64,000 nucleotides of DNA, taken from contig SVSB01000004.1 in NCBI GenBank assembly GCA_015064505.1, positions 19,710-83,709 on the forward strand, given 5' to 3'. Every line of letters starts with the position of its first letter. Position 1 is the stretch's first letter. The position numbers were made by a program, and so were the translations under genes. Below, piece after piece: positions 1-64,000 of this stretch. The stretch comes from Oscillospiraceae bacterium (GTDB taxonomy: Bacteria > Bacillota > Clostridia > Oscillospirales > CAG-272). The notes under the pieces are model-generated. The model made no database searches. It was not told the DNA's origin and saw only the letters and a list, made by a program, of their open reading frames with translations.

Positions 1-393
1 AGAGACGATAATATATGGCTCGCCTGCTTTGCAGCTCAGGTGGCTTCGGCACTCGCTTTCTTCTTTTTTGCTCATATGGGAAGAAAGGCGACTTTGGAAA
101 GAGAAAAGCATCTTCACCGTCTCGGCTCCGCTCTCGGGTATGAAAACAGATATGGTGATACGGACGTGGGCGGTACCGTTCTGCGGGTGATCTTCGTGGA
201 TAATTACAGGGCGCGGGTGATCCTTTCCGAGAATCTCGGAGTATTTATCTATAGCCTGTACGTAATGGATCCCGGCTCGGGGAAATGGATCGTTGTGGAA
301 ACGCAGACCTGCGAAAGCCGCGAGGAGCTTGACGAGCTTTTTGAAAGCCGACTTGGAAATCTTGCCGTTTGCGAGGAAAAGCTTTTCGGATAA
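1..393 (+). CDS. Hypothetical membrane-anchored protein, 5' end truncated by the window edge
   Basis: Frame of the 40..393 ORF is open to base 1 (RDDNIWLACFAAQVASALAFFFFAHMGRK...); one hydrophobic segment, then a soluble domain; stop TAA at 393. Confidence 0.6.
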   Translation, partial: RDDNIWLACFAAQVASALAFFFFAHMGRKATLEREKHLHRLGSALGYENRYGDTDVGGTVLRVIFVDNYRARVILSENLGVFIYSLYVMDPGSGKWIVVETQTCESREELDELFESRLGNLAVCEEKLFG

Positions 394-470
394 ATTCCGC
401 TCATTTGTTGTATTTTGCCGAATTATGTGATAAACTGTAGTAAAATCCGATTATCGGGAGAGAGGACGTT

Positions 471-2657
471 ATGTTCAGAATAGCATTGATACAGAATACC
501 TCGGAGATGCGCAATTATTCCTTTGCCGATCTGCGCGTGCCGCTTGCCGAAATGGGCTTTGAGGTGGCGCATTATACCTGCGAGAATATCACAAGCCTTT
601 GCAGAGATCTTTCAAACGGCATAGATTGCGTGGTTTTCGTTTCCAACTCTCTCCACGACGACGTGATCAGAAATTACGTATATTCCGACGAGTTCTGCGC
701 CGCCTTTGATAAGTATCTTGAAAAGGGTGCGGCACTTATTATGCATCAGCACAAGCTGGCAAAGGTAGCGGGCAACCCTCTTCCTTTCCTTGGGGATACC
801 GTGGAAAAGCTTGAAAAGGACTACCACGGGGCAAACGAGGATGAAAAGGAAAAGAACGCCTTTTTTGAAACGGCGTACGGTAAGCCTTATTTTTCCTTCC
901 CCAATTCGGTAACGGCAGAGGACGTGCTTGTTCACGCGGAGAGCAGCCCCGGCATTCCCGGGGATTATTGGCAGGTGCTTAAGTACAGAGAAAACACCTG
1001 GCTTCCCATAATGACGGATAAATACGGGAACTCTGTCATTCAGCGTATGGCAGGGGAGAGAAGAGTTATTTTTTCCTCCGTTCTGCTTGATTATCAGCAG
1101 CATTACGCGCTTCTTGAAAATCTGCTCATCAATCTGCTTACGAACAATATGTCCCTTGCGGTGTTCAAGGACTCAAGAGAAAACGCTCTCGGCTTCAGCT
1201 ATTTTCTCAATCATCTTGAGAATATGAAGTTCTATTTCCGCCATTACGGAGCCGAGGAGAAGGATTATATGCTTGCAAATATCGAGTGCGGCGTGCACAG
1301 CGGTATTCTTGTGGGCAGCGGTATGATGGAAAAGCTTTCCGAGGAGGATCGACGCATCATAGACCGCAACGGCGTTAAGCTTATAAAGCTTCGCCATAAG
1401 AACACGGACGGCGACGACTTCTTTGAGGTACATACCGTTGATAAGACCAGCTGTCTTAACTTTGCAAAGGCGGAGATAGAGGTACAGCAGGAGCTGGCAA
1501 AGGATCCCAAGGACAGCAGCTTTCTCGTGCGTGCGGATCTTCTTTCCGCCATTATGGAATTCAAAAATATGGGTCTTGCCCAGGGAGATTACTCGGAAAA
1601 GAAGCTGAGAGCCGTGCTTGACGACGCAATCGCTCATATAGACGATAAAAACGGCTCCTACGATAACACCTACGGAGCTACCTGCAAGGCGCTGTGGCTC
1701 TTTTATACCTTCCTTGGCAAGAACAGCATCTTTACCAAGGCCGCGTACGAATATATCAAGGATTACGACGTAAGCCGCAACGCCGCCCGTGAGCAGCTGG
1801 AAAAGTATCTCGTGCTTTCGCTGTTCGAGGACGATGCGGTGGAATATATGAAGCGCTCCTGCGCTCCCGTTATCGCATCGGTGGATATGTCTGCGGTGAA
1901 CGAATACGATCTTTTGATGCTTTTTCGCGTTGCGTTGATGACCGACGACAGAGAGCAGCTTAAGAAGCTCGTTGAGTTTATCGGCGAGAACGTAAACGCA
2001 ACGGAGGTTCGGTTAGGCATTTACGTTGCCGCGTGCACCACCTCCTTGCTTATAGACGCTTACGGCAAGCTGAGCGATCATAGGGATGAGGAAAGCCTTA
2101 AGCTTTGCCGCAGGATAGAGGAGCTGCTCTTTACCCTCGTTAAGCATCTGCACGTTGCGGGTGCCGAGGCAAGGCGCGTGGAGGAAAGACTGCGCATTGC
2201 CTGCGCTCTCTATAAGTTTGAAAACATCACCGCTTTCCCCGTTGCGGATCTTGCGGAGCTGCTGTATAAGACGGGCACCTTCCCCAATGCCAAGCGTATG
2301 CACGAAAATTATCTGAACACCTATCAGCAGGCAAGAGTAGAGAAGGATACCCTTAAGGCGGAAAAGCAGACCCTTACGGAGACGGTATCGGAGCTTAACG
2401 AAAAAATGGAAAAGCTCCGCACGGAAACGAATCTCACAAAGCCCTATAAGCCTGCGTTTTATATCGCGCTTTCTCTGCTTGTAGTGGCACTTTATTTCGT
2501 CGTTTATCTGGTAATAATGCTCTTGGATACGGATCCACACCTGTTTACCACGCTGTTCAATAAGGCGATCGAATCCTGGCCCGCCTTCTTCGGCGTGCTC
2601 ATTATTCCCCTCGTTAAGTTCATCTTCGACCACCAGATAAAGAAAAGGAAAAAGTAA
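471..2657 (+). CDS. Uncharacterised 728-aa protein: N-terminal Rossmann/GATase-like region, helical middle, coiled coil and two C-terminal TM helices
   Basis: Long ORF with upstream purine-rich RBS (gggagagagg); C-terminus has a coiled coil (EKDTLKAEKQTLTETVSELNEKMEKLRTE) followed by two hydrophobic helices. Confidence 0.8.
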   Translation: MFRIALIQNTSEMRNYSFADLRVPLAEMGFEVAHYTCENITSLCRDLSNGIDCVVFVSNSLHDDVIRNYVYSDEFCAAFDKYLEKGAALIMHQHKLAKVAGNPLPFLGDTVEKLEKDYHGANEDEKEKNAFFETAYGKPYFSFPNSVTAEDVLVHAESSPGIPGDYWQVLKYRENTWLPIMTDKYGNSVIQRMAGERRVIFSSVLLDYQQHYALLENLLINLLTNNMSLAVFKDSRENALGFSYFLNHLENMKFYFRHYGAEEKDYMLANIECGVHSGILVGSGMMEKLSEEDRRIIDRNGVKLIKLRHKNTDGDDFFEVHTVDKTSCLNFAKAEIEVQQELAKDPKDSSFLVRADLLSAIMEFKNMGLAQGDYSEKKLRAVLDDAIAHIDDKNGSYDNTYGATCKALWLFYTFLGKNSIFTKAAYEYIKDYDVSRNAAREQLEKYLVLSLFEDDAVEYMKRSCAPVIASVDMSAVNEYDLLMLFRVALMTDDREQLKKLVEFIGENVNATEVRLGIYVAACTTSLLIDAYGKLSDHRDEESLKLCRRIEELLFTLVKHLHVAGAEARRVEERLRIACALYKFENITAFPVADLAELLYKTGTFPNAKRMHENYLNTYQQARVEKDTLKAEKQTLTETVSELNEKMEKLRTETNLTKPYKPAFYIALSLLVVALYFVVYLVIMLLDTDPHLFTTLFNKAIESWPAFFGVLIIPLVKFIFDHQIKKRKK

Positions 2658-2697
2658 ACGAGCCGAAAAAGCTTGAAAATCAGGAAAAGGAGAACAA

Positions 2698-3537
2698 ATG
2701 GCGGTTCTCGGACTGTTGTTTGCTTTGCTTGATTCGTTAAGCAAGGCGATCGATACGCTTATAAACAAAAAAATAATGCGTACCCGCTCTGCAGAGGAGC
2801 ATGCGGTACTCAGGATAATGTTCGTTATCCCCATATTTTTTATCGCCTCGCTGTTTAACTATCGCCTTGAGGCGGGATGTATCGGCTTTCTTTTGCTCTA
2901 CGGCGCCCTTGAGGCGGTAAATATCTTCTGCCATCAGCTTGCCGTTAAAAGCTCCAACGCCGTGCACGTGGAGATGATAGCAAAATCGAAGGTGCTTCTT
3001 GCTATGATAGTATCCTTCGTGCTGGTGATAGATACGCTTTCCGTTGGCGGCGTTATCGGTATCGTGGTGTTCGTTGCGGGCGCAGTTCTCACCATCAATT
3101 TTCAGAATAAAAATGATGACAGAACGGGTGCCAAGGGGATATTTTTCGAGATAGTTTCGGTTATCGCACGCACCTTTAAGCCGTTCATACTCAAGACCTG
3201 CGTAAAGCGCGGACTTATCTCAAACGAGACTATGCTGTTTTTCAGCATGGTGGTTGCTTTGGTACTGCTTTTTGCGGTGTTAAGACCCCGAATTGATCTT
3301 AATACGGTTCCCGTAAAGGCGTATACCGCACAGGCCGCAATGGTTGCCGCGGGAATGATCCTTTCCGGTTGGGCGGTAATATATGCAAATATCGTTATAG
3401 TAAACGCTATCGAAAGTATGTCCGTATTTTTCGTTATGCTTATTTCGGCTGTGCTGTACAAAAAGAAATATACGGCGCTTTCGGCTATAGGTTGTGCTCT
3501 TTCGGTGCTGGGCATCGTTATTTCTATATTTTTTTAA
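2698..3537 (+). CDS. EamA/DMT-type permease-like membrane protein
   Basis: 279 aa, about 10 hydrophobic segments, duplicated 5-TM pattern; RBS aaggagaac. Confidence 0.7.
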   Translation: MAVLGLLFALLDSLSKAIDTLINKKIMRTRSAEEHAVLRIMFVIPIFFIASLFNYRLEAGCIGFLLLYGALEAVNIFCHQLAVKSSNAVHVEMIAKSKVLLAMIVSFVLVIDTLSVGGVIGIVVFVAGAVLTINFQNKNDDRTGAKGIFFEIVSVIARTFKPFILKTCVKRGLISNETMLFFSMVVALVLLFAVLRPRIDLNTVPVKAYTAQAAMVAAGMILSGWAVIYANIVIVNAIESMSVFFVMLISAVLYKKKYTALSAIGCALSVLGIVISIFF

Positions 3538-3552
3538 TATTCGGAGGACGGT

Positions 3553-4581
3553 ATGAGAAAGTATCTTTTACCCGAAAGCGGTAACTACTACAAGGCAAAT
3601 CTTCATTGCCACACCACGGTATCCGACGGAAAGCTTCCGCCCGAGATAGTGAAGAAGGTGTATAAGGAAAAGGGATATTCCGTGGTTGCGTTCACGGATC
3701 ACGATATTATGATCCCCCATCCCGAATTGAAGGACGAGGAATTTCTTCCCCTTTCCGGCTACGAGATGGAGTTCACGGAGCCGCCCCGTACGGACGGATA
3801 CTCCAAGCGCACCTGCCATCTCTGCCTTATCGCTCCCACGGCGGAGGACACGGATCAGGTCTGCTGGCACCGCGAAAAATATCTTTTCGGCAACGCGCCC
3901 TATTACAGAGACAGAGCGAAGTTTGACGACAGCATTCCCGATTTTGAGAGGGAGTACTCCGTTGAATGCGTAAATACCGCTATAAAGACCGCCGAGGAGA
4001 AGGGATATTTCGTTACCCTCAATCATCCCGATTGGTCAAGAGAGCTGATATCCGATCTCGTACAGTACGAGGGAATGGACGCAATGGAGATAGCAAACTA
4101 CTCCTGCCTCGTTGGCGGATACGGGGATTACGTTCCGTGGCTTTACGACGAGATGCTCCGCGTTGGCAAGACCGATCTGTTCGTTATAGGTGCAGACGAT
4201 AACCATAACGTCCATCCTTTGGGTCACGCCCGCTTTGATTCCTGCGGCGCGTGGACCATGATCAACGCGGAAAGCCTTACCTACGAGAATATCTTCGCTT
4301 CTCTCAAAAAGGGAGATTTCTACGCCTCCCGCGGCCCCGAGATAAAGGAGCTGTACGTTGAGGACGGTAAGCTGTACGTAAGCTGCTCCGATGCATTCTG
4401 CATCAAGGTGGTCTGCCCCCTGAGAAAGGGCCGCTCCGCTTATAATAACGCAGGCGGGGTCATCAATTCCGCGTCCTTCCCCCTTTCAAGGGAGGATAAA
4501 TACATCCGCGTTACGATAGTGGATGAAAGAGGTAATACCGCAGATACCCATTATTATTCCGTTGACGAGCTGTTGGGATAA
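3553..4581 (+). CDS. PHP-domain metal-dependent phosphoesterase
   Basis: PHP motifs NLHCHTTVSDGKLPPE, FTDHD and LNHPDW, plus DDNHN; RBS ggagg. Confidence 0.85.
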   Translation: MRKYLLPESGNYYKANLHCHTTVSDGKLPPEIVKKVYKEKGYSVVAFTDHDIMIPHPELKDEEFLPLSGYEMEFTEPPRTDGYSKRTCHLCLIAPTAEDTDQVCWHREKYLFGNAPYYRDRAKFDDSIPDFEREYSVECVNTAIKTAEEKGYFVTLNHPDWSRELISDLVQYEGMDAMEIANYSCLVGGYGDYVPWLYDEMLRVGKTDLFVIGADDNHNVHPLGHARFDSCGAWTMINAESLTYENIFASLKKGDFYASRGPEIKELYVEDGKLYVSCSDAFCIKVVCPLRKGRSAYNNAGGVINSASFPLSREDKYIRVTIVDERGNTADTHYYSVDELLG

Positions 4582-4621
4582 GAACAGATTAAAAAACGAA
4601 GAAACGGAATCCTTTGTGGAT

Positions 4622-5206
4622 ATGGATGGACTGAATAAAAAAACGTTACCTCAACGGAAGAATCCGAGGCTTGCGGGATTTGATTACTCCTCGGGTGTAT
4701 TCTTCGTAACGGTCTGTACCCAAGACAGAAAAGGATTGTTGTCTGACATTTCGGCAGTAGGGGAGGGGCTTGCTCCTCCCGAAGAAATATCCGTTCTGCT
4801 AAAACCCTGCGGTGTGATAGCCAAAGAACAACTTTTTGCTCTTGAAGATCGGTTTGACGGACTGAAAATAGTCGATTACGTAATAATGCCCGAACACATA
4901 CACGCCATTATCGTTTTGCCGCATAAAACCCGAAGTATTCAGATGGCGGGAGGAGCAAGCCCCTCCCCTACCGTGGTAGATGATAGCAGATCGCACATAA
5001 GGGAGCTTGACAGAGTGATCTGTGCGTTCAAATCGTTGACTTCACGCCTGTGTAAACAACAGCACGGAACAGAAAAGATATTCCAAAGATCGTATTACGA
5101 ACACGTTATCCGTAATAATGACGATTATAGGCTTTGCCGGAATTACATCCTTGACAATCCCGAAAAGCGATTTCTTCAGGAATTACACCGGAATACCGAC
5201 AAATAA
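4622..5206 (+). CDS. REP-associated tyrosine transposase (Y1/IS200-like, RAYT)
   Basis: KNPRLAGFDYSSGVFFVTVCTQDRK and VIMPEHIHAIIVLP (HxH motif), QRSYYEHVIRNNDDY..YILDNPEKR; the ORF-track start at 4523 overlaps the PHP gene, internal ATG 4622 preferred. Confidence 0.85.
   Translation: MDGLNKKTLPQRKNPRLAGFDYSSGVFFVTVCTQDRKGLLSDISAVGEGLAPPEEISVLLKPCGVIAKEQLFALEDRFDGLKIVDYVIMPEHIHAIIVLPHKTRSIQMAGGASPSPTVVDDSRSHIRELDRVICAFKSLTSRLCKQQHGTEKIFQRSYYEHVIRNNDDYRLCRNYILDNPEKRFLQELHRNTDK
4757..4781 (+). repeat. REP-like inverted repeat, left arm, inside the RAYT ORF (GTAGGGGAGGGGCTTGCTCCTCCCG)
   Basis: Exact reverse complement of 4947..4971 (25/25). Confidence 0.9.
4947..4971 (-). repeat. REP-like inverted repeat, right arm, inside the RAYT ORF (CGGGAGGAGCAAGCCCCTCCCCTAC)
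   Basis: Exact reverse complement of 4757..4781. Confidence 0.9.
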
Positions 5207-5247
5207 AAAATCTCCCCGTGAACCGATCGGTTCACGGGGAGATTTTT
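5206..5247. terminator. Bidirectional intrinsic terminator between convergent genes
   Basis: Perfect palindrome aaaaatctccccgtgaacc-gatc-ggttcacggggagattttt. Confidence 0.9.
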
Positions 5248-5254
5248 CGTTTGG

Positions 5255-8200
5255 TTATTTGAGGGTTATGGTACCTCTCTCGCTGACGGCGAAGGCGCCG
5301 CTGTCGGTATTCTGTGCAAACGCCGCTTCAACTACGTATTCGCCGGGGATGGCGGTACGGATATAGTAGGAGAAGGAACCCGTATAGGTGCGGCTCACAA
5401 GGCCCGAAATACCTTTGGAGTCGTTATAACAGCCGAGATACCCTTCCATGGTCTGGGCGGAATTAGAGAGCCACAGATAAGAATTTTTTGAGTGTGTGGA
5501 GTTTGAGCCGTGGCGGAGGAAGCGCGCGCCCGAGGGGATGGTATCTGTAATTCTGAACTGCACGTTATCCTTATCGCTTACAACCTTATAGGAAACGGTA
5601 ACCAGATAGATACCGTTACCTGCGGGGACTACGGTCTTTTCTATATTCAGCTCGTCGCTTCTCATGTTCTCGCCCGCCGCCTCTTCGGCACTGCCGATAT
5701 AGCGCACGTATGCGGAAAGGTCCGTTGCCTCAAGCACCTCAAAGCTTTCAAATTCCGATTTCGTCAGCATAATACGGAAGAAGCTGCCTGCCTTGAGGGT
5801 CTGGGTCATCTTTTCGCCGCCCACGGTATATACGAGGGTGCTTTCCGTGCTTACGGGAGGAATATAGTTTGCAAGATAGAAAGCAATGGGCAGATCGTAC
5901 AGCTCCACGCGGGAGGTGTGGGAGAGCAGGAAGTCAACTATCAGCCTTGCATCATCTCTTGCACATACGGATGCGGAAATAAGCGCCGTTGCGGAGAGGG
6001 CAAGCTTTTCCTCGGTATTCATATTCTTCGTGCCGAAATAACCGAGCGTGCCGTTATCGGTAACGGTGAAGAGCTTGGAGCGGATGTCGGAATAGATCTC
6101 CCAAGCGGCACCGTGGTCGCCGATGACCGCAAAGGCGGCGGCAAGAACCAGCTTGCTTTCGTCGGAGAATTTCTCACAGCCCGAGGCGACTTGCTCAAGG
6201 TCGGTGAGTATCGGCTCGCCGCACGCGGCAAGTCCGAGCAGGGAATAAACCAGCTCCTCTTCGGTGCATTTGCCGTTTAAGTGGCGGTAGAAGGTGACGG
6301 AAAGCGTATCGAGCGTGGTTTTCGTTAACGCGTCCGTGCTGCAGGCGGCAATAAGGGCAGAAAGCTTAAGCTCGCCCGATGAGTAGGGAAGCAGGGAGAG
6401 AAGGCCGCTGTTCGTGTATCTTGAATTGAGCGCGGTCTTCTGCTTTGCACCGTCGCGGATAGTTCCCGTATAAGCGGAAAGAAGATTCTGCGCGGAAATC
6501 GATGCCGCAATGGCGTCGCTCCTGGTGCTTCCCGTATAGGAAAGTCTGTGGGCAAGATTTAAAAACTCGCGCTGTTCCTTGTTGACGAAGGAGAGGATCA
6601 CGGGATATTTTGCAGGGGTGATGTCCTTGATTTCCTTTATCTCCAAGGGCTTTTCTATCTCTGCGAGGACGGCGGTCTTAACTACGGAGAAGGGATACTG
6701 TACCGCATCTCCCGCGCCGAGGGCGGTGCAGGTAATGCGGAGCACGTATTCTCCTGCCTCCAGCTTGCCAAAGGAGAAATAGCTGAACTCGCCCGCCTTT
6801 GCGCTTGCGGTGAGATCCTTTATAAGCTTGCCATTTTCGTCGTATACTGCGGCAACGGTGTTAAAGCTCTTGCTTACTGCCTTGCCGTAAACGCGGGCAC
6901 TGCAGGTCACGTCGTCGCCTTCAATATAGCTTTCAAGATACCCGGCGTTGATAAAGAAGGGCAGAGTTACGATAACGTCCGTTGAAGCGTTGCCCGCAAG
7001 GATGCTTCCGTTGGTGCCGCCAAGGGAATAAGCGGCGGCAGCGGTAAGGCGCCATTCTGTAATATTATCGGGGGCGGTGAAGGTGAAGCTTGCACTTCCG
7101 TTTTCGCTTACCGTCATCTCGTATACGGGATTATCGGCAAAATAACTGCGCACGCGCACGTTATCGGCTTCAGCTCCGCCGCCGGTTGCTGTGGGGGCTT
7201 CCGTCATTGCAGCGTCCTCGGCAACCTCGTTTTTGCTCATTCCCGAATACAGATAGTATCTTGTGGGATCGTATGCGTAGAACAGGGAGAAGGACCAATT
7301 TCTTTCAAGAGATGGGGTACGGACGCCGCCGTAAAGGGCGGAAAGAATATCAAGGGTCTGATCGCCCAGAGCAAAGCACGCCTCGTCCACCACCGCAAGG
7401 GTCACTCTGGTGCCTACGGGAGCGGCTTTGCCGTTTTTGTCCGTGACCTTCACGGTAACGCTGACGGTATCTCCCGGCTTATATTCCGTTCCGTCGGGAA
7501 CTATCTCCAGAGTGAGTCCGCTGTTTTTCACGTAGTCGTAAAGGGGACGGCAGGAGATGAGATTGACGGAATTCTCTTCCACTACCGTAACGTTTACCGA
7601 AACGCCCGAAACGTATTCCTCTTTGTATGGCAATTCAAACTCGCGGTCGTTCGTAACGAAATGCTCGTAGGAATCGCGGCACAGCACCGTAACCAGGTAG
7701 CTGCGCAGCGTGTCGGTCGTTTCGGGGTATTCGGTAACGGTGAGGCGCATCGTATCGCCAACGGAGTACGCCTCCTTGTCGCAGGTCAGGGTAAAGCCTT
7801 CCCATGCGGCGTCGTAATTATCCACGTTGCGGCTTGTGGCGTTAACGCGGAGTGTGTAGTCCTTATAGGTGACCGTGTAGTAATAGTAACCGTTAAATCC
7901 CGCCTCGTTCTCAATATGCTCAAGGCGCATAACGCCGTCGTTAAAGAGGCGTACCTCGGACTTTACCACGTCCTCGCGTCTGTCGTAGGTGAATCTTTCG
8001 TTAGTAACCTTATTGATGGGATCGTATTCAACGCCCATGCTGCGGCGCACGTAGGTGACCTTGGTAAGGGTCACTCTTGCATCTCCGTCCATGGGCTTAC
8101 CCACGGTGTTTTTGGGGAAAACGGTGTAATTCAGATCGGCTTCGGTCTTTATTGCGGAGGTGTCAACCTTGTTAAGGAGCACCTTGCCGTAGGAAACGCC

Positions 8201-10312
8201 GTTTTCGTAAGCGGTTTCTGCAGTAAAGTAGAATTTGCTGTGTATATAGGTTGCGCTGTTTGAGATATACAGGCTTGCGGTTTCATTTCCCATAAGCTCA
8301 GCCGTTGCACTGACGTAGGTGGGATAGGTGGAGCTTACGTCGGGGCGGGGAAGCCTGTAGCTTACGGTTGCGGTGCCGTCCTTTGCGGTTGTAACCTCAA
8401 AATCCTTTCTGCTTCCCGGTACGTGTACGTACACGCGGAACTTAAGGCCCGATGCGGGAGTACCGTCAAAGAACGTGGCGTTAACGGTGATATTTGCGGT
8501 GTCGCCCGATTCGTAGAAAAGCTTATCGTAGGTGATATTTGCGGTGTAAACGGGCTTATCCTCTGCCGTTACGCGCACGAATTGAGAGGCGAGTATTTTT
8601 CCTTGCTCATCCGAAAACTGCAGGGTGATGCCGTAGCCGTAGAAGCCTTCAAGCACGTAGCTGCCCTCAAAATAACCGTCCTCGGCAACGGAAATGGGAT
8701 ATTTTGCGCCGCCGTAGTTGGTACGCAGCCAGATCTTCTCGGGCACCGTGCCGTCCGCAAGCATTATGATGCCGCTGAAGTTAACGGTGTCGTCACCGAA
8801 ATAAACGGAGCGGTCGGTAAACACGTAGGAATATCTCTGCTCTGCCGCAATGCCGTCGAGTCCGCCGGGGAACAGAAGCAAAGTGGACTTTCCGCTTTTG
8901 ATTTTGCAGATAGACGCCCTGCGGTCTTCGGGTACCTCAAAGCGGGCAACGCCGTCCTCTGCGGTCTTTGCCGTTTGCTTCGTATAGGATGCGGATGCGT
9001 TTTCCGTGGAGAAGTTCTGCTGTCTTGAGAAGAATTCCGCGGTTATTTCCGCGTTTTTGACGGGGGTCGCACCCTCGTGCGTCCAGATAAGAAGCTCCTT
9101 TTCCGTCTGCTCAAAGTAAGCGGAGATATCGCTTACCTGCAGAAGTATCTGGGTGGTTTCCTTTTCCGTTTTACCGCCAACCTTTATTTCAAGGGTAATA
9201 TCCGCAAGATAATAACCTGCGTCAAGCTTCGGAAGGTATGCAAAATGATTTCTGCCCGTGGTATTTTTATGATATTCAAGCTCTCCTGTATATGCTTTGG
9301 ATAGCCCTTGGCTTGGGTAGCGGTATGCCTCTCCCGTTGCGATAAGCTCCGCGCCCTTTTCGTTAAATTCCTTAACGGCGTTAAGCATCGCGTCTGCGTT
9401 TTTATAGGCGTATATGCTTGCGCTTAATTGCTTTATCTCCGCATTGTAATCTCTGTACGTGCCGAATGCAAAGGAGAACACTCCGCTCTCTCCCGTTCTT
9501 ACGGTAATGGGGGCGGGAGAAAGATTGATATAATACTTTTTGTCCGCTATGCTTCCCGCCTTGTCTGCGGAGGTGCGGAAGCGGATTGAAATATCGTTTT
9601 CAAGGGCTTCACCGTTTGCGGCGGGAAAGCCTTTTTTAACGGTTACGGTATATTCGGCGTTTTTGTCCAGATGCTTTTTGGGTATGACCGCAAGGCGCTT
9701 GCCGTTGGGGTAAAGCTCTGCGCTCCATTCAAAAGCGGGAGAAACGCTGATATAATCGGAAATATCCGTGCCGCTTTTTATCTGAGAGGTAAAGTCAAGC
9801 TCAATGCCGCTGTTAACGGGCACGTTGGTGGCAAGATCCGCGGGAATGGTGGAGGATACGGCGAATCTGCTCTCCGTCTGGAAGGCAAAGGAGATCTGCG
9901 CCTTTCCGTCGGTGCCGAGAGAAAGGCGGTAAACCGTTCCCGGATCAAGCTCATTTTCGGGAGTCGCTATATATTCCGTATCGGATACGCGGCTGATATT
10001 CAGGGATGCGGCGGGGGAAAGATAGAGATGCTCCTCCACCGTTTCCGTATTCGTCGGGGCGCTGAAGCGCAGAGTAAACTCCGTATTGGTGGGAATGGTT
10101 CTGCCAACGGAGCTTTTTGCCGTAACGGCAACGCTGCAGAGCTCCTCGGGAAGACCCATATTTGCCGCAGCGGTGCCAACCAAAGTGGATGGCAGCTCGT
10201 ATCCGTTACCTATATCAATGGTAACGGGCACCTTTTTCGGTGCGCAGGCAAACATAAGAGGGGCTACTGTCGTAATAACGAGAATGAATGATAAAAAACG
10301 CTTTAGCTTCAT
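5255..10312 (-). CDS. Alpha-2-macroglobulin family lipoprotein (MG2/A2M-like), apparently lacking a thioester
   Basis: 1685 aa; lipoprotein signal MKLKRFLSFILVITTVAPLMFACAPKK; Ig-like SAPTNTETVEEHL; A2M hallmark region TFTAPDNITEWRLTAAAAY and VTLPFFINAGYLESYIEGDDV. Confidence 0.85.
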   Translation of the reverse strand: MKLKRFLSFILVITTVAPLMFACAPKKVPVTIDIGNGYELPSTLVGTAAANMGLPEELCSVAVTAKSSVGRTIPTNTEFTLRFSAPTNTETVEEHLYLSPAASLNISRVSDTEYIATPENELDPGTVYRLSLGTDGKAQISFAFQTESRFAVSSTIPADLATNVPVNSGIELDFTSQIKSGTDISDYISVSPAFEWSAELYPNGKRLAVIPKKHLDKNAEYTVTVKKGFPAANGEALENDISIRFRTSADKAGSIADKKYYINLSPAPITVRTGESGVFSFAFGTYRDYNAEIKQLSASIYAYKNADAMLNAVKEFNEKGAELIATGEAYRYPSQGLSKAYTGELEYHKNTTGRNHFAYLPKLDAGYYLADITLEIKVGGKTEKETTQILLQVSDISAYFEQTEKELLIWTHEGATPVKNAEITAEFFSRQQNFSTENASASYTKQTAKTAEDGVARFEVPEDRRASICKIKSGKSTLLLFPGGLDGIAAEQRYSYVFTDRSVYFGDDTVNFSGIIMLADGTVPEKIWLRTNYGGAKYPISVAEDGYFEGSYVLEGFYGYGITLQFSDEQGKILASQFVRVTAEDKPVYTANITYDKLFYESGDTANITVNATFFDGTPASGLKFRVYVHVPGSRKDFEVTTAKDGTATVSYRLPRPDVSSTYPTYVSATAELMGNETASLYISNSATYIHSKFYFTAETAYENGVSYGKVLLNKVDTSAIKTEADLNYTVFPKNTVGKPMDGDARVTLTKVTYVRRSMGVEYDPINKVTNERFTYDRREDVVKSEVRLFNDGVMRLEHIENEAGFNGYYYYTVTYKDYTLRVNATSRNVDNYDAAWEGFTLTCDKEAYSVGDTMRLTVTEYPETTDTLRSYLVTVLCRDSYEHFVTNDREFELPYKEEYVSGVSVNVTVVEENSVNLISCRPLYDYVKNSGLTLEIVPDGTEYKPGDTVSVTVKVTDKNGKAAPVGTRVTLAVVDEACFALGDQTLDILSALYGGVRTPSLERNWSFSLFYAYDPTRYYLYSGMSKNEVAEDAAMTEAPTATGGGAEADNVRVRSYFADNPVYEMTVSENGSASFTFTAPDNITEWRLTAAAAYSLGGTNGSILAGNASTDVIVTLPFFINAGYLESYIEGDDVTCSARVYGKAVSKSFNTVAAVYDENGKLIKDLTASAKAGEFSYFSFGKLEAGEYVLRITCTALGAGDAVQYPFSVVKTAVLAEIEKPLEIKEIKDITPAKYPVILSFVNKEQREFLNLAHRLSYTGSTRSDAIAASISAQNLLSAYTGTIRDGAKQKTALNSRYTNSGLLSLLPYSSGELKLSALIAACSTDALTKTTLDTLSVTFYRHLNGKCTEEELVYSLLGLAACGEPILTDLEQVASGCEKFSDESKLVLAAAFAVIGDHGAAWEIYSDIRSKLFTVTDNGTLGYFGTKNMNTEEKLALSATALISASVCARDDARLIVDFLLSHTSRVELYDLPIAFYLANYIPPVSTESTLVYTVGGEKMTQTLKAGSFFRIMLTKSEFESFEVLEATDLSAYVRYIGSAEEAAGENMRSDELNIEKTVVPAGNGIYLVTVSYKVVSDKDNVQFRITDTIPSGARFLRHGSNSTHSKNSYLWLSNSAQTMEGYLGCYNDSKGISGLVSRTYTGSFSYYIRTAIPGEYVVEAAFAQNTDSGAFAVSERGTITLK

Positions 10313-10451
10313 AAATTGCCTCCTGAGTGTTGGTTACGTCCTTTAGACGACGGGAGAGGGAAAATGTTCCGCTCTTTGAATAAAATCCACAGTTTTACCA
10401 AAAATTGCACTCTTGATTTGTGCAATAAAAACAAGGGCGCGAGGCTCATAT

Positions 10452-10916
10452 TCAGCCTCGCGCGAACTTCGTTTCGTATTTGTAGCTTTTTGATACTCTG
10501 CGCAGAACGAAAAGCGCACAGCGGCGCAAAAAGAGGGAAGCGCACCACAGCCTGCAGTACAGCTTATAACCTCCGTGCTTTTCAAGCTCCACGCACTTAT
10601 CGTCGCGGAAGATGCTCTGCACGTATCCAAGCACCGCATCGTTTTTTATAGCTTCCTTGGTTATCTGGTTATCGCCGCACATCACAAGCGTCTCGCCATC
10701 CGTTTTCAGCAGACGGTGGGCAATAATTTCGTGGGCGTTGGTATAAACCAGGATATCGTATTTCTTCGGCGCTCTCGTAAGGGCCTTTATGCACATTCTA
10801 TCCCGTGAATTGCGGATAAGGGGGAGCATGCTGGTGCCCTTGCCCTGCACTACGGCAAAGCCGTGCTTGCTGAGGGCGTCCTTTAAGGACATCAGCTCCG
10901 TTACGGGCTCACTCAT
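10452..10916 (-). CDS. S24/S26-like (signal peptidase-type) peptidase family protein
   Basis: GFAVVQGKGTSMLPLIRN (Ser box) and YDILVYTNAHEIIAHRLL..MCGDN (typical of S24/S26 folds). Confidence 0.7.
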   Translation of the reverse strand: MSEPVTELMSLKDALSKHGFAVVQGKGTSMLPLIRNSRDRMCIKALTRAPKKYDILVYTNAHEIIAHRLLKTDGETLVMCGDNQITKEAIKNDAVLGYVQSIFRDDKCVELEKHGGYKLYCRLWCASLFLRRCALFVLRRVSKSYKYETKFARG

Positions 10917-11175
10917 CTAAAAGACCTGCGCCTCTGATGGACTCAACGAATGCGGAGATGTCTTTTTTGGCCGTTTCCCCGTCGGTATCGTAGCTTTCAA
11001 GCATTGCCGCAACCATAGCTTCCTCGGTGGTGTCGCTTTCAAGAAGCTTCCAAAGAAATGCTCCCGTTGGGTTAAGCCTGATCATGCCGCGGAATTTCGT
11101 TGCCGCCTCGCCAACTGCGATAACCACGTTCTCTCCCGCAACCTCGCGCAAAATAAATCCGTTTTTGATCTTCAT
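10909..11175 (-). CDS. PqqD-like (RRE-fold) protein
   Basis: 88 aa; FILREVAGENVVIAVGEAATKFRGMIRLNPTGAFLWKLLESDTTEEAMVAAMLESYD matches the typical PqqD pattern (LNPTGAFLW..L); overlaps the downstream peptidase gene. Confidence 0.8.
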   Translation of the reverse strand: MKIKNGFILREVAGENVVIAVGEAATKFRGMIRLNPTGAFLWKLLESDTTEEAMVAAMLESYDTDGETAKKDISAFVESIRGAGLLDE

Positions 11176-11190
11176 ATCCGTTCTCCTTGG

Positions 11191-12318
11191 CTATACGTCC
11201 TCACGCTCAAAATGGTATTTTTTGGCGTGTGTACAAATGCTTTGTATAATTCCCACCATAAGATACAGCGAAAGCACGGAGGATCCGCCGTAGCTTAAAA
11301 AGGGAAGAGTAATGCCCACAACGGGCAGCATGGCAAGCGCCATACCGATATTTTCCGTAACCTGCGCAAGCAGCAAAGCTCCGCAACCCACGGCAATGTA
11401 AGCGCCGCAATCCTTGCGCGCCCTGATGGCAACCACGAAGATGCGAATTATCAGCACGGCAAAAAGCACGACCACCGTGGCGCAACCCACGAATCCGAGC
11501 TTTTCTCCGATCATGGCAAAAACGAAGTCGTTGTTTGCCATCGGCACGTCCTCGTAATATCCGCCGCCGTTAAGACCCGTGCCGAATATACCTCCTGCGG
11601 TGATGGCACGGCGCGACATAAGCGCCTGCATACCGAAATCGGTGGGGTCAAGCTCGGGATTGAATCCAACGAGAATACGCATTCGCTGATATTCGCCGAG
11701 ATGGGGCCAGATGTAAGGGAATGCGATAACCGCGGCAGTGCCGCCGATTATGTAGTACCAAAGGCTGAGACCCGCCGCGTACATCATTGCAAGAGCAATA
11801 ACGAAATAAACGAGGGCGGTACCCAGATCGTCCTGCAGAAAAACGAGTCCCGCAAGAATGCCCACGTGCGCCGCAAGGCGCAAAACGGAAAGGGGGTGGT
11901 TTATCTTTGCGCGCAGCAGCTCCAGATGCTTTGCAAAGGTCAGTATCAAAAACAGCTTTACAAACTCGGAGGGCTGGATGGTCAGCGGAATGCCGGGGAT
12001 CTGTATCCAGCTTTTTCCGCCGAACTTGCCCGTGGAGCCGATAACGAGGGTTAGGAGCAAGGCGGCGGCTCCGCCGATAAACAGCGGAAGCGCCAGCTTA
12101 TCGCAAATGTCCTGATAGTCAAGAGTTGCTATCATCAGTGCAAGGAAAACGCCAAGCACCGTTGCAAAGGACTGCACCAGCACGCGGCTCGTGCCGTATA
12201 CCTCGCGTGCTCCCCAGTGGGTGAGAATTCCGATAAAGGAAAGGGCAAGCACGCAGAACATTATAACGAAATCAAGATTACGGAGCCGCCCGCGTATGGA
12301 ATTAAGAAACGACTTCAT
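11191..12318 (-). CDS. rodA: FtsW/RodA/SpoVE family glycosyltransferase
   Basis: 375 aa SEDS protein; IQIPGIPLTIQPSEFVKLFLILTFAKHL, QDDLGTALVYF, NDFVFAMIGEKLGFVG, GITLPFLSYGGSS. Confidence 0.9.
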   Translation of the reverse strand: MKSFLNSIRGRLRNLDFVIMFCVLALSFIGILTHWGAREVYGTSRVLVQSFATVLGVFLALMIATLDYQDICDKLALPLFIGGAAALLLTLVIGSTGKFGGKSWIQIPGIPLTIQPSEFVKLFLILTFAKHLELLRAKINHPLSVLRLAAHVGILAGLVFLQDDLGTALVYFVIALAMMYAAGLSLWYYIIGGTAAVIAFPYIWPHLGEYQRMRILVGFNPELDPTDFGMQALMSRRAITAGGIFGTGLNGGGYYEDVPMANNDFVFAMIGEKLGFVGCATVVVLFAVLIIRIFVVAIRARKDCGAYIAVGCGALLLAQVTENIGMALAMLPVVGITLPFLSYGGSSVLSLYLMVGIIQSICTHAKKYHFEREDV

Positions 12319-12341
12319 GGGCAGAGCCTCCGTTTTTCAGA

Positions 12342-13784
12342 TCAATATGCGTTGCCCCAGTAAACGAGGGTGTCTGCGTCCTCGCCGCAGCAAACGCACT
12401 TGTTGCCGTTCGCCTCAACGCCGAAGGGGATGCAGCGGGAGCTTACGCCCGTCAGCTCCTTAACCTTCTTTTCGCATTCGGGAGAGCCGCACCACATAGC
12501 GCGGATAAATCCGTCGCCGTTCTTTGCAAGTACTTCCTTGATCTCGTCGGTGGTTTTGCAGTCGTAGGTGCGCTTCTCGCGGTTTTCAAGAGCCTTCTTG
12601 AAGAGTCCGTCGCGTACCTCGGTGAGCTTTGCCTTAACGGCTTCTCCGATGTTCTCAAGGGGCAGAACGGTCTTTTCGCCGTTGTGGCGGGTTGCAACTA
12701 CGCAGCAGCCGTTCTCTATATCACGGGGGCCGATCTCAATGCGAACGGGCACGCCCTTCATCTCGTATTCCGCAAACTTCCAGCCTGCGCTGTTATCGCT
12801 TGCGTCAAGCTTTGCGCGGATGCCCGCAGCCTTGAGCTGCTCGGTAAGGGCGGTTGCCGCCTCGATAACGCCCTCCTTGTGCTGTGCAACGGGAATTACG
12901 ATTGCCTGCGTGGGAGCAATGGCGGGGGGAAGAACGAGTCCGTTGTTATCGCCGTGGGTCATAATTACCGCGCCGATAAGACGGGTGGTAACGCCCCAGG
13001 AGGTCTGATGAGGATAGCACTTCTTGTTCTCTCTGTCGGTGAACTGAATGTCGAACGCCTTCGCAAATCCGTCACCGAAATAGTGGGAGGTTCCTGCCTG
13101 AAGGGCCTTACCGTCGTGCATCAGCGCTTCGATGGCGTAAGTGGAAACCGCGCCCGCAAACTTATCGCTTTCGGTCTTCTTGCCCTTAACTACGGGAATT
13201 GCAAGAGCATGCTCGCAGAAGTCGGCGTATACGTCAAGCATACGCTCGGTCTCCATGATTGCCTCCTCTGCGGTCTCGTGGATGGTGTGGCCCTCCTGCC
13301 ACAGAAATTCTCTGGAGCGGAGGAAGGGACGGGTGGTCTTCTCCCAACGAACAACGCTTACCCACTGGTTATAGAGCTTGGGCAGGTCGCGATAGGAGTG
13401 AATGATATTTGAATAATGCTCGCAGAATAGCGTTTCGGAGGTGGGGCGCACGCAAAGACGCTCCTCCAGCTTCTCACTTCCGCCGTAGGTTACCCAGGCA
13501 ACCTCGGGAGCAAAGCCCTCAACGTGGTCCTTCTCCTTGTTAAGAAGGCTCTCGGTGATGAACATGGGCATGCACACGTTCTCGTGTCCCAGCTCCTTGA
13601 AGCGGGTGTCAAGTATCTTCTGGATATTCTCCCAGATAGCGTAGCCGTAAGGGCGGATTACCATACAGCCCTTAACGCTGGTGTACTCGATAAGCTCTGC
13701 TTTTTTTACGATATCGGTGAACCATTTTGCAAAATCCTCGTCCATGGAGGTGATCTGTTCTACCTTTTTCTTGTTGTCTGCCAT
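12342..13784 (-). CDS. proS: Proline--tRNA ligase (short, ProS type 3-like)
   Basis: [52 protein letters not shown]...[29 protein letters not shown]; start set at ATG 13784 rather than the 14096 ORF start because the upstream part is REP-like intergenic DNA. Confidence 0.92.
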
Positions 13785-14096
13785 AATAACCTCTCGCAAA
13801 TGGAATATAGTTTTAGTTAATAGAAGTATTTTATCATACCCCTGCGCGGATGTCAATACGGATAAGCCATAACCGTAGCCCCCATAGGGGTGTTTTTGTG
13901 CAAAAAACAAGGCAGAACCGTGCAGGATCTGCCTTGTTGTGATGGTGCGCGCATTGCCAAAGGCATCGCTAACCGTTCCCTGTCTTGTGAAAATAATGTG
14001 AAGAAAAGGCGGGGGAACGCAGTTCGCCCCTACGGGGAACCGCAGAAACCGTAGGGGACGGCTCCTAGACGTCCCGCAAATACGGCGAAGAAACAT

Positions 14097-14120
14097 CGGG
14101 AGGAGCAGCCCCTCCCCTAC
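14097..14120 (-). repeat. Third copy of the RAYT-internal REP-like repeat (CGGGAGGAGCAGCCCCTCCCCTAC)
   Basis: Matches 4947..4971 except for a one-base deletion (gcaagcccc to gcagcccc). Confidence 0.85.
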
Positions 14121-14140
14121 AAAGGAGGAACTGCGGGCGC

Positions 14141-14190
14141 AAGTACAGGGGACGGTTCTGTGTCTTATTCGCCCAGGACAGAGAACCGTA
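14141..14190. repeat. Degenerate copy of the palindromic 'acaggggacggttctgtgtcttattcg' repeat
   Basis: aagtacaggggacggttctgtgtcttattcgcccaggacagagaaccgta; shares the left arm and spacer with 15819..15876. Confidence 0.8.
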
Positions 14191-14197
14191 TTCCGCC

Positions 14198-14737
14198 TTA
14201 GTCTATATATCCTCGATTATGGTAATTCACCCTGTAATAATACCAATCGGAATCGCCGATTCGTTTGTAGTCCTTACCTAAATAGTCGAATTCGCTATTT
14301 GCATGAAAATAGGCGATTCCACCGTAAGCTTCAAGGCGTTCTGAATACCAATATGTAAAGGTAACAAAATCATAAGGTTTTCCTTTTTCAATGCTCCAAC
14401 TTTTCTTATCTCCAAATAGAGAATCTATAGCCGATATCAAGGTGGCTTTTTGCTCTTCGGTCAGTTCAAAATCATCAGTTATCAAAGCAACGGCATTGTC
14501 AGAATTGACTATTGAAGAACTATTATCAGAAGCAAGTAGCCAATCGGAAATTGTTTCAAGCTGTGCTTCGTGTTTCGATAGATAATACCTTGTTGCAGTT
14601 CTGCCGTATCTGCAATTGTCAACAAGTCTCGCTAAATTGGGTATTAAAAACACTAAAATGAGGGCGGCTGTTAACAGCGCGACAACAACTCTGACGATCT
14701 TTCCGGTTCTTTTTGCAGAGGCTAAATGTTTATTCAT
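14198..14737 (-). CDS. Hypothetical protein with one N-terminal TM helix
   Basis: 179-aa [27 protein letters not shown] membrane segment; overlaps the end of the upstream LRR gene. Confidence 0.6.
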
Positions 14738-15715
14738 TATTATTTACCTCCCCTGTGTTCATTGCCTTCTCCATATCATCTGCGGTTTGTCCGAAAACGA
14801 TTGTTTGGGTATCGACAAAGCCCCAATAGAGCATAAAAGCTTCAACACTGTCAACTTCAAGGTGATCGACGTAACCGGGAGGCCAACTGTCGTACCAAGT
14901 CTTGATTTGAGGAAAGTAATCGTCTAAATTACCGCAATATACTGTTGCTGTGGGGGATAAATCGGCAAAAGGTGGATTATCCAAAGTGTTCCATCTTATA
15001 GCGCTTTTGGGCAGGTATACGAAGGACATATTATCACAATCAGCAAACGCACTGCCGCCAACAAGAATATTTTCCGGAAGAAATACACTTGTTATATTGT
15101 CGCAGTTAACGAACGCACCGTACCGTATTTTTTTAATGTTACTTAAGCTATATCGGTCTAATGAAATACTCGTATGCGAAAAAGCGTAACTATGTATTTC
15201 TTCACATTCATTAGGAATTAAATCAATATTTTTTATCGCTCTAAAAATGATTTTTCTGTCTTTTGAAACCAAGCTGCCGTTTAAAGTATCGAATTCATTA
15301 TTGTCAGTATGAACTTGAAATGTTTTTACTGAATATTGGCTGTTATCGCCGCAAACATCATATCGCCAAACATCCTTTCCCAGTACTATCTCCTCCAATT
15401 TCGAACACATACAAGGTTCTGCAACGATTTCAACTTTATTTGGAATAATCAATTTTGTTAAATCATTTTGGTTTGAAATTCCGTACACCCAAACAGCAGT
15501 TTTTCCGTCTATCTCGCAATCAAATTCAAAAACTTGCGGTAGCTGTCCTGATATTTTTGCCATTACATAATTGTCGTTCTGCGTCTCACCGTATAAATAT
15601 GGCTCAATCTCAATCGCATAAGGTTTAAAATTGTTTTTTGCTTTCAGAGCATATATAAATATACCAACAAAAACAAAGCTAACAGCTAAAAGTAAAACAA
15701 CGATTTTTTCTTCAT
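14730..15715 (-). pseudogene. BspA-type leucine-rich-repeat surface protein with an apparent frameshift just after the start codon
   Basis: Annotated ORF 14730..15563 is BspA-LRR-like (IIPNKVEIVAEPCMCSKLEEIVLGKDVW, IKKIRYGAFVNCDNITSVFLPENILVGGSAFADCDNMSFVYLPKSA). Reading upstream in the same frame gives KIVVLLLAVSFVFVGIFIYALKAKNNFKPYAIEIEPYLYGETQNDNYV without a start; an ATG with RBS aggagg at 15713-15715 is out of frame by one base across an A6 run (15704..15709). Confidence 0.7.
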
Positions 15716-15818
15716 AAGGCCTCCTGATTACTTAACGATATGAGCTAAACTTTCATCGTAGTCCACAATTCGCTTGTACTTTTCATAATCATCTTGATCC
15801 CTTCGGTCCGGGGTCAAT

Positions 15819-15876
15819 AAGACAGGGGACGGTTCTGTGTCTTATTCGCTTAGGGCAGAGAACCGTCCCCTGTCTT
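15819..15876. repeat. Palindromic REP-like element, 21-bp stem with one mismatch
   Basis: aagacaggggacggttctgtg ... cagagaaccgtcccctgtctt. Confidence 0.9.
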
Positions 15877-16029
15877 ACGCGCGTAGGTATAGCGGGTCGT
15901 CTGCGTGTCCTCGGCGGCGTTGCCGCTTACCTCGTATTCGCAGGCAACCACCGAGGCAAGCGCCGATTGCCCCGTGATAAGTATCACGGAGCAGAGCAAA
16001 ATGCTTAAAAGGCGCTTGAAAATACACAT
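15850..16029 (-). pseudogene. Signal-peptide-bearing N-terminal fragment of a secreted (possibly Rhs-type) protein, terminated inside the palindromic repeat
   Basis: Manual translation: MCIFKRLLSILLCSVILITGQSALASVVACEYEVSGNAAEDTQTTRYTYARKTGDGSLP*; below the ORF-track length cutoff. Confidence 0.5.
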
Positions 16030-16062
16030 TTTGAAACCTAGATAATTAACACAAACTTATCG

Positions 16063-16899
16063 CTACTTTTTTGAAATCTCCTTAACTTCAAATTCGTACA
16101 TGTAAATTTCGCCGTTAGGATTTCGTCCGCCGAAACGTATGTACACTACCATTTGATACTTCCGTGTTTCAACAACAAATGGGCGCCAATTTTCACCGTT
16201 ATTATCTCGCTTTATTGGCCAATCCCGCGCACGGGAAATTTTTTTAGGTTTACCGTACTGCGAAACGAAAGATTCGTTTTTCCTCAAAAAATCTTTAACT
16301 TCCTCAAAGTAGAGTGCATCATATTGATACCATCCGCCTTTTACACCGTACAATTCTTCAAGCTTGTAGCCGATAAGCGACAGCGGATCCTTTTTATATC
16401 CGCGCCTGTCTACCCATTCGTAATATACTTTACCATCGCTAAAGAGCGCGTGAACATACGCCTCGCCAAATTCAATACTGTCAATCTTCTCAGTACCCTC
16501 TTCAACGTTATTCATACAGTTGTCAAGCAAGATTTCAAGCTCTTTTACTTGCTCCGCAGAAAGCTTGATTTCATCATAGATTATACCAAAATCTTCGCGA
16601 GTAAAGGTTGTGTTGGGATAATATGCTATTGCTTCTTCATAAGTGAGGAAATAACCTCGGTCTGTTATATAACTACTTTCGGCATAACCGTTGCCGCGCA
16701 ATAAAGTGCCGTCTTTACCGACCTGATAATACGTGGAATGACCACCGCCAAATTGAGATATTGAAAAGCAGAAAAGCAAATTATCTTTTGCGAGATGTCG
16801 TTCTTCAGATTCGTATCGAGGCTCACAATAACTTGCAACAAGAAATACAATACAAGTTAAAACAATTATTGATATCAAAAAGACTAACATTTTTTTCAT
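16063..16899 (-). CDS. Hypothetical secreted/membrane-anchored protein, immediately downstream of an Rhs tip (possible immunity-type partner)
   Basis: 278-aa ORF starting 1 nt after the Rhs-tip stop; N-terminal TM MKKMLVFLISIIVLTCIVFLVASY. Confidence 0.65.
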   Translation of the reverse strand: MKKMLVFLISIIVLTCIVFLVASYCEPRYESEERHLAKDNLLFCFSISQFGGGHSTYYQVGKDGTLLRGNGYAESSYITDRGYFLTYEEAIAYYPNTTFTREDFGIIYDEIKLSAEQVKELEILLDNCMNNVEEGTEKIDSIEFGEAYVHALFSDGKVYYEWVDRRGYKKDPLSLIGYKLEELYGVKGGWYQYDALYFEEVKDFLRKNESFVSQYGKPKKISRARDWPIKRDNNGENWRPFVVETRKYQMVVYIRFGGRNPNGEIYMYEFEVKEISKK

Positions 16900-16900
16900 A

Positions 16901-17560
16901 TCAATACCCCCTTACACCAACATATGCTGGTCTCGTATCTAATACAGAGTGTTTCTTCTTATTAGCCCTTACATACAGATTCGGGCTACTCTCTATATCA
17001 AAAATAATACTCGCATCTCCACCTACGCCATTGTAATAGTATGAGGAGAGTCAATGAGTGTCGCTATTAGCTCATTACCTATCGGCGTTTCTTCGGCTAT
17101 GTTCCCTTTTTTATAGGTAAGCTCATTTGTAGAAAAACTATAGAATAATTCGTATTCCGTCAATTCATTTATACAACTTAAAGCCTCAATAATGTAATCG
17201 TCATTTTCACTAGATACGATTACCGTATTTCCGCTCGGATCCACATACCCTACAGGATTCCCATAGCAATAGACATAAAGATTAAGGCTCAAGGGGTCGT
17301 TGGGGTTGTAATACGCCCAAGAATCTTGCTGTGTGAATCTACCCGTTGCGGGGTCGTACCAACGTGCGCGGAGGAAGTAAGTTCCCGTTGCTGTATCGAA
17401 GTATTCTCCACAGTAGCGGAAGGGGTTTTGGTCGGAAATCAAGGCGTTTGCGGTGTTGCGGTCATTACCGAAAGCATCGTAATCGTATGTGGTTACGGTA
17501 ATGCGGTCGGAACCGATAGTTCGCACCACGTCACCGTGAGCATTATGGCGGTCAGTCCGT
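16901..17560 (-). pseudogene. Orphan Rhs-repeat C-terminal tip with frameshifted and truncated CT domain
   Basis: Rhs core end: HNAHGDVVRTIGSDRITVTTYDYDAFGN...NPFRYCGEYFDTATGTYFLRARWYDPATGRFTQQDSWAYYNPNDPLSLNLYVYCYGNPVGYVDPSGN; frame stops at 17023, and the alternative frame continues YYNGVGGDASIIFDIESSPNLYVRANKKKHSVLDTRPAYVGVRGY* to 16901. Confidence 0.75.
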
Positions 17561-18154
17561 CTCGCTTGTTTCCTCTTCGTTGCGCGGAGATAATTTCGAT
17601 AAGTTTTCAAGATCCAACCGCCAAACCTCACGGAAGCTTTCTTCATAAACGGTTTCTCCGGTTTTTCCGTCAATGAACGTAAAGGTAACTTTCACGTCAC
17701 AAGGGGCGGTGCCGTTCATCAATTGCGCAATACGGAGGGCGTACAGGGTAGAAAAGGGCATTTTTTCGACCATTGCACTTACGTCCTCCCGATATCCCTC
17801 AAAGGAAACGTGATAATAATCATCGGATATTTTAATGCCCAGTTCTTTTGCCGTGATTATGAACGGTTCGTAAAACTCACAAATGATCTCTTTTTGATCG
17901 GCGGTGATCCCCACTATCAGATCGCCGTTTTTATCCACGTAGGAATTTTCGCGGAAATCGCCAATGTCATCATAAAACGGAAAATGCTCATTAAAAAATT
18001 CGGTCGGCGTTACGGAAAAGTAGCGTTCGCACTCTTCCGGTGTGAAAACAAATTCGGTAATTCTGTTTTTGTAATTATTTACAGCAATGGCTGCAATCGC
18101 TACGATAACGAGTATGCAAATTGAAGCGTATCCAGGTAATAGTCTCTTTCTCAT
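17552..18154 (-). CDS. Hypothetical protein with N-terminal signal/TM (possible former immunity-type partner)
   Basis: ORF start refined to ATG 18154 (MRKRLLPGYASICILVIVAIAAIAVNNYKN...); ends at the Rhs-tip boundary. Confidence 0.6.
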   Translation of the reverse strand: MRKRLLPGYASICILVIVAIAAIAVNNYKNRITEFVFTPEECERYFSVTPTEFFNEHFPFYDDIGDFRENSYVDKNGDLIVGITADQKEIICEFYEPFIITAKELGIKISDDYYHVSFEGYREDVSAMVEKMPFSTLYALRIAQLMNGTAPCDVKVTFTFIDGKTGETVYEESFREVWRLDLENLSKLSPRNEEETSETD

Positions 18155-18263
18155 AAACAACTCCGATTGAAGGCCGGCTCGTGACGGGGACGCGGTTCTG
18201 TGCGTTCCCGTTCGGTGTGGTGAAGCGTTCTTCACTTTTTGTAAAGACCGAGCGCCGGTCGGA

Positions 18264-19031
18264 TTATAAGGATCTCATAAAATCGCAGAAGCTCTTAAGG
18301 CTTTCCGGCGTTTTCTCTCCACCACCCTCAAAGGACACGGTGGCGTCGTATCCTCCCTTGCGGAGATAGTCGATAAACTGCCCGTAATCAGCGCCGTCGT
18401 CGGGGGTGGGAAGGGTACGTTTGCAGGGGGAAGCTACGTGGGTGTGAAAAATGTTTTTTGCCAAAGTCTCAAGCTTTGACATCTTCTCACCATTCTGCAT
18501 AAGGTGGTAGTAATCAACGTGGGAGCCAACGTTGTCGCAGCCCGTCATTTCGGCAAGCCTTGCTGCGTCCTCGGCATAGTTGATTATATTGCATTCCGCG
18601 GTGCGCAGAGGTTCTATGCATACCCATTGCCCGTGCTTTTTTGCTACTTGCGCAAATATTTGCGTGACCCTTACAAGCTGCTCCATCGCCTCGTCAAAGT
18701 CAAAGCCCTCGGGCACCTCCTTTGCCTTGGAGGAGCCGAAAACGAGCATTTTAACGCCCAGCTTTGCCAGCTTTGCAAAGCTGCTTTCGGAAAAATCGCG
18801 TATTTTTTCGTAATCCACGTCGGGCCCCGTGAGACGAAGGTCCGGAGGAACGAGTCCGTTGCAGGCGTAGAAAAAGCCCTCGGGCAAGGTGCTTTTGAGA
18901 GCAAGCATATTCTTAAATGCCGCCTCGTCTGATTTTGCGAGCTCCCAATTGCTTACTTCAACGAAATCAAGGCCCGATTCGTATGCGGTTTTTATCATAG
19001 CGGGGTTCGTAGTGCAAATTCCGATTTTCAT
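18264..19031 (-). CDS. Sugar phosphate isomerase/epimerase (xylose isomerase-like TIM barrel)
   Basis: MKIGICTTNPAMIKTAYESGLDFVEVSNWELA...HGQWVCIEPLRTAECNIINYAEDAARLAEMTGCDNVGSHVDYYHL. Confidence 0.85.
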   Translation of the reverse strand: MKIGICTTNPAMIKTAYESGLDFVEVSNWELAKSDEAAFKNMLALKSTLPEGFFYACNGLVPPDLRLTGPDVDYEKIRDFSESSFAKLAKLGVKMLVFGSSKAKEVPEGFDFDEAMEQLVRVTQIFAQVAKKHGQWVCIEPLRTAECNIINYAEDAARLAEMTGCDNVGSHVDYYHLMQNGEKMSKLETLAKNIFHTHVASPCKRTLPTPDDGADYGQFIDYLRKGGYDATVSFEGGGEKTPESLKSFCDFMRSL

Positions 19032-19188
19032 AAAGTTCTCCTGCTACGGTGCGTGTCGTGTGTTTTTAATTTAGCATATTTAGAACGTAAAGTCAACGGT
19101 TTCGCCACGGAGTTTTGCCGCTTTCCCACAGAGAGCTACGGCATTTTATTACTTAATAATAATATAATTAAAATATCTTGCAAAGGCA

Positions 19189-19217
19189 TTGAAAAAGCGG
19201 AAATACTATGGTATAAT
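19189..19217 (+). promoter_or_regulatory. Sigma-70/A-type promoter
   Basis: TTGAAA - 17 bp - TATAAT upstream of the 19265 ORF and alr. Confidence 0.75.
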
Positions 19218-19264
19218 AGCACGATAATAAGTATCTTGGAAAAGTATGCACACAGGAGGCGCGG

Positions 19265-19792
19265 ATGGATAACGGTGTCGGTATATTCGGCTATTCCCGC
19301 AGGGCGAAGAGACGCGGGGCTTACTTGCGCAAATGCGTGATGACGGCCGTGCTGTGGGTCCTTTTGGCGCTTGTAAACGGCTATGCGGCCTTGTGGCTGG
19401 GTTCTCCCGCCGCCATCGGCTTTGCCGTGATAATTGAAATAACCGTTATTTTGCTTACTCTTCCCAACTTCAGGCTTGAATACGATTATGAGATCGAGGA
19501 TGGCGTTTTTACCGTTGCAAAAATTAACGGCGTCTCTCGCCGCAAGGTGCTTACCTCCTTTTCCCTCCGCGATGCGGTGCTCCTTGCGCCCTTAAGCGAC
19601 GACGTGCTCCGCAAATGCGAAAACGAGCGTCCCGCAAGGGCACTTGACGTTACGAGCGGCTTTGAGCCCGAAAACAGAGCGGCGGTGCTTTATCCCGACG
19701 AAAAGGGAAGGCTTACGCTTCTTCTGTTCGATGCAAACGAAAGATTCTTCAAGGCGGCAAGATTTTACTGTCCTGCGGCTATGCGCCGCTGA
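19265..19792 (+). CDS. Hypothetical protein with two TM helices
   Basis: 175 aa; RBS aggagg upstream; hydrophobic segments VLWVLLALVNGYAALWLG and AIGFAVIIEITVILLTL. Confidence 0.75.
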   Translation: MDNGVGIFGYSRRAKRRGAYLRKCVMTAVLWVLLALVNGYAALWLGSPAAIGFAVIIEITVILLTLPNFRLEYDYEIEDGVFTVAKINGVSRRKVLTSFSLRDAVLLAPLSDDVLRKCENERPARALDVTSGFEPENRAAVLYPDEKGRLTLLLFDANERFFKAARFYCPAAMRR

Positions 19793-19806
19793 CAGGAGGC
19801 GATTAC

Positions 19807-20943
19807 ATGCAAAACAAAGAAATTTTGAAAACATATGCAAAAATAGATCTGGGAGCACTTGAGCATAATTATCTTGCTATCAAGGCTCACATAGATAAGG
19901 ATACCCCCCAATGCCGGGTTATGTGCGTGGTTAAGGCGGATGCCTACGGTCACGGTGCGGAGAACTGCGTGAAGCGGCTGGCGGGTCTTGGGGTGCGGCG
20001 CTTTGGCGTTTCCTGCATTGAGGAGGCCCGTCAGGTACGCCGCTTTGCCCCCGAAAACAGCGATATTCTCATCCTTGGCTACACTCCCGTGGAGAACGCG
20101 GGGGAGCTTGCGGAGAGCGGATATATCCAGACCGTCTACAGTCCCGAATACGGCAGGGCGCTATCGTGCGCCGCCGTTGAGGCAGGGCAGACCGTCAGAG
20201 TGCATATCAAGGTAGACACGGGAATGAACCGAATCGGCTTTTCTGCGCTTGACGGAGCGGCTTGCGCCGAGGAGATAAGCAAGGTGACGGAGCTTGGCGG
20301 CATTCGTGCCGAGGGAATATTCACCCACTTTGCCTGTGCAGACGGGGCGATCGAGGAAACGGAGCGGCAGCACGATCTGTTCGCGGGCGTGCTTGATGCT
20401 CTTGGGGAAAAGGTGAAGGGGCTGTGCGTTCACTGCTGTAACAGTGCGGCGGCAATGCGCTTCCCCGAGTACAGGCACGATATGGTGCGCGTTGGCATCA
20501 TTCTTTACGGGCTTTCCCCCGATAGGGAGCTTGCGTTGCCCGTAAGCCTTGAGCCCGTTATGACCTTTATGACCACGGTCATCCACGTGCATTCCCTGAA
20601 GGCGGGGGAGAGGATAAGCTACGGCGGAAGCTATACGGCGGAGAGGGATATGCGCGTTGCCACTCTCGGAGTCGGATATGCAGACGGTTTTCTCCGCGCA
20701 TTCTCCGGCGGCGGTCAGGTGCTTATAAACGGCAGCCCCGCGCCCGTCGTTGGCAGAGTCTGTATGGATCAGTGCATGGTGGATATCGGAGATCGCGAGG
20801 TGCGTCCGGGCGACGTTGCCGTGATCTTTGACAGCGAGGGCAAAAATATAGAAAAGCTTGCGGCATCCGCAGATACCATCTGCTACGAGCTCGTTTGCCT
20901 CGTTGGAAAGCGAGTAAAGAGGATATCCGCAGAAAACCCATAA
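19807..20943 (+). CDS. alr: Alanine racemase
   Basis: KTYAKIDLGALEHNYLAIK, CVVKADAYGHGAE (PLP Lys), HIKVDTGMNRIGF, YGGSYTAERDMRVATLGVGYADG. Confidence 0.95.
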   Translation: MQNKEILKTYAKIDLGALEHNYLAIKAHIDKDTPQCRVMCVVKADAYGHGAENCVKRLAGLGVRRFGVSCIEEARQVRRFAPENSDILILGYTPVENAGELAESGYIQTVYSPEYGRALSCAAVEAGQTVRVHIKVDTGMNRIGFSALDGAACAEEISKVTELGGIRAEGIFTHFACADGAIEETERQHDLFAGVLDALGEKVKGLCVHCCNSAAAMRFPEYRHDMVRVGIILYGLSPDRELALPVSLEPVMTFMTTVIHVHSLKAGERISYGGSYTAERDMRVATLGVGYADGFLRAFSGGGQVLINGSPAPVVGRVCMDQCMVDIGDREVRPGDVAVIFDSEGKNIEKLAASADTICYELVCLVGKRVKRISAENP

Positions 20944-20983
20944 GCGTGCGCTTGCACAACAAAAGTACACAAAAGGAATTTTA

Positions 20984-22426
20984 ATGGACAAGAACAACCA
21001 AAACCAAACGAATACCAACAGGCATAAATGGCGGCCGTTCGTTCTTATTATGGCTCTTGCAGTGTGCGTTGCCTCCGCCTTCGTTGTGGGCAGAGGAATG
21101 AACGCCCCGACAACGGAGCAATCGCCTACGACGGAGGAGACCGTGAAAACTCTCGGCGCCGTTAAACCGCCGGACGAGACCGTGATGGTATATCCCGGAT
21201 CGGTTGCGGATTTTGAGGGCGGCAGCTTCAAGATACTGGTTGCCGACAAGGAGCGCAATACGGGCTTTGACGGCGACAGCGCTCCAACGATACTTTCCCG
21301 CATAGACGCCGACGAGGGGCAGATGCTTGCTTTTGATCTTAATATAGACCTTAAGGTGGTAAGACTTGCGGATCCCGTTGCTTACGTTATGGCGGCTCAC
21401 GCCGCAAACGAGGGAGATACGGCGGATCTGCTCGTGCTTGACCTGTTCGTTGAGAACACCTCGGAGCTTAACCACCACGCGGCGGATCTGCTTGCGGGAG
21501 GTCTGCTTGCGGATCTCAACCGAGTGGAGAACGTACACCTTGACGGAGACGGTTATTATACCGATATAAATACGGCGCTCTCCGTCCGCGGCAAGACGTT
21601 TCTTGCGGCATCGGATGCCACCGCAGGCTTCCGTGACTCTCTTGTGGGAGTGATATTTGATAAAGAGCAGCTGGACGTTGCTCCTTCCGAGCTTGCGGCA
21701 ACGGTGGAAAGCGGAAAATGGACTCTTGATACCCTCCACGGCATCGTGAAGGAGCAAAGCGGGAACGGCGTATATACCGACTGCAACGAGGCGGTGGTGT
21801 GGATGCTGGGAATGGGAGCAAGGGATGCGGTCCCAACCGAGGACGGATTCCGCGTTTCCGTTACCGAGAACGGCGCCGTGGAGCTGTTCGGCAAGCTGAA
21901 GGGCTCACTGTACGGCAACGTGAGCTCAAAGGGTGTTGTGGGCAGTGCCGACGCGGTGTTCCGCCAGGGCACCGTCGGTGAATTCGGCACCCTTGATACC
22001 GCCACCTACGGTATGCTCCCTCTGCCAAAGGCAACCGAGCAGGGGAGCTACGTGTCCGTTGCGGATCCGAGCAGGGCAACGGTCATGGCTATCACCTCCT
22101 TCTGCGACGACAGGGAGCGCAGCGGTACGGTGATGGATAATCTGGTAAAGCGCACGGCAGAGCATTTTGCCGAGGCTTACATAAACGACGTTTCAAGAGG
22201 GGATACGGTCAGCCGTGCAAGCATTGAAAAAATGTTTGAGAGCCGTTCCGTGTGCGTAATTGCGGTGCTGGGTTATCCCGACACGCTGGAAGACGCCTGC
22301 GAAACGCTGATACTCGGCAAAAACACGGACCTTAACGCCTTCCTGAAGCAAAGAAGTTACTTTTTGCAGAACGCTCTTGACATTATCGTTTCCGATATTG
22401 CAGGGGACGAGGATGCAGAGCAATAA
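20984..22426 (+). CDS. Membrane-anchored extracellular solute-binding-like protein
   Basis: 480 aa with signal anchor RPFVLIMALAVCVASAFVVG; SBP-like features (MVYPGSVADFEGGSFKILV..., DADEGQMLAFDLNIDL); weak call. Confidence 0.5.
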   Translation: MDKNNQNQTNTNRHKWRPFVLIMALAVCVASAFVVGRGMNAPTTEQSPTTEETVKTLGAVKPPDETVMVYPGSVADFEGGSFKILVADKERNTGFDGDSAPTILSRIDADEGQMLAFDLNIDLKVVRLADPVAYVMAAHAANEGDTADLLVLDLFVENTSELNHHAADLLAGGLLADLNRVENVHLDGDGYYTDINTALSVRGKTFLAASDATAGFRDSLVGVIFDKEQLDVAPSELAATVESGKWTLDTLHGIVKEQSGNGVYTDCNEAVVWMLGMGARDAVPTEDGFRVSVTENGAVELFGKLKGSLYGNVSSKGVVGSADAVFRQGTVGEFGTLDTATYGMLPLPKATEQGSYVSVADPSRATVMAITSFCDDRERSGTVMDNLVKRTAEHFAEAYINDVSRGDTVSRASIEKMFESRSVCVIAVLGYPDTLEDACETLILGKNTDLNAFLKQRSYFLQNALDIIVSDIAGDEDAEQ

Positions 22427-22469
22427 AAAAGATAATGAAAGATGGGCAAAGCCCGGAAAGGAACATAAA

Positions 22470-24263
22470 ATGGCAAATTTACTTTCAGAAAACGATAAGA
22501 GGACGTGCCGTTGCGGCGAGCTTACCGAAAACGATATCGGCAAGACCGTGACGGTCATGGGTTGGACCCAGCGCCAGCGCGACCTGGGACAGCTTATATT
22601 CATCGATCTCCGCGACCGCAGCGGAATCATCCAGCTTTCCTTTGACAAGAATACCGACGAAAAGAGCTTTGAGACCGCGTACGGAGTAAGATCCGAGACG
22701 GTGCTTATGGCAAAGGGCGTTGTGCGCAGCAGAGGAGAGGGCGCCATCAACCGCAAGATACCTACCGGTGCTATCGAGGTTGCGGTTAAGGAGCTTACGG
22801 TTCTTTCCCGTTCCGAGACGCCTCCCTTTGAGATCGTGGAGAACAGCCAGGTGCGCCCCGAGCTCCGTATGCGTTACCGCTATCTTGACCTCCGCCGTCC
22901 CGATCTTGCGAAAAACATTATCGCAAGAAGCAAAATAGCGCAGATCACCAGAGAGTACTATATGGGTGAGGGCTTCCTTGAAATAGAAACCCCCAACCTT
23001 ATCGGACCTACCCCCGAGGGCGCACGTGACTATCTTGTTCCCAGCCGCGTTCACCCCGGCAAGTTCTACGCGCTTCCCCAGTCTCCTCAGCTTTACAAGC
23101 AGCTTTTGATGGTATCGGGCTTTGACCGCTATTTCCAGCTTGCCCGTTGCTTCCGCGACGAGGACCTGCGCGTTGACCGTCAGCCCGAGTTCACCCAGAT
23201 AGATACCGAGTATTCCTTCGTTACCCAGGAGGACGTTATTGCCACCACCGAGGGATACCTCAAGAAGGTATGGAAGGAATTCAGAGGCGAGGATATAGAG
23301 CTTCCCCTGCCCCGTCTTACTTATGCGGAGGCAATGGAGCGCTTTGGCTCCGATAAGCCCGACGTGCGCTTCGGCTTTGAGCTGAGGAACATCTCCGATA
23401 TCGCAGGCAAGACTTCCTTCAAGGTATTTGCAGGCTGCGTTGAGAACGGCGGAAGCGTTCGCGCCATCAACGTAAAGGGCGGCGGATCTATGCCACGCAA
23501 GGAGATAGACGGCCTCGGCGAGTTCGTAAAGACCTACAAGGCAAAGGGTATGGCTTGGTATAAGATGAATAAGGGCGAGGTTTCCTCCTCTTACGCCAAG
23601 TTCCTTACCGAGGAAGAGAATAACGCCATCCTCAAGGCAATGGAATTTGAGGACGGCGACCTTATCTGCATCGTTGCGGATAAGGACAGCGTGGTATTTG
23701 ACGCCCTGGGCGCGCTCAGATGCGAGTGCGCAAAGCGCCTGGGTCTGCTTGACCCCATGGAGACGAAGCTTCTTTGGGTAACGGACTTCCCCCTCTTTGA
23801 ATACTCCGAGGAGGACGGCAGATACTATGCAAAGCACCACCCCTTCACCATGCCCAATCCCGAGGATCTGGATAAGCTGGAGAGCGACCGCGGAAACGTT
23901 CGTGCCATCGCCTACGATATCGTTATGAACGGTACCGAGATCGGCGGCGGTTCCATCAGAATCCACGATCCCGAGATCCAGCAGAGAATGTTTGCCGCCC
24001 TCGGCTTTACCCCCGAGGAGGCACAGGCAAAGTTCGGCTTCCTGCTTGATGCGTTCAAGTACGGCGTACCTCCTCACGGCGGTCTTGCCTTCGGCTTTGA
24101 CAGACTTGTGACTCTGCTTCTGGGTCTTGAGGATATCCGCGACGTTATAGCCTTCCCCAAGGCGCAGAACGCTTCCGAGCTTATGACCAAGTGCCCTGCA
24201 GAAGCTGATGCAAAGGCTCTTGACGAGCTTTCCATCGCTATCACCCGCAAAGAGGAAGAGTAA
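22470..24263 (+). CDS. aspS: Aspartate--tRNA ligase
   Basis: TCRCGELTENDIGKTVTVMGWTQRQRDLGQLIFIDLRDRSGIIQL, RYRYLDLRRPDL, ARCFRDEDLRVDRQPEFTQID, FGFDRLVTLLLG; start refined to ATG 22470. Confidence 0.97.
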   Translation: MANLLSENDKRTCRCGELTENDIGKTVTVMGWTQRQRDLGQLIFIDLRDRSGIIQLSFDKNTDEKSFETAYGVRSETVLMAKGVVRSRGEGAINRKIPTGAIEVAVKELTVLSRSETPPFEIVENSQVRPELRMRYRYLDLRRPDLAKNIIARSKIAQITREYYMGEGFLEIETPNLIGPTPEGARDYLVPSRVHPGKFYALPQSPQLYKQLLMVSGFDRYFQLARCFRDEDLRVDRQPEFTQIDTEYSFVTQEDVIATTEGYLKKVWKEFRGEDIELPLPRLTYAEAMERFGSDKPDVRFGFELRNISDIAGKTSFKVFAGCVENGGSVRAINVKGGGSMPRKEIDGLGEFVKTYKAKGMAWYKMNKGEVSSSYAKFLTEEENNAILKAMEFEDGDLICIVADKDSVVFDALGALRCECAKRLGLLDPMETKLLWVTDFPLFEYSEEDGRYYAKHHPFTMPNPEDLDKLESDRGNVRAIAYDIVMNGTEIGGGSIRIHDPEIQQRMFAALGFTPEEAQAKFGFLLDAFKYGVPPHGGLAFGFDRLVTLLLGLEDIRDVIAFPKAQNASELMTKCPAEADAKALDELSIAITRKEEE

Positions 24264-24271
24264 AACGGGGT

Positions 24272-25189
24272 ATGCAGAATACTTCAACTCGCCCCTTCGG
24301 CGTTCTTCTGATAGATAAGCCGGAGAATATGACGAGCCACAATGCGGTTAACCGCGTGCGCAGGCTGTATAACACCCGCGAGGTGGGTCATACGGGCACC
24401 CTTGACCCTATGGCAACGGGACTTCTCGTTTTGCTGGTGGGCAGAGCAGTGAAGGCATCGGAGTATTTTTCCGAGGGCGATAAGGGATACGAAGCCCGTA
24501 TGCGCCTCGGTATGATAAGCGACACGGAGGATATATGGGGGCAGACGGAGAAAACCGCCGCCCCCATCCCCGCGAGGGAAAGGGTGCTTGAATGCGCACG
24601 ATCCTTTTGCGGAGATATCCTTCAGGTGCCTCCCATGTACAGCGCTCTCAAAAGAGACGGGCAAAAGCTCGTTGATCTTGCAAGAAGCGGCAAGACGGTG
24701 GAGCGTGAGCCCCGCCCGGTCACCGTATATTCCCTTGAGGCGGATGCAATATCCGACGAGGAATACAGCCTGAGTATATCCTGCTCCAAGGGCACGTATA
24801 TACGCACCCTTTGCGCGGATATAGGTGCCGCACTCGGATGCGGAGGGGTAATGAGCGCACTGAGGCGCACCGCCGCCTGCGGTTTTTCCGTTGAGAAGGC
24901 TCACACCTTTGATGAGCTGGAGCAGATGACGGAAGAGGAACGGGACGCGTTGCTTCTGCCAACGGAGGCGGCGTTTTCCCATCTGCCGCGGGTATATCTT
25001 ACGGAGTTTTTTGCAACTCTTGCAAAGCGCGGTAATCAGATATATCAGCATAAGATAGGAACGGATATGCCCTTGGGCACGAGGGTATTGCTGTTCGATA
25101 AAGACGGCTTTTTTGCATTCGGTGAGGTAAAAAGCTTCCCCGAGGGAAGCGCAATAAAGCCGATAAAACAGATAAGACTTGATTTTTGA
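24272..25189 (+). CDS. truB: tRNA pseudouridine(55) synthase
   Basis: GVLLIDKPENMTSHNAVNRVRRLYNTREVGHTGTLDPMATGLLVL. Confidence 0.96.
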   Translation: MQNTSTRPFGVLLIDKPENMTSHNAVNRVRRLYNTREVGHTGTLDPMATGLLVLLVGRAVKASEYFSEGDKGYEARMRLGMISDTEDIWGQTEKTAAPIPARERVLECARSFCGDILQVPPMYSALKRDGQKLVDLARSGKTVEREPRPVTVYSLEADAISDEEYSLSISCSKGTYIRTLCADIGAALGCGGVMSALRRTAACGFSVEKAHTFDELEQMTEEERDALLLPTEAAFSHLPRVYLTEFFATLAKRGNQIYQHKIGTDMPLGTRVLLFDKDGFFAFGEVKSFPEGSAIKPIKQIRLDF

Positions 25190-25196
25190 GGTGGAT

Positions 25197-26003
25197 ATGT
25201 TCAGACCTGTACGGGCAGAAAACGGAGTTGTATTCTACCGAAGCGATATGCTTGGGGAGGTCATACACGGCTTTTCCGCCCGTATAGGCGGAGTATCCCG
25301 ATTGACGCACACCGCCTGCCTCAATCTTGCCTTTGGGCGCGGAGATGAGGATGAAACGGTGTTAAAAAACACGGAGCTGTTTGCTGATGCCGTTGGCTTT
25401 GATGCAAAACGGCTCGTTTCCGTACCCCAGATACATTCCTCAAGGATATTCACCGTTACGGAGGATATGCTCGGAGAGGGAGTCTACAGAAAAGCCACTG
25501 CTGAGGGGGACGGATATATTATTACGGAGCGGGGAATGTTTGCGGCGGTAAAGACCGCAGACTGCGTTCCCGTACTGCTTTACGATCCCGCAGAAAAAAT
25601 ATGCGCCGCCGTTCACGCGGGCTGGCGCGGCACCTTCGCTCTCATTGCCGCAGGGGCAGTGGGGCGAATGAAGGAGCTTGGCTGTAAGGCGGATAATATC
25701 CGCGTTGCCATCGGTCCCGCCATCGTAGGTGCTTGCTACGAGGTTGGCAAAGAGGTGGCGGATGCCGCCATAGGGGCTCTCGGAGAAAAGGCAGAGCACG
25801 TGCTCGTGCGCGGCAGATCGGAGGGAAAATACCTCTGCGATCTGAAAACCGCCAACAGCATCATCCTTTGCAACGCGGGAGTTAAAAAAGAAAATATCGA
25901 CGTTTGCGGCCTTTGCACCCATTGCGAGAGGGAAACCTTCTATTCCCATCGCGCAAGCGGAGGCGTGCGGGGCACTATGATGTCTGTTATAGGTATGAAA
26001 TAA
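25197..26003 (+). CDS. pgeF: Polyphenol oxidase/laccase-domain (YfiH) family protein
   Basis: VPQIHSSRIF, TADCVPVLLYDPAEKICAAVHAGWRGT, AIGPAIVGACYEVG, HCERETFYSHRASGG. Confidence 0.9.
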   Translation: MFRPVRAENGVVFYRSDMLGEVIHGFSARIGGVSRLTHTACLNLAFGRGDEDETVLKNTELFADAVGFDAKRLVSVPQIHSSRIFTVTEDMLGEGVYRKATAEGDGYIITERGMFAAVKTADCVPVLLYDPAEKICAAVHAGWRGTFALIAAGAVGRMKELGCKADNIRVAIGPAIVGACYEVGKEVADAAIGALGEKAEHVLVRGRSEGKYLCDLKTANSIILCNAGVKKENIDVCGLCTHCERETFYSHRASGGVRGTMMSVIGMK

Positions 26004-26500
26004 TGAAAGAGATCACCTGCTGTTTTACGGGGCATCGGCATATTGCCGCAGAGGATATATCGCCCCTGAAGGAGCTTTTGCGGTGCGAGGTGGAAAAACG
26101 GTACGCATCGGGCAAAAGAGTATTCTGCGCGGGCGGCGCGCTCGGCTTTGATACTCTTGCGGCGGAGGCGGTCCTTGCGCTGAAGGAAAAGCATGGGAAC
26201 GTAAAGCTGCTACTGTTTTTGCCCTATAAGGATCAGGCAAAGGCGTGGTGTGAGGCGGACAGGCTTAAATACGAAAAGATACTTAAAGAGGCGGACGGCG
26301 TAAGCTATGCGTCGTCCGAATACGTTTCCCAGTGTATGTTCACCCGCAACCGTCAGCTTTGCGATGCATCGTCCGTATGTATCGCGTTTCTTGACCGTGC
26401 CTCGGGAGGCACCTTTTACACGGTAAAATACGCCCGTCAGAACGGGCTTGAGATAGTAAATCTTGCAAAGAAGCTCAGAGGTATAGACGATGAAAATTAA
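26003..26500 (+). CDS. SLOG/DUF1273 (YpsA-like) family protein
   Basis: CCFTGHRHI...FCAGGALGFDTLAAEAVL; start refined to ATG 26003. Confidence 0.8.
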   Translation: MKEITCCFTGHRHIAAEDISPLKELLRCEVEKRYASGKRVFCAGGALGFDTLAAEAVLALKEKHGNVKLLLFLPYKDQAKAWCEADRLKYEKILKEADGVSYASSEYVSQCMFTRNRQLCDASSVCIAFLDRASGGTFYTVKYARQNGLEIVNLAKKLRGIDDEN

Positions 26501-27311
26501 AAGAATGACATTGATATGCTTGATCATTTCCGCCTTTGGCGGTATTGCGGGGGCAATATTCAGAACCGTTGCCCTGCTTAATAATTACGACTCCGCAAGC
26601 GGTCATTTTATGATAGGAGATCCTCAGCCCGTTCTGGGGCTCAGCTGGGCGTTCCCCGTTATCTGCGTGCTTGCTGTTTGCGCTCTGTGCATCGTTTGCC
26701 GCAAGCGTCTTAAAGAAAAAAGAATCATCCACGGCATTGACTATACCGTAGGAGCTTTTGCCGCCGCGATGACGTCGCTTATCGTGTTTTTTGAGTCCGT
26801 TTCCTCTATTGCGGCAGGCTCTGCCTTCAGCCGCGGTCTGGAGATGGGGATTGCGGTTTTTGCCGTTCTCTCCTGCGTTACGGTTCTTGCGGGCGCTCTT
26901 ATTCCCGCTAAGGGAGTCAATCTTTTGCGTGCCGGCGTTTCGCTTACCCCCGCGCTGTTCATTATGCTGCCCGGCTTCAGAGCGTATTTCGATCCCGAGC
27001 TCGTAATGAACTGCCCGAACAAAAACGTTTACATTATTGCCGCGTGCTTTGCCGCACTTTCCGTTATTTCGGAATGCAGATTCAACACCGCTGAGCCAAA
27101 GCCTCTGTGGTTCGTTATCTGCTGCTGCGGTGCCGTAAGCTTCGGTCTCCTTTGCGCTATCCCCGATCTTATCTATCTTGCGGCAAACAAGACGTCTCTG
27201 CTGAGAGGCTGGGGAGCCGATGCTTCCATCTTCGGCTTCGCGGTATTCTCCGCTTTGCGTCTCATATCTGTCAGAAACGGTGCAAAAAGATTAAAGAAGG
27301 CTGACGAGTGA
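26490..27311 (+). CDS. Hypothetical polytopic membrane protein
   Basis: 273 aa, about 8 hydrophobic segments; overlaps flanking genes (operon-like). Confidence 0.75.
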   Translation: MKIKRMTLICLIISAFGGIAGAIFRTVALLNNYDSASGHFMIGDPQPVLGLSWAFPVICVLAVCALCIVCRKRLKEKRIIHGIDYTVGAFAAAMTSLIVFFESVSSIAAGSAFSRGLEMGIAVFAVLSCVTVLAGALIPAKGVNLLRAGVSLTPALFIMLPGFRAYFDPELVMNCPNKNVYIIAACFAALSVISECRFNTAEPKPLWFVICCCGAVSFGLLCAIPDLIYLAANKTSLLRGWGADASIFGFAVFSALRLISVRNGAKRLKKADE

Positions 27312-29803
27312 TGAAAAAACTGCTTGTTATCGATGCAAACAGCATACTTAACCGTGCCTTTTACGGTATATCTCCTCTTACCTCGCCGTCGGGCATACCC
27401 ACTAACGCAGTGTACGGAATGATAAACACCGTAATGGCACAGCTGGATGCTCTTTCTCCCGATATGTGTGCCGCCGCCTTCGACGTGAAGGCCCCCACCT
27501 TCCGCCATAATATGTACGGCGAGTATAAGGCCGGAAGAAAACCAACGCCACCGGAGCTTCTTGCCCAGTTCCCAATAGCAAAGGACTGCCTTTCCGCCAT
27601 GGGAGTATATGTTGCGGAAAAGGCGGGCTTCGAGGCCGACGATATTCTCGGTACTCTTGCGGCAGAGGCTACGGCAAAGAATGTTCGCGTGTACCTGCTG
27701 ACGGGCGACAGAGACAGCCTGCAGCTTATTGATGAAAACGTTACCGTGCTTCTTTCGGGAAACAAGGAAACGGCGGTAATGACGCCCGAAGCGTTCAAGG
27801 AAAAATACGGTGTGCCCGCAGAAAATTACGTTTACTGCAAGGCGCTGATGGGAGACAGCTCCGATAATATTCCCGGAGTGCCCGGCATCGGTGAAAAGAC
27901 CGCATTCAAGCTTATCGGCGAATACGGCGATCTTGATACGCTTTATAAGGCGCTTCCCGAGGCGGCTATCCCCGCGGGGCAGAAAAACAAGCTTGAGACG
28001 GGAAGGGAGCTTGCCTATCTTTCCCTTGAGCTTGCCACCATAAAAAGAGATGCGGAGCTTGGCTTCGGCATCGCGGAAATCGAAGAGGTAAAGCGCGATA
28101 ACGCACGGCTTGCCTCCATCTTCTCCGAGCTTGGCTTTGCAAAGCTTACGGAGCGCCTTGACGTGAAGTCCGAGCGCCCCGAAAACATTGCGCCCGCTGA
28201 GGCAAAGACAGTTACGGCGGCGGAGCTTTTTGCGGCAACCGAGAAAAAAACGGCGGTCTTTACATTCCTTGAGGACGGCGGTATTGCCGTTGGCTGTGAT
28301 GGGAGCTACTATTTGCTTTCCCCTGAGGAAGCTAAGAACGCAGACGGATTTTTCGGCGGCGGCGTGCAGCTTGTGTGCCACGATCTGAAAAGCTGTTGCC
28401 ACAAGGCGGGAAGGATCGTGCACGGCTGTGTGTTCGATACCATGCTTGCGGATTATCTGCTGGATCCCGGTACCTCGGATCACGGCGTTGACGCGGTATT
28501 TGCAAAGCACCCCGAAAAAGCCGATTGCGTGCTTAAATATTTGGAGCTGCTCCAAAAAAAGCAAAGAGCGCTTCTTGAGGAGAACGGGGAGCTTTCCCTG
28601 CTTTCCGATATAGAGATCCCCGTTGCCGAGATCCTTTACACAATGGAAAAGCACGGCTTCCTCGTGGACGTAGAGGGACTTGAGCGCTTTGGAAATATGC
28701 TTATGCTTCTTGCAAAGGAGCTTGAGGAGCGGATATTTTTCTTGGCGAACAGAGAGTTCAATATAAACTCCCCAAAGCAGCTGGGCACGGTGCTCTTTGA
28801 AGAGATGGGGCTTAAGGCTCCCAAAAAGACCAAAAACGGTTACTCCACTGCGTCGGACGTGCTGAACAAGATTTCGGATCACGAGATAGTTTCTCTGGTT
28901 CTGGAGTACCGCCACGTAACCAAGCTTAATTCCACCTTCGTTGCGGGGCTTGTGAACGCCGCAGACGGTGAGGGCAGGGTTCACTCCACCTTCCACCAGA
29001 GCGTTACCGCCACGGGCAGACTTTCCTCCACGGATCCCAATCTGCAGAATATTCCCATAAGGACGGAGCTTGGAAGGGAGCTGCGCAAGTTCTTTATTCC
29101 GAAGAAAGGCTATCTGCTTGCCGATGCGGACTATTCACAGATCGAGCTTCGCGTGCTTGCCCACGTAAGCGGCGATGAGAATATGCGCAACGCATTCGTA
29201 AACGGCGAGGACATCCACACCTCCACGGCTTCTGCCGTGTTCGGCGTGCCGGAGGAGCTGGTGACCTCCGAGCTTCGCAAGCGGGCAAAGGCAGTGAACT
29301 TCGGTATCGTTTACGGCATAGGAGATTTTTCGCTTGCGGAGGATCTGCATATTTCCCGCAGAGAAGCGAGAGAGTATATAAACAGCTATCTGGAAAGATA
29401 CCCCGGCGTGCACGAATATCTCCGCAGAATTGTGGAGGAGGCCAAAGAAAATGGCTGTGTCAGCACCGTATTCGGCAGGCGCAGAAAGATACCCGAGCTT
29501 CAGTCAAGCAACAAGAATCTGCAGGCGTTCGGCGAGCGCGTGGCAATGAACAGCCCCATTCAGGGAAGTGCCGCAGATATAATAAAGATAGCTATGATAA
29601 ACGTCTATCGCCGTCTTGCAAGGGAGCTGCCCGAGGCAAGACTCGTATTGCAGGTGCACGACGAGCTGCTTGTGGAGGCGCCCGCAGATAAAATAGAAGA
29701 AGCCGCCCGTATACTGAGGGAGGAGATGGCAAATGCAGTAAGCCTTGCCGTGCCTCTGCCCGCAGATTGCGGAACGGGCGAGAATTGGTTCGTTTGCCAT
29801 TGA
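27308..29803 (+). CDS. polA: DNA polymerase I (5' nuclease, degenerate 3' exonuclease, polymerase)
   Basis: N-terminal LLVIDANSILNRAFYG, GDSSDNIPGVPGIGEKTAFKLI; C-terminal DPNLQNIPIRTELGRELRKFFIP, DADYSQIELRVLAH, VQVHDELLVEAP-type motif (LQVHDELLVEAPADK). Confidence 0.97.
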   Translation: MMKKLLVIDANSILNRAFYGISPLTSPSGIPTNAVYGMINTVMAQLDALSPDMCAAAFDVKAPTFRHNMYGEYKAGRKPTPPELLAQFPIAKDCLSAMGVYVAEKAGFEADDILGTLAAEATAKNVRVYLLTGDRDSLQLIDENVTVLLSGNKETAVMTPEAFKEKYGVPAENYVYCKALMGDSSDNIPGVPGIGEKTAFKLIGEYGDLDTLYKALPEAAIPAGQKNKLETGRELAYLSLELATIKRDAELGFGIAEIEEVKRDNARLASIFSELGFAKLTERLDVKSERPENIAPAEAKTVTAAELFAATEKKTAVFTFLEDGGIAVGCDGSYYLLSPEEAKNADGFFGGGVQLVCHDLKSCCHKAGRIVHGCVFDTMLADYLLDPGTSDHGVDAVFAKHPEKADCVLKYLELLQKKQRALLEENGELSLLSDIEIPVAEILYTMEKHGFLVDVEGLERFGNMLMLLAKELEERIFFLANREFNINSPKQLGTVLFEEMGLKAPKKTKNGYSTASDVLNKISDHEIVSLVLEYRHVTKLNSTFVAGLVNAADGEGRVHSTFHQSVTATGRLSSTDPNLQNIPIRTELGRELRKFFIPKKGYLLADADYSQIELRVLAHVSGDENMRNAFVNGEDIHTSTASAVFGVPEELVTSELRKRAKAVNFGIVYGIGDFSLAEDLHISRREAREYINSYLERYPGVHEYLRRIVEEAKENGCVSTVFGRRRKIPELQSSNKNLQAFGERVAMNSPIQGSAADIIKIAMINVYRRLARELPEARLVLQVHDELLVEAPADKIEEAARILREEMANAVSLAVPLPADCGTGENWFVCH

Positions 29804-29810
29804 GGTGAGT

Positions 29811-30407
29811 ATGGGAAAGATATTAAAAACGGTTCTTGTTACGGGAATATTCCTTTTCTGCGGAATGTTCATTCTTCGCATCGGTCTTTCGGATTACTAT
29901 CCTGCCGCCGCCAAGGAAGTGCTTGTAAACGACGCGCTCAGCGCGGCGTATTCCGAGGACGGCAGTGCTCCGCAGGCGTTTACTCAGGATCCCGTAACGC
30001 CCTACGATAACAAGGACAGGGCGCATTTCTTCTTTAAATTCCTTGTGGTGGTGCCCGAGGCAAAGCAGCTTCAGCTTACTCTCAGGTATAACGACAGCAC
30101 CCTTGAGGATATACAGAACGATCTTAAGCTTGATAAGCTGCCTGAGGGCGACGACGAGGGCTTTTCCTTCTATCTCCGTGATGCAAACGGAAAGCTTTAT
30201 CCCCTTTCCGACGCATCCTACGAGCATTTTATGATATATAACTACCGCCGTCTGGTGTTTGATAACGTGGATACCACCGCAACGGGAATGCTTTATCTGG
30301 ACGTTTACTTCGGAGAAGCAGACCCCGAAACGGACGTGCCCTACGGCAGTATGCTTATATTCGTACCCGAAAAATCAGTTAAAAATTACGAGCTTCCCGT
30401 TAAATAA
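29811..30407 (+). CDS. Hypothetical single-TM protein
   Basis: 198 aa from ATG 29811 (MGKILKTVLVTGIFLFCGMFIL...). Confidence 0.7.
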   Translation: MGKILKTVLVTGIFLFCGMFILRIGLSDYYPAAAKEVLVNDALSAAYSEDGSAPQAFTQDPVTPYDNKDRAHFFFKFLVVVPEAKQLQLTLRYNDSTLEDIQNDLKLDKLPEGDDEGFSFYLRDANGKLYPLSDASYEHFMIYNYRRLVFDNVDTTATGMLYLDVYFGEADPETDVPYGSMLIFVPEKSVKNYELPVK

Positions 30408-30428
30408 GGAGCTGAAAAGAGGAACGTT

Positions 30429-31625
30429 ATGAATTACAATTTTTCCGATAAGATCAAAAGTCTTAAACCCTCTGCAATAAGAGAGATGTTCAAATCTCTC
30501 GTGGACCCGGAGGTCATCTCCTTCGCCGCGGGAAATCCTGCGCCCGAGTCCTTCCCCGTGGAGGAGCTTGCGCGCCTTTCTGCCGATATTTATAAGAACA
30601 GCGCGGTTCCTGCCCTGCAGTACAGCATGACCGAGGGCTACGCGCCTCTCCGTGCCGCTATCACAAAGCGCCAGGGCGAGCGCTTCGGCGTTGTTTCGGA
30701 GGACGACGATACCCTCGTCGTCAGCGGCGGTAATCAGGGAATCGAGCTTGCCGCAAAGATCTTCACAAACGAGGGCGACGTTGTTATCTGCGAGGAGCCT
30801 ACCTTTATCGGCGCTCTGAACGCATTCCGATCCTGCGGTGCCCGTACCGTCGGCGTAAAGCTTCACGACGACGGCATAGATCCCGATGAGCTTGATAAGA
30901 CCCTCACCGCAACTCCCAACGCAAAGATGATATATCTTATCCCAACCTTCCACAACCCCTGCGGCACGTCTACTTCTCTTGAAAAGAGAAAGGCTATCCT
31001 TGAGGTGGCAAAGAAGCACGGCGTTGTGATCTTTGAGGACAACCCCTACGGAGAGCTTCGCTTTGAGGGCGAGGATATTCCCACGCTGAAGTCTCTTGAT
31101 AAGGACGGCATAGTTATTTATTGCTCCTCCTTCTCAAAGATCCTTTCCGCAGGTATGCGCGTTGGCTTCGTTATTACAAATAAGGAAATAATCGCAAAGA
31201 TGACCGTTGCAAAGCAGAGCGAGGACGTACACACCAATATCTTCTTCCAGATGCTGTGCTATAAGTATATGACCGAGTGTGATCTTGACGCCCACATTGA
31301 AAAGATACGCGGCATTTATAAGCACAAGACTTCCCTTATGCTTTCCGCGCTTGACGCAAATATGCCCGATTGCATCAGTTACACACGTCCCCAGGGCGGT
31401 CTGTTCATCTGGTGCCGTCTGCCTGAGGGAGTAACTGATTGCTCCGATTACATAAAGGCCTGCATGGCAAATAAGGTTGCGGTGGTTCCCGGTTCCACCT
31501 TCAACTGCGATCCCTCCAAGCCTTCAAACGGGTTCCGCCTTAATTACTCCACCCCCTCCGACGAGCAGATAATTCTGGGCGTTGAGCGCATATCAAAGGC
31601 GGCAAAAGAAATGTTCTGCCGCTGA
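30429..31625 (+). CDS. PLP-dependent aminotransferase (class I/II; 2-aminoadipate/LysN-like)
   Basis: ISFAAGNPAPESFPVEEL, LQYSMTEGYAPLRAAI, IPTFHNPCGTS, YCSSFSKILSAGMRVGFV. Confidence 0.92.
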   Translation: MNYNFSDKIKSLKPSAIREMFKSLVDPEVISFAAGNPAPESFPVEELARLSADIYKNSAVPALQYSMTEGYAPLRAAITKRQGERFGVVSEDDDTLVVSGGNQGIELAAKIFTNEGDVVICEEPTFIGALNAFRSCGARTVGVKLHDDGIDPDELDKTLTATPNAKMIYLIPTFHNPCGTSTSLEKRKAILEVAKKHGVVIFEDNPYGELRFEGEDIPTLKSLDKDGIVIYCSSFSKILSAGMRVGFVITNKEIIAKMTVAKQSEDVHTNIFFQMLCYKYMTECDLDAHIEKIRGIYKHKTSLMLSALDANMPDCISYTRPQGGLFIWCRLPEGVTDCSDYIKACMANKVAVVPGSTFNCDPSKPSNGFRLNYSTPSDEQIILGVERISKAAKEMFCR

Positions 31626-31640
31626 GGAAAGGAAACTGAA

Positions 31641-32663
31641 ATGAACGAAGTAATGACAAACGAAGTAAAAAAGAAGATAGTATATTCGGGCGTACAGCCC
31701 TCCGGTAATCTTACTATCGGAAACTACCTTGGAGCCATCAAAAACTTTTCCGCCTTTTCAGAGGATTACGAGTGCTATTACTGCGTGGTGGATCTGCATT
31801 CCGTTACGGTGCGTCAGGTGCCTGCGGAGCTGAGAAAGCGTACCTACGAGGGACTTGCCGTTTATATGGCTTGCGGACTTGATCCCCAAAAGAATACCCT
31901 TTACGTGCAGAGCCACGTGCACGAGCACGCAGAGCTTTCGTGGCTTCTTGGCTGTAACACTATGTTCGGCGAGCTTTCCCGCATGACGCAGTTCAAGGAT
32001 AAGAGCCGCAAGCACGCAGAGAATATAAACGCGGGACTTTTCACCTACCCCGTGCTGATGGCGGCGGATATACTTCTTTATCAGACCGATATAGTGCCCA
32101 TAGGAAGCGATCAGAAGCAGCATCTTGAGCTTGCAAGAGATATTGCCGTGCGTTTCAACACCACCTACAGCGAGACCTTCAAGGTGCCCGAGCCCTATAT
32201 GCCCAAGAGCGGTGCAAGGATAATGTCCCTTGCGGAGCCCACCCAGAAGATGTCCAAATCCGATCCCAACGCAAACGCGATCGTATACATCCTTGATAAG
32301 AAGGACGATATCATCCGCAAGTTCCGCCGTGCGGTAACGGACAGCGGAAGCGAGATCGTGATGGGCGAGGGCAAGGACGGTATCAACAATCTTATCACTA
32401 TTTACAGCGTGCTTTCCGGCAAGACCTGCGAGGAGGTGGAGAGAGAATTCGCAGGGAAGGGATACGGAGACTTCAAGACCGCAGTGGGAGAGCTTTGTGC
32501 TGACGTGCTTCGCCCGGTGCAGGAGGAATACGCACGTCTTATAGCGGATAAAAAGTATCTGGAAGAGGTAATGAAGCTGGGCGCAGAGAGAGCGTCCTAC
32601 GCCGCAAGAAGGACTCTTTCCAAGGTTAAGCGCAAGATGGGCTTTACCGATATTCCCAGATAA
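31641..32663 (+). CDS. trpS: Tryptophan--tRNA ligase
   Basis: IVYSGVQPSGNLTIGNYLGAIKNF, DLHSVTV, KMSKSDPNANAIVYILDKKDDI. Confidence 0.97.
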   Translation: MNEVMTNEVKKKIVYSGVQPSGNLTIGNYLGAIKNFSAFSEDYECYYCVVDLHSVTVRQVPAELRKRTYEGLAVYMACGLDPQKNTLYVQSHVHEHAELSWLLGCNTMFGELSRMTQFKDKSRKHAENINAGLFTYPVLMAADILLYQTDIVPIGSDQKQHLELARDIAVRFNTTYSETFKVPEPYMPKSGARIMSLAEPTQKMSKSDPNANAIVYILDKKDDIIRKFRRAVTDSGSEIVMGEGKDGINNLITIYSVLSGKTCEEVEREFAGKGYGDFKTAVGELCADVLRPVQEEYARLIADKKYLEEVMKLGAERASYAARRTLSKVKRKMGFTDIPR

Positions 32664-32674
32664 TGGAGGACGCA

Positions 32675-33766
32675 ATGATAAGCACCGAATGGATATATGC
32701 TATAGTGTCTGTGCTCTGCGCGGCACTGCTTGCATTCTCATCCACCCCTGCCGTAAGGGTGCTGGCGTTTAAGATAAACGCCATAGACCGCGCCAAGGAC
32801 GGCAGAAGAATGCATAAGGAGCCCATTCCCCGCATTGGCGGACTTGCAATGTTTTTCGGCTTTTTTGTGTCGACTCTCGTATTTTGCGATATAACGAGAG
32901 ATCTCGTTGCCGTATGGACCGGCGGATTCGTACTGGTTCTTCTCGGCATAGTAGACGATATTTATTCTCTTAAGCCCTGGATGAAGGCGATAGTGCAGTT
33001 TGCCGTTGCCTTTATTCCCATATCCCAGGGAATACAGATAAGCTTTCTTCACCTTTTCGGCAAGACGGTTCTTCTTGGCGGGTGGAGCATACCCGTCACC
33101 GTTTTGTGGATCGTGTTCGTTACCAACGCCGTTAACCTTATCGACGGACTCGACGGACTTGCCTGCGGAGTTTCCACCATTTGCGCAATTTCTCTCACGG
33201 TGGTAATGCTTCTGGGCGGCAACGCTTATTACGCACTTCTTACGGCTATTCTTGCGGGTAGCTGTGCGGGATTTTTGCCCTTTAACTCTAACCCTGCAAA
33301 GATAATCATGGGCGATACGGGCGCGCTCTTCCTCGGCTACACCCTTTCCGTGCTTTCCGTTGGCGGCGTATTTAAAATGGATGCGGTGCTTGCGTTCCTT
33401 ATTCCCTTGGCCATCTTCGGTCTGCCATTGTTTGACACGGTATTTGCCATCGTGCGCCGAGTTGCCCATGGAAAAAGCCCCTTTGCGGCGGACAGAGGAC
33501 ATTTGCACCACAGGCTGATAGATATGGGCTTCGGTCATAAGCAGAGCGTAAGGATACTTTATTCCATCAGCGGAACTCTCGGCATTGCGGCGGTGCTCCT
33601 TATGGAGTCCTCCTTCGTTCCTGCCATCTGCCTCGTTACCGCGGCGCTGGGTCTTTATATCGCGCTGTACTTCATTATGAAGAACAGCGAGCTGAGAAAG
33701 CTGACGGGTCTTGAGAATATTGACCCTCATCCCGATGATATTCAGTCTCCGGACGACGGTAAATGA
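32675..33766 (+). CDS. MraY/WecA-type undecaprenyl-phosphate glycosyl-1-phosphate transferase
   Basis: RRMHKEPIPRIGGLAMFFGFF, GIVDDIYSL, NAVNLIDGLDGLACG, MGDTGALFLGYTL, DRGHLHHRLIDMG. Confidence 0.93.
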   Translation: MISTEWIYAIVSVLCAALLAFSSTPAVRVLAFKINAIDRAKDGRRMHKEPIPRIGGLAMFFGFFVSTLVFCDITRDLVAVWTGGFVLVLLGIVDDIYSLKPWMKAIVQFAVAFIPISQGIQISFLHLFGKTVLLGGWSIPVTVLWIVFVTNAVNLIDGLDGLACGVSTICAISLTVVMLLGGNAYYALLTAILAGSCAGFLPFNSNPAKIIMGDTGALFLGYTLSVLSVGGVFKMDAVLAFLIPLAIFGLPLFDTVFAIVRRVAHGKSPFAADRGHLHHRLIDMGFGHKQSVRILYSISGTLGIAAVLLMESSFVPAICLVTAALGLYIALYFIMKNSELRKLTGLENIDPHPDDIQSPDDGK

Positions 33767-33801
33767 GCTTATAAACAAAAATAAAAAAACAGGAGGAAGA
33801 A

Positions 33802-34605
33802 ATGAATCGGGATAAACGACATAACGATATACTTTCCGTGCTGCTGCTTGCGGTGGTGCTGGTGGCACTTCTTTCTCTTGCACTTTTCGGTCTGCACAAG
33901 GCGGGCATAGTCAATTGGTTTAAGCAGGAGCAGACTGCTGAACAGCCCGACGACGGACAGGCTATTGCAAACCTGCTTGAGAGCCTTGCAGAGCGGGAGA
34001 AAAACGGTGAACTGACCTACGTTACCCTTGATTCTTCCATAATCAAGGCTGTGCTTGCAACGGGCGGTGCAGGTAATCAGTATCTGCACGAGTACACCAT
34101 AACCTACGGCAACAGAGATACCCCGTCCATTTCCTGCAGCGTGCTGCGCCTTGATAACGATTTCCATCTTTTGGAGTTCAAGGACGGCAGACTTATGCGC
34201 GAGGTGCTCTGCGTTGACAGGATAGCGCAGGTATTTGACAGCCGCGTGGGAAGGAGCGAAGTCCTGACGGGTGTGCCTGCCGAATATTTTGAGCAGAATA
34301 CGGGAAGTGTCAGCGCCATTGACCTTATAAATCTTATTATCAATTTCAAAACGGGAACCCCCGTAAGCTGGAAGCTTGGCACCGTGCAGGATTGCATAGT
34401 TGAGGCTCTTCGCGAGGAGAGCGTCAATATGGCGCGTATCACCCTCGATTACGGAGATCACAAGGATATATATATGCTTGATATAGACAGCAGAGCGCTG
34501 TATTCCTACGAGAGCTATTCGGGCGACGTGCGTATGGTGCGTATGCAGACCACCAATTTTACTTATAAAATAGAAGGAATGGAGCTTCGCTCTGTCCTTG
34601 AATAA
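33802..34605 (+). CDS. Hypothetical single-TM extracytoplasmic protein
   Basis: 267 aa; ILSVLLLAVVLVALLSLALFGL anchor; RBS aggagg. Confidence 0.7.
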   Translation: MNRDKRHNDILSVLLLAVVLVALLSLALFGLHKAGIVNWFKQEQTAEQPDDGQAIANLLESLAEREKNGELTYVTLDSSIIKAVLATGGAGNQYLHEYTITYGNRDTPSISCSVLRLDNDFHLLEFKDGRLMREVLCVDRIAQVFDSRVGRSEVLTGVPAEYFEQNTGSVSAIDLINLIINFKTGTPVSWKLGTVQDCIVEALREESVNMARITLDYGDHKDIYMLDIDSRALYSYESYSGDVRMVRMQTTNFTYKIEGMELRSVLE

Positions 34606-34620
34606 CAAAGGAGAACAAAA

Positions 34621-34890
34621 ATGAAAGCAGTTGTATCGGTTATAGGTAAGGACAGCATCGGTATCATTGCCGCAGTAAGCGGTGAATGCGCCGATTTCGG
34701 AGTTAATATCATTGAGATAACCCAAAGCGTTCTTGACGAATACTTTGCAATGATAATGATAGTAGACATTTCAAAGATAAATCGCCCCTTCTCCGAGTTC
34801 GTTGACGCTATGTCGGAGCTGGGCAAAAAGAGCAATCTTGAGATCCGCGCAATGCACGAGGATATCTTTGACGCAATGCACAGAATATGA
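34621..34890 (+). CDS. ACT-domain protein (UPF0237-like)
   Basis: MKAVVSVIGKDSIGIIAAVSGECADFGVNIIEITQSVLDEYFAMIMIVDIS. Confidence 0.9.
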   Translation: MKAVVSVIGKDSIGIIAAVSGECADFGVNIIEITQSVLDEYFAMIMIVDISKINRPFSEFVDAMSELGKKSNLEIRAMHEDIFDAMHRI

Positions 34891-34899
34891 GGACGAAAA

Positions 34900-36258
34900 A
34901 TGCTTAATACCAGAGACATACTTGAAACCATAAATATGATAAGGGAGGAGAACCTGGACGTAAGAACCGTTACGGCGGGAATCTCTCTCTTCGATTGCGT
35001 TGCGGATGATAACAAAAGGCTTTGCGACAAGATATACGATAAGATAACCAAAACGGCAGAGCATCTCGTTCCCGTTGCTTCTTCCATTGAGAAGGAGATC
35101 GGTATTCCGATAGTGAATAAGAGAATTTCCGTAACTCCCATATCCCTTGTGTGCGGTAACGCAACGCCCGACGATTGCGTTGAGATAGCCCGCACCCTTG
35201 ACCGCGCCGCCGCCACCGTTGGTGTAAACTTCATAGGCGGCTACGGTGCTCTCGTGCAGAAGGGAATGACCAAGGGCAGTGCCGCTCTTATTGATTCAAT
35301 TCCCGACGCTCTTGCAGAAACCAATATCGTTTGCTCCTCCGTAAACGTTGCCTCCACCAAGGCGGGCATCAATATGGATGCGGTTGCAAAGATGGGTCAA
35401 ATAATCAAGGCAACTGCGGAAAAGACCGCAGACAGAGATGCAATAGGATGCGCTAAGCTGGTGGTATTTGCAAACGTGCCCGAGGATAACCCCTTTATGG
35501 CAGGTGCATTCCACGGTATCGGTGAGTCGGATTGCGCCATCAACGTTGGCGTATCGGGTCCCGGCGTCGTTGCAAAGGCTATTGAGCGCGCAGGCAACGT
35601 AAGCTTCGGCGAGCTCAGCGACGTTATAAAGAAGACCGCCTTCAAGATAACCCGCGTTGGTCAGCTCGTAGCGTACGAGGCTTCCCGCAGACTTGGAATA
35701 CCTTACGGTATCGTTGATCTTTCTCTGGCACCCACTCCCGCTATCGGTGACAGCGTTGCTCACATTCTGGAGGCTATGGGCCTTGAGGTATGCGGCACTC
35801 ACGGAACCACTGCCGCGCTTATGATGCTTAACGACGCCGTTAAAAAAGGCGGCGTTATGGCTTCATCCCACGTTGGCGGACTTTCGGGCGCGTTTATTCC
35901 CGTTTCCGAGGATGCGGGTATGATCCACGCGGCGGAGATCGGCGAGCTTTCCATAGAAAAGCTGGAGGCAATGACCGCCGTTTGCTCCGTTGGCCTTGAT
36001 ATGATAGCAATTCCCGGTGATACCTCGGCAGAGACTATTTCCGCGCTTATTGCGGACGAGATCGCCATCGGCGTTGCCAATACAAAGACCACCGCAGTGC
36101 GCGTTATTCCCGCACCCGGAAAGAAGGTTGGAGATTCCGTTGAATTCGGCGGACTTCTCGGTTACGCACCCATTATGCCCTTGCGCACTCCCTCCTCTGC
36201 GGCGTTCATCGCCCGCGGCGGCCGTATCCCCGCGCCGATACATAGTCTTAAAAACTGA
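34900..36258 (+). CDS. PFL family / DUF711 protein
   Basis: 452 aa; [30 protein letters not shown]; adjacency to the ACT protein is the usual arrangement. Confidence 0.88.
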
Positions 36259-36271
36259 AAGGAATACATAT

Positions 36272-37048
36272 ATGGCAAAGGAACTTATTTGTGTAAAGGG
36301 ACTTTCCAAGGAATTTGACTTAAGTGCGAAGCAAAGAAAGCTGAACAATACCACGGAAAAGGTAAAAATTGCGGTAAACGACGTAAGCTTTTCCGTTTAC
36401 GAGGGCGAGGTGTTCGGTCTGCTCGGCCCGAACGGGGCAGGAAAGACCACCACCCTCCGTATGCTCTCCACTCTTATAAAGCCCACCTCGGGCGATGCCC
36501 TTGTGGACGGTGCAAGTATCGTTACGGAGCCCGATAAGGTAAGGGCAAAGATCGGTTTTCTTACAAGCGAATTGAAGCTTGAGCAGTTTTTCACCCCCGA
36601 CTATCTCTTTGATTTCTTCAGCGAGCTGCACGGCGTTCCTTCCGACGTGGCAAAGGCCAGAAAAAAGGAGATGTTTTCCCGCTTCGGTATCGACGAGTTT
36701 GCGGCGATCAAGGTGGCAAATCTCTCAACGGGTATGAAGCAGAAGGCCTCGCTCGTTATCTCCCTCGTTCACGATCCCGACGTGGTGGTATTTGACGAGC
36801 CCACCAACGGACTTGATATTATCACCGCAAAGACGGTGACGGATTTTCTTCTGGATCTCAAGGCGGAGAAAAAGACCGTTATGATCTCCACCCACATATT
36901 CAGCCTTGTGGAAAAGCTGTGCGACAGAGTGGGCATTATCATAGACGGTAAAATGATAGCCTGCGATTCGCTTGCCGCCGTTTGCGGAGAGATGAATCTG
37001 GAGGATCGCTTCTTTGAGCTTTACAGAACGGTAAAGGGGGCGGAGTAA
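36272..37048 (+). CDS. ABC transporter ATP-binding protein (NatA-like)
   Basis: GLLGPNGAGKTTTLRML, LSTGMKQKASLVISLVHDPDVVVFDEPTNGLD; start refined to ATG 36272. Confidence 0.95.
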   Translation: MAKELICVKGLSKEFDLSAKQRKLNNTTEKVKIAVNDVSFSVYEGEVFGLLGPNGAGKTTTLRMLSTLIKPTSGDALVDGASIVTEPDKVRAKIGFLTSELKLEQFFTPDYLFDFFSELHGVPSDVAKARKKEMFSRFGIDEFAAIKVANLSTGMKQKASLVISLVHDPDVVVFDEPTNGLDIITAKTVTDFLLDLKAEKKTVMISTHIFSLVEKLCDRVGIIIDGKMIACDSLAAVCGEMNLEDRFFELYRTVKGAE

Positions 37049-38229
37049 TGAAAAACAACAAGATATGGGCGGTAATGCGCAAGGAGTTTGCCCGTTTCTT
37101 TGGTGACAGAAGGCTTGTGCTTACCACGATAGTTTTGCCCGGACTTATGATATACGCCCTCTATTCATTTATGGGAAGCGCAATGGGAAATATGTTCGGA
37201 ACCGAGGAGGACTATGCGGCAAGATGCTATGCGGTCAATATGCCCGCAAGCGCGGAGACTCTCCTTGAGGCGGGTCTCGGCACCGATATTGAGCATATAG
37301 GCGCGGATCAGACGGATGAATACAAGCAGCTGATTGCCGACGGAGAGGCGGATCTTGTGATAGTTTTCCCCGAAGGTGCGGAAAAGCTCTTTGACGGCAC
37401 TGCCGTTCCGTCCCTGAACGCTCCCTCCGTTTCGCTGTTTTATAATTCCGCAGAGGTGGATTCCTTTAACGCCTTTGACGGCGCGAACGCGGTGCTTCAG
37501 GGTTATGAGAGCTCCGTTACCAATCTTTTTGACGTAAACGTCGGTGAAGAGAAATACGATCTGGCAACGGACGAGGCGGCGGCGGGGCAGGTGTTCTCAA
37601 TGATGATGCCCATGCTGCTGATGATGTTTATGTTCACGGGCTGTATGTCGGTTGCGCCCGAATCCATTGCCGGTGAAAAAGAGCGCGGCACCATTGCCAC
37701 CTTGCTGATAACTCCCCTTAAGCGCTCTCATCTTGCTTTGGGAAAGATCTTCAGTCTTGGCGTTATTGCCATACTTTCCGGCGTTTCCAGCGCCGTTGGA
37801 ACCATACTGTCCCTTCCAAGGCTTATGAACTTTGAGGGAATGAACGTGGACGCAAGCGTATACGGCTTATCCGATTATCTTATGCTTGGCTGCGTTATTA
37901 TTTCCACCGTGCTACTGCTTGTGGCGCTTATATCCTGCGTATCCGCTTTTGCAAAGAGCGTGAAGGAGGCGTCCACGGCGCTCTCGCCCATAATGATAAT
38001 CAATATGCTTATCGGCGTTACCGCTATGCTCGGCGCCGCGCCTGCAAACGGAGTAATGTATTGCATTCCCCTTTACAACAGCGCCCAGTGCATGAACGCC
38101 ATCTTCTCCTTTGCGGCAAACCCCGTGCATATCGCGATTACCTGCGGAGTAAACCTCGCCGTAATGGGAATACTCGTGTTCCTGCTGACTAAGATGTTTG
38201 ATAACGAGAAGGTTATGTTCTCGGCTTGA
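37048..38229 (+). CDS. ABC transporter permease (NatB/ABC-2 type)
   Basis: 393 aa; SVAPESIAGEKERGTIATLLITPLKRSHLALGKIF. Confidence 0.92.
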   Translation: MKNNKIWAVMRKEFARFFGDRRLVLTTIVLPGLMIYALYSFMGSAMGNMFGTEEDYAARCYAVNMPASAETLLEAGLGTDIEHIGADQTDEYKQLIADGEADLVIVFPEGAEKLFDGTAVPSLNAPSVSLFYNSAEVDSFNAFDGANAVLQGYESSVTNLFDVNVGEEKYDLATDEAAAGQVFSMMMPMLLMMFMFTGCMSVAPESIAGEKERGTIATLLITPLKRSHLALGKIFSLGVIAILSGVSSAVGTILSLPRLMNFEGMNVDASVYGLSDYLMLGCVIISTVLLLVALISCVSAFAKSVKEASTALSPIMIINMLIGVTAMLGAAPANGVMYCIPLYNSAQCMNAIFSFAANPVHIAITCGVNLAVMGILVFLLTKMFDNEKVMFSA

Positions 38230-38236
38230 TGTTAAT

Positions 38237-38269
38237 AAAAAATCTCTGCGAATTTCGCAGAGATTTTTT
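38237..38269. terminator. Bidirectional intrinsic terminator
   Basis: aaaaaatctctgcga-att-tcgcagagatttttt palindrome between convergent genes. Confidence 0.88.
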
Positions 38270-38270
38270 A

Positions 38271-39149
38271 CTATAGGTGAAACGGGGCTGTTCCTTGAGT
38301 TGACATTCTGTATTGGCGCGGAGTAACACCGAATTTGCGTTTGAAAAGAACGATGAAATGAGAGCAATCGGAGAATCCTGCGTGCAGGCAGGCGCTCATG
38401 ACAGATTCACCGTTTTCGAGAAGCTTTGCGGCGGCTGCAAGCTTATGGGATCTCAAAAGTGCGTGGGGTGAAAGGTGTAAGTGCTTTTGAAAAAGCCGAT
38501 TTAGTGTGGAAGGGCTTGTGTAATGTCTTTCGCAGAGATGTTTGACATTTCGGATATCGGTGCAGTTTTCATTTATATCATTTAAGATCTGTTGGAAAAG
38601 CGGAGAAGGGGCACTGCGGTATTCCGATGTGATTGCAGTATCACGCAGAGTACAAACAGCTTGCAGGATCAGTGAAGACAGATAGAGTGTGTCATTCGTT
38701 TCCAAAGTCTTTTCAATTTCGGAAAGCAGGAAACACAGCTTGCTTAAATGCTTTGCGTCCGGTTGAATGTAAGGTGTGGAAAGATTGCGGAGTGCCTCTG
38801 CGATAGGGGAGCTTTCGGGGATATCCAACCAAAGGCAGTAGTTTTCTTGCTCTATCGGATAACTTACAACGCGCATATGCAGATCTTTGGTCGCTGTAAG
38901 GATAACATCCCCTTTTTTTAAGGAATATAGGTGACCGTTGACCAAAAAAGAACCCTCATCGGACAGATGAAGATAGATCTCCCAATACGGATGCAAATGT
39001 AACGGGTCGTTCTTTTTGCTATCGGGATAAACGATCGTGCGGTTATGCATCAGAGCAAAGCGTGTGCAGGATACGGCATCGGGTAGAGAATGGATCTCCG
39101 GTATATTTATCGGTTCGTACATAACAGCCTCTATTGACATAAAAATCAT
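38271..39149 (-). CDS. AraC family transcriptional regulator
   Basis: Cupin-like N-terminus (LHLHPYWEIYLHLSDEGSFLVNGHLYSLKKGDVIL) and C-terminal HTH (YTSPSTLNRLFQKHLHLSPHALLRSHKLAAAAKLL..GFSDCSHFIVLFKRKFGVTPRQYR). Confidence 0.93.
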   Translation of the reverse strand: MIFMSIEAVMYEPINIPEIHSLPDAVSCTRFALMHNRTIVYPDSKKNDPLHLHPYWEIYLHLSDEGSFLVNGHLYSLKKGDVILTATKDLHMRVVSYPIEQENYCLWLDIPESSPIAEALRNLSTPYIQPDAKHLSKLCFLLSEIEKTLETNDTLYLSSLILQAVCTLRDTAITSEYRSAPSPLFQQILNDINENCTDIRNVKHLCERHYTSPSTLNRLFQKHLHLSPHALLRSHKLAAAAKLLENGESVMSACLHAGFSDCSHFIVLFKRKFGVTPRQYRMSTQGTAPFHL

Positions 39150-39229
39150 ATTTTATGGGATGAAACTCATAGAAATATTGTTTTTATTTTGTTATGATTA
39201 TATTGTAAACTAATCGGATTGTCAATACG

Positions 39230-40117
39230 GTGTTTTATATGAATCATTATATTTTGCTTTGTCTTTCATTACTTGCTTGCCTTGCGGGCGGCGTGTTCCG
39301 AAAAATATATACTCTTCACACAAGCGGGAATATGGCATCTATATTCCTCTTCAATGCCGTCTCCTCAATTGTTTCGGCGGGCGTATTGCTGTTATGGGGT
39401 GTTTCCGTGCCCTCTGCGTTCACAATATGGCTCGGTATTTTGTTCGGCGTAGTTACGGCATTGCAGTCGCTTGCGTTTCTTTGGGCGTTGCAGATAGGCC
39501 CGATGTCCTATACTTCCGTTATCGGCTCATTTTCCACGTTGGTCACGGCGGTTTCGGGTGTGCTTTTCTTTGATGAAGGCATAACTGTTTTGCAGACGGT
39601 GGGAATTGCAATTATGCTTTGCAGCTTTGTATTTGCCGCAGAGAAGGATAAGGACAAGAAGAAATCCTCATTCCTTTGGTTGCTGCTTTGCACGGTAAAT
39701 TTCCTTTCCATTGGTTGTATAGGCATTATGCAAAAGGTGCATCAATCCTCCCCCTACCGTGCAGAGCTGAACTCGTTTTTAGTTATTGCATTTGTTGTGG
39801 CGGGCTTACTTTCGCTTTTTCTTGCTCTGCTGTTTTTCAAAAGCACCGCGGGGGAAAAGAAAAACAAGAGTTCCCTTGTGCTTTTGCTGCTTTGTATGCT
39901 CGCCGCAGGCGTGGGAGCTGCATTTAATAACAAATTCAATCTGTATCTTTCGGGAGTGATCGACAGCGCAGTTTTCTTTCCCGTTGTCAACGGCGGCGGA
40001 CTGATTTTATCCACCCTTGCCGCAGTTGTGTTCTTTAAAGAACGCCTTGCGAAAAAGCAGTGGATAGGCATGGTACTGGGGATTGTTGCGGTGCTTATGC
40101 TTTGCACTCCGACTTAA
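39230..40117 (+). CDS. EamA/DMT family transporter
   Basis: 295 aa, 10 TM pattern; ALQIGPMSYTSVIGSFSTLVTAVSGVLFFDEG; possible start ATG 39239. Confidence 0.85.
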   Translation: MFYMNHYILLCLSLLACLAGGVFRKIYTLHTSGNMASIFLFNAVSSIVSAGVLLLWGVSVPSAFTIWLGILFGVVTALQSLAFLWALQIGPMSYTSVIGSFSTLVTAVSGVLFFDEGITVLQTVGIAIMLCSFVFAAEKDKDKKKSSFLWLLLCTVNFLSIGCIGIMQKVHQSSPYRAELNSFLVIAFVVAGLLSLFLALLFFKSTAGEKKNKSSLVLLLLCMLAAGVGAAFNNKFNLYLSGVIDSAVFFPVVNGGGLILSTLAAVVFFKERLAKKQWIGMVLGIVAVLMLCTPT

Positions 40118-40152
40118 TCATCCAAAAAATAATAACATATATACGAGGAGGA

Positions 40153-42141
40153 ATGAACGTGTTAAACAATCTTAAATCTCAAAAAAGAATCTCTTTTCTG
40201 CTTGACGGAAAGCCTTTTGATGCCGCTGAGCCTACCGTTACGGTAAGCGAGAACGGAAATACCGTTACTACCGTCTACGAATTTATGGGTGGGCTGAAGC
40301 TCACGAACGTTTTTACATCCTACCCCGAGCATAATGCCTGCGACTGGGTAAACTTCTGGGAGAATACCGGAAGCGAGCCCACCGAAATTATCACCGAGCT
40401 TTGGGATTCGGCGTTTTCTCTGCCTTTTTCTCCCTGCGCGCCCAAGACTACGGGCAGGGCATACCTTCCGGAGTCGGAAAACGTTATCAAGGTATGGGTT
40501 CCGCGCGGTTCGGAATGGTCGGGCGACGAGTTTTATTGTGACATTGACCGCATATTCGGAAATCACTACCCAAATTGGCTTGAATACGTTGGCACGGTTA
40601 AGAGATACTCTGCAACCGCAGGTCGCTCCGCACAAGGAGCGTATGCCCCGTTTTTTAACATCAAGCATGGAGGAAAGGACGAAGGATATATCGTTGCCGT
40701 GGGCTGGACCGGGCAGTGGAATGCCACGGTCACCCGCACCGAAGACGGTGTATTCTTCCAGAGCAAGCTTGAGGATACTGCGTTTAGTTTGCTCCCCGGT
40801 GAAAGCTTCCGCACTTCTTCTGTGACGGTTATGGGATATAACGGCTCTTTCGCCGACGGTCAGAATCGCTTCAGACAGTTGGTCAAGGACGTTTACTCTC
40901 CCGTTGGTAAGGGAGAGGTTCCTACAGAGCTGCCGTTTTGCGCAGGTCTTTGGGGCGGCATGAGCACCGCAGGTTGTCTTGAACGTATCGAAAAAGTGGA
41001 AAAAGCAAAGCTTCCCTTTAACTGCTACTGGATGGATGCAGGTTGGTACGGCGCGGGTGAGCAGGTATCGCCCGATGAGTTTGAGGGCGACTGGGGACAG
41101 CATACGGGCAACTGGGAGGTAAACGCATTCCGCCATCCCGACGGGCTTGCCGACGTTGTTTCTGCGATCGATAATACCGATAAGCGCTTTCTTCTCTGGG
41201 TGGAGCCTGAGCGCGTAAGAAGAATTGCACCGATCGTCGCCGAGCACCCCGAATATTTTATCTTTCCGAACGATGAAAAAAATCCCAATCTGCTTTTGAA
41301 TTTGGGAGACGACTCTGCTTGGCAGTATTGCTTTGACGTGCTTTCCGGGCTTATAGAACGCTTGCATCTTGCGGTCTACCGCCAGGATTTCAATTTCGGA
41401 CCCCTTGATTACTGGCGCAAAAATGATACCGAGGGAAGGATAGGAATCAGCGAGATCAAGCATATCAACGGCTTATACCGACTCTGGGATGCACTGCGTG
41501 AAAAATTCCCGCATTTGCTGATAGACAACTGTGCTTCGGGCGGCAGACGTATAGATATTGAAACGCTGAGGCGCTCCGTTCCTCTTTGGAGAAGCGACGT
41601 ACAGTGTCCAGCAAATCCTACACCCGAAGCAACTCAGGCGCACGCGCTTGCCTACGGCTCGTGGATGCCGTATTCGGGAACCGGTACGGGCAGAATCTGG
41701 TTTGATACATACCGTTTCAGAAGCGCGTACGCTCCGGCGCTTACGACTAACTTTACCTTCTCGGAAAAAAATGCCTTTGGCGACGACCCCGAGGCTATGC
41801 GTTGGCTTAGTTGTATGTGCGCTGAGTATGTAAAAGTGAGACCGTATCTTACAAAGGACATCTATCCCCTTACCAAGGCGAGTCCGGCAAGCGATATATG
41901 GAGCGCGGTGCAGTACCACGATCCCGAGACCGATTCCGGCATTGTGCTTGTTTTCAGACGCGAAAACGCGCCGTATACCGAGTGCTGCTTTAACCTTTTC
42001 GGACTTACCGAGGAAAAAACTTATACATTTACCGAGGTAGATGGAGAAACGTATCCATTTGACGGAGCTTCGTTGATGAAAAAAGGTATTACCGTACGTA
42101 TAGAAAAGAGAAGGGAATCTAAACTCTACCTATATAAATAA
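40153..42141 (+). CDS. Alpha-galactosidase (GH36)
   Basis: LPFNCYWMDAGWYG, FLLWVEPERV, YRQDFNFGPLDYW, LLIDNCASGGRRIDIETLRRSVPLWRSD; start refined to ATG 40153 with RBS gaggagg. Confidence 0.95.
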   Translation: MNVLNNLKSQKRISFLLDGKPFDAAEPTVTVSENGNTVTTVYEFMGGLKLTNVFTSYPEHNACDWVNFWENTGSEPTEIITELWDSAFSLPFSPCAPKTTGRAYLPESENVIKVWVPRGSEWSGDEFYCDIDRIFGNHYPNWLEYVGTVKRYSATAGRSAQGAYAPFFNIKHGGKDEGYIVAVGWTGQWNATVTRTEDGVFFQSKLEDTAFSLLPGESFRTSSVTVMGYNGSFADGQNRFRQLVKDVYSPVGKGEVPTELPFCAGLWGGMSTAGCLERIEKVEKAKLPFNCYWMDAGWYGAGEQVSPDEFEGDWGQHTGNWEVNAFRHPDGLADVVSAIDNTDKRFLLWVEPERVRRIAPIVAEHPEYFIFPNDEKNPNLLLNLGDDSAWQYCFDVLSGLIERLHLAVYRQDFNFGPLDYWRKNDTEGRIGISEIKHINGLYRLWDALREKFPHLLIDNCASGGRRIDIETLRRSVPLWRSDVQCPANPTPEATQAHALAYGSWMPYSGTGTGRIWFDTYRFRSAYAPALTTNFTFSEKNAFGDDPEAMRWLSCMCAEYVKVRPYLTKDIYPLTKASPASDIWSAVQYHDPETDSGIVLVFRRENAPYTECCFNLFGLTEEKTYTFTEVDGETYPFDGASLMKKGITVRIEKRRESKLYLYK

Positions 42142-42180
42142 AGCGGTATTAAGAAAAAACGATAATAAGAAGATAATGGT

Positions 42181-42221
42181 AAAAAACGCAATTCCCGATA
42201 TGATCGGGAGTTGCGTTTTTT
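42181..42221. terminator. Intrinsic terminator separating the alpha-galactosidase gene from the phage cassette
   Basis: aaaaaacgcaattcccgat-atg-atcgggagttgcgttttttt. Confidence 0.9.
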
Positions 42222-42252
42222 TGTTGCAAAAAAATTCAAAAAAATTTTAAAC

Positions 42253-42292
42253 TTGTACGTTTTGTACGGAAATTTGGGTTTATAGTTATAAT
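42253..42292 (+). promoter_or_regulatory. Candidate promoter of the phage cassette with direct TTGTACG repeats
   Basis: TATAAT at 42287..42292; TTGTACG at 42253..42259 and 42262..42268 (19-bp spacer from the second TTGTAC to the -10). Confidence 0.5.
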
Positions 42293-42321
42293 GCGGTCGG
42301 AAAAGATCAAGGAAATGAGGG

Positions 42322-42684
42322 ATGAAAATATCGGCAAAAAACAGTGAGAAAAAGGAGGAGACGGCAGGCGGAAAGCCGAAGCGAAAGCGCAAGACCAAGG
42401 AGGAAAGGGAGCGGGAGCAGCTGCGGAAGATATGGACGCGCTCCGATGCACTCCGAGGGCTTAAGCAGGTGGTAAGCGTTTCCATTGAGGCGGCGCGGCA
42501 GGAGGTCACCGACGAGGATGGGGAAGTGAGTGAGGTGAAGTTCAATCCCAGTGCCGCCAATGCCGCCACGAAGGCTATCGAAGCCGCCAACCGCCTTTGC
42601 GGTTACGATGGCGAGCCCGAAGACAAAGAGGATGACGACGAGATAGTTATCTGCTTTGAGGAAGGAAAAGAGCTGGCAAGGTGA
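42322..42684 (+). CDS. Putative phage terminase small subunit
   Basis: 120 aa charged protein immediately upstream of (and overlapping) terL; positional plus composition evidence. Confidence 0.6.
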   Translation: MKISAKNSEKKEETAGGKPKRKRKTKEEREREQLRKIWTRSDALRGLKQVVSVSIEAARQEVTDEDGEVSEVKFNPSAANAATKAIEAANRLCGYDGEPEDKEDDDEIVICFEEGKELAR

Positions 42685-43988
42685 AGCTGACCCTGCCGCG
42701 ACCCTTCGGGGCCCAGAGAAAATTCCTTGAGGCGGACACCCGTTACGTTGCTTACGGCGGCTCACGCGGCGGCGGCAAGAGCTTTGCCGTAAGGATGAAA
42801 GCCATCCTCCTTTCAATGAACTATCCCGGAATCAGAGTGCTTATCGTCCGACGTACCTACCCCGAGGTATATGAAAATCACATAAAGGAGCTGACGGTGC
42901 AGACGGCAGGAGCGGCAGTCTACCGTGACTCGGATAAGAGTCTTACCTTTAAGAACGGCTCGCGCATCAAATTCGGCTACTGCGCCTGTGACTCCGATCT
43001 TACCCAATATCAGGGCGTGGAGTACGACGTGATATTCATGGACGAGGCGACCCAATTTACGGAATATCAATTCCGCTTCATTGCCGCATCACTTCGCGGC
43101 GCAAATTCTTTCCCAAAGAGGTTTTATCTGACCTGCAATCCCGGCGGTGTGGGGCACGGCTGGGTGAAGCGTTTATTCGTTGACCGCCGCTATAAGAAGG
43201 GGGAGGACCCCGGGGACTATACCTTTATCCGCGCGGGAGTGCGGGATAATCTGCCCTTGCTATCCACCGACCGTGCATATCTCGGCGCTCTGGAAAACCT
43301 GCCCGATGATCTGCGTCGTGCGTGGCTTGACGGGGACTGGGATGTGTTTGCTGGGCAGTACTTCCCGGAATTCTCAAGAGAGAAGCACACCGTTGAACCC
43401 TTTGTTATTCCCGAAAATTGGCGCAGGTACCGCGCCTTTGACTACGGACTTGATATGCTTGCCGTCCTTTGGGCGGCTGTGGACGAGGAGGGAACGGTCT
43501 ATATTTACCGCGAGCTTTGCGCTCCCGAGCTTATAGTAAGCGAGGCGGCGGCAGAGATACGGCGACTATCCGAGGGGGAGCGCTTCTGCGGCACCGCCGC
43601 ACCGCCCGATATGTGGAACAGACAAAAGGACACGGGTAAATCCATGGCGGAGATTTTCCGCGAAAACGGTCTTCTTTTGACCCGTGCCGATAACGACCGC
43701 ATTCAGGGATGGATGCAGATAAAGGAGCTTCTTGCAAAGGAGGATGGTGTGCGTATCTTTACCACCTGCACCGAGCTGATACGCTGTCTTCCTGCTCTTC
43801 TTCGTGATAGCAAGGACCCCTGCGACGCTTCCGTAACGCCCCACGAGATCACCCATATTTGCGACGCCTTCCGCTATCTTGCCATGCTCCGCACCCGTAA
43901 GACGGATACGGTGCGCAAGATGAGCTGGGAAGAGGAGCACAGAAAAAAGACCATCGAAAGATGCAGACGCGGCGCCATGCGCCGTTAG
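42681..43988 (+). CDS. Phage terminase large subunit
   Basis: RYVAYGGSRGGGKSFAVRMKAILLSMNYPGIRVLIVRRTYPEV (Walker A-like), DVIFMDEATQFTEYQF (Walker B), FDYGLDMLAVLWAAVDEEGTVYIYRE (nuclease). Confidence 0.95.
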   Translation: MKLTLPRPFGAQRKFLEADTRYVAYGGSRGGGKSFAVRMKAILLSMNYPGIRVLIVRRTYPEVYENHIKELTVQTAGAAVYRDSDKSLTFKNGSRIKFGYCACDSDLTQYQGVEYDVIFMDEATQFTEYQFRFIAASLRGANSFPKRFYLTCNPGGVGHGWVKRLFVDRRYKKGEDPGDYTFIRAGVRDNLPLLSTDRAYLGALENLPDDLRRAWLDGDWDVFAGQYFPEFSREKHTVEPFVIPENWRRYRAFDYGLDMLAVLWAAVDEEGTVYIYRELCAPELIVSEAAAEIRRLSEGERFCGTAAPPDMWNRQKDTGKSMAEIFRENGLLLTRADNDRIQGWMQIKELLAKEDGVRIFTTCTELIRCLPALLRDSKDPCDASVTPHEITHICDAFRYLAMLRTRKTDTVRKMSWEEEHRKKTIERCRRGAMRR

Positions 43989-44024
43989 AGTGACGGAGAT
44001 ATGCGTCACTCTACAGGAGGAAAA

Positions 44025-44261
44025 ATGAAAAGCTACGTAACAAAAAAGACGAGGCGCATATGCAGTGTTCCCGGCTGCGGCGCCAAGGAGAGCTATCTGC
44101 TCTCCAAGTCAAAGGATCTTACGGGAAGTGTATTTCTCTGCAAGGACTGCCTGGAGGCGGCATCCGCCCTTCACGGTGCGCTGAAGAGCGATGCAAAAAA
44201 GTCAGGTAAAAAAGCCGCAACCGAAGACGGAGGAAACGTCAATGAAAAAGCAGGCGGCTGA
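44025..44261 (+). CDS. Small Cys-rich (zinc-ribbon-like) protein within the phage cassette
   Basis: RRICSVPGCGAKESYLLSKSKDLTGSVFLCKDCLEAA (CxxxxC...CxxC); ATG 44025 with RBS caggagg. Confidence 0.65.
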   Translation: MKSYVTKKTRRICSVPGCGAKESYLLSKSKDLTGSVFLCKDCLEAASALHGALKSDAKKSGKKAATEDGGNVNEKAGG

Positions 44262-46191
44262 AGCCGTACAGGCAGAGAAGGGGGAAAAGCCCCTTGACCG
44301 CGACGGCGAGGGCAGACAGCTTTACGCGGAGGACATACTCGGTATGCTTGAAGCGGAGCTTGCTCGCCGCAAGGAGGAGCGCAGACCTCTGGAGCTTCAG
44401 TGGATACTGAACGCCAATTTCCAATCGGGGCATCAGTATTGTGATATCAATCCTCATAACGGAGAGATATTTGAAACGGAGGAGGGAACCGCAAGGGGGG
44501 CTTACAACCGTATCGCGCCTCTTATCGAATCCCGTATTGCCAATCTCAAGCAGCTTAAGTACACCATGACGGTGCGCCCCCAGACGGACGATCCCGACGA
44601 TGAGGAAAAAGCGAAAATAGCAACTAAGCTACTTAAGAGCTTTATCGCGTCCTCGGATTTTGAAGGAAAGCGCAATATGCTCCTTGAATGGACGGAGCTT
44701 TGCGGCACCGCGTTCGTTCTTTCCTGGTGGGATAAGGATGGCGGCAGGACCGTTGGCGGAGATGGAGCGGAGGAGATAAGAGAGGGAGAACTGCGATACG
44801 GCCTCCTTACTCCTTACGAGGTATATCCCGAGAGCATATACAAGCAGGATATGGAGGATCAGCGCAGCCTGCTTATTGAGCAGGTGCTTACCGTTGAGGA
44901 GCTTTACGAGATGTACGGCGTTCGTATGGACGGCGGCAGCGTTGACACCTTTGCTCTTACCCCCGTTTGCAGCGGTGGCGGCTACGGGCATCCCGTTTCA
45001 TCGGCTTTTGCCCTTACCTACCGCAAGGCGGAAAACAGCGTGCGCCTTATCACCTGGTTTGAGCGCCCCGGCAGAGTTTACCCCAACGGCAGGTTGATAA
45101 TCGCCGCAGGAAACACTCTGCTCCATTACGGCGAGCTGCCCTACGGAACCATTCCCGTTTGCAGCGTTAAATGTAAGGACGTTCCAGGTCAGTTCTTCGG
45201 CAGATCGGTGATAACGGAGCTTATCCCTCTGCAAAGAGCTTATAACGGCGTAAAGAACAAGCTTCACGATCATATCCGCACTCTTGCGGCAAATCCCTTG
45301 CTGGTGCCGGAGGGAAGCGTTTCGGAGCTTGAAAGCCTTGAGGACTGCGGCGTAACGCCGGGAAGGATAGTTGAGTACAACCCCGAGCGCGGCAAACCTT
45401 CCCCCTTGGATTTTCCCGATATCTCCGGCGAGGTACGTCTTGAGTGCGAAAGTCTGCAAAGAGAGATGGAGTATACTGCGGGCGTATCGCAGATGACCGT
45501 TGTGGGAAACACAGCTGCAGGTATCATCAGCGGCAGGGCCATTGAAAAGCTGCAGCAGATAGATTCCACGCGAATTTCTCTCACGGGAGATAATCTCCGC
45601 GACGCAGTAAAGCGTCTTGCGCAGATATGGCTTGGGATATTCAAGAGATGCGCCGTTGGAAGCAGAGTGGTGGAGAGCGTTGGAATGGGAGAAGCGGGCG
45701 GCGCCCTTATATGGTGCGCCTCCGATATCAATTCCTTTGACGTGGCGTTTGATACGGAGAACGAGCTTAAGTACGGCGACGAGGCTCAGAAGCAGGAGTT
45801 CTTTACGGCGCTTAAGCTGGGACTCTTCAACGACGAGCACGGAAACGTACCCGCCTCCACCCGCCGCCGCGCCCTGGAGCTTATGCGACTTGGCTGTTAT
45901 TCCGAGCTCCTTTACGCGGGAGAATTACACGCGAAGAACGCAAAGCGGGAGAACAGTATGCTTGCAACCTGCGGCATTGACGGTCCCGGTCTTTACGACG
46001 ACGATGAGGTTCATATTGAGGAGCATTGCCGCTTTGCAGTTGGCAGAGGCTTTGCGGAGCTCCGTAAAAAGGATCCCGCCCTTGCGGAGGCCTTTGACAG
46101 GCACATTGCTTTGCATTCCAAGAGATTGCAGGAGGGCCGCATAAGCCACACAGATCAAAAGAAAGGAATTAAAGATGAACAGCAATATTGA
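44242..46191 (+). CDS. Phage portal protein (P22-like size)
   Basis: About 649 aa; LIPLQRAYNGVKNKLHDHIRTLAANPLLVPEGSV, ISGRAIEKLQQIDSTRISLTGDNLRDAVKRLAQIWLGIFK; located terL-portal-scaffold-MCP; start refined to ATG 44242. Confidence 0.85.
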   Translation: MKKQAAEAVQAEKGEKPLDRDGEGRQLYAEDILGMLEAELARRKEERRPLELQWILNANFQSGHQYCDINPHNGEIFETEEGTARGAYNRIAPLIESRIANLKQLKYTMTVRPQTDDPDDEEKAKIATKLLKSFIASSDFEGKRNMLLEWTELCGTAFVLSWWDKDGGRTVGGDGAEEIREGELRYGLLTPYEVYPESIYKQDMEDQRSLLIEQVLTVEELYEMYGVRMDGGSVDTFALTPVCSGGGYGHPVSSAFALTYRKAENSVRLITWFERPGRVYPNGRLIIAAGNTLLHYGELPYGTIPVCSVKCKDVPGQFFGRSVITELIPLQRAYNGVKNKLHDHIRTLAANPLLVPEGSVSELESLEDCGVTPGRIVEYNPERGKPSPLDFPDISGEVRLECESLQREMEYTAGVSQMTVVGNTAAGIISGRAIEKLQQIDSTRISLTGDNLRDAVKRLAQIWLGIFKRCAVGSRVVESVGMGEAGGALIWCASDINSFDVAFDTENELKYGDEAQKQEFFTALKLGLFNDEHGNVPASTRRRALELMRLGCYSELLYAGELHAKNAKRENSMLATCGIDGPGLYDDDEVHIEEHCRFAVGRGFAELRKKDPALAEAFDRHIALHSKRLQEGRISHTDQKKGIKDEQQY

Positions 46192-46789
46192 TGAGGAAGT
46201 AAAAAAGCTTCCCACGGAAAAGGAGCTTGCAGCTCTCTCGGAAAAAGAGAGAAAAAGCTTTTTCCGTTCTCTTATAAAAAAGCTGAACGGGGCGGAGAAA
46301 ACATCCGAAAAGCCTGCGGATAAGCCCGAGGATAAGCCCGAGGAAATACTCACTTGCAAGGCAGAGGAGAATGAAGGCGGTGACGAGACCGTTCTTTCGG
46401 AGCTTAAAGCCGATAAGCGCTTTAAGGAGCTGGATAAGCTTCTTCCCCGTATGGAGAAGCTTCTTGCCGCCTTCCCCGAGCTTGATGCCCTTGAGCCGAA
46501 GGAGAAGTATCAACTCGCATACTTCGTTATTATGGGAGCTGATGCGGCGGAGAACGGGCTGACGAAGCCTACTGCCCGCAGTCTTGTGGACGCGCTCCTT
46601 GAAAACGAGGAGGCGGTAAGACTTTACGAAAATATCCGAATGACGGAGATAGCGGAAAAGAACAGGGAATACCCCGCCCATTCCGCATCCAAAGGCGCGG
46701 CGTCCATGCCCGCCGCAGTAAAAAACGCACCAAAGAACCTTAACGAGGCAAGAAAAGAGGCCTACGGTTACTTTGGCATCAATAATTAA
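46175..46789 (+). CDS. Putative phage scaffold protein
   Basis: 204 aa, acidic/charged, helical, between portal and MCP. Confidence 0.65.
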   Translation: MNSNIDEEVKKLPTEKELAALSEKERKSFFRSLIKKLNGAEKTSEKPADKPEDKPEEILTCKAEENEGGDETVLSELKADKRFKELDKLLPRMEKLLAAFPELDALEPKEKYQLAYFVIMGADAAENGLTKPTARSLVDALLENEEAVRLYENIRMTEIAEKNREYPAHSASKGAASMPAAVKNAPKNLNEARKEAYGYFGINN

Positions 46790-46805
46790 AAGGAGAAACT
46801 AAACT

Positions 46806-48047
46806 ATGTCACAGATTCTTACTCAGGTAGAAGCCATTCTTAAGGATAAGTACCAGCCTGCGCTGGTGAACCAGATATCCACCTGCCCCTCGCCTTTTCT
46901 TGAAAAAATAAAGCGCGTGCCCCTTACGAACAACACCATCAAGTGCGCCGCACCCATTGGTATCAACGGTGGATTCGGCTTTGGTGCCGAGGGCGTTGCA
47001 ACTCCCGTTTCCGGTGCACAGCGCTATGCGGAGTTCACCGTGGACGCGGTGGATATGTACGTGGATATTCAGATCTCCAATAAGACCGTACAGCTTGCGT
47101 CCGCCAACGTTTCCGCAATGATAAACGCTCTCGATCAGGAGATCAAGGGAAGCTACCGTTCTGCGGAGTGGAACCTCAGCCGTGCCCTCTTCGGTAACGG
47201 AAGCGGCGTGCTTTGCGCCGTTACCTCTGCAGATACCAACGGTTCCGCCACCTCTACCGTAAAGGTTGACGATACCTCAAAGCTGGTGGAGGGTCTTACC
47301 GTTGATATATATACCTACGCAACCGCAACCGCCGCAGACGGTACTCTTGCAAGCGTTAATAAGGCGGTACGTATCATAGCTATCGACAGAGCGACGAACA
47401 CCGTTACCTTCGATACTCCTGCCGTTGCCGTTACTCTTGCCCTTACCGCAGATTCCGTAACCAAGGCGGGCACCTACGGCTTTATGACCGTTCAGAACAG
47501 CTACAACCGTGAGCTTTGCGGTCTCGGCACCATTTACGACGATAAGGCAAGCACCCTTTACGGCGTGAAGAAGGAGGATAACCCCTGGATCAAGCCCATC
47601 GTCATTGATGCGGAGAACGATATCTCCGATCTCGTTATTTATAGCGGCGTTAAGCGCGCATCCGATTACAAGGGCACGAAGATAGACCTTGTTATGATGG
47701 GCGATAAGGCCTTTGCCGCTTATCAGGACTATATGCGCACCAACAACGTGGTAGTTGTGGATAAGCAGCGCTTCGTTGGCGGCGCGGTGGGATACAAGGT
47801 GCTTTGCGGCTCTCAGGAGACCGTTATCATCAACGAGCGCTTCGTTCCCGAAAACGAGGCGTGGGCTGTTGATACCGCAACCTTCTATCTTGAGCAGACT
47901 CCCTGGGACTTTATGGCAAAGGACGGAGCTGTGTTCCTCCCCATGGCGGGCACTTCCGTTTACAGAGCGCTTCTTACCTCCTACGGTAATCTGGTTTGCA
48001 CCAATCCCGGCGGTTGCGTAAGATATATCAACTGCAATAACCTCTGA
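46806..48047 (+). CDS. Phage major capsid protein
   Basis: 413 aa; YAEFTVDAVDMYVDIQISNKTVQLASANVSAMINALDQEIKGSYRSAEWNLSRALFGNG; follows the scaffold gene. Confidence 0.85.
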   Translation: MSQILTQVEAILKDKYQPALVNQISTCPSPFLEKIKRVPLTNNTIKCAAPIGINGGFGFGAEGVATPVSGAQRYAEFTVDAVDMYVDIQISNKTVQLASANVSAMINALDQEIKGSYRSAEWNLSRALFGNGSGVLCAVTSADTNGSATSTVKVDDTSKLVEGLTVDIYTYATATAADGTLASVNKAVRIIAIDRATNTVTFDTPAVAVTLALTADSVTKAGTYGFMTVQNSYNRELCGLGTIYDDKASTLYGVKKEDNPWIKPIVIDAENDISDLVIYSGVKRASDYKGTKIDLVMMGDKAFAAYQDYMRTNNVVVVDKQRFVGGAVGYKVLCGSQETVIINERFVPENEAWAVDTATFYLEQTPWDFMAKDGAVFLPMAGTSVYRALLTSYGNLVCTNPGGCVRYINCNNL

Positions 48048-48057
48048 TAATACTTGC

Positions 48058-48088
48058 TTTTGCCGCGGCGCCCTGCGCCGCGGCAAAA
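48058..48088 (+). terminator. GC-rich hairpin immediately after the MCP gene
   Basis: ttttgccgcggcg-ccctg-cgccgcggcaaaa, no clear downstream T-run, so attenuator or mRNA 3' stabiliser rather than a full terminator. Confidence 0.6.
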
Positions 48089-48098
48089 AGGGGGAAAA

Positions 48099-48434
48099 AT
48101 GTTAAAAAAACTATTTGAGACCTTGCGGGAAAGATGCGGCGTTACGAAGCGTGAGTTTACAGAGTATTTCAACAGCTCCGTAAGCTTTCTGCGCGCCAGA
48201 TACGGGGATGAATACATTACCTACGACGGCACCGATGCCTTCCCTATATCTGATGAAGCCTCGCCCTGCCCCGTTTGTGAGGAATATATTGACGGGATAT
48301 GCGACAATATTGCGTATCTCAAAACGGGGAATGAAAATTACCGTGTGGACTTTATTGCCAAAAGCGAATATGCCTATCGCACCGTCTGGCGTATGCGTAT
48401 CAAAAATAAAAGGGTAAAGGGGGAAAGCTGGTAA
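48099..48434 (+). CDS. Phage protein (putative head-associated, CxxC motif)
   Basis: 111 aa from ATG 48099; CPVCEEYIDGICDN; position between MCP and connector. Confidence 0.55.
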   Translation: MLKKLFETLRERCGVTKREFTEYFNSSVSFLRARYGDEYITYDGTDAFPISDEASPCPVCEEYIDGICDNIAYLKTGNENYRVDFIAKSEYAYRTVWRMRIKNKRVKGESW

Positions 48435-49039
48435 TGATATATTCTTCTTCCGTTACGGGAGCGGAGCTGGTTGCCGCAATAAAAAGCGAGCTTGATATTA
48501 TTCCTCTTCCCTCGGACGGCACCTTCGTGCGTTGGCTTTGCTCTCTTGAGCAGATGGTATGGAGCGAGATCGTTCGTATGCGCCGCGTTGCCACCCTGTT
48601 CGCAGATGGAGGTAAGCTGTTGCTTGATGGCATATCCGTACCCTCAGACGAGGACGGCGTGCTTGCCTGCGACGTTTGCACCGTTTACTACGACGGGGCG
48701 CAGGTGATGCGCGGCAGTGCGGAGGAGGGCTTCCTCTTTGCCCCCGAAACCGCGGTGTGGCACCTAAGCGGAGAAAGGGAGATAACCGTTGACGGTATGG
48801 AAAGCGGTTACGCTACTGTCGTCTATTATGCCCGCCCCGTTCGCCGCACGGAGCTGGCGGCGGTCATCGCTCTGCCCGATGAGTTTACGGAGCTTGCCGC
48901 CTCGCGCCTGAAGGGAGAAGCTTATCGCGCCGCAAACGAGGACGTGCTTGCAACCAAGTGGCTGGGGGATTATAATCAGAAGCTTGATGCATTCTCCCTG
49001 TGGTGCGACAGACGCCGCCCGGGAGGAGGTGCCGTATGA
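48434..49039 (+). CDS. Putative phage head-tail connector (gp4-like position)
   Basis: 201 aa, start overlaps upstream stop; ELTAVIALPDEFTELAASRLKGEAYRAANED-type C-terminus seen in connector proteins. Confidence 0.55.
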   Translation: MIYSSSVTGAELVAAIKSELDIIPLPSDGTFVRWLCSLEQMVWSEIVRMRRVATLFADGGKLLLDGISVPSDEDGVLACDVCTVYYDGAQVMRGSAEEGFLFAPETAVWHLSGEREITVDGMESGYATVVYYARPVRRTELAAVIALPDEFTELAASRLKGEAYRAANEDVLATKWLGDYNQKLDAFSLWCDRRRPGGGAV

Positions 49040-50448
49040 GAGCAACGGATTATATGAAGGAGCTTCTCTTTGAGGGGGAGGCTCGCAGTAAGGTAAAAAA
49101 GACTCAATGGGGAGGGTTGGATCGCACCCGCGCCTTTGATTCGGGCGGAATCAGCGAGGCGGTGAATATAGACACTTCCTTCCTGCCCGCCCTTCGCAGT
49201 GCGCCAATGCCCTTATTCGTCAGCAAGGTTGACGGTATTCCTCTCGGGGCTTACGCGGGTGACGGGTACGTGTTCGTTATATACTCTTCAAACGGAAAAA
49301 TAATGGCAAAGCGCATAACGGAGGATGGGGAGCAGACGGGCGTTCTTTCCGATAACGGGGATGATCTTGAAAAAAGGTGCATAGTCGCCTTTAACCGTTA
49401 TACCACACCACTGGATCCTCTCTCGGGAGAATACGAAAAGCTTTTGCTCGTATTCCCGGATAAAAAGTGCTGTTCCGCCGAAACGGGCGATCCCGTGGAG
49501 TTTTCCGGTATCTCGGATTCTCCCATGCCTGATATAAAGCACGCCGCAGTCCATAGCTCAAGAGTTTTCGGCGTGGACGGCGACAGGGTATACGCCTCCG
49601 CCTTCAACGATTGCGGAAACTGGGAGCTTGATACGGCAGAGGATATAGGTGCTGAGAACGCTTGGGCAACCACCTCGCAGTCCTCCACCAAGGCGAGCGG
49701 AGGATATACGGCGGTTGCTTGCTGTGACGGTTATGCAGTTTGTTTCCGCCGAGATCATATGCAACAGGTATACAACAACAAGAATCCCTTCCGTCTTGTG
49801 GATATAGGTGCATGGGGATGTATGGACGGCTATTCAGTATGTGAGTGGAACAACAATCTTGCTTTTGCATCCGATATCGGCATATGGCTGTATTCCGGTG
49901 GATATCCCAAGCTTATAAGCGAGAGGCTTGCGGTTGAAAGCTTTGAGGGAACTCGTCTCGGAGCTTGTGCCGACCTGCTGTTCGCTTATATTCCATCGGA
50001 GGGCCGTACCTTCGTTTATGAAAACACAAGCGACAGCTGGGGAGAGCGCGCACTCGGGGAGATAGCCTTGTTTGCGGGCGACGGCAAGAGAGTATACGCC
50101 GTAAAGAACGATGGCACGGTGCTTCTTATGGACGGCGGTGAATACGGAAGCTTTTGCGTGGAAACCGATTTTATGTCCCTTGGCGTTTACAATCCCAAGA
50201 TGCTTAAGGGAATTGCCGCAACGGCGGAGCTTGGAGAGGGAAGTGCTCTGCACGTTTCTCTCGTATACTCTAACGGTGAGTTAAGGGCTGTAAGCAGCAC
50301 CTCCCCGGGACTTCAAGTGCTTCGTACTGCCGTGAGAGCCAGAAGAAGTGATTTTGCAAAGATCAGACTTGAGGGATACGGCAAGGTGGATATGTTCGGT
50401 CTTTCCCTGTCCTTTGCCTACGGGGATACCCCGGGTGGTGCGGGATGA
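49036..50448 (+). CDS. Putative phage stabilisation/tail protein, possibly beta-propeller (gp10-like position)
   Basis: 470 aa beta-rich repeats (GAYAGDGYVFVIYSSNGKIMAKRI, SSRVFGVDGDRVYASAFNDCGNWE, WNNNLAFASDIGIWLYSGGYPKLIS); size and position match P22 gp10. Confidence 0.6.
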   Translation: MRATDYMKELLFEGEARSKVKKTQWGGLDRTRAFDSGGISEAVNIDTSFLPALRSAPMPLFVSKVDGIPLGAYAGDGYVFVIYSSNGKIMAKRITEDGEQTGVLSDNGDDLEKRCIVAFNRYTTPLDPLSGEYEKLLLVFPDKKCCSAETGDPVEFSGISDSPMPDIKHAAVHSSRVFGVDGDRVYASAFNDCGNWELDTAEDIGAENAWATTSQSSTKASGGYTAVACCDGYAVCFRRDHMQQVYNNKNPFRLVDIGAWGCMDGYSVCEWNNNLAFASDIGIWLYSGGYPKLISERLAVESFEGTRLGACADLLFAYIPSEGRTFVYENTSDSWGERALGEIALFAGDGKRVYAVKNDGTVLLMDGGEYGSFCVETDFMSLGVYNPKMLKGIAATAELGEGSALHVSLVYSNGELRAVSSTSPGLQVLRTAVRARRSDFAKIRLEGYGKVDMFGLSLSFAYGDTPGGAG

Positions 50449-51491
50449 CGGATATAGAAAAACGTCTTGACGCTCTCAAGCGTGCGGTGGACAGCCTGTA
50501 CGATGACAGGATAAGACAGCGCAGGATGCTTGCGGATCTGCTCTACAATCTGGATGGAGAGAATATGCCCGCCGTCAAAAGCCTGATAGAACGGCATATG
50601 GAGGAAAACTCAAGTGCCATCGCCGCTCTGACCCTTCGTGCAGACGAGAACGGTGCCGCCATCGAGAGTATTGCGGCGGTGCAGACGGAGCAGGCGGAAA
50701 GCATTGCCTCCGTTTCACAGCAGGCTGATGAGGCCTCCGCGCAGGTTGCCATTGCCGTTGAACACGCAAATAGTGCCAATGAGAACGTATCCAACGGTGC
50801 TTATATAATCGCAAGGGTGAACGCCGACGGTTCCGGTATACGCATATCTGCGGATAAGCTGGAGCTTGACGGATACGCGACCTTCTCCGATCTTGAGGGT
50901 GAGGGGCAGACCGTTATCAACGGTGCAAACATCAAAACGGGCACGCTGTACGTGGACGCTATAGAGGTGTCTCCCAACAACGCAAGCGGCATTAACCTCA
51001 ACAAGCAAACGCTTTTCCCAAACGGAATATTCTTCGGGGACGACGTTGCTTCGTGGCACTTGCTTGAAAGCTATATCAAGGCGGTGACGGAGGGCGGAGT
51101 AAAGGTGCTGAAGATAAACGCAAGCCAGAGCCTTGATCTCAGCGCGGGCAGCGGAGCAGTTGCGGGTATCAGGATGTACAGAGGAAACATAGACGGTCAA
51201 TCGGTGTTCTTCTGCTCGCCGAGCGGAGGCTCCGTTGCGGGATATTGGACCTATAACGGCTCCGAGATAGCCACGAAGGCGGATCTTGAGGCGCTGAAGG
51301 ACGAGATAGACGGCGGAAGCGGAGACCCCTGTGCAACCGGACATACCCCCGAGTATTTCAGCAACGACGATGCGGCGTCTCATACGGTAAAGTGTTCCGT
51401 GTGCGGCAAGGTTCTCGATTCGCAGGAATACTGCTACGATTATGACGACGGCACGGGACACTGTGAACGCTGCGGGCAGTTTATTGTTTGA
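50445..51491 (+). CDS. Putative coiled-coil tail fibre/needle protein with C-terminal Cys/His cluster
   Basis: N-terminal heptads (LKRAVDSLYDDRIRQRRMLADLLYNLDGE...), AVQTEQAESIASVSQQADEASAQVAIAVEHANSANENVSNGAYIIARVNADGSGIRISADKLELDG (phage tail-like); C-terminal C..H..CSVCGK..C..CERCGQ. Confidence 0.7.
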   Translation: MTDIEKRLDALKRAVDSLYDDRIRQRRMLADLLYNLDGENMPAVKSLIERHMEENSSAIAALTLRADENGAAIESIAAVQTEQAESIASVSQQADEASAQVAIAVEHANSANENVSNGAYIIARVNADGSGIRISADKLELDGYATFSDLEGEGQTVINGANIKTGTLYVDAIEVSPNNASGINLNKQTLFPNGIFFGDDVASWHLLESYIKAVTEGGVKVLKINASQSLDLSAGSGAVAGIRMYRGNIDGQSVFFCSPSGGSVAGYWTYNGSEIATKADLEALKDEIDGGSGDPCATGHTPEYFSNDDAASHTVKCSVCGKVLDSQEYCYDYDDGTGHCERCGQFIV

Positions 51492-51534
51492 CACCTTTGA
51501 ATGACATGGGTAATAAAATAAAAGGAGGTATATT

Positions 51535-52212
51535 ATGATATTGGATATTAAGATCCGCGGTGACAGGATATTCTGTGATACCGAAGAGCTTGCCTCCGGA
51601 AGCGAGCAGACGGTGGATCTGCGATTCGATATGGATCACGCATGGGACGGATTCGCAGGCACGGCGGTTATGTTCCGCTCCTTTGGCACGCAGTATTGCG
51701 TGCCTCTGCAGGGCGGCGGATGTCCCGTTCCTTCTGCGTTGCTGAAGGGGACCGGCAGACTTTATATCGGCGTTTTCGGAAGCCGTGACGAGAAAATAAT
51801 CACCACGGGATTTACTTCCGTTGCCCTTTTTGGCGGAGCAAGCGACGGCAATATGCCCGATCCTCCGGAGGCGTACGTCTACACCCGCCTTCTCGATATG
51901 GTAAGCGATGCCGTGGAGGGGGCAAGAGAGCTGCGCCTTGACGTGGAATCGCGGCTGGCGGATCACGAGACGGAGTGCGAAAATTCCGAAAACGACAGAA
52001 GGCTTGCCGAATCTGCACGCCGCGATGCGGAGATGAGAAGAGAAGAGGCAGAGGAAAAACGCAGGCTTGCGGAAGCGGACAGAGAGGCGGGCTGCGTGAC
52101 CGAAAGCTATCTCCACAGTTATATAGATGCTACGCTTGGAGATATTTCCGCGGCGCTTGACGAATTGCACGCTTATGCGGAAGCCATTGCCGAGGGAGGT
52201 GTGTCCGTTTGA
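51535..52212 (+). CDS. Phage baseplate/tail-tip-like protein with long coiled coil
   Basis: MILDIKIRGDRIFCDTEELASGSEQTVDLRFDMDHAWDGFAGTAVMFRS; helical repeat RRLAESARRDAEMRREEAEEKRRLAEADREAG. Confidence 0.65.
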   Translation: MILDIKIRGDRIFCDTEELASGSEQTVDLRFDMDHAWDGFAGTAVMFRSFGTQYCVPLQGGGCPVPSALLKGTGRLYIGVFGSRDEKIITTGFTSVALFGGASDGNMPDPPEAYVYTRLLDMVSDAVEGARELRLDVESRLADHETECENSENDRRLAESARRDAEMRREEAEEKRRLAEADREAGCVTESYLHSYIDATLGDISAALDELHAYAEAIAEGGVSV

Positions 52213-52985
52213 CGATAGAGGAAAAGCTTGGGCGCGCGAAATACGATCTTGAGTATATGCACACTATTGGATATGAAAAAGGACAGTCCGACGGTTATGC
52301 TGAAGGCGTTGAAGCGGGTATGGATGCGGAATGGAACGAGTTTTGGGGCGTTTTTCAGCAGAAAGGCGCACGACTTAACTACGAATACGCCTTTGCGTAC
52401 GGCTGGGATGATGATAGCTTTCGCCCAAAATACGACATTCGTCCCACTCACGCCGCAAATATGTTCAAAGGCTCCAAGATAACCGACCTTAAGGCTTTGC
52501 TTGATGAGCGCGGCATAACGTTGGATACGAGTCAAACGGAGAACAACATCTCGTATATGTTCTCGGAATCCAGCATAACCGTAGTGCCTGCTATTGATTT
52601 ATCGGGTGCAACGTTAGATAACTTTCAGACAAGCGGCGTTTTTGGATGGGCAAACGCTTTACATACCATTGACAAGCTTATACTCAAGGATGATGGGTCA
52701 ACGGTTATACATCCTAATTGGTTTATATCTTCTGCTAACATTGCTAACATAACCATTGAGGGACTTATCGGTATGAGTATTTCTTTTTTGTGGAGCGTGG
52801 CTCTCACACCCACAAGTATGAAGAACATCATAAACCATCTTGTCGATTATTCCGGAACGGACAAAGCGAACGCATACAAACTAACGTTTGCAGAAACGTG
52901 TTGGCTACGATTGGAGGCAGACAGCACGGCACCCGACGGTGGCACGTGGAGAGAGTACGTGCGCAGTAAGGGGTGGAACGTATAA
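52209..52985 (+). CDS. Putative phage tail-associated/receptor-binding protein
   Basis: 258 aa, BspA-LRR-like segment (ISYMFSESSITVVPAIDLSGATLDNFQ...); overlaps upstream stop. Confidence 0.5.
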   Translation: MTIEEKLGRAKYDLEYMHTIGYEKGQSDGYAEGVEAGMDAEWNEFWGVFQQKGARLNYEYAFAYGWDDDSFRPKYDIRPTHAANMFKGSKITDLKALLDERGITLDTSQTENNISYMFSESSITVVPAIDLSGATLDNFQTSGVFGWANALHTIDKLILKDDGSTVIHPNWFISSANIANITIEGLIGMSISFLWSVALTPTSMKNIINHLVDYSGTDKANAYKLTFAETCWLRLEADSTAPDGGTWREYVRSKGWNV

Positions 52986-53000
52986 AGGAAAGGATAGAAA

Positions 53001-53396
53001 ATGGCAGTATATACTTATGAAGACGTTATACCTACTCTGATACCCAACACCGGAATGCAGAAGGGATATATTGACGGTGTGCACCGCGATTACATTATTA
53101 CGCCCGCAGAGGGGTACGTATTGCGAGATAATGCAAACGACGTAGAGGAAGTTGACGTCAACGAGCTCAAGCCTACCGGAAGAATACTTTTCAGCTATGT
53201 ATACGGCAGCTGCACTTGCGGCGCTGATTACGCGTTTTCTCCCGTACAGGTAACGGATGAAAACGGAGTCGAGTATACTGCATACGGGGATCGCCGTTTT
53301 TTTGCAACGCGGATCGATCAGGTGGACCCGGAGCGTATATTTGGTCTTTTGCGCGCAGAAGATGCTGTGAAACGGGAGGCAAGAGACGGGATTTGA
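53001..53396 (+). CDS. Hypothetical phage protein
   Basis: 131-aa ORF in the phage operon with RBS aaaggaaagg. Confidence 0.6.
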   Translation: MAVYTYEDVIPTLIPNTGMQKGYIDGVHRDYIITPAEGYVLRDNANDVEEVDVNELKPTGRILFSYVYGSCTCGADYAFSPVQVTDENGVEYTAYGDRRFFATRIDQVDPERIFGLLRAEDAVKREARDGI

Positions 53397-53644
53397 GCTG
53401 GGATATGATCTGCGGGCTTATTACTCTTGTAACTTTTTTTATTGCGGTGGGAGGCGTTCTGGTAAAGCTTATCCGTACTCTTGCAACTTTGGAAAGCGCT
53501 GTTCGGGAGCTTAAGGAATTTATTACACGGCAAAGCGGAAAAAACGATTATTTCTATAAGGAGCTGACACGTATGGATAAACAGCTTGCTTCTCTTGAAG
53601 AAAAAATAAGATTTGTGAGGTGCTTTGATGATACTTCCCTTTGA
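53393..53644 (+). CDS. Small membrane/coiled-coil phage protein (XhlA/holin-accessory-like)
   Basis: 83 aa: TM segment ICGLITLVTFFIAVGGVLVKLI then helix LESAVRELKEFITRQ..MDKQLASLEEKI. Confidence 0.55.
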   Translation: MSWDMICGLITLVTFFIAVGGVLVKLIRTLATLESAVRELKEFITRQSGKNDYFYKELTRMDKQLASLEEKIRFVRCFDDTSL

Positions 53645-54314
53645 ATACGGCGCCGTAAGACTTACGAGCCCCTATGGCAAAAGAGAGCTTGAAGGTACGA
53701 GCGGCTTCCACGGAGGTATTGACCTCGTGGGGCTTGAGAGCCACAACGTTGTAAGCGTTACGGCGGGAACGGTGGCCGCAAGCACCGTGGTGACCGATAC
53801 GGCGGACCCCAACAGTATGTGGGGTGAGCATATAATAATTGCGGGCGATGACGGGAGAGTATATTTCTACTTTCATCTGGCAAGCAGGGCGGTGCAAAGA
53901 TTTGATCGCGTAAGCGAGGGGCAGGTTATCGGCGTAATGGGTAACACGGGTTATTCCTTTGGAGCACATCTGCATTTCGAGGTCAGAGAAAGCGACGCCG
54001 CCACTACGGTCAACGCCGCAGATATTCTTAACATACCAAATAAGGAGGGCGTATATATGCCGCAGGAAAAAAATGAGACGGATGGCGCAGAGTTTGCAAG
54101 AGCTTATTCCGAAATGGTCAACGCCGACACGGGGGACGTTTGCTCTCCGTGGGCGGAGGACTACGTGAAATGGGCAAAGGCCATGGGCTTGTTCATATCG
54201 GACGGTGACGGGAATTACCGTTGGGGTGCTCCCGTAACCAGAGAGGAGCTGTGCGCGATACTTTACCGTCTCGTAAGAACAACGGAGGACGGCCGCGGGG
54301 TCGTGAGGGAGTAA
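53625..54314 (+). CDS. M23-family peptidase endolysin with C-terminal SLH-like module
   Basis: LTSPYGKRELEGTSGFHGGIDLVG...VIGVMGNTGYSFGAHLHFEVR (M23 HxH); C-terminus WAEDYVKWAKAMGLFISDGDGNYRWGAPVTREELCAILYRL. Confidence 0.88.
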   Translation: MMILPFEYGAVRLTSPYGKRELEGTSGFHGGIDLVGLESHNVVSVTAGTVAASTVVTDTADPNSMWGEHIIIAGDDGRVYFYFHLASRAVQRFDRVSEGQVIGVMGNTGYSFGAHLHFEVRESDAATTVNAADILNIPNKEGVYMPQEKNETDGAEFARAYSEMVNADTGDVCSPWAEDYVKWAKAMGLFISDGDGNYRWGAPVTREELCAILYRLVRTTEDGRGVVRE

Positions 54315-54315
54315 T

Positions 54316-54630
54316 ATGGAAAACATGATAAACATATTGGCAGAGCTGACGGTGGGGATGGTATCTCTCGTCATTGCCTATTTTCTTATACCGTGGCTTA
54401 AGGAGAAAAGACTGATAGCCGTGGTACGCAAGGCGGTGGAGGCGGCGGAGAAGCTCTCGGAGCACGAGCCTATCAATAAGAAAGAGTACGTGAAGAGGAT
54501 ACTCTCCTCCATGGGCATAAGGCTCAGCGAGACGGTGGAAGCCATAATAGAGGGCTGCGTGCTGGAGCTTGATCTGCTTATCTCCAACGTAAGGGATCCG
54601 GAGATCACCGATGAAAAAGACTATATATAA
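54316..54630 (+). CDS. Phage holin, LL-H family-like
   Basis: 104 aa; TM ILAELTVGMVSLVIAYFLIPWLKEK followed by VVRKAVEAAEKL....GKKEYV-like (INKKEYVKRIL). Confidence 0.8.
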   Translation: MENMINILAELTVGMVSLVIAYFLIPWLKEKRLIAVVRKAVEAAEKLSEHEPINKKEYVKRILSSMGIRLSETVEAIIEGCVLELDLLISNVRDPEITDEKDYI

Positions 54631-54647
54631 TAAAGGAAGGAAAAACG

Positions 54648-55511
54648 ATGGCATACGATCCTTATAAGGCGGCAGAACAGATAGTGCGTAATAAGGGACG
54701 CTGGGGTACTGCAGTTGCCGAGGGGAAAAGCGGTGACGAATACCACAAGCGCGCAAGATATTATTACGACGAGCTGAGAAGCAACGGCTATTCGGGAATC
54801 GCCGACAAGCTGGAAAGCTCCGATTATCACGAGGCGCTTGCGTATCTTGACAGCCTTAAGCCGCAGGGCGGTGATTATAACGCAAGTAAAGAGCTTTCGG
54901 ATGCATCTGCAGACAGGGAATCTCTTGAAAAAAGAAGAACGGAGCTGCAGGATGCGCTCCGTGCGGGTTACGGCGAGCTGTACGGCGAGATGAAGAACGG
55001 CGTATCGAAATACGGGGAGGAGATCCTTGAGCGATACCGTAAGGCAGGAGAGGCGGCAACGGGGCATACCGTTGCAGAGGGGGCTGCGGCAAACGGCGGA
55101 AATATCGATAGCTACGCCGTCGCAAATGCACACCGCCAGATGAACGCATATCTTACTGCAGGCACCGAAGCGGCAGATGCGGCGGAGAATGAAAGAGCAT
55201 CAAGGCTTCTCGATATTCTTGGCGGTATCTATTCCTCGGGAAAGGGACTTGTGGAATCGGAAATGAGCGCTATAGAGTCAAAAGAGGATCTTGCCGCCAA
55301 TATTTACAGAGCGGAGCTTGACGATGCGGAGGCTAAAAGAAAAGAGGAGCTTCAGCTTCAGATCTCCCGCGAGGAACGGGATGGCGCCTGGGAGAAGATC
55401 ACCCCCGAGGACTTCTACGGCGACAGGTACGAGAAGTACCTTGATGCATTACGCAAGATATACCCATTGTATGAGGAAGAGATAAACGACCTCTTCCATT
55501 ATCTCGGGTAA
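54648..55511 (+). CDS. Hypothetical helical phage protein (possible ejection/internal protein)
   Basis: 287 aa, rich in helix; last gene of the cassette after the lysis genes. Confidence 0.55.
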   Translation: MAYDPYKAAEQIVRNKGRWGTAVAEGKSGDEYHKRARYYYDELRSNGYSGIADKLESSDYHEALAYLDSLKPQGGDYNASKELSDASADRESLEKRRTELQDALRAGYGELYGEMKNGVSKYGEEILERYRKAGEAATGHTVAEGAAANGGNIDSYAVANAHRQMNAYLTAGTEAADAAENERASRLLDILGGIYSSGKGLVESEMSAIESKEDLAANIYRAELDDAEAKRKEELQLQISREERDGAWEKITPEDFYGDRYEKYLDALRKIYPLYEEEINDLFHYLG

Positions 55512-55536
55512 AAATCTCCTCACACTTCGTTACGGC
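55503..55536 (+). repeat. 34-bp direct repeat copy 1 (ctcgggtaaaaatctcctcacacttcgttacggc), overlapping the stop codon of the last cassette gene
   Basis: Identical to 55624..55657. Confidence 0.9.
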
Positions 55537-55584
55537 AAAAAAAGCACCTCGACGTACGGAAGTACGCCTTCGGTTTGCTTTTTT
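55537..55584 (+). terminator. Terminator-like hairpin after the phage cassette
   Basis: aaaaaaagca ... cgtac-ggaa-gtacg ... tgctttttt. Confidence 0.65.
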
Positions 55585-55623
55585 CACCGAGCCTCGTTTG
55601 AGAAAATTTTTCCTCCGAGAACC

Positions 55624-55657
55624 CTCGGGTAAAAATCTCCTCACACTTCGTTACGGC
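55624..55657 (+). repeat. 34-bp direct repeat copy 2
   Basis: Identical to 55503..55536. Confidence 0.9.
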
Positions 55658-55672
55658 GTCATAATTTAACTG

Positions 55673-55712
55673 AAAAAGAACGCGCGGGTTTGAACCTTCG
55701 CGTTCTTTTTTT
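55673..55712 (+). terminator. Intrinsic terminator
   Basis: aaaaagaacgcg ... cgcgttctttttt. Confidence 0.85.
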
Positions 55713-55806
55713 GCGGGAAACGGTGTGTGCACAATGCACAAAAAACCGTGCTGAAATTCTCCGTTATTTCTATATGAATTATTTGTGATTATTTTTGGAA
55801 AAACTA

Positions 55807-55835
55807 TTGCAATGTAAAAATGTATCTGTTATAAT
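55807..55835 (+). promoter_or_regulatory. S10 operon promoter
   Basis: TTGCAA - 17 bp - TATAAT. Confidence 0.85.
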
Positions 55836-55841
55836 AGTTCC

Positions 55842-56066
55842 GCTTGATATGCGTAGAAGCGAAAGGTTGCCGCGAAAGCGGGTAATTTTCGTGGAGTATG
55901 TCCGTTGACCGGGCGACAGCAAGCAACCCGCAAAAGTCGCTTTCCCGGATTCTTCGCAGTCCACTATGCGAAGAATACCGTTTTTTGTTGAAAGCGAATG
56001 AAACACACGGAACGGTGTGCAAGCGGTTGATCGCCCAACTTTTTACCAAATAATATAAGGAGGCAA
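55842..56066 (+). promoter_or_regulatory. Structured S10 operon leader with attenuator hairpin (55946-55986)
   Basis: About 225-nt untranslated leader; cgg-attcttcgca-gtccacta-tgcgaagaat-accg-tttttt. Confidence 0.7.
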
Positions 56067-56070
56067 AGTC

Positions 56071-56382
56071 ATGGCAGTCAACCAGAAGATCAGAGTTCGT
56101 CTGAAGAGCTACGACCACAAGCTCATCGACGCCGCAGCTCAGAAGATCGTTGAGGTCGCAAAGAGAAACGGCGCAACTGTATCCGGTCCCGTACCGCTGC
56201 CCACGGAGAAGGAGATCACCACTATCCTTCGTGCGGTTCACAAGTACAAGGACAGCAGAGAGCAGTTCGAGCTCCGCACTCACAAGAGACTGATTGACAT
56301 CGTCAACCCCACAAGCAAGGTTGCAGACGCACTGTTTGCTATCGAGCTTCCCGCGGGCGTTGAGATGGAAATCAAGTCCTAA
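56071..56382 (+). CDS. rpsJ: 30S ribosomal protein S10
   Basis: [41 protein letters not shown]. Confidence 0.98.
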
Positions 56383-56479
56383 GTCAAATCGCATTCATTG
56401 ACCTTTTGGTCAAGTTGGCGTACCGCTTGACGGAAATCCAAACGCCAACCAATAACCGAAAAGGAGGAAATAGGTTACA

Positions 56480-57112
56480 ATGAATAAGGCAATCATCGGC
56501 AAGAAACTCGGCATGACTCAGCTGTTCGGTGAGAACGGTGAAGTCATCCCCGTGACCGTCATCGAGGCAGGTCCCTGCTTCGTATCTCAGAAGAAGACGG
56601 TCGAGCGCGACGGTTATGCGGCAGTACAGCTCGCATACGAGGATGTTAAGGAGAAGCACATCAACCGTCCCGAGCTCACCCACCTCAAGAAGGCGGGCAT
56701 CACCCCCAAGAAGCATCTCAAAGAATTCAGACTTGCGGATGCGGACAAGTATGGCGTTGGCGATGTTATATCCATCGACACCTTCGCTTGTGGCGACAAG
56801 GTCGATATCACCGGTATAACAAAGGGACGCGGATACACCGGCGCAGTCAAGAGATGGGGACATCACATACTCAGAATGACCCACGGTACAGGTCCTATCC
56901 ACCGTCAGGTCGGCTCTATGGGTGCAAACTCCACTCCCTCCAGAGTATTTAAGAACAAGAAGATGGCAGGACAGTACGGTAACGAGCAGGTAACGATCCT
57001 CAACCTCGCAGTTGTTAAGATCGACGCTGAGAAGAATCTCATTGCCGTTAAGGGCGCGGTTCCCGGTGCCAAGGGCGGCATCGTGTTCATCCGTGACTCC
57101 GTTAAAGCGTAA
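56480..57112 (+). CDS. rplC: 50S ribosomal protein L3
   Basis: AIIGKKLGMTQLFGENGEVIPVTVIEAGPC; SMGANSTPSRVFKNKKMAGQYG. Confidence 0.98.
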   Translation: MNKAIIGKKLGMTQLFGENGEVIPVTVIEAGPCFVSQKKTVERDGYAAVQLAYEDVKEKHINRPELTHLKKAGITPKKHLKEFRLADADKYGVGDVISIDTFACGDKVDITGITKGRGYTGAVKRWGHHILRMTHGTGPIHRQVGSMGANSTPSRVFKNKKMAGQYGNEQVTILNLAVVKIDAEKNLIAVKGAVPGAKGGIVFIRDSVKA

Positions 57113-57129
57113 GGAAGGAGGATGTTAGA

Positions 57130-57753
57130 ATGCCAGTTGTAAAAGTTGTTGATATGACAGGTAAGGAAGTTCGTTCCCTCGAGCTTTCCGACAAGGTGTT
57201 CGGCGCCGAGGTTAAAGCGGCTGTCCTCCACACGGCTGTCAGAGCATTTCTTATGAATCAGAGACAGGGCACTCAGTCCACTCTTACCCGCACCGAGGTT
57301 TCCGGCGGCGGAAAGAAGCCCTGGAAGCAGAAGGGTTCCGGTCGTGCCCGTCAGGGTTCCACCAGATCTCCCCAGTGGACTCACGGCGGCGTGGCTCTCG
57401 GCCCGAAGCCCCGTGACTATCGCGTAACTCTCAACCGCAAGGTTCGTCGTACCGCTCTCTTCGGAGCACTTTCCTCCAAGGTAGCAGGTGGCGAGTTCGT
57501 TGTAGTTGACAGCATCGCAACCGAGAAGTTCAGCACCAAGACCATGGTTCAGATGCTTTCTGCCGTCGGTGCTGAGGGCAAGGCTCTCGTAGTTCTTGCA
57601 AACAACGATGAGAAGACCGTTAAGAGCTTCGCAAACATCCCCGGTGTTAAGACTGCACAGTTCAACACCATCAATGTTTACGATATTCTCAACTGCGGCA
57701 AGCTTGTAATTGCCGAGGATGCGGTAAAGAAGATTGAGGAGGTCTATGCGTGA
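57130..57753 (+). CDS. rplD: 50S ribosomal protein L4
   Basis: [39 protein letters not shown]. Confidence 0.98.
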
Positions 57754-58046
57754 TGAAAGCTGTTCAGGATATTATCATCAAGCCGGTTATTACCGAAAAG
57801 AGCATGGCTACTCTCGACGCTAAGCGTTACACTTTCCGTGTACAGAGCAATGCAACCAAGTCTGAGATCGCTAAGGCTGTTGAAGAAATGTTCGATGTAG
57901 AGGTTGCTTCCGTCAACACCATCAACGTTAAGAAGAAGCCCAAGAGACTCGGTGTTCACGCAGGTTACACCTCCGCGTGGAAGAAAGCGATCGTCACTCT
58001 CAAGCCCTCGTCAAAGAGCATTGCTTTCTTTGACAGTATGAACTGA
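57753..58046 (+). CDS. rplW: 50S ribosomal protein L23
   Basis: [25 protein letters not shown]; start ATG overlaps the rplD stop. Confidence 0.97.
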
Positions 58047-58062
58047 GTGGGAGGAAGACAAA

Positions 58063-58890
58063 ATGGCAAGAAATTATAAGCCTACGACTCCCTCGAGAAG
58101 ACACATGAGTGCCCCCTCCTTTGCTGAGGTCACCAAGTTCACTCCCGAGAAGAGCCTTATTGAAATCAAGAAGAAGAACGCAGGACGTAACTCCTACGGA
58201 AGAATCACCGTTCGCCATAAGGGCGGTGGAAACAAGGTTAAGTACAGAATCGTTGATTTCAAGCGTGTTGACACCGCTGCCAACACCGTAATCGGCGTTG
58301 AGTACGATCCCAACCGTACCGCTTACATCGCGCTTCTCCAGAACGAGAACGGCGATAAGAGCTACATCATCGCTCCCACCGGTGTTTCCGACGGCGACGT
58401 GCTCTACAGCGGCGCTGACGCGGATATCAAGCCCGGCAACACTCTGCCCATCGCTAATATCCCCGTTGGTACTTTCATCCACAACATCGAGCTTTATCCC
58501 GGTAAGGGCGGCCAGCTCGTTCGTTCCGCCGGTGCTGCTGCGCAGCTCATGGCAAAGGAGAACGGCGTTGCTCAGGTTCGTCTTCCCTCCGGCGAGGTTC
58601 GCATCATCCGTCTTGACTGCAAGGCAACTATCGGTCAGGTAGGAAACATCGAGCACGATACCGTTAAGCTCGGTAAGGCAGGTAAGACCCGCCACAGAGG
58701 TATCCGTCCTACAGTTCGCGGTTCCGTAATGAACCCCTGCGATCACCCCCACGGTGGTGGTGAGGGCCGTTCCCCCATCGGTCGTCCTTCCCCTGTAACT
58801 CCTTGGGGCAAGCCCGCACTCGGATACAAGACCAGAAACAAGAAGGCGCGTACCAACAAGTTCATTGTTAAGCGTCGCAACGATAGGTAA
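58063..58890 (+). CDS. rplB: 50S ribosomal protein L2
   Basis: [57 protein letters not shown]. Confidence 0.98.
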
Positions 58891-58907
58891 ACGGAGGAGA
58901 CGAAGAA

Positions 58908-59189
58908 ATGAGCAGAAGCTTGAAAAAAGCACCCTTTGTCGAGGAGAAGCTTTACTCCAGAGTTTGCGCTATGAACGAGAAGAACGAGAAGAAGGTTCTC
59001 AAGACCTGGTCCCGCGCTTCCGTAATCTACCCCGATTTCGTTGGTCACACTATCGCAGTGCATGACGGCAGAAAGCATTTCCCGGTTTACATCACCGAGG
59101 ATATGGTAGGTCACAGACTCGGAGAGTTCGCTCCCACACGTACGTTCAAAGGCCACGCCGGTTCGAAGACTTCGAACAACGGTAAATAA
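58908..59189 (+). CDS. rpsS: 30S ribosomal protein S19
   Basis: [47 protein letters not shown]. Confidence 0.98.
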
Positions 59190-59234
59190 GCGGCGCGCCG
59201 CATCCCAAATCTATAACGGAGGCAAACCATAATA

Positions 59235-59570
59235 ATGGAAGCAAGAGCTTATCTTAAATATGCGAGAATATCTCCGCGCAAGGTAGGGATCGTGCTTGAC
59301 CTCATCAGAGGCAAGGACGTCGCAGAAGCAAGAGCAATACTCAAGAACACTCCCAAGAGCGCTTCTGAGTATCTTCTGAAGCTTCTCAACAGCGCGGTCG
59401 CAAATGCAGATCACAATTTCAGCATGGATGTTTCCAAGCTTTACGTAGCAGAGTGCTTCTGCTGCCCCGGCCCCATTCAGAAGAGAATCATGCCGAGAGC
59501 ACAGGGCAGAGCCTACAGAATCAACAAGAGAACCAGCCATGTTACCATTTCCGTTAAGGAAAGAGACTGA
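59235..59570 (+). CDS. rplV: 50S ribosomal protein L22
   Basis: MEARAYLKYARISPRKVGIVLDLIRGKDVAEA. Confidence 0.98.
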   Translation: MEARAYLKYARISPRKVGIVLDLIRGKDVAEARAILKNTPKSASEYLLKLLNSAVANADHNFSMDVSKLYVAECFCCPGPIQKRIMPRAQGRAYRINKRTSHVTISVKERD

Positions 59571-59588
59571 GAAAGGAGGATACGTTAA

Positions 59589-60362
59589 ATGGGTCAGAAA
59601 GTTAATCCGCACGGATTGCGCGTTGGCGTGATCAAGGACTGGGATTCGAGATGGTTTGCTAAAGACGAGGTCTTCGGCGATACCCTTGTATCCGACTATA
59701 AGGTTAGAAAGTTCCTTAAGGAAAAGCACAAGGGCGCAGGCGTTCCCAAGATCGAGATCGAGCGCGATAACGTCAGAGTCCGTGTTATTATTCACTGCGC
59801 TAAGCCCGGTATCATCATCGGCCGCGGCGGTGCAGATATCGAAGCACTCAAGAAGACTCTTACCGAGATGCTCGGTAAGCCCGTAGTCGTTGATGTTGTG
59901 GAGGTTAAGTCCCCCGATCTCAACGCTCAGCTCGTAGCAGAGAGCATTGCTTCTCAGCTCGAGAACAGAACCAGCTTCCGCCGCGCTATGAAGCAGGCCA
60001 TCGGCCGTACCATGCGTCTTGGCGCACGCGGTATCAAGGTTTCTGTAAGCGGACGTCTTGGCGGTGCCGAGATCGCTCGTGCAGAGCACTATCACGAGGG
60101 AACCATCCCGATGCAGACTCTTCGTGCTGACATCGACTACGGTTTCTGGGAAGCAAATACCACCTACGGTAAGATCGGCGTTAAGTGCTGGATCTACAAG
60201 GGTGAGGTTCTTAATGAAGTAAACCGTCCCGACGGCAGCCGTCGTGACGACCGCCGTCCTCGCCGCAATTTTGACGGCAAGAGAGACGATCGCCGCGGTG
60301 AGCGCCGCGGAGACCGCAGAGACGGCAACTTCCGCAATAACAGACAGGGAGGTCAGAGATAA
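59589..60362 (+). CDS. rpsC: 30S ribosomal protein S3 with Arg/Asp-rich C-terminal extension
   Basis: [37 protein letters not shown]-terminus [40 protein letters not shown]. Confidence 0.98.
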
Positions 60363-60364
60363 CC

Positions 60365-60796
60365 ATGCTGATGCCTAAAAGAGTTAAATACAGACGTGTT
60401 CAGCGCGGCCGCCTCAAGGGTAAGGCAATGCGCGGCAACACCGTATCCAACGGCTCCTACGGCCTTATGGCTCTTGAACCCGCCTGGATAACCAGCAATC
60501 AGATCGAGGCAGCTCGTATTGCTATGACCCGTTACGTAAAGCGTGGCGGTCAGGTCTGGATCAAAATTTTCCCCGATAAGCCCATCACCGAGAAGCCCGC
60601 TGAGACCCGAATGGGTTCCGGTAAAGGTTCTCCCGAGTATTGGGTAGCCGTTGTTAAGCCGGGCAGAATCATGTTCGAGATGGACGGCATATCTGAGGAG
60701 CAAGCAAAAGAAGCAATGCGTCTTGCATCCCACAAGCTTCCTATCAAGTGCAAGTTTGTGACCAAGCAGGACACTGCCGTAGCCGAGGAGGAATAA
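60365..60796 (+). CDS. rplP: 50S ribosomal protein L16
   Basis: [25 protein letters not shown]. Confidence 0.98.
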
Positions 60797-60799
60797 GCC

Positions 60800-60988
60800 G
60801 TGAAAGCAACAGAACTCAGAGAACTTTCAACAGAGCAGCTTGAAGCAAAGCTCAAGGAACTCAAGAGCGAGCTGTTCACGCTTCGCTTCCAGCATGCAAT
60901 CAACCAGCTTGAGAATCCCCACAAGCTCGTAGACGTTAAGCGCGATATCGCTCGCGTTATGACCGTTATGAGCGAGAAAAATGTTTGA
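60800..60988 (+). CDS. rpmC: 50S ribosomal protein L29
   Basis: [52 protein letters not shown] start. Confidence 0.97.
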
Positions 60989-61001
60989 GAGGTGAGATAT
61001 T

Positions 61002-61268
61002 ATGACCGAAACAACTGAACGCGCTCTGCGCAAGACAAGAGTAGGCGTGGTAGTTTCCGACAAGATGGACAAGACCATCGTCGTTGCTATCCGCGATAAT
61101 ATCAAGCACCCCAAGTACGGCAAGATCATCAAGCGCACCGTAAAGCTGCACGCTCATGATGAGAACAACGAGTGCGGTGTTGGCGATAAGGTAATGGTCA
61201 TGGAGACCCGCCGCCTTTCCGCTACCAAGCACTGGCGCCTCGTTTCCATCATTGAGAAGGCGAAGTAA
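61002..61268 (+). CDS. rpsQ: 30S ribosomal protein S17
   Basis: [39 protein letters not shown]. Confidence 0.98.
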
Positions 61269-61323
61269 GAAGCGAATACAGTAGGCAGGTCAAAGAATCT
61301 GCCGAATAAGGAGGAAACGCAAA

Positions 61324-61692
61324 GTGATACAGCAGCAAAGCTTAATGAAGGTCGCCGACAATACCGGCGCCAAAGAGCTGATGTGCATCCGTGTTCTCGG
61401 TGGTACCGGAAGACGTTATGCAAACATCGGTGATGTTGTTGTCTGTGCTGTTAAGAAGGCTGCTCCCGGTGGAGTAGTTAAGAAGGGCGACGTCGTAAAG
61501 GCGGTTATCGTCCGCAGCGTTAAGGGTCTTCGCCGTGCCGATGGCTCTTACATCAAGTTTGATGAGAACGCAGCAGTTATCATAAAGGATGACAACAACC
61601 CCAGAGGAACCAGAATTTTTGGGCCTGTGGCAAGAGAGCTTCGTGAGAAAGACTACATGAAGATCCTCTCCCTGGCACCTGAAGTACTTTAA
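61324..61692 (+). CDS. rplN: 50S ribosomal protein L14
   Basis: [30 protein letters not shown] start. Confidence 0.98.
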
Positions 61693-61703
61693 GGAGGAAG
61701 ACG

Positions 61704-62018
61704 ATGAATAAGGTTCATGTTAAATCTGATGACAAAGTTATCGTCATCTCCGGAGACAGCAAGGGAACTATCGGCAAGGTAATTGCCGTATCTCCCAAAG
61801 AGGGTAAGGTTATCGTAGAGGGTGCCAACAAGGTAAAGAAGCACGTTAAGCCCCGCAGACAGGGCGAGACCGGCGGCATTACCGAGGTTGAGGGCGCTAT
61901 CTACGCTTGTAAGGTACAGCTCTACTGCGCAAAGTGCGGTAAGGGCGTTAGAGCAAAGCACGTTATGCAGGGCGACAAGAAGGTTCGCGTTTGCGCAAAG
62001 TGCGGCGCAGAGCTTTAA
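61704..62018 (+). CDS. rplX: 50S ribosomal protein L24
   Basis: NKVHVKSDDKVIVISGDSKGTIGKV. Confidence 0.97.
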   Translation: MNKVHVKSDDKVIVISGDSKGTIGKVIAVSPKEGKVIVEGANKVKKHVKPRRQGETGGITEVEGAIYACKVQLYCAKCGKGVRAKHVMQGDKKVRVCAKCGAEL

Positions 62019-62034
62019 TGGAGGGTGCTGAATA

Positions 62035-62574
62035 ATGGCTAGATACAGAGACATTTATAACAACGACGTTGCACCCGCTCTTATGAAGAAGTTCGCTTAC
62101 AAGAGCCCGATGCAGATCCCGAAGCTTTCCAAGATCGTCGTTAACGTCGGTTGCGGAGATGCAAAAGATAACGCAAAGGTTATCGATAACGTGATCGACG
62201 AGATCACTCTTATCACCGGTCAGAAGCCCGTTGCAACCGTTGCAAAGAAGTCCGTTGCTAACTTCAAGATCCGTGAGGGCATGAAGGTTGGCGTTAAGGT
62301 AACTCTTCGCGGCGATCGTATGTACGAGTTCGTTGACCGTCTGTTCAACGTAGCTCTGCCCCGCGTTCGCGACTTCAAGGGTATCAATCCCGACGGTTTC
62401 GACGGCAGAGGTAACTACTCTCTCGGCCTCAAGGAGCAGCTCATGTTCCCCGAGATCGAGTACGACAAGGTAGACAAGATCCGCGGAATGGACATTGCGT
62501 TCGTTACCACGGCTAATACCGATGAAGAGGCAAGAGAGCTGCTCAAGCTTATGGGCGCTCCCTTTGCGAAGTAA
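62035..62574 (+). CDS. rplE: 50S ribosomal protein L5
   Basis: [44 protein letters not shown]. Confidence 0.98.
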
Positions 62575-62588
62575 GGGGGAAATAAGAA

Positions 62589-62774
62589 ATGGCAAAGAAG
62601 TCTATGATTCTTAAGGGTGCAAGACCTCAGAAGTTCTCCACCCGCGAGCACAACCGCTGCAAGATCTGCGGTCGTCCCCACGCTTACCTTCGCAAGTACG
62701 GCATCTGCCGTATCTGCTTCCGTGAGCTTGCTTACAAGGGTCAGATCCCCGGCGTAAGAAAGGCAAGCTGGTAA
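62589..62774 (+). CDS. rpsN: 30S ribosomal protein S14 type Z (zinc-binding)
   Basis: [38 protein letters not shown]. Confidence 0.98.
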
Positions 62775-62875
62775 ATTCCCCGCGTCCGGAAGGAAAGCAA
62801 GAAGAGCTTTAACCACCGGTCTGCCGCCGAACTTCGGCAGCAAGAAATTTAACTTGCATTAAGGAGGAAAAAACA

Positions 62876-63274
62876 ATGCAAATCTCTGATGTCATTGCTG
62901 ATATGCTCACTCGTATCAGAAACGCGAGCGACGCAAAGCATGAAACGGTTGACGTTCCCGCATCGAACGTTAAGAAGGCAATCGCCGACATTCTCGTAAA
63001 CGAGGGTTACGTTAAGGGCTGGCAGCTTATCGAGGACGGTAAGCAGGGCATTATCCGCATCACTCTCAAGTACACCGTTGGTAAGCAGAAGGCTATCCGC
63101 GGTCTCCGCAGAGTATCCAAGCCCGGTCTTCGTATCTACTCCAGCTGCGAGGATATGCCTAAGGTCATGAACGGCCTCGGCATCGCCATCGTCTCTACTT
63201 CTAAGGGCATAATGACCGATAAGGCAGCTCGCGCTGCTAACATCGGCGGCGAAGTTCTCGCCTTTGTCTGGTAA
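62876..63274 (+). CDS. rpsH: 30S ribosomal protein S8
   Basis: [38 protein letters not shown]. Confidence 0.98.
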
Positions 63275-63295
63275 TGTGAAAGGAAGGTACAGAAA

Positions 63296-63835
63296 ATGTC
63301 AAGAATAGGTCTTAAGCCTATTGCCATTCCCGCAGGCGTTACCGTTAATGTAGAGGAAGGCAATAAGGTTACCGTTAAGGGCGCTCTCGGCACCCTTACA
63401 GATACTTTCAGCAGCCACATCACCATCAACAATGATAATGGTGTTATCACCCTTGCAAGAGATTCCGAGGAGAAGGAAGTTAAGGCGCTTCACGGTCTTA
63501 CCCGTGCGCTTCTTAACAACATGATCGTTGGTGTAACCAAGGGTTACTCCAAGACCCTCGAGATCGAAGGCATCGGTTACAAGGCTGAAAAGCAGGGCAA
63601 CAAGCTTGTTATGAAGCTTGGTTTCAGCCACGACATCGTAGTTACCGAGTCCGATGACTACAAGTTCGAGGTTACCAGCCCCCTTACCATCGTTGTAAAG
63701 GGCATCGACAAGCAGAAGGTTGGCGAGATCTCCGCTCAGATCCGCGGTAAGCGTCCTCCCGAACCCTACAAGGGCAAGGGTATTCACTACCAGGGTGAGC
63801 ATATCCGCCGCAAGGCCGGTAAGACCGGTAAATAA
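63296..63835 (+). CDS. rplF: 50S ribosomal protein L6
   Basis: SRIGLKPIAIPAGVTVNVEEGNKVTVKG; GKRPPEPYKGKGIHYQGEHIRRKAGKTGK. Confidence 0.98.
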   Translation: MSRIGLKPIAIPAGVTVNVEEGNKVTVKGALGTLTDTFSSHITINNDNGVITLARDSEEKEVKALHGLTRALLNNMIVGVTKGYSKTLEIEGIGYKAEKQGNKLVMKLGFSHDIVVTESDDYKFEVTSPLTIVVKGIDKQKVGEISAQIRGKRPPEPYKGKGIHYQGEHIRRKAGKTGK

Positions 63836-63854
63836 TTGAAAGGAGCGGAATAAG

Positions 63855-64000
63855 ATGATATCCAGACAGGACAGCAATAAAAAGCGTCTTAAGAGACACA
63901 AGAGAGTCCGTGCGCACATCAACGGCACCGCAGCGCGTCCGCGCCTTGCAGTTTACCGTTCCAACGCTAACATCTATGCTCAGATCATCGATGACGTTAA
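63855..64000 (+). CDS. rplR: 50S ribosomal protein L18 (3' end truncated by the window)
   Basis: [48 protein letters not shown]. Confidence 0.95.

What the first reader, a model, noticed from the sequence alone, without database searches (positions are those of the whole stretch)
4622..5206. RAYT transposase gene carrying a perfect inverted pair of REP-like sequences inside its own ORF
GTAGGGGAGGGGCTTGCTCCTCCCG (4757-4781) and its exact reverse complement (4947-4971) both lie within the coding sequence, translated as VGEGLAPPEE and GGASPSPTVV. A third, 24/25 copy is intergenic at 14097-14120. Established knowledge: RAYTs act on flanking REP palindromes. Here the likely substrate repeat is embedded in the enzyme gene, tolerated as protein insertions, so the gene's own ssDNA could be recognised.
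Basis: partly seen in the sequence, partly recalled or inferred. Interest (0 to 1): 0.65.

Follow-up and report, generated by a model that had tools for sequence, protein, structure and literature searches.

The report
Transposase genes carrying their own target
A family of REP-associated transposase genes in gut Clostridia carries, inside the protein-coding sequence, a matched inverted pair of the same hairpin repeats that are scattered through the host genome, so the enzyme and its probable DNA target cannot be separated.

Summary
GTAGGGGAGGGGCTTGCTCCTCCCG (4757-4781) and its exact reverse complement (4947-4971) lie inside a RAYT-like ORF (4622-5206). The 25-mer occurs 15 times in this 2.46-Mb draft genome. 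Of 178 RAYT-like ORFs examined, 135 carry such an inverted pair at the same two protein sites: the turn after strand 41-46 and the disordered loop after the HUH motif. At least 68 different left-arm sequences occur, yet left and right match within a gene (mean 0.96 differences in 20 nt; 10.0 when permuted). Selection acts on DNA: Val is GTA in 127/128 and Pro CCT in 116/116, peptides and sometimes frames differ, and where arms differ most stem changes are compensated. REP types in a genome follow the type encoded inside its RAYT. The internal pair largely replaces flanking REPs (both flanks: 2/120 against 5/17). The complete genome of the isolate Chakrabartyella piscis has about 11 RAYT loci, most with internal pairs, and 98 matching REPs, so this is no assembly artefact. 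Best reading: an 'internalised REPtron', the cognate REP pair maintained within the ORF as DNA substrate. Binding and cleavage were not tested. I found no report of this architecture in the held literature.

The parts
4622..5206 (+). RAYT-like HUH/Y1 transposase ORF (194 aa from ATG 4622; an upstream ATG at 4523 gives 227 aa)
   Evidence: NF047646 E=6.4e-18 (below its curated cut-off), PDB 4er8 best by sequence profile and by fold
4757..4781 (+). Left internal REP, GTAGGGGAGGGGCTTGCTCCTCCCG, codes V46-G-E-G-L-A-P-P
   Evidence: exact match; GTAG tag in codon frame 0; 15 exact copies in the genome
4889..4903 (+). HUH motif codons (PEHIH, residues 90-94), lying between the two REPs
   Evidence: near-invariant columns in alignment A1
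4947..4971 (-). Right internal REP, exact reverse complement of the left, codes G-G-A-S-P-S-P116-T117; GTAG tags of both arms point outward
   Evidence: exact match; conserved position and polarity in 135 ORFs
5144..5146 (+). Invariant Tyr codon (Y175, NYI..NP motif), candidate catalytic tyrosine
   Evidence: invariant column in A1; catalysis not tested
5206..5247 (.). Perfect 21-bp hairpin with T-run just after the stop codon, probable terminator
   Evidence: hairpin scan
14097..14120 (-). Third, one-base-deleted copy of the REP, in a cluster with unrelated GTAG hairpins at about 14009 and 14051

Best explanation
The window gene belongs to a lineage of RAYTs in which the inverted REP pair that normally flanks the transposase gene has moved into the coding sequence, into two loops on either side of the HUH core. 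The pair is kept as DNA: each arm is a GTAG-tagged hairpin that the encoded RAYT probably binds and nicks as single-stranded DNA, and it has the same outward polarity as REPINs elsewhere in these genomes. Because enzyme and substrate are one sequence they cannot become unlinked, and both arms change together when specificity changes. The REPs and REPINs scattered in the genome are most likely past products of the same system. Shown here: position, conservation at DNA level, matched arms, hairpin maintenance, agreement with the genomic REP population, and depletion of flanking REPs. Inferred: RAYT binding and cleavage of the internal arms, copying out, and the process that keeps the two arms alike (selection, conversion or RAYT-mediated replacement).
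For: Pair at the same two sites in 135 of 178 RAYT-like ORFs (67/70 relatives, 65/80 genome contigs, 3/28 phylum-wide), while 30 codon-shuffled ORFs never exceed score 11. L tag in frame 0 in 129/132, R in the main frame in 118/132; Val=GTA 127/128 (background 26%), Gly=GGG 128/128 (17%), Pro=CCT 116/116 (22%), whereas the Thr third base just outside the tag is free. L-R distance 0.96/20 nt against 10.0 permuted (minimum of 2000: 8.8), and own R beats the nearest relative's R 60:8. When arms differ, 50 of 65 stem differences stay paired (p=3e-5). REP type counts follow the RAYT's internal type (p=6e-4, 9e-3, 2e-4, 9e-4), and any REP follows any RAYT (p=3e-18). G027, G031, G043, G053 and G011 hold no exact copy other than the internal pair. 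Internal pair and two-sided flanking REPs rarely co-occur (2/120 against 5/17, p=3e-4). Complete isolate genome with 98 matching REPs and several internal-pair RAYTs. Best fold match is RAYT bound to a REP hairpin.
Against: No binding, cleavage or transposition data. Copy numbers are modest (0-48 exact extragenic copies). Fisher and rank tests ignore phylogeny, and the no-pair group is small (17). The window protein scores below curated cut-offs for RAYT/Y1_Tnp. REPIN spacers are unrelated to the RAYT interior, so the internal pair itself is not shown to have moved. Some REPs occur in genomes without a detected RAYT (G019, G069).
Confidence: 0.72

Rival explanations
1. Autoregulation: the hairpins, or the long L-R helix, in the mRNA or DNA let RAYT or the ribosome limit the gene's own expression, and genomic REPs are secondary.
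For: RNA of 4740-4990 folds with a 25-bp L-R helix, -92 kcal/mol, z=-6.
Against: Where arms differ, each local hairpin is kept although this breaks the long-range helix. The GTAG tag is fixed, as expected for RAYT recognition, and genomic REP type tracks the arms. It does not explain depletion of flanking REPs. It could act in addition.
Confidence: 0.15
2. Passive selfish insertion: REPs land often in RAYT genes and survive only in two tolerant loops, as with intragenic REPs and Rickettsia palindromic elements.
For: Sites are a turn and a low-confidence loop. Other phyla have REPs at the right loop only or other arrangements. Intragenic REPs are known (PMC3733652).
Against: Both sites filled with one polarity and mostly one frame in 135 ORFs; arms matched within a gene; hairpins and tags conserved while peptides change; several genomes hold no exact copy except the internal pair.
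Confidence: 0.1
3. Protein motif: the segments are conserved peptides and the DNA likeness is a by-product.
For: V46-G47 and P116-T117 are nearly invariant.
Against: Codon choice is fixed only inside the REP tag, peptides between the tags differ widely, and the frame at the right site differs in 14 genes.
Confidence: 0.02
4. The pair bounds a mobile cassette carrying the HUH core.
For: Outward polarity as in REPINs.
Against: No extra core fragments in the own genome; REPIN spacers are unrelated to the core.
Confidence: 0.03

Closest known systems
RAYT / TnpA-REP with flanking REPs (REPtron), e.g. E. coli yafM, PDB 4er8
   Same: HUH/Y1 enzyme fold, GTAG-tagged hairpin REPs, inverted pair linked to the gene, REP type agrees with the RAYT in the genome, RAYT and REP coevolve (PMC2817692)
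   Different: The inverted pair is inside the ORF and is translated as two loops; two-sided flanking REPs are rare
GTAG-superfamily REPs and REPINs (PMC3733652, PMC3116915)
   Same: GTAG tag, 24-27 nt palindromes, inverted pairs with outward tags, families specific to a RAYT
   Different: REPINs sit mostly between genes; here a pair is a fixed part of the enzyme gene
Intragenic REPs and Rickettsia palindromic elements
   Same: Palindromic repeats translated in frame within ORFs
   Different: Those are scattered over many genes and sites; here two fixed sites in the gene of the REP's own presumed enzyme, with concerted variation
IS200/IS605 transposons (IS608, ISDra2)
   Same: Y1 HUH fold, action on ssDNA hairpins
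   Different: End hairpins flank the gene in those; here the hairpins are within the coding sequence

Membership tests
RAYT (TnpA-REP) | HUH motif and conserved Tyr of the Y1 fold | tested here: met
   PEHIH and invariant Y175 in A1; best fold and sequence match 4er8
RAYT (TnpA-REP) | Curated RAYT model score (NF047646) | tested here: inconclusive
   E=6.4e-18 but 65 bits against cut-off 80; all 55 rows of A1 match the model at E<=0.01
[quoted passage not shown]
   No GTAG hairpin beside the gene in the window; the inverted pair is inside the ORF; lineage-wide 2/120 flanked on both sides. So it is filed as a variant that works like a REPtron, not as a canonical REPtron
RAYT (TnpA-REP) | Matching REP population in the host genome | tested here: met
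   15 exact copies, backwards control 0; type agreement across genomes
RAYT (TnpA-REP) | Binding and cleavage of cognate ssDNA REP | not testable with these tools
   needs biochemistry
GTAG-REP superfamily | GTAG tag followed by a 20-40 nt palindrome | tested here: met
   8-bp DNA hairpin after GTAG, -5.7 kcal/mol
GTAG-REP superfamily | High copy number and extragenic location | tested here: inconclusive
   15 exact copies here, 98 within 3 mismatches in C. piscis; the pair under study is intragenic
IS200/IS605 insertion sequence | Left and right end hairpins flanking the transposase gene | tested here: inconclusive
   No such end pair seen at the window gene; many relatives have an upstream TCGGCAGAG hairpin of unknown role

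The most novel reading that the evidence does not exclude
The REP DNA has two coupled roles: it is the substrate and it also encodes the two loops that help the enzyme recognise that same hairpin, so one sequence change would retune substrate and enzyme together.
Probability: 0.12. Interest if true: 0.93.

Novelty: new variant of a known kind. Interest (0 to 1): 0.73.

Why it matters
RAYTs are usually described as flanked by REPs, and how an enzyme and its dispersed repeats stay matched over time is an open question. Here enzyme and substrate are one inseparable sequence, with dozens of naturally varied REP types each paired with its own enzyme. That gives a ready-made set for decoding REP recognition and testing RAYT-REP coevolution, including several internal-pair RAYTs in one cultured isolate. 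It is also a clear case of a protein-coding sequence under strong selection for a DNA structure.

Tried and rejected
Chance: rejected by shuffles. Conserved peptide: rejected by codon and frame data. MAG misassembly: rejected by the complete isolate genome. Mobile HUH cassette: no solo core copies in the own genome, REPIN spacers unrelated. A first frame count for the right arm was wrong for the window's REP type because a fuzzy tag match slipped; redone. A Bacteroidota-wide search could not be run. One paper search was malformed. A plasmid search found only distant homologues. ORF context of the genomic copies was too crude to call them intergenic or not.

Full report
Observation. The two 25-mers are exact and lie inside the ORF at the stated coordinates. 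The third copy at 14097-14120 lacks one base. Shuffles give none. Folded as ssDNA, each arm forms an 8-bp hairpin preceded by an unpaired GTAG, the layout of GTAG-superfamily REPs (PMC3733652).

What the gene is. The product matches the RAYT model NF047646 (E=6e-18) and Pfam Y1_Tnp, both below curated cut-offs. By sequence profile and by fold its best solved relative is 4er8, the E. coli RAYT bound to a REP hairpin. AlphaFold2 on an alignment of 55 relatives gave pLDDT 87. The left REP codes for the turn after strand 41-46 (before strand 55-60) and the right REP for a low-confidence loop between the HUH strand and the long helix 121-148.

Genome. The exact 25-mer occurs 15 times in the 2.46-Mb, 88.7% complete draft, with no backwards-control hits. 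The two other RAYTs of this genome carry other REP types inside, and those types also have copies elsewhere in it.

Survey. I took RAYT-like ORFs from relatives, named genomes and a phylum-wide sample, and looked for the best inverted repeat in each. Scores are bimodal. Thirty codon-shuffled ORFs reach at most 11; 135 of 178 real ORFs reach 15 or more, nearly always a GTAG hairpin pair. The left tag lies a median 126 nt before the HUH codons and the right tag ends 68 nt after them. Relatives 67/70, genome contigs 65/80, phylum-wide 3/28. A few further ORFs carry degraded pairs. A tree of 163 rows clusters the trait but needs 19 changes with weak support, so a single origin is neither shown nor excluded.

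DNA, not peptide. At the left tag Val is GTA in 127/128 genes and Gly GGG in 128/128; at the right tag Pro is CCT in 116/116. The third base of the following Thr codon, just outside the tag, varies freely. Elsewhere in the same ORFs these codons make up 26%, 17% and 22%. Peptides between the tags range from VGEGLAPP to VGTGVLDCP to VGAIHESP, and the right-site frame differs in 14 of 132 genes. RAYTs with the pair have a domain 8 residues longer than those without (median 167 against 159).

Matched arms. In 96 clusters at 75% identity the mean left-right distance is 0.96 of 20 nt, against 10.0 after permutation; a gene's own right arm is closer than that of its nearest relative in 60 cases against 8. 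Sister genes show concerted changes in both arms. Where arms differ, 50 of 65 stem differences remain paired, far better than random substitution (p=3e-5). Local hairpins are therefore kept even when the long-range helix is broken.

Link to genomic REPs. Over 97 genomes and four REP types, extragenic copies are enriched where a RAYT carries that type inside (p=6e-4, 9e-3, 2e-4, 9e-4). Any REP and any RAYT co-occur (p=3e-18), with exceptions G019 and G069. These tests do not correct for phylogeny. Five genomes hold no exact copy apart from the internal pair. G033 shows true REPINs: inverted REP pairs with homologous spacers in both orientations at different places.

Internal instead of flanking. 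Of 120 pair genes only 2 have REPs on both sides, against 5 of 17 genes with none inside (p=3e-4). Nunvar et al. (PMC2817692) state that RAYT ORFs are always flanked by two inverted REPs.

Not an artefact. The complete genome of the isolate Chakrabartyella piscis (CP092441.1, Lachnospiraceae) has about 11 RAYT loci (14 matching stretches). Most carry internal GTAG hairpins of many types at the two sites; one has an interrupted left arm, one has both in the right loop, and two are frameshifted. One locus (L232) has different arms, and the genome holds 98 REPs within 3 mismatches, mainly of two subtypes: one identical to its left arm, the other one base from its right arm.

Mechanism. Published work shows TnpA-REP acts strand-specifically on GTAG-tagged ssDNA hairpins (PMC8266576). 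I infer that this RAYT uses its own arms as substrate, that linkage keeps enzyme and REP matched, and that genomic REPs are products. Autoregulation may act in addition. None of this is shown biochemically.

Novelty. Intragenic REPs are known (PMC3733652), but I found no account of a conserved cognate pair inside RAYT genes. The library is partial (open licences only), so this is a limited negative.

Noticed in passing
L200 (G436), L201 (G397): RAYT-like ORFs with very long in-frame insertions in the loop after HUH; L200 has inverted GTAG hairpins about 30 and 570 nt after HUH within a 389-aa open frame
   Followed up: partly
L216-L219 (G037): REPIN with 23-bp spacer nested in a longer repeated unit with terminal inverted repeats AAATTAGGATTTRTCG, like a MITE carrying a REPIN
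   Followed up: no
upstream of many relatives' RAYT starts (e.g. L042, L045, L076): Conserved hairpin TCGGCAGAG...CTCTGCCGA just before or overlapping the start, and GCATTTGTAATACAAATGC after the gene in some; absent from the window gene
   Followed up: no
L146 Poribacteria, L151 delta, L152 Omnitrophica, L190, L193, L189: RAYT homologues, some from other phyla, with GTAG hairpins only in the loop after HUH, in varied arrangements
   Followed up: partly
L234 and L235 (C. piscis): Two paralogues, 68% identical, with the two REP subtypes swapped between left and right arms
   Followed up: partly
window 14009-14120: Cluster of three different GTAG hairpins in alternating orientation, BIME-like
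   Followed up: no
window 5255-10312 (-): 1685-aa ORF that looks like a bacterial alpha-2-macroglobulin-type lipoprotein, convergent with the RAYT; from sequence look only
   Followed up: no
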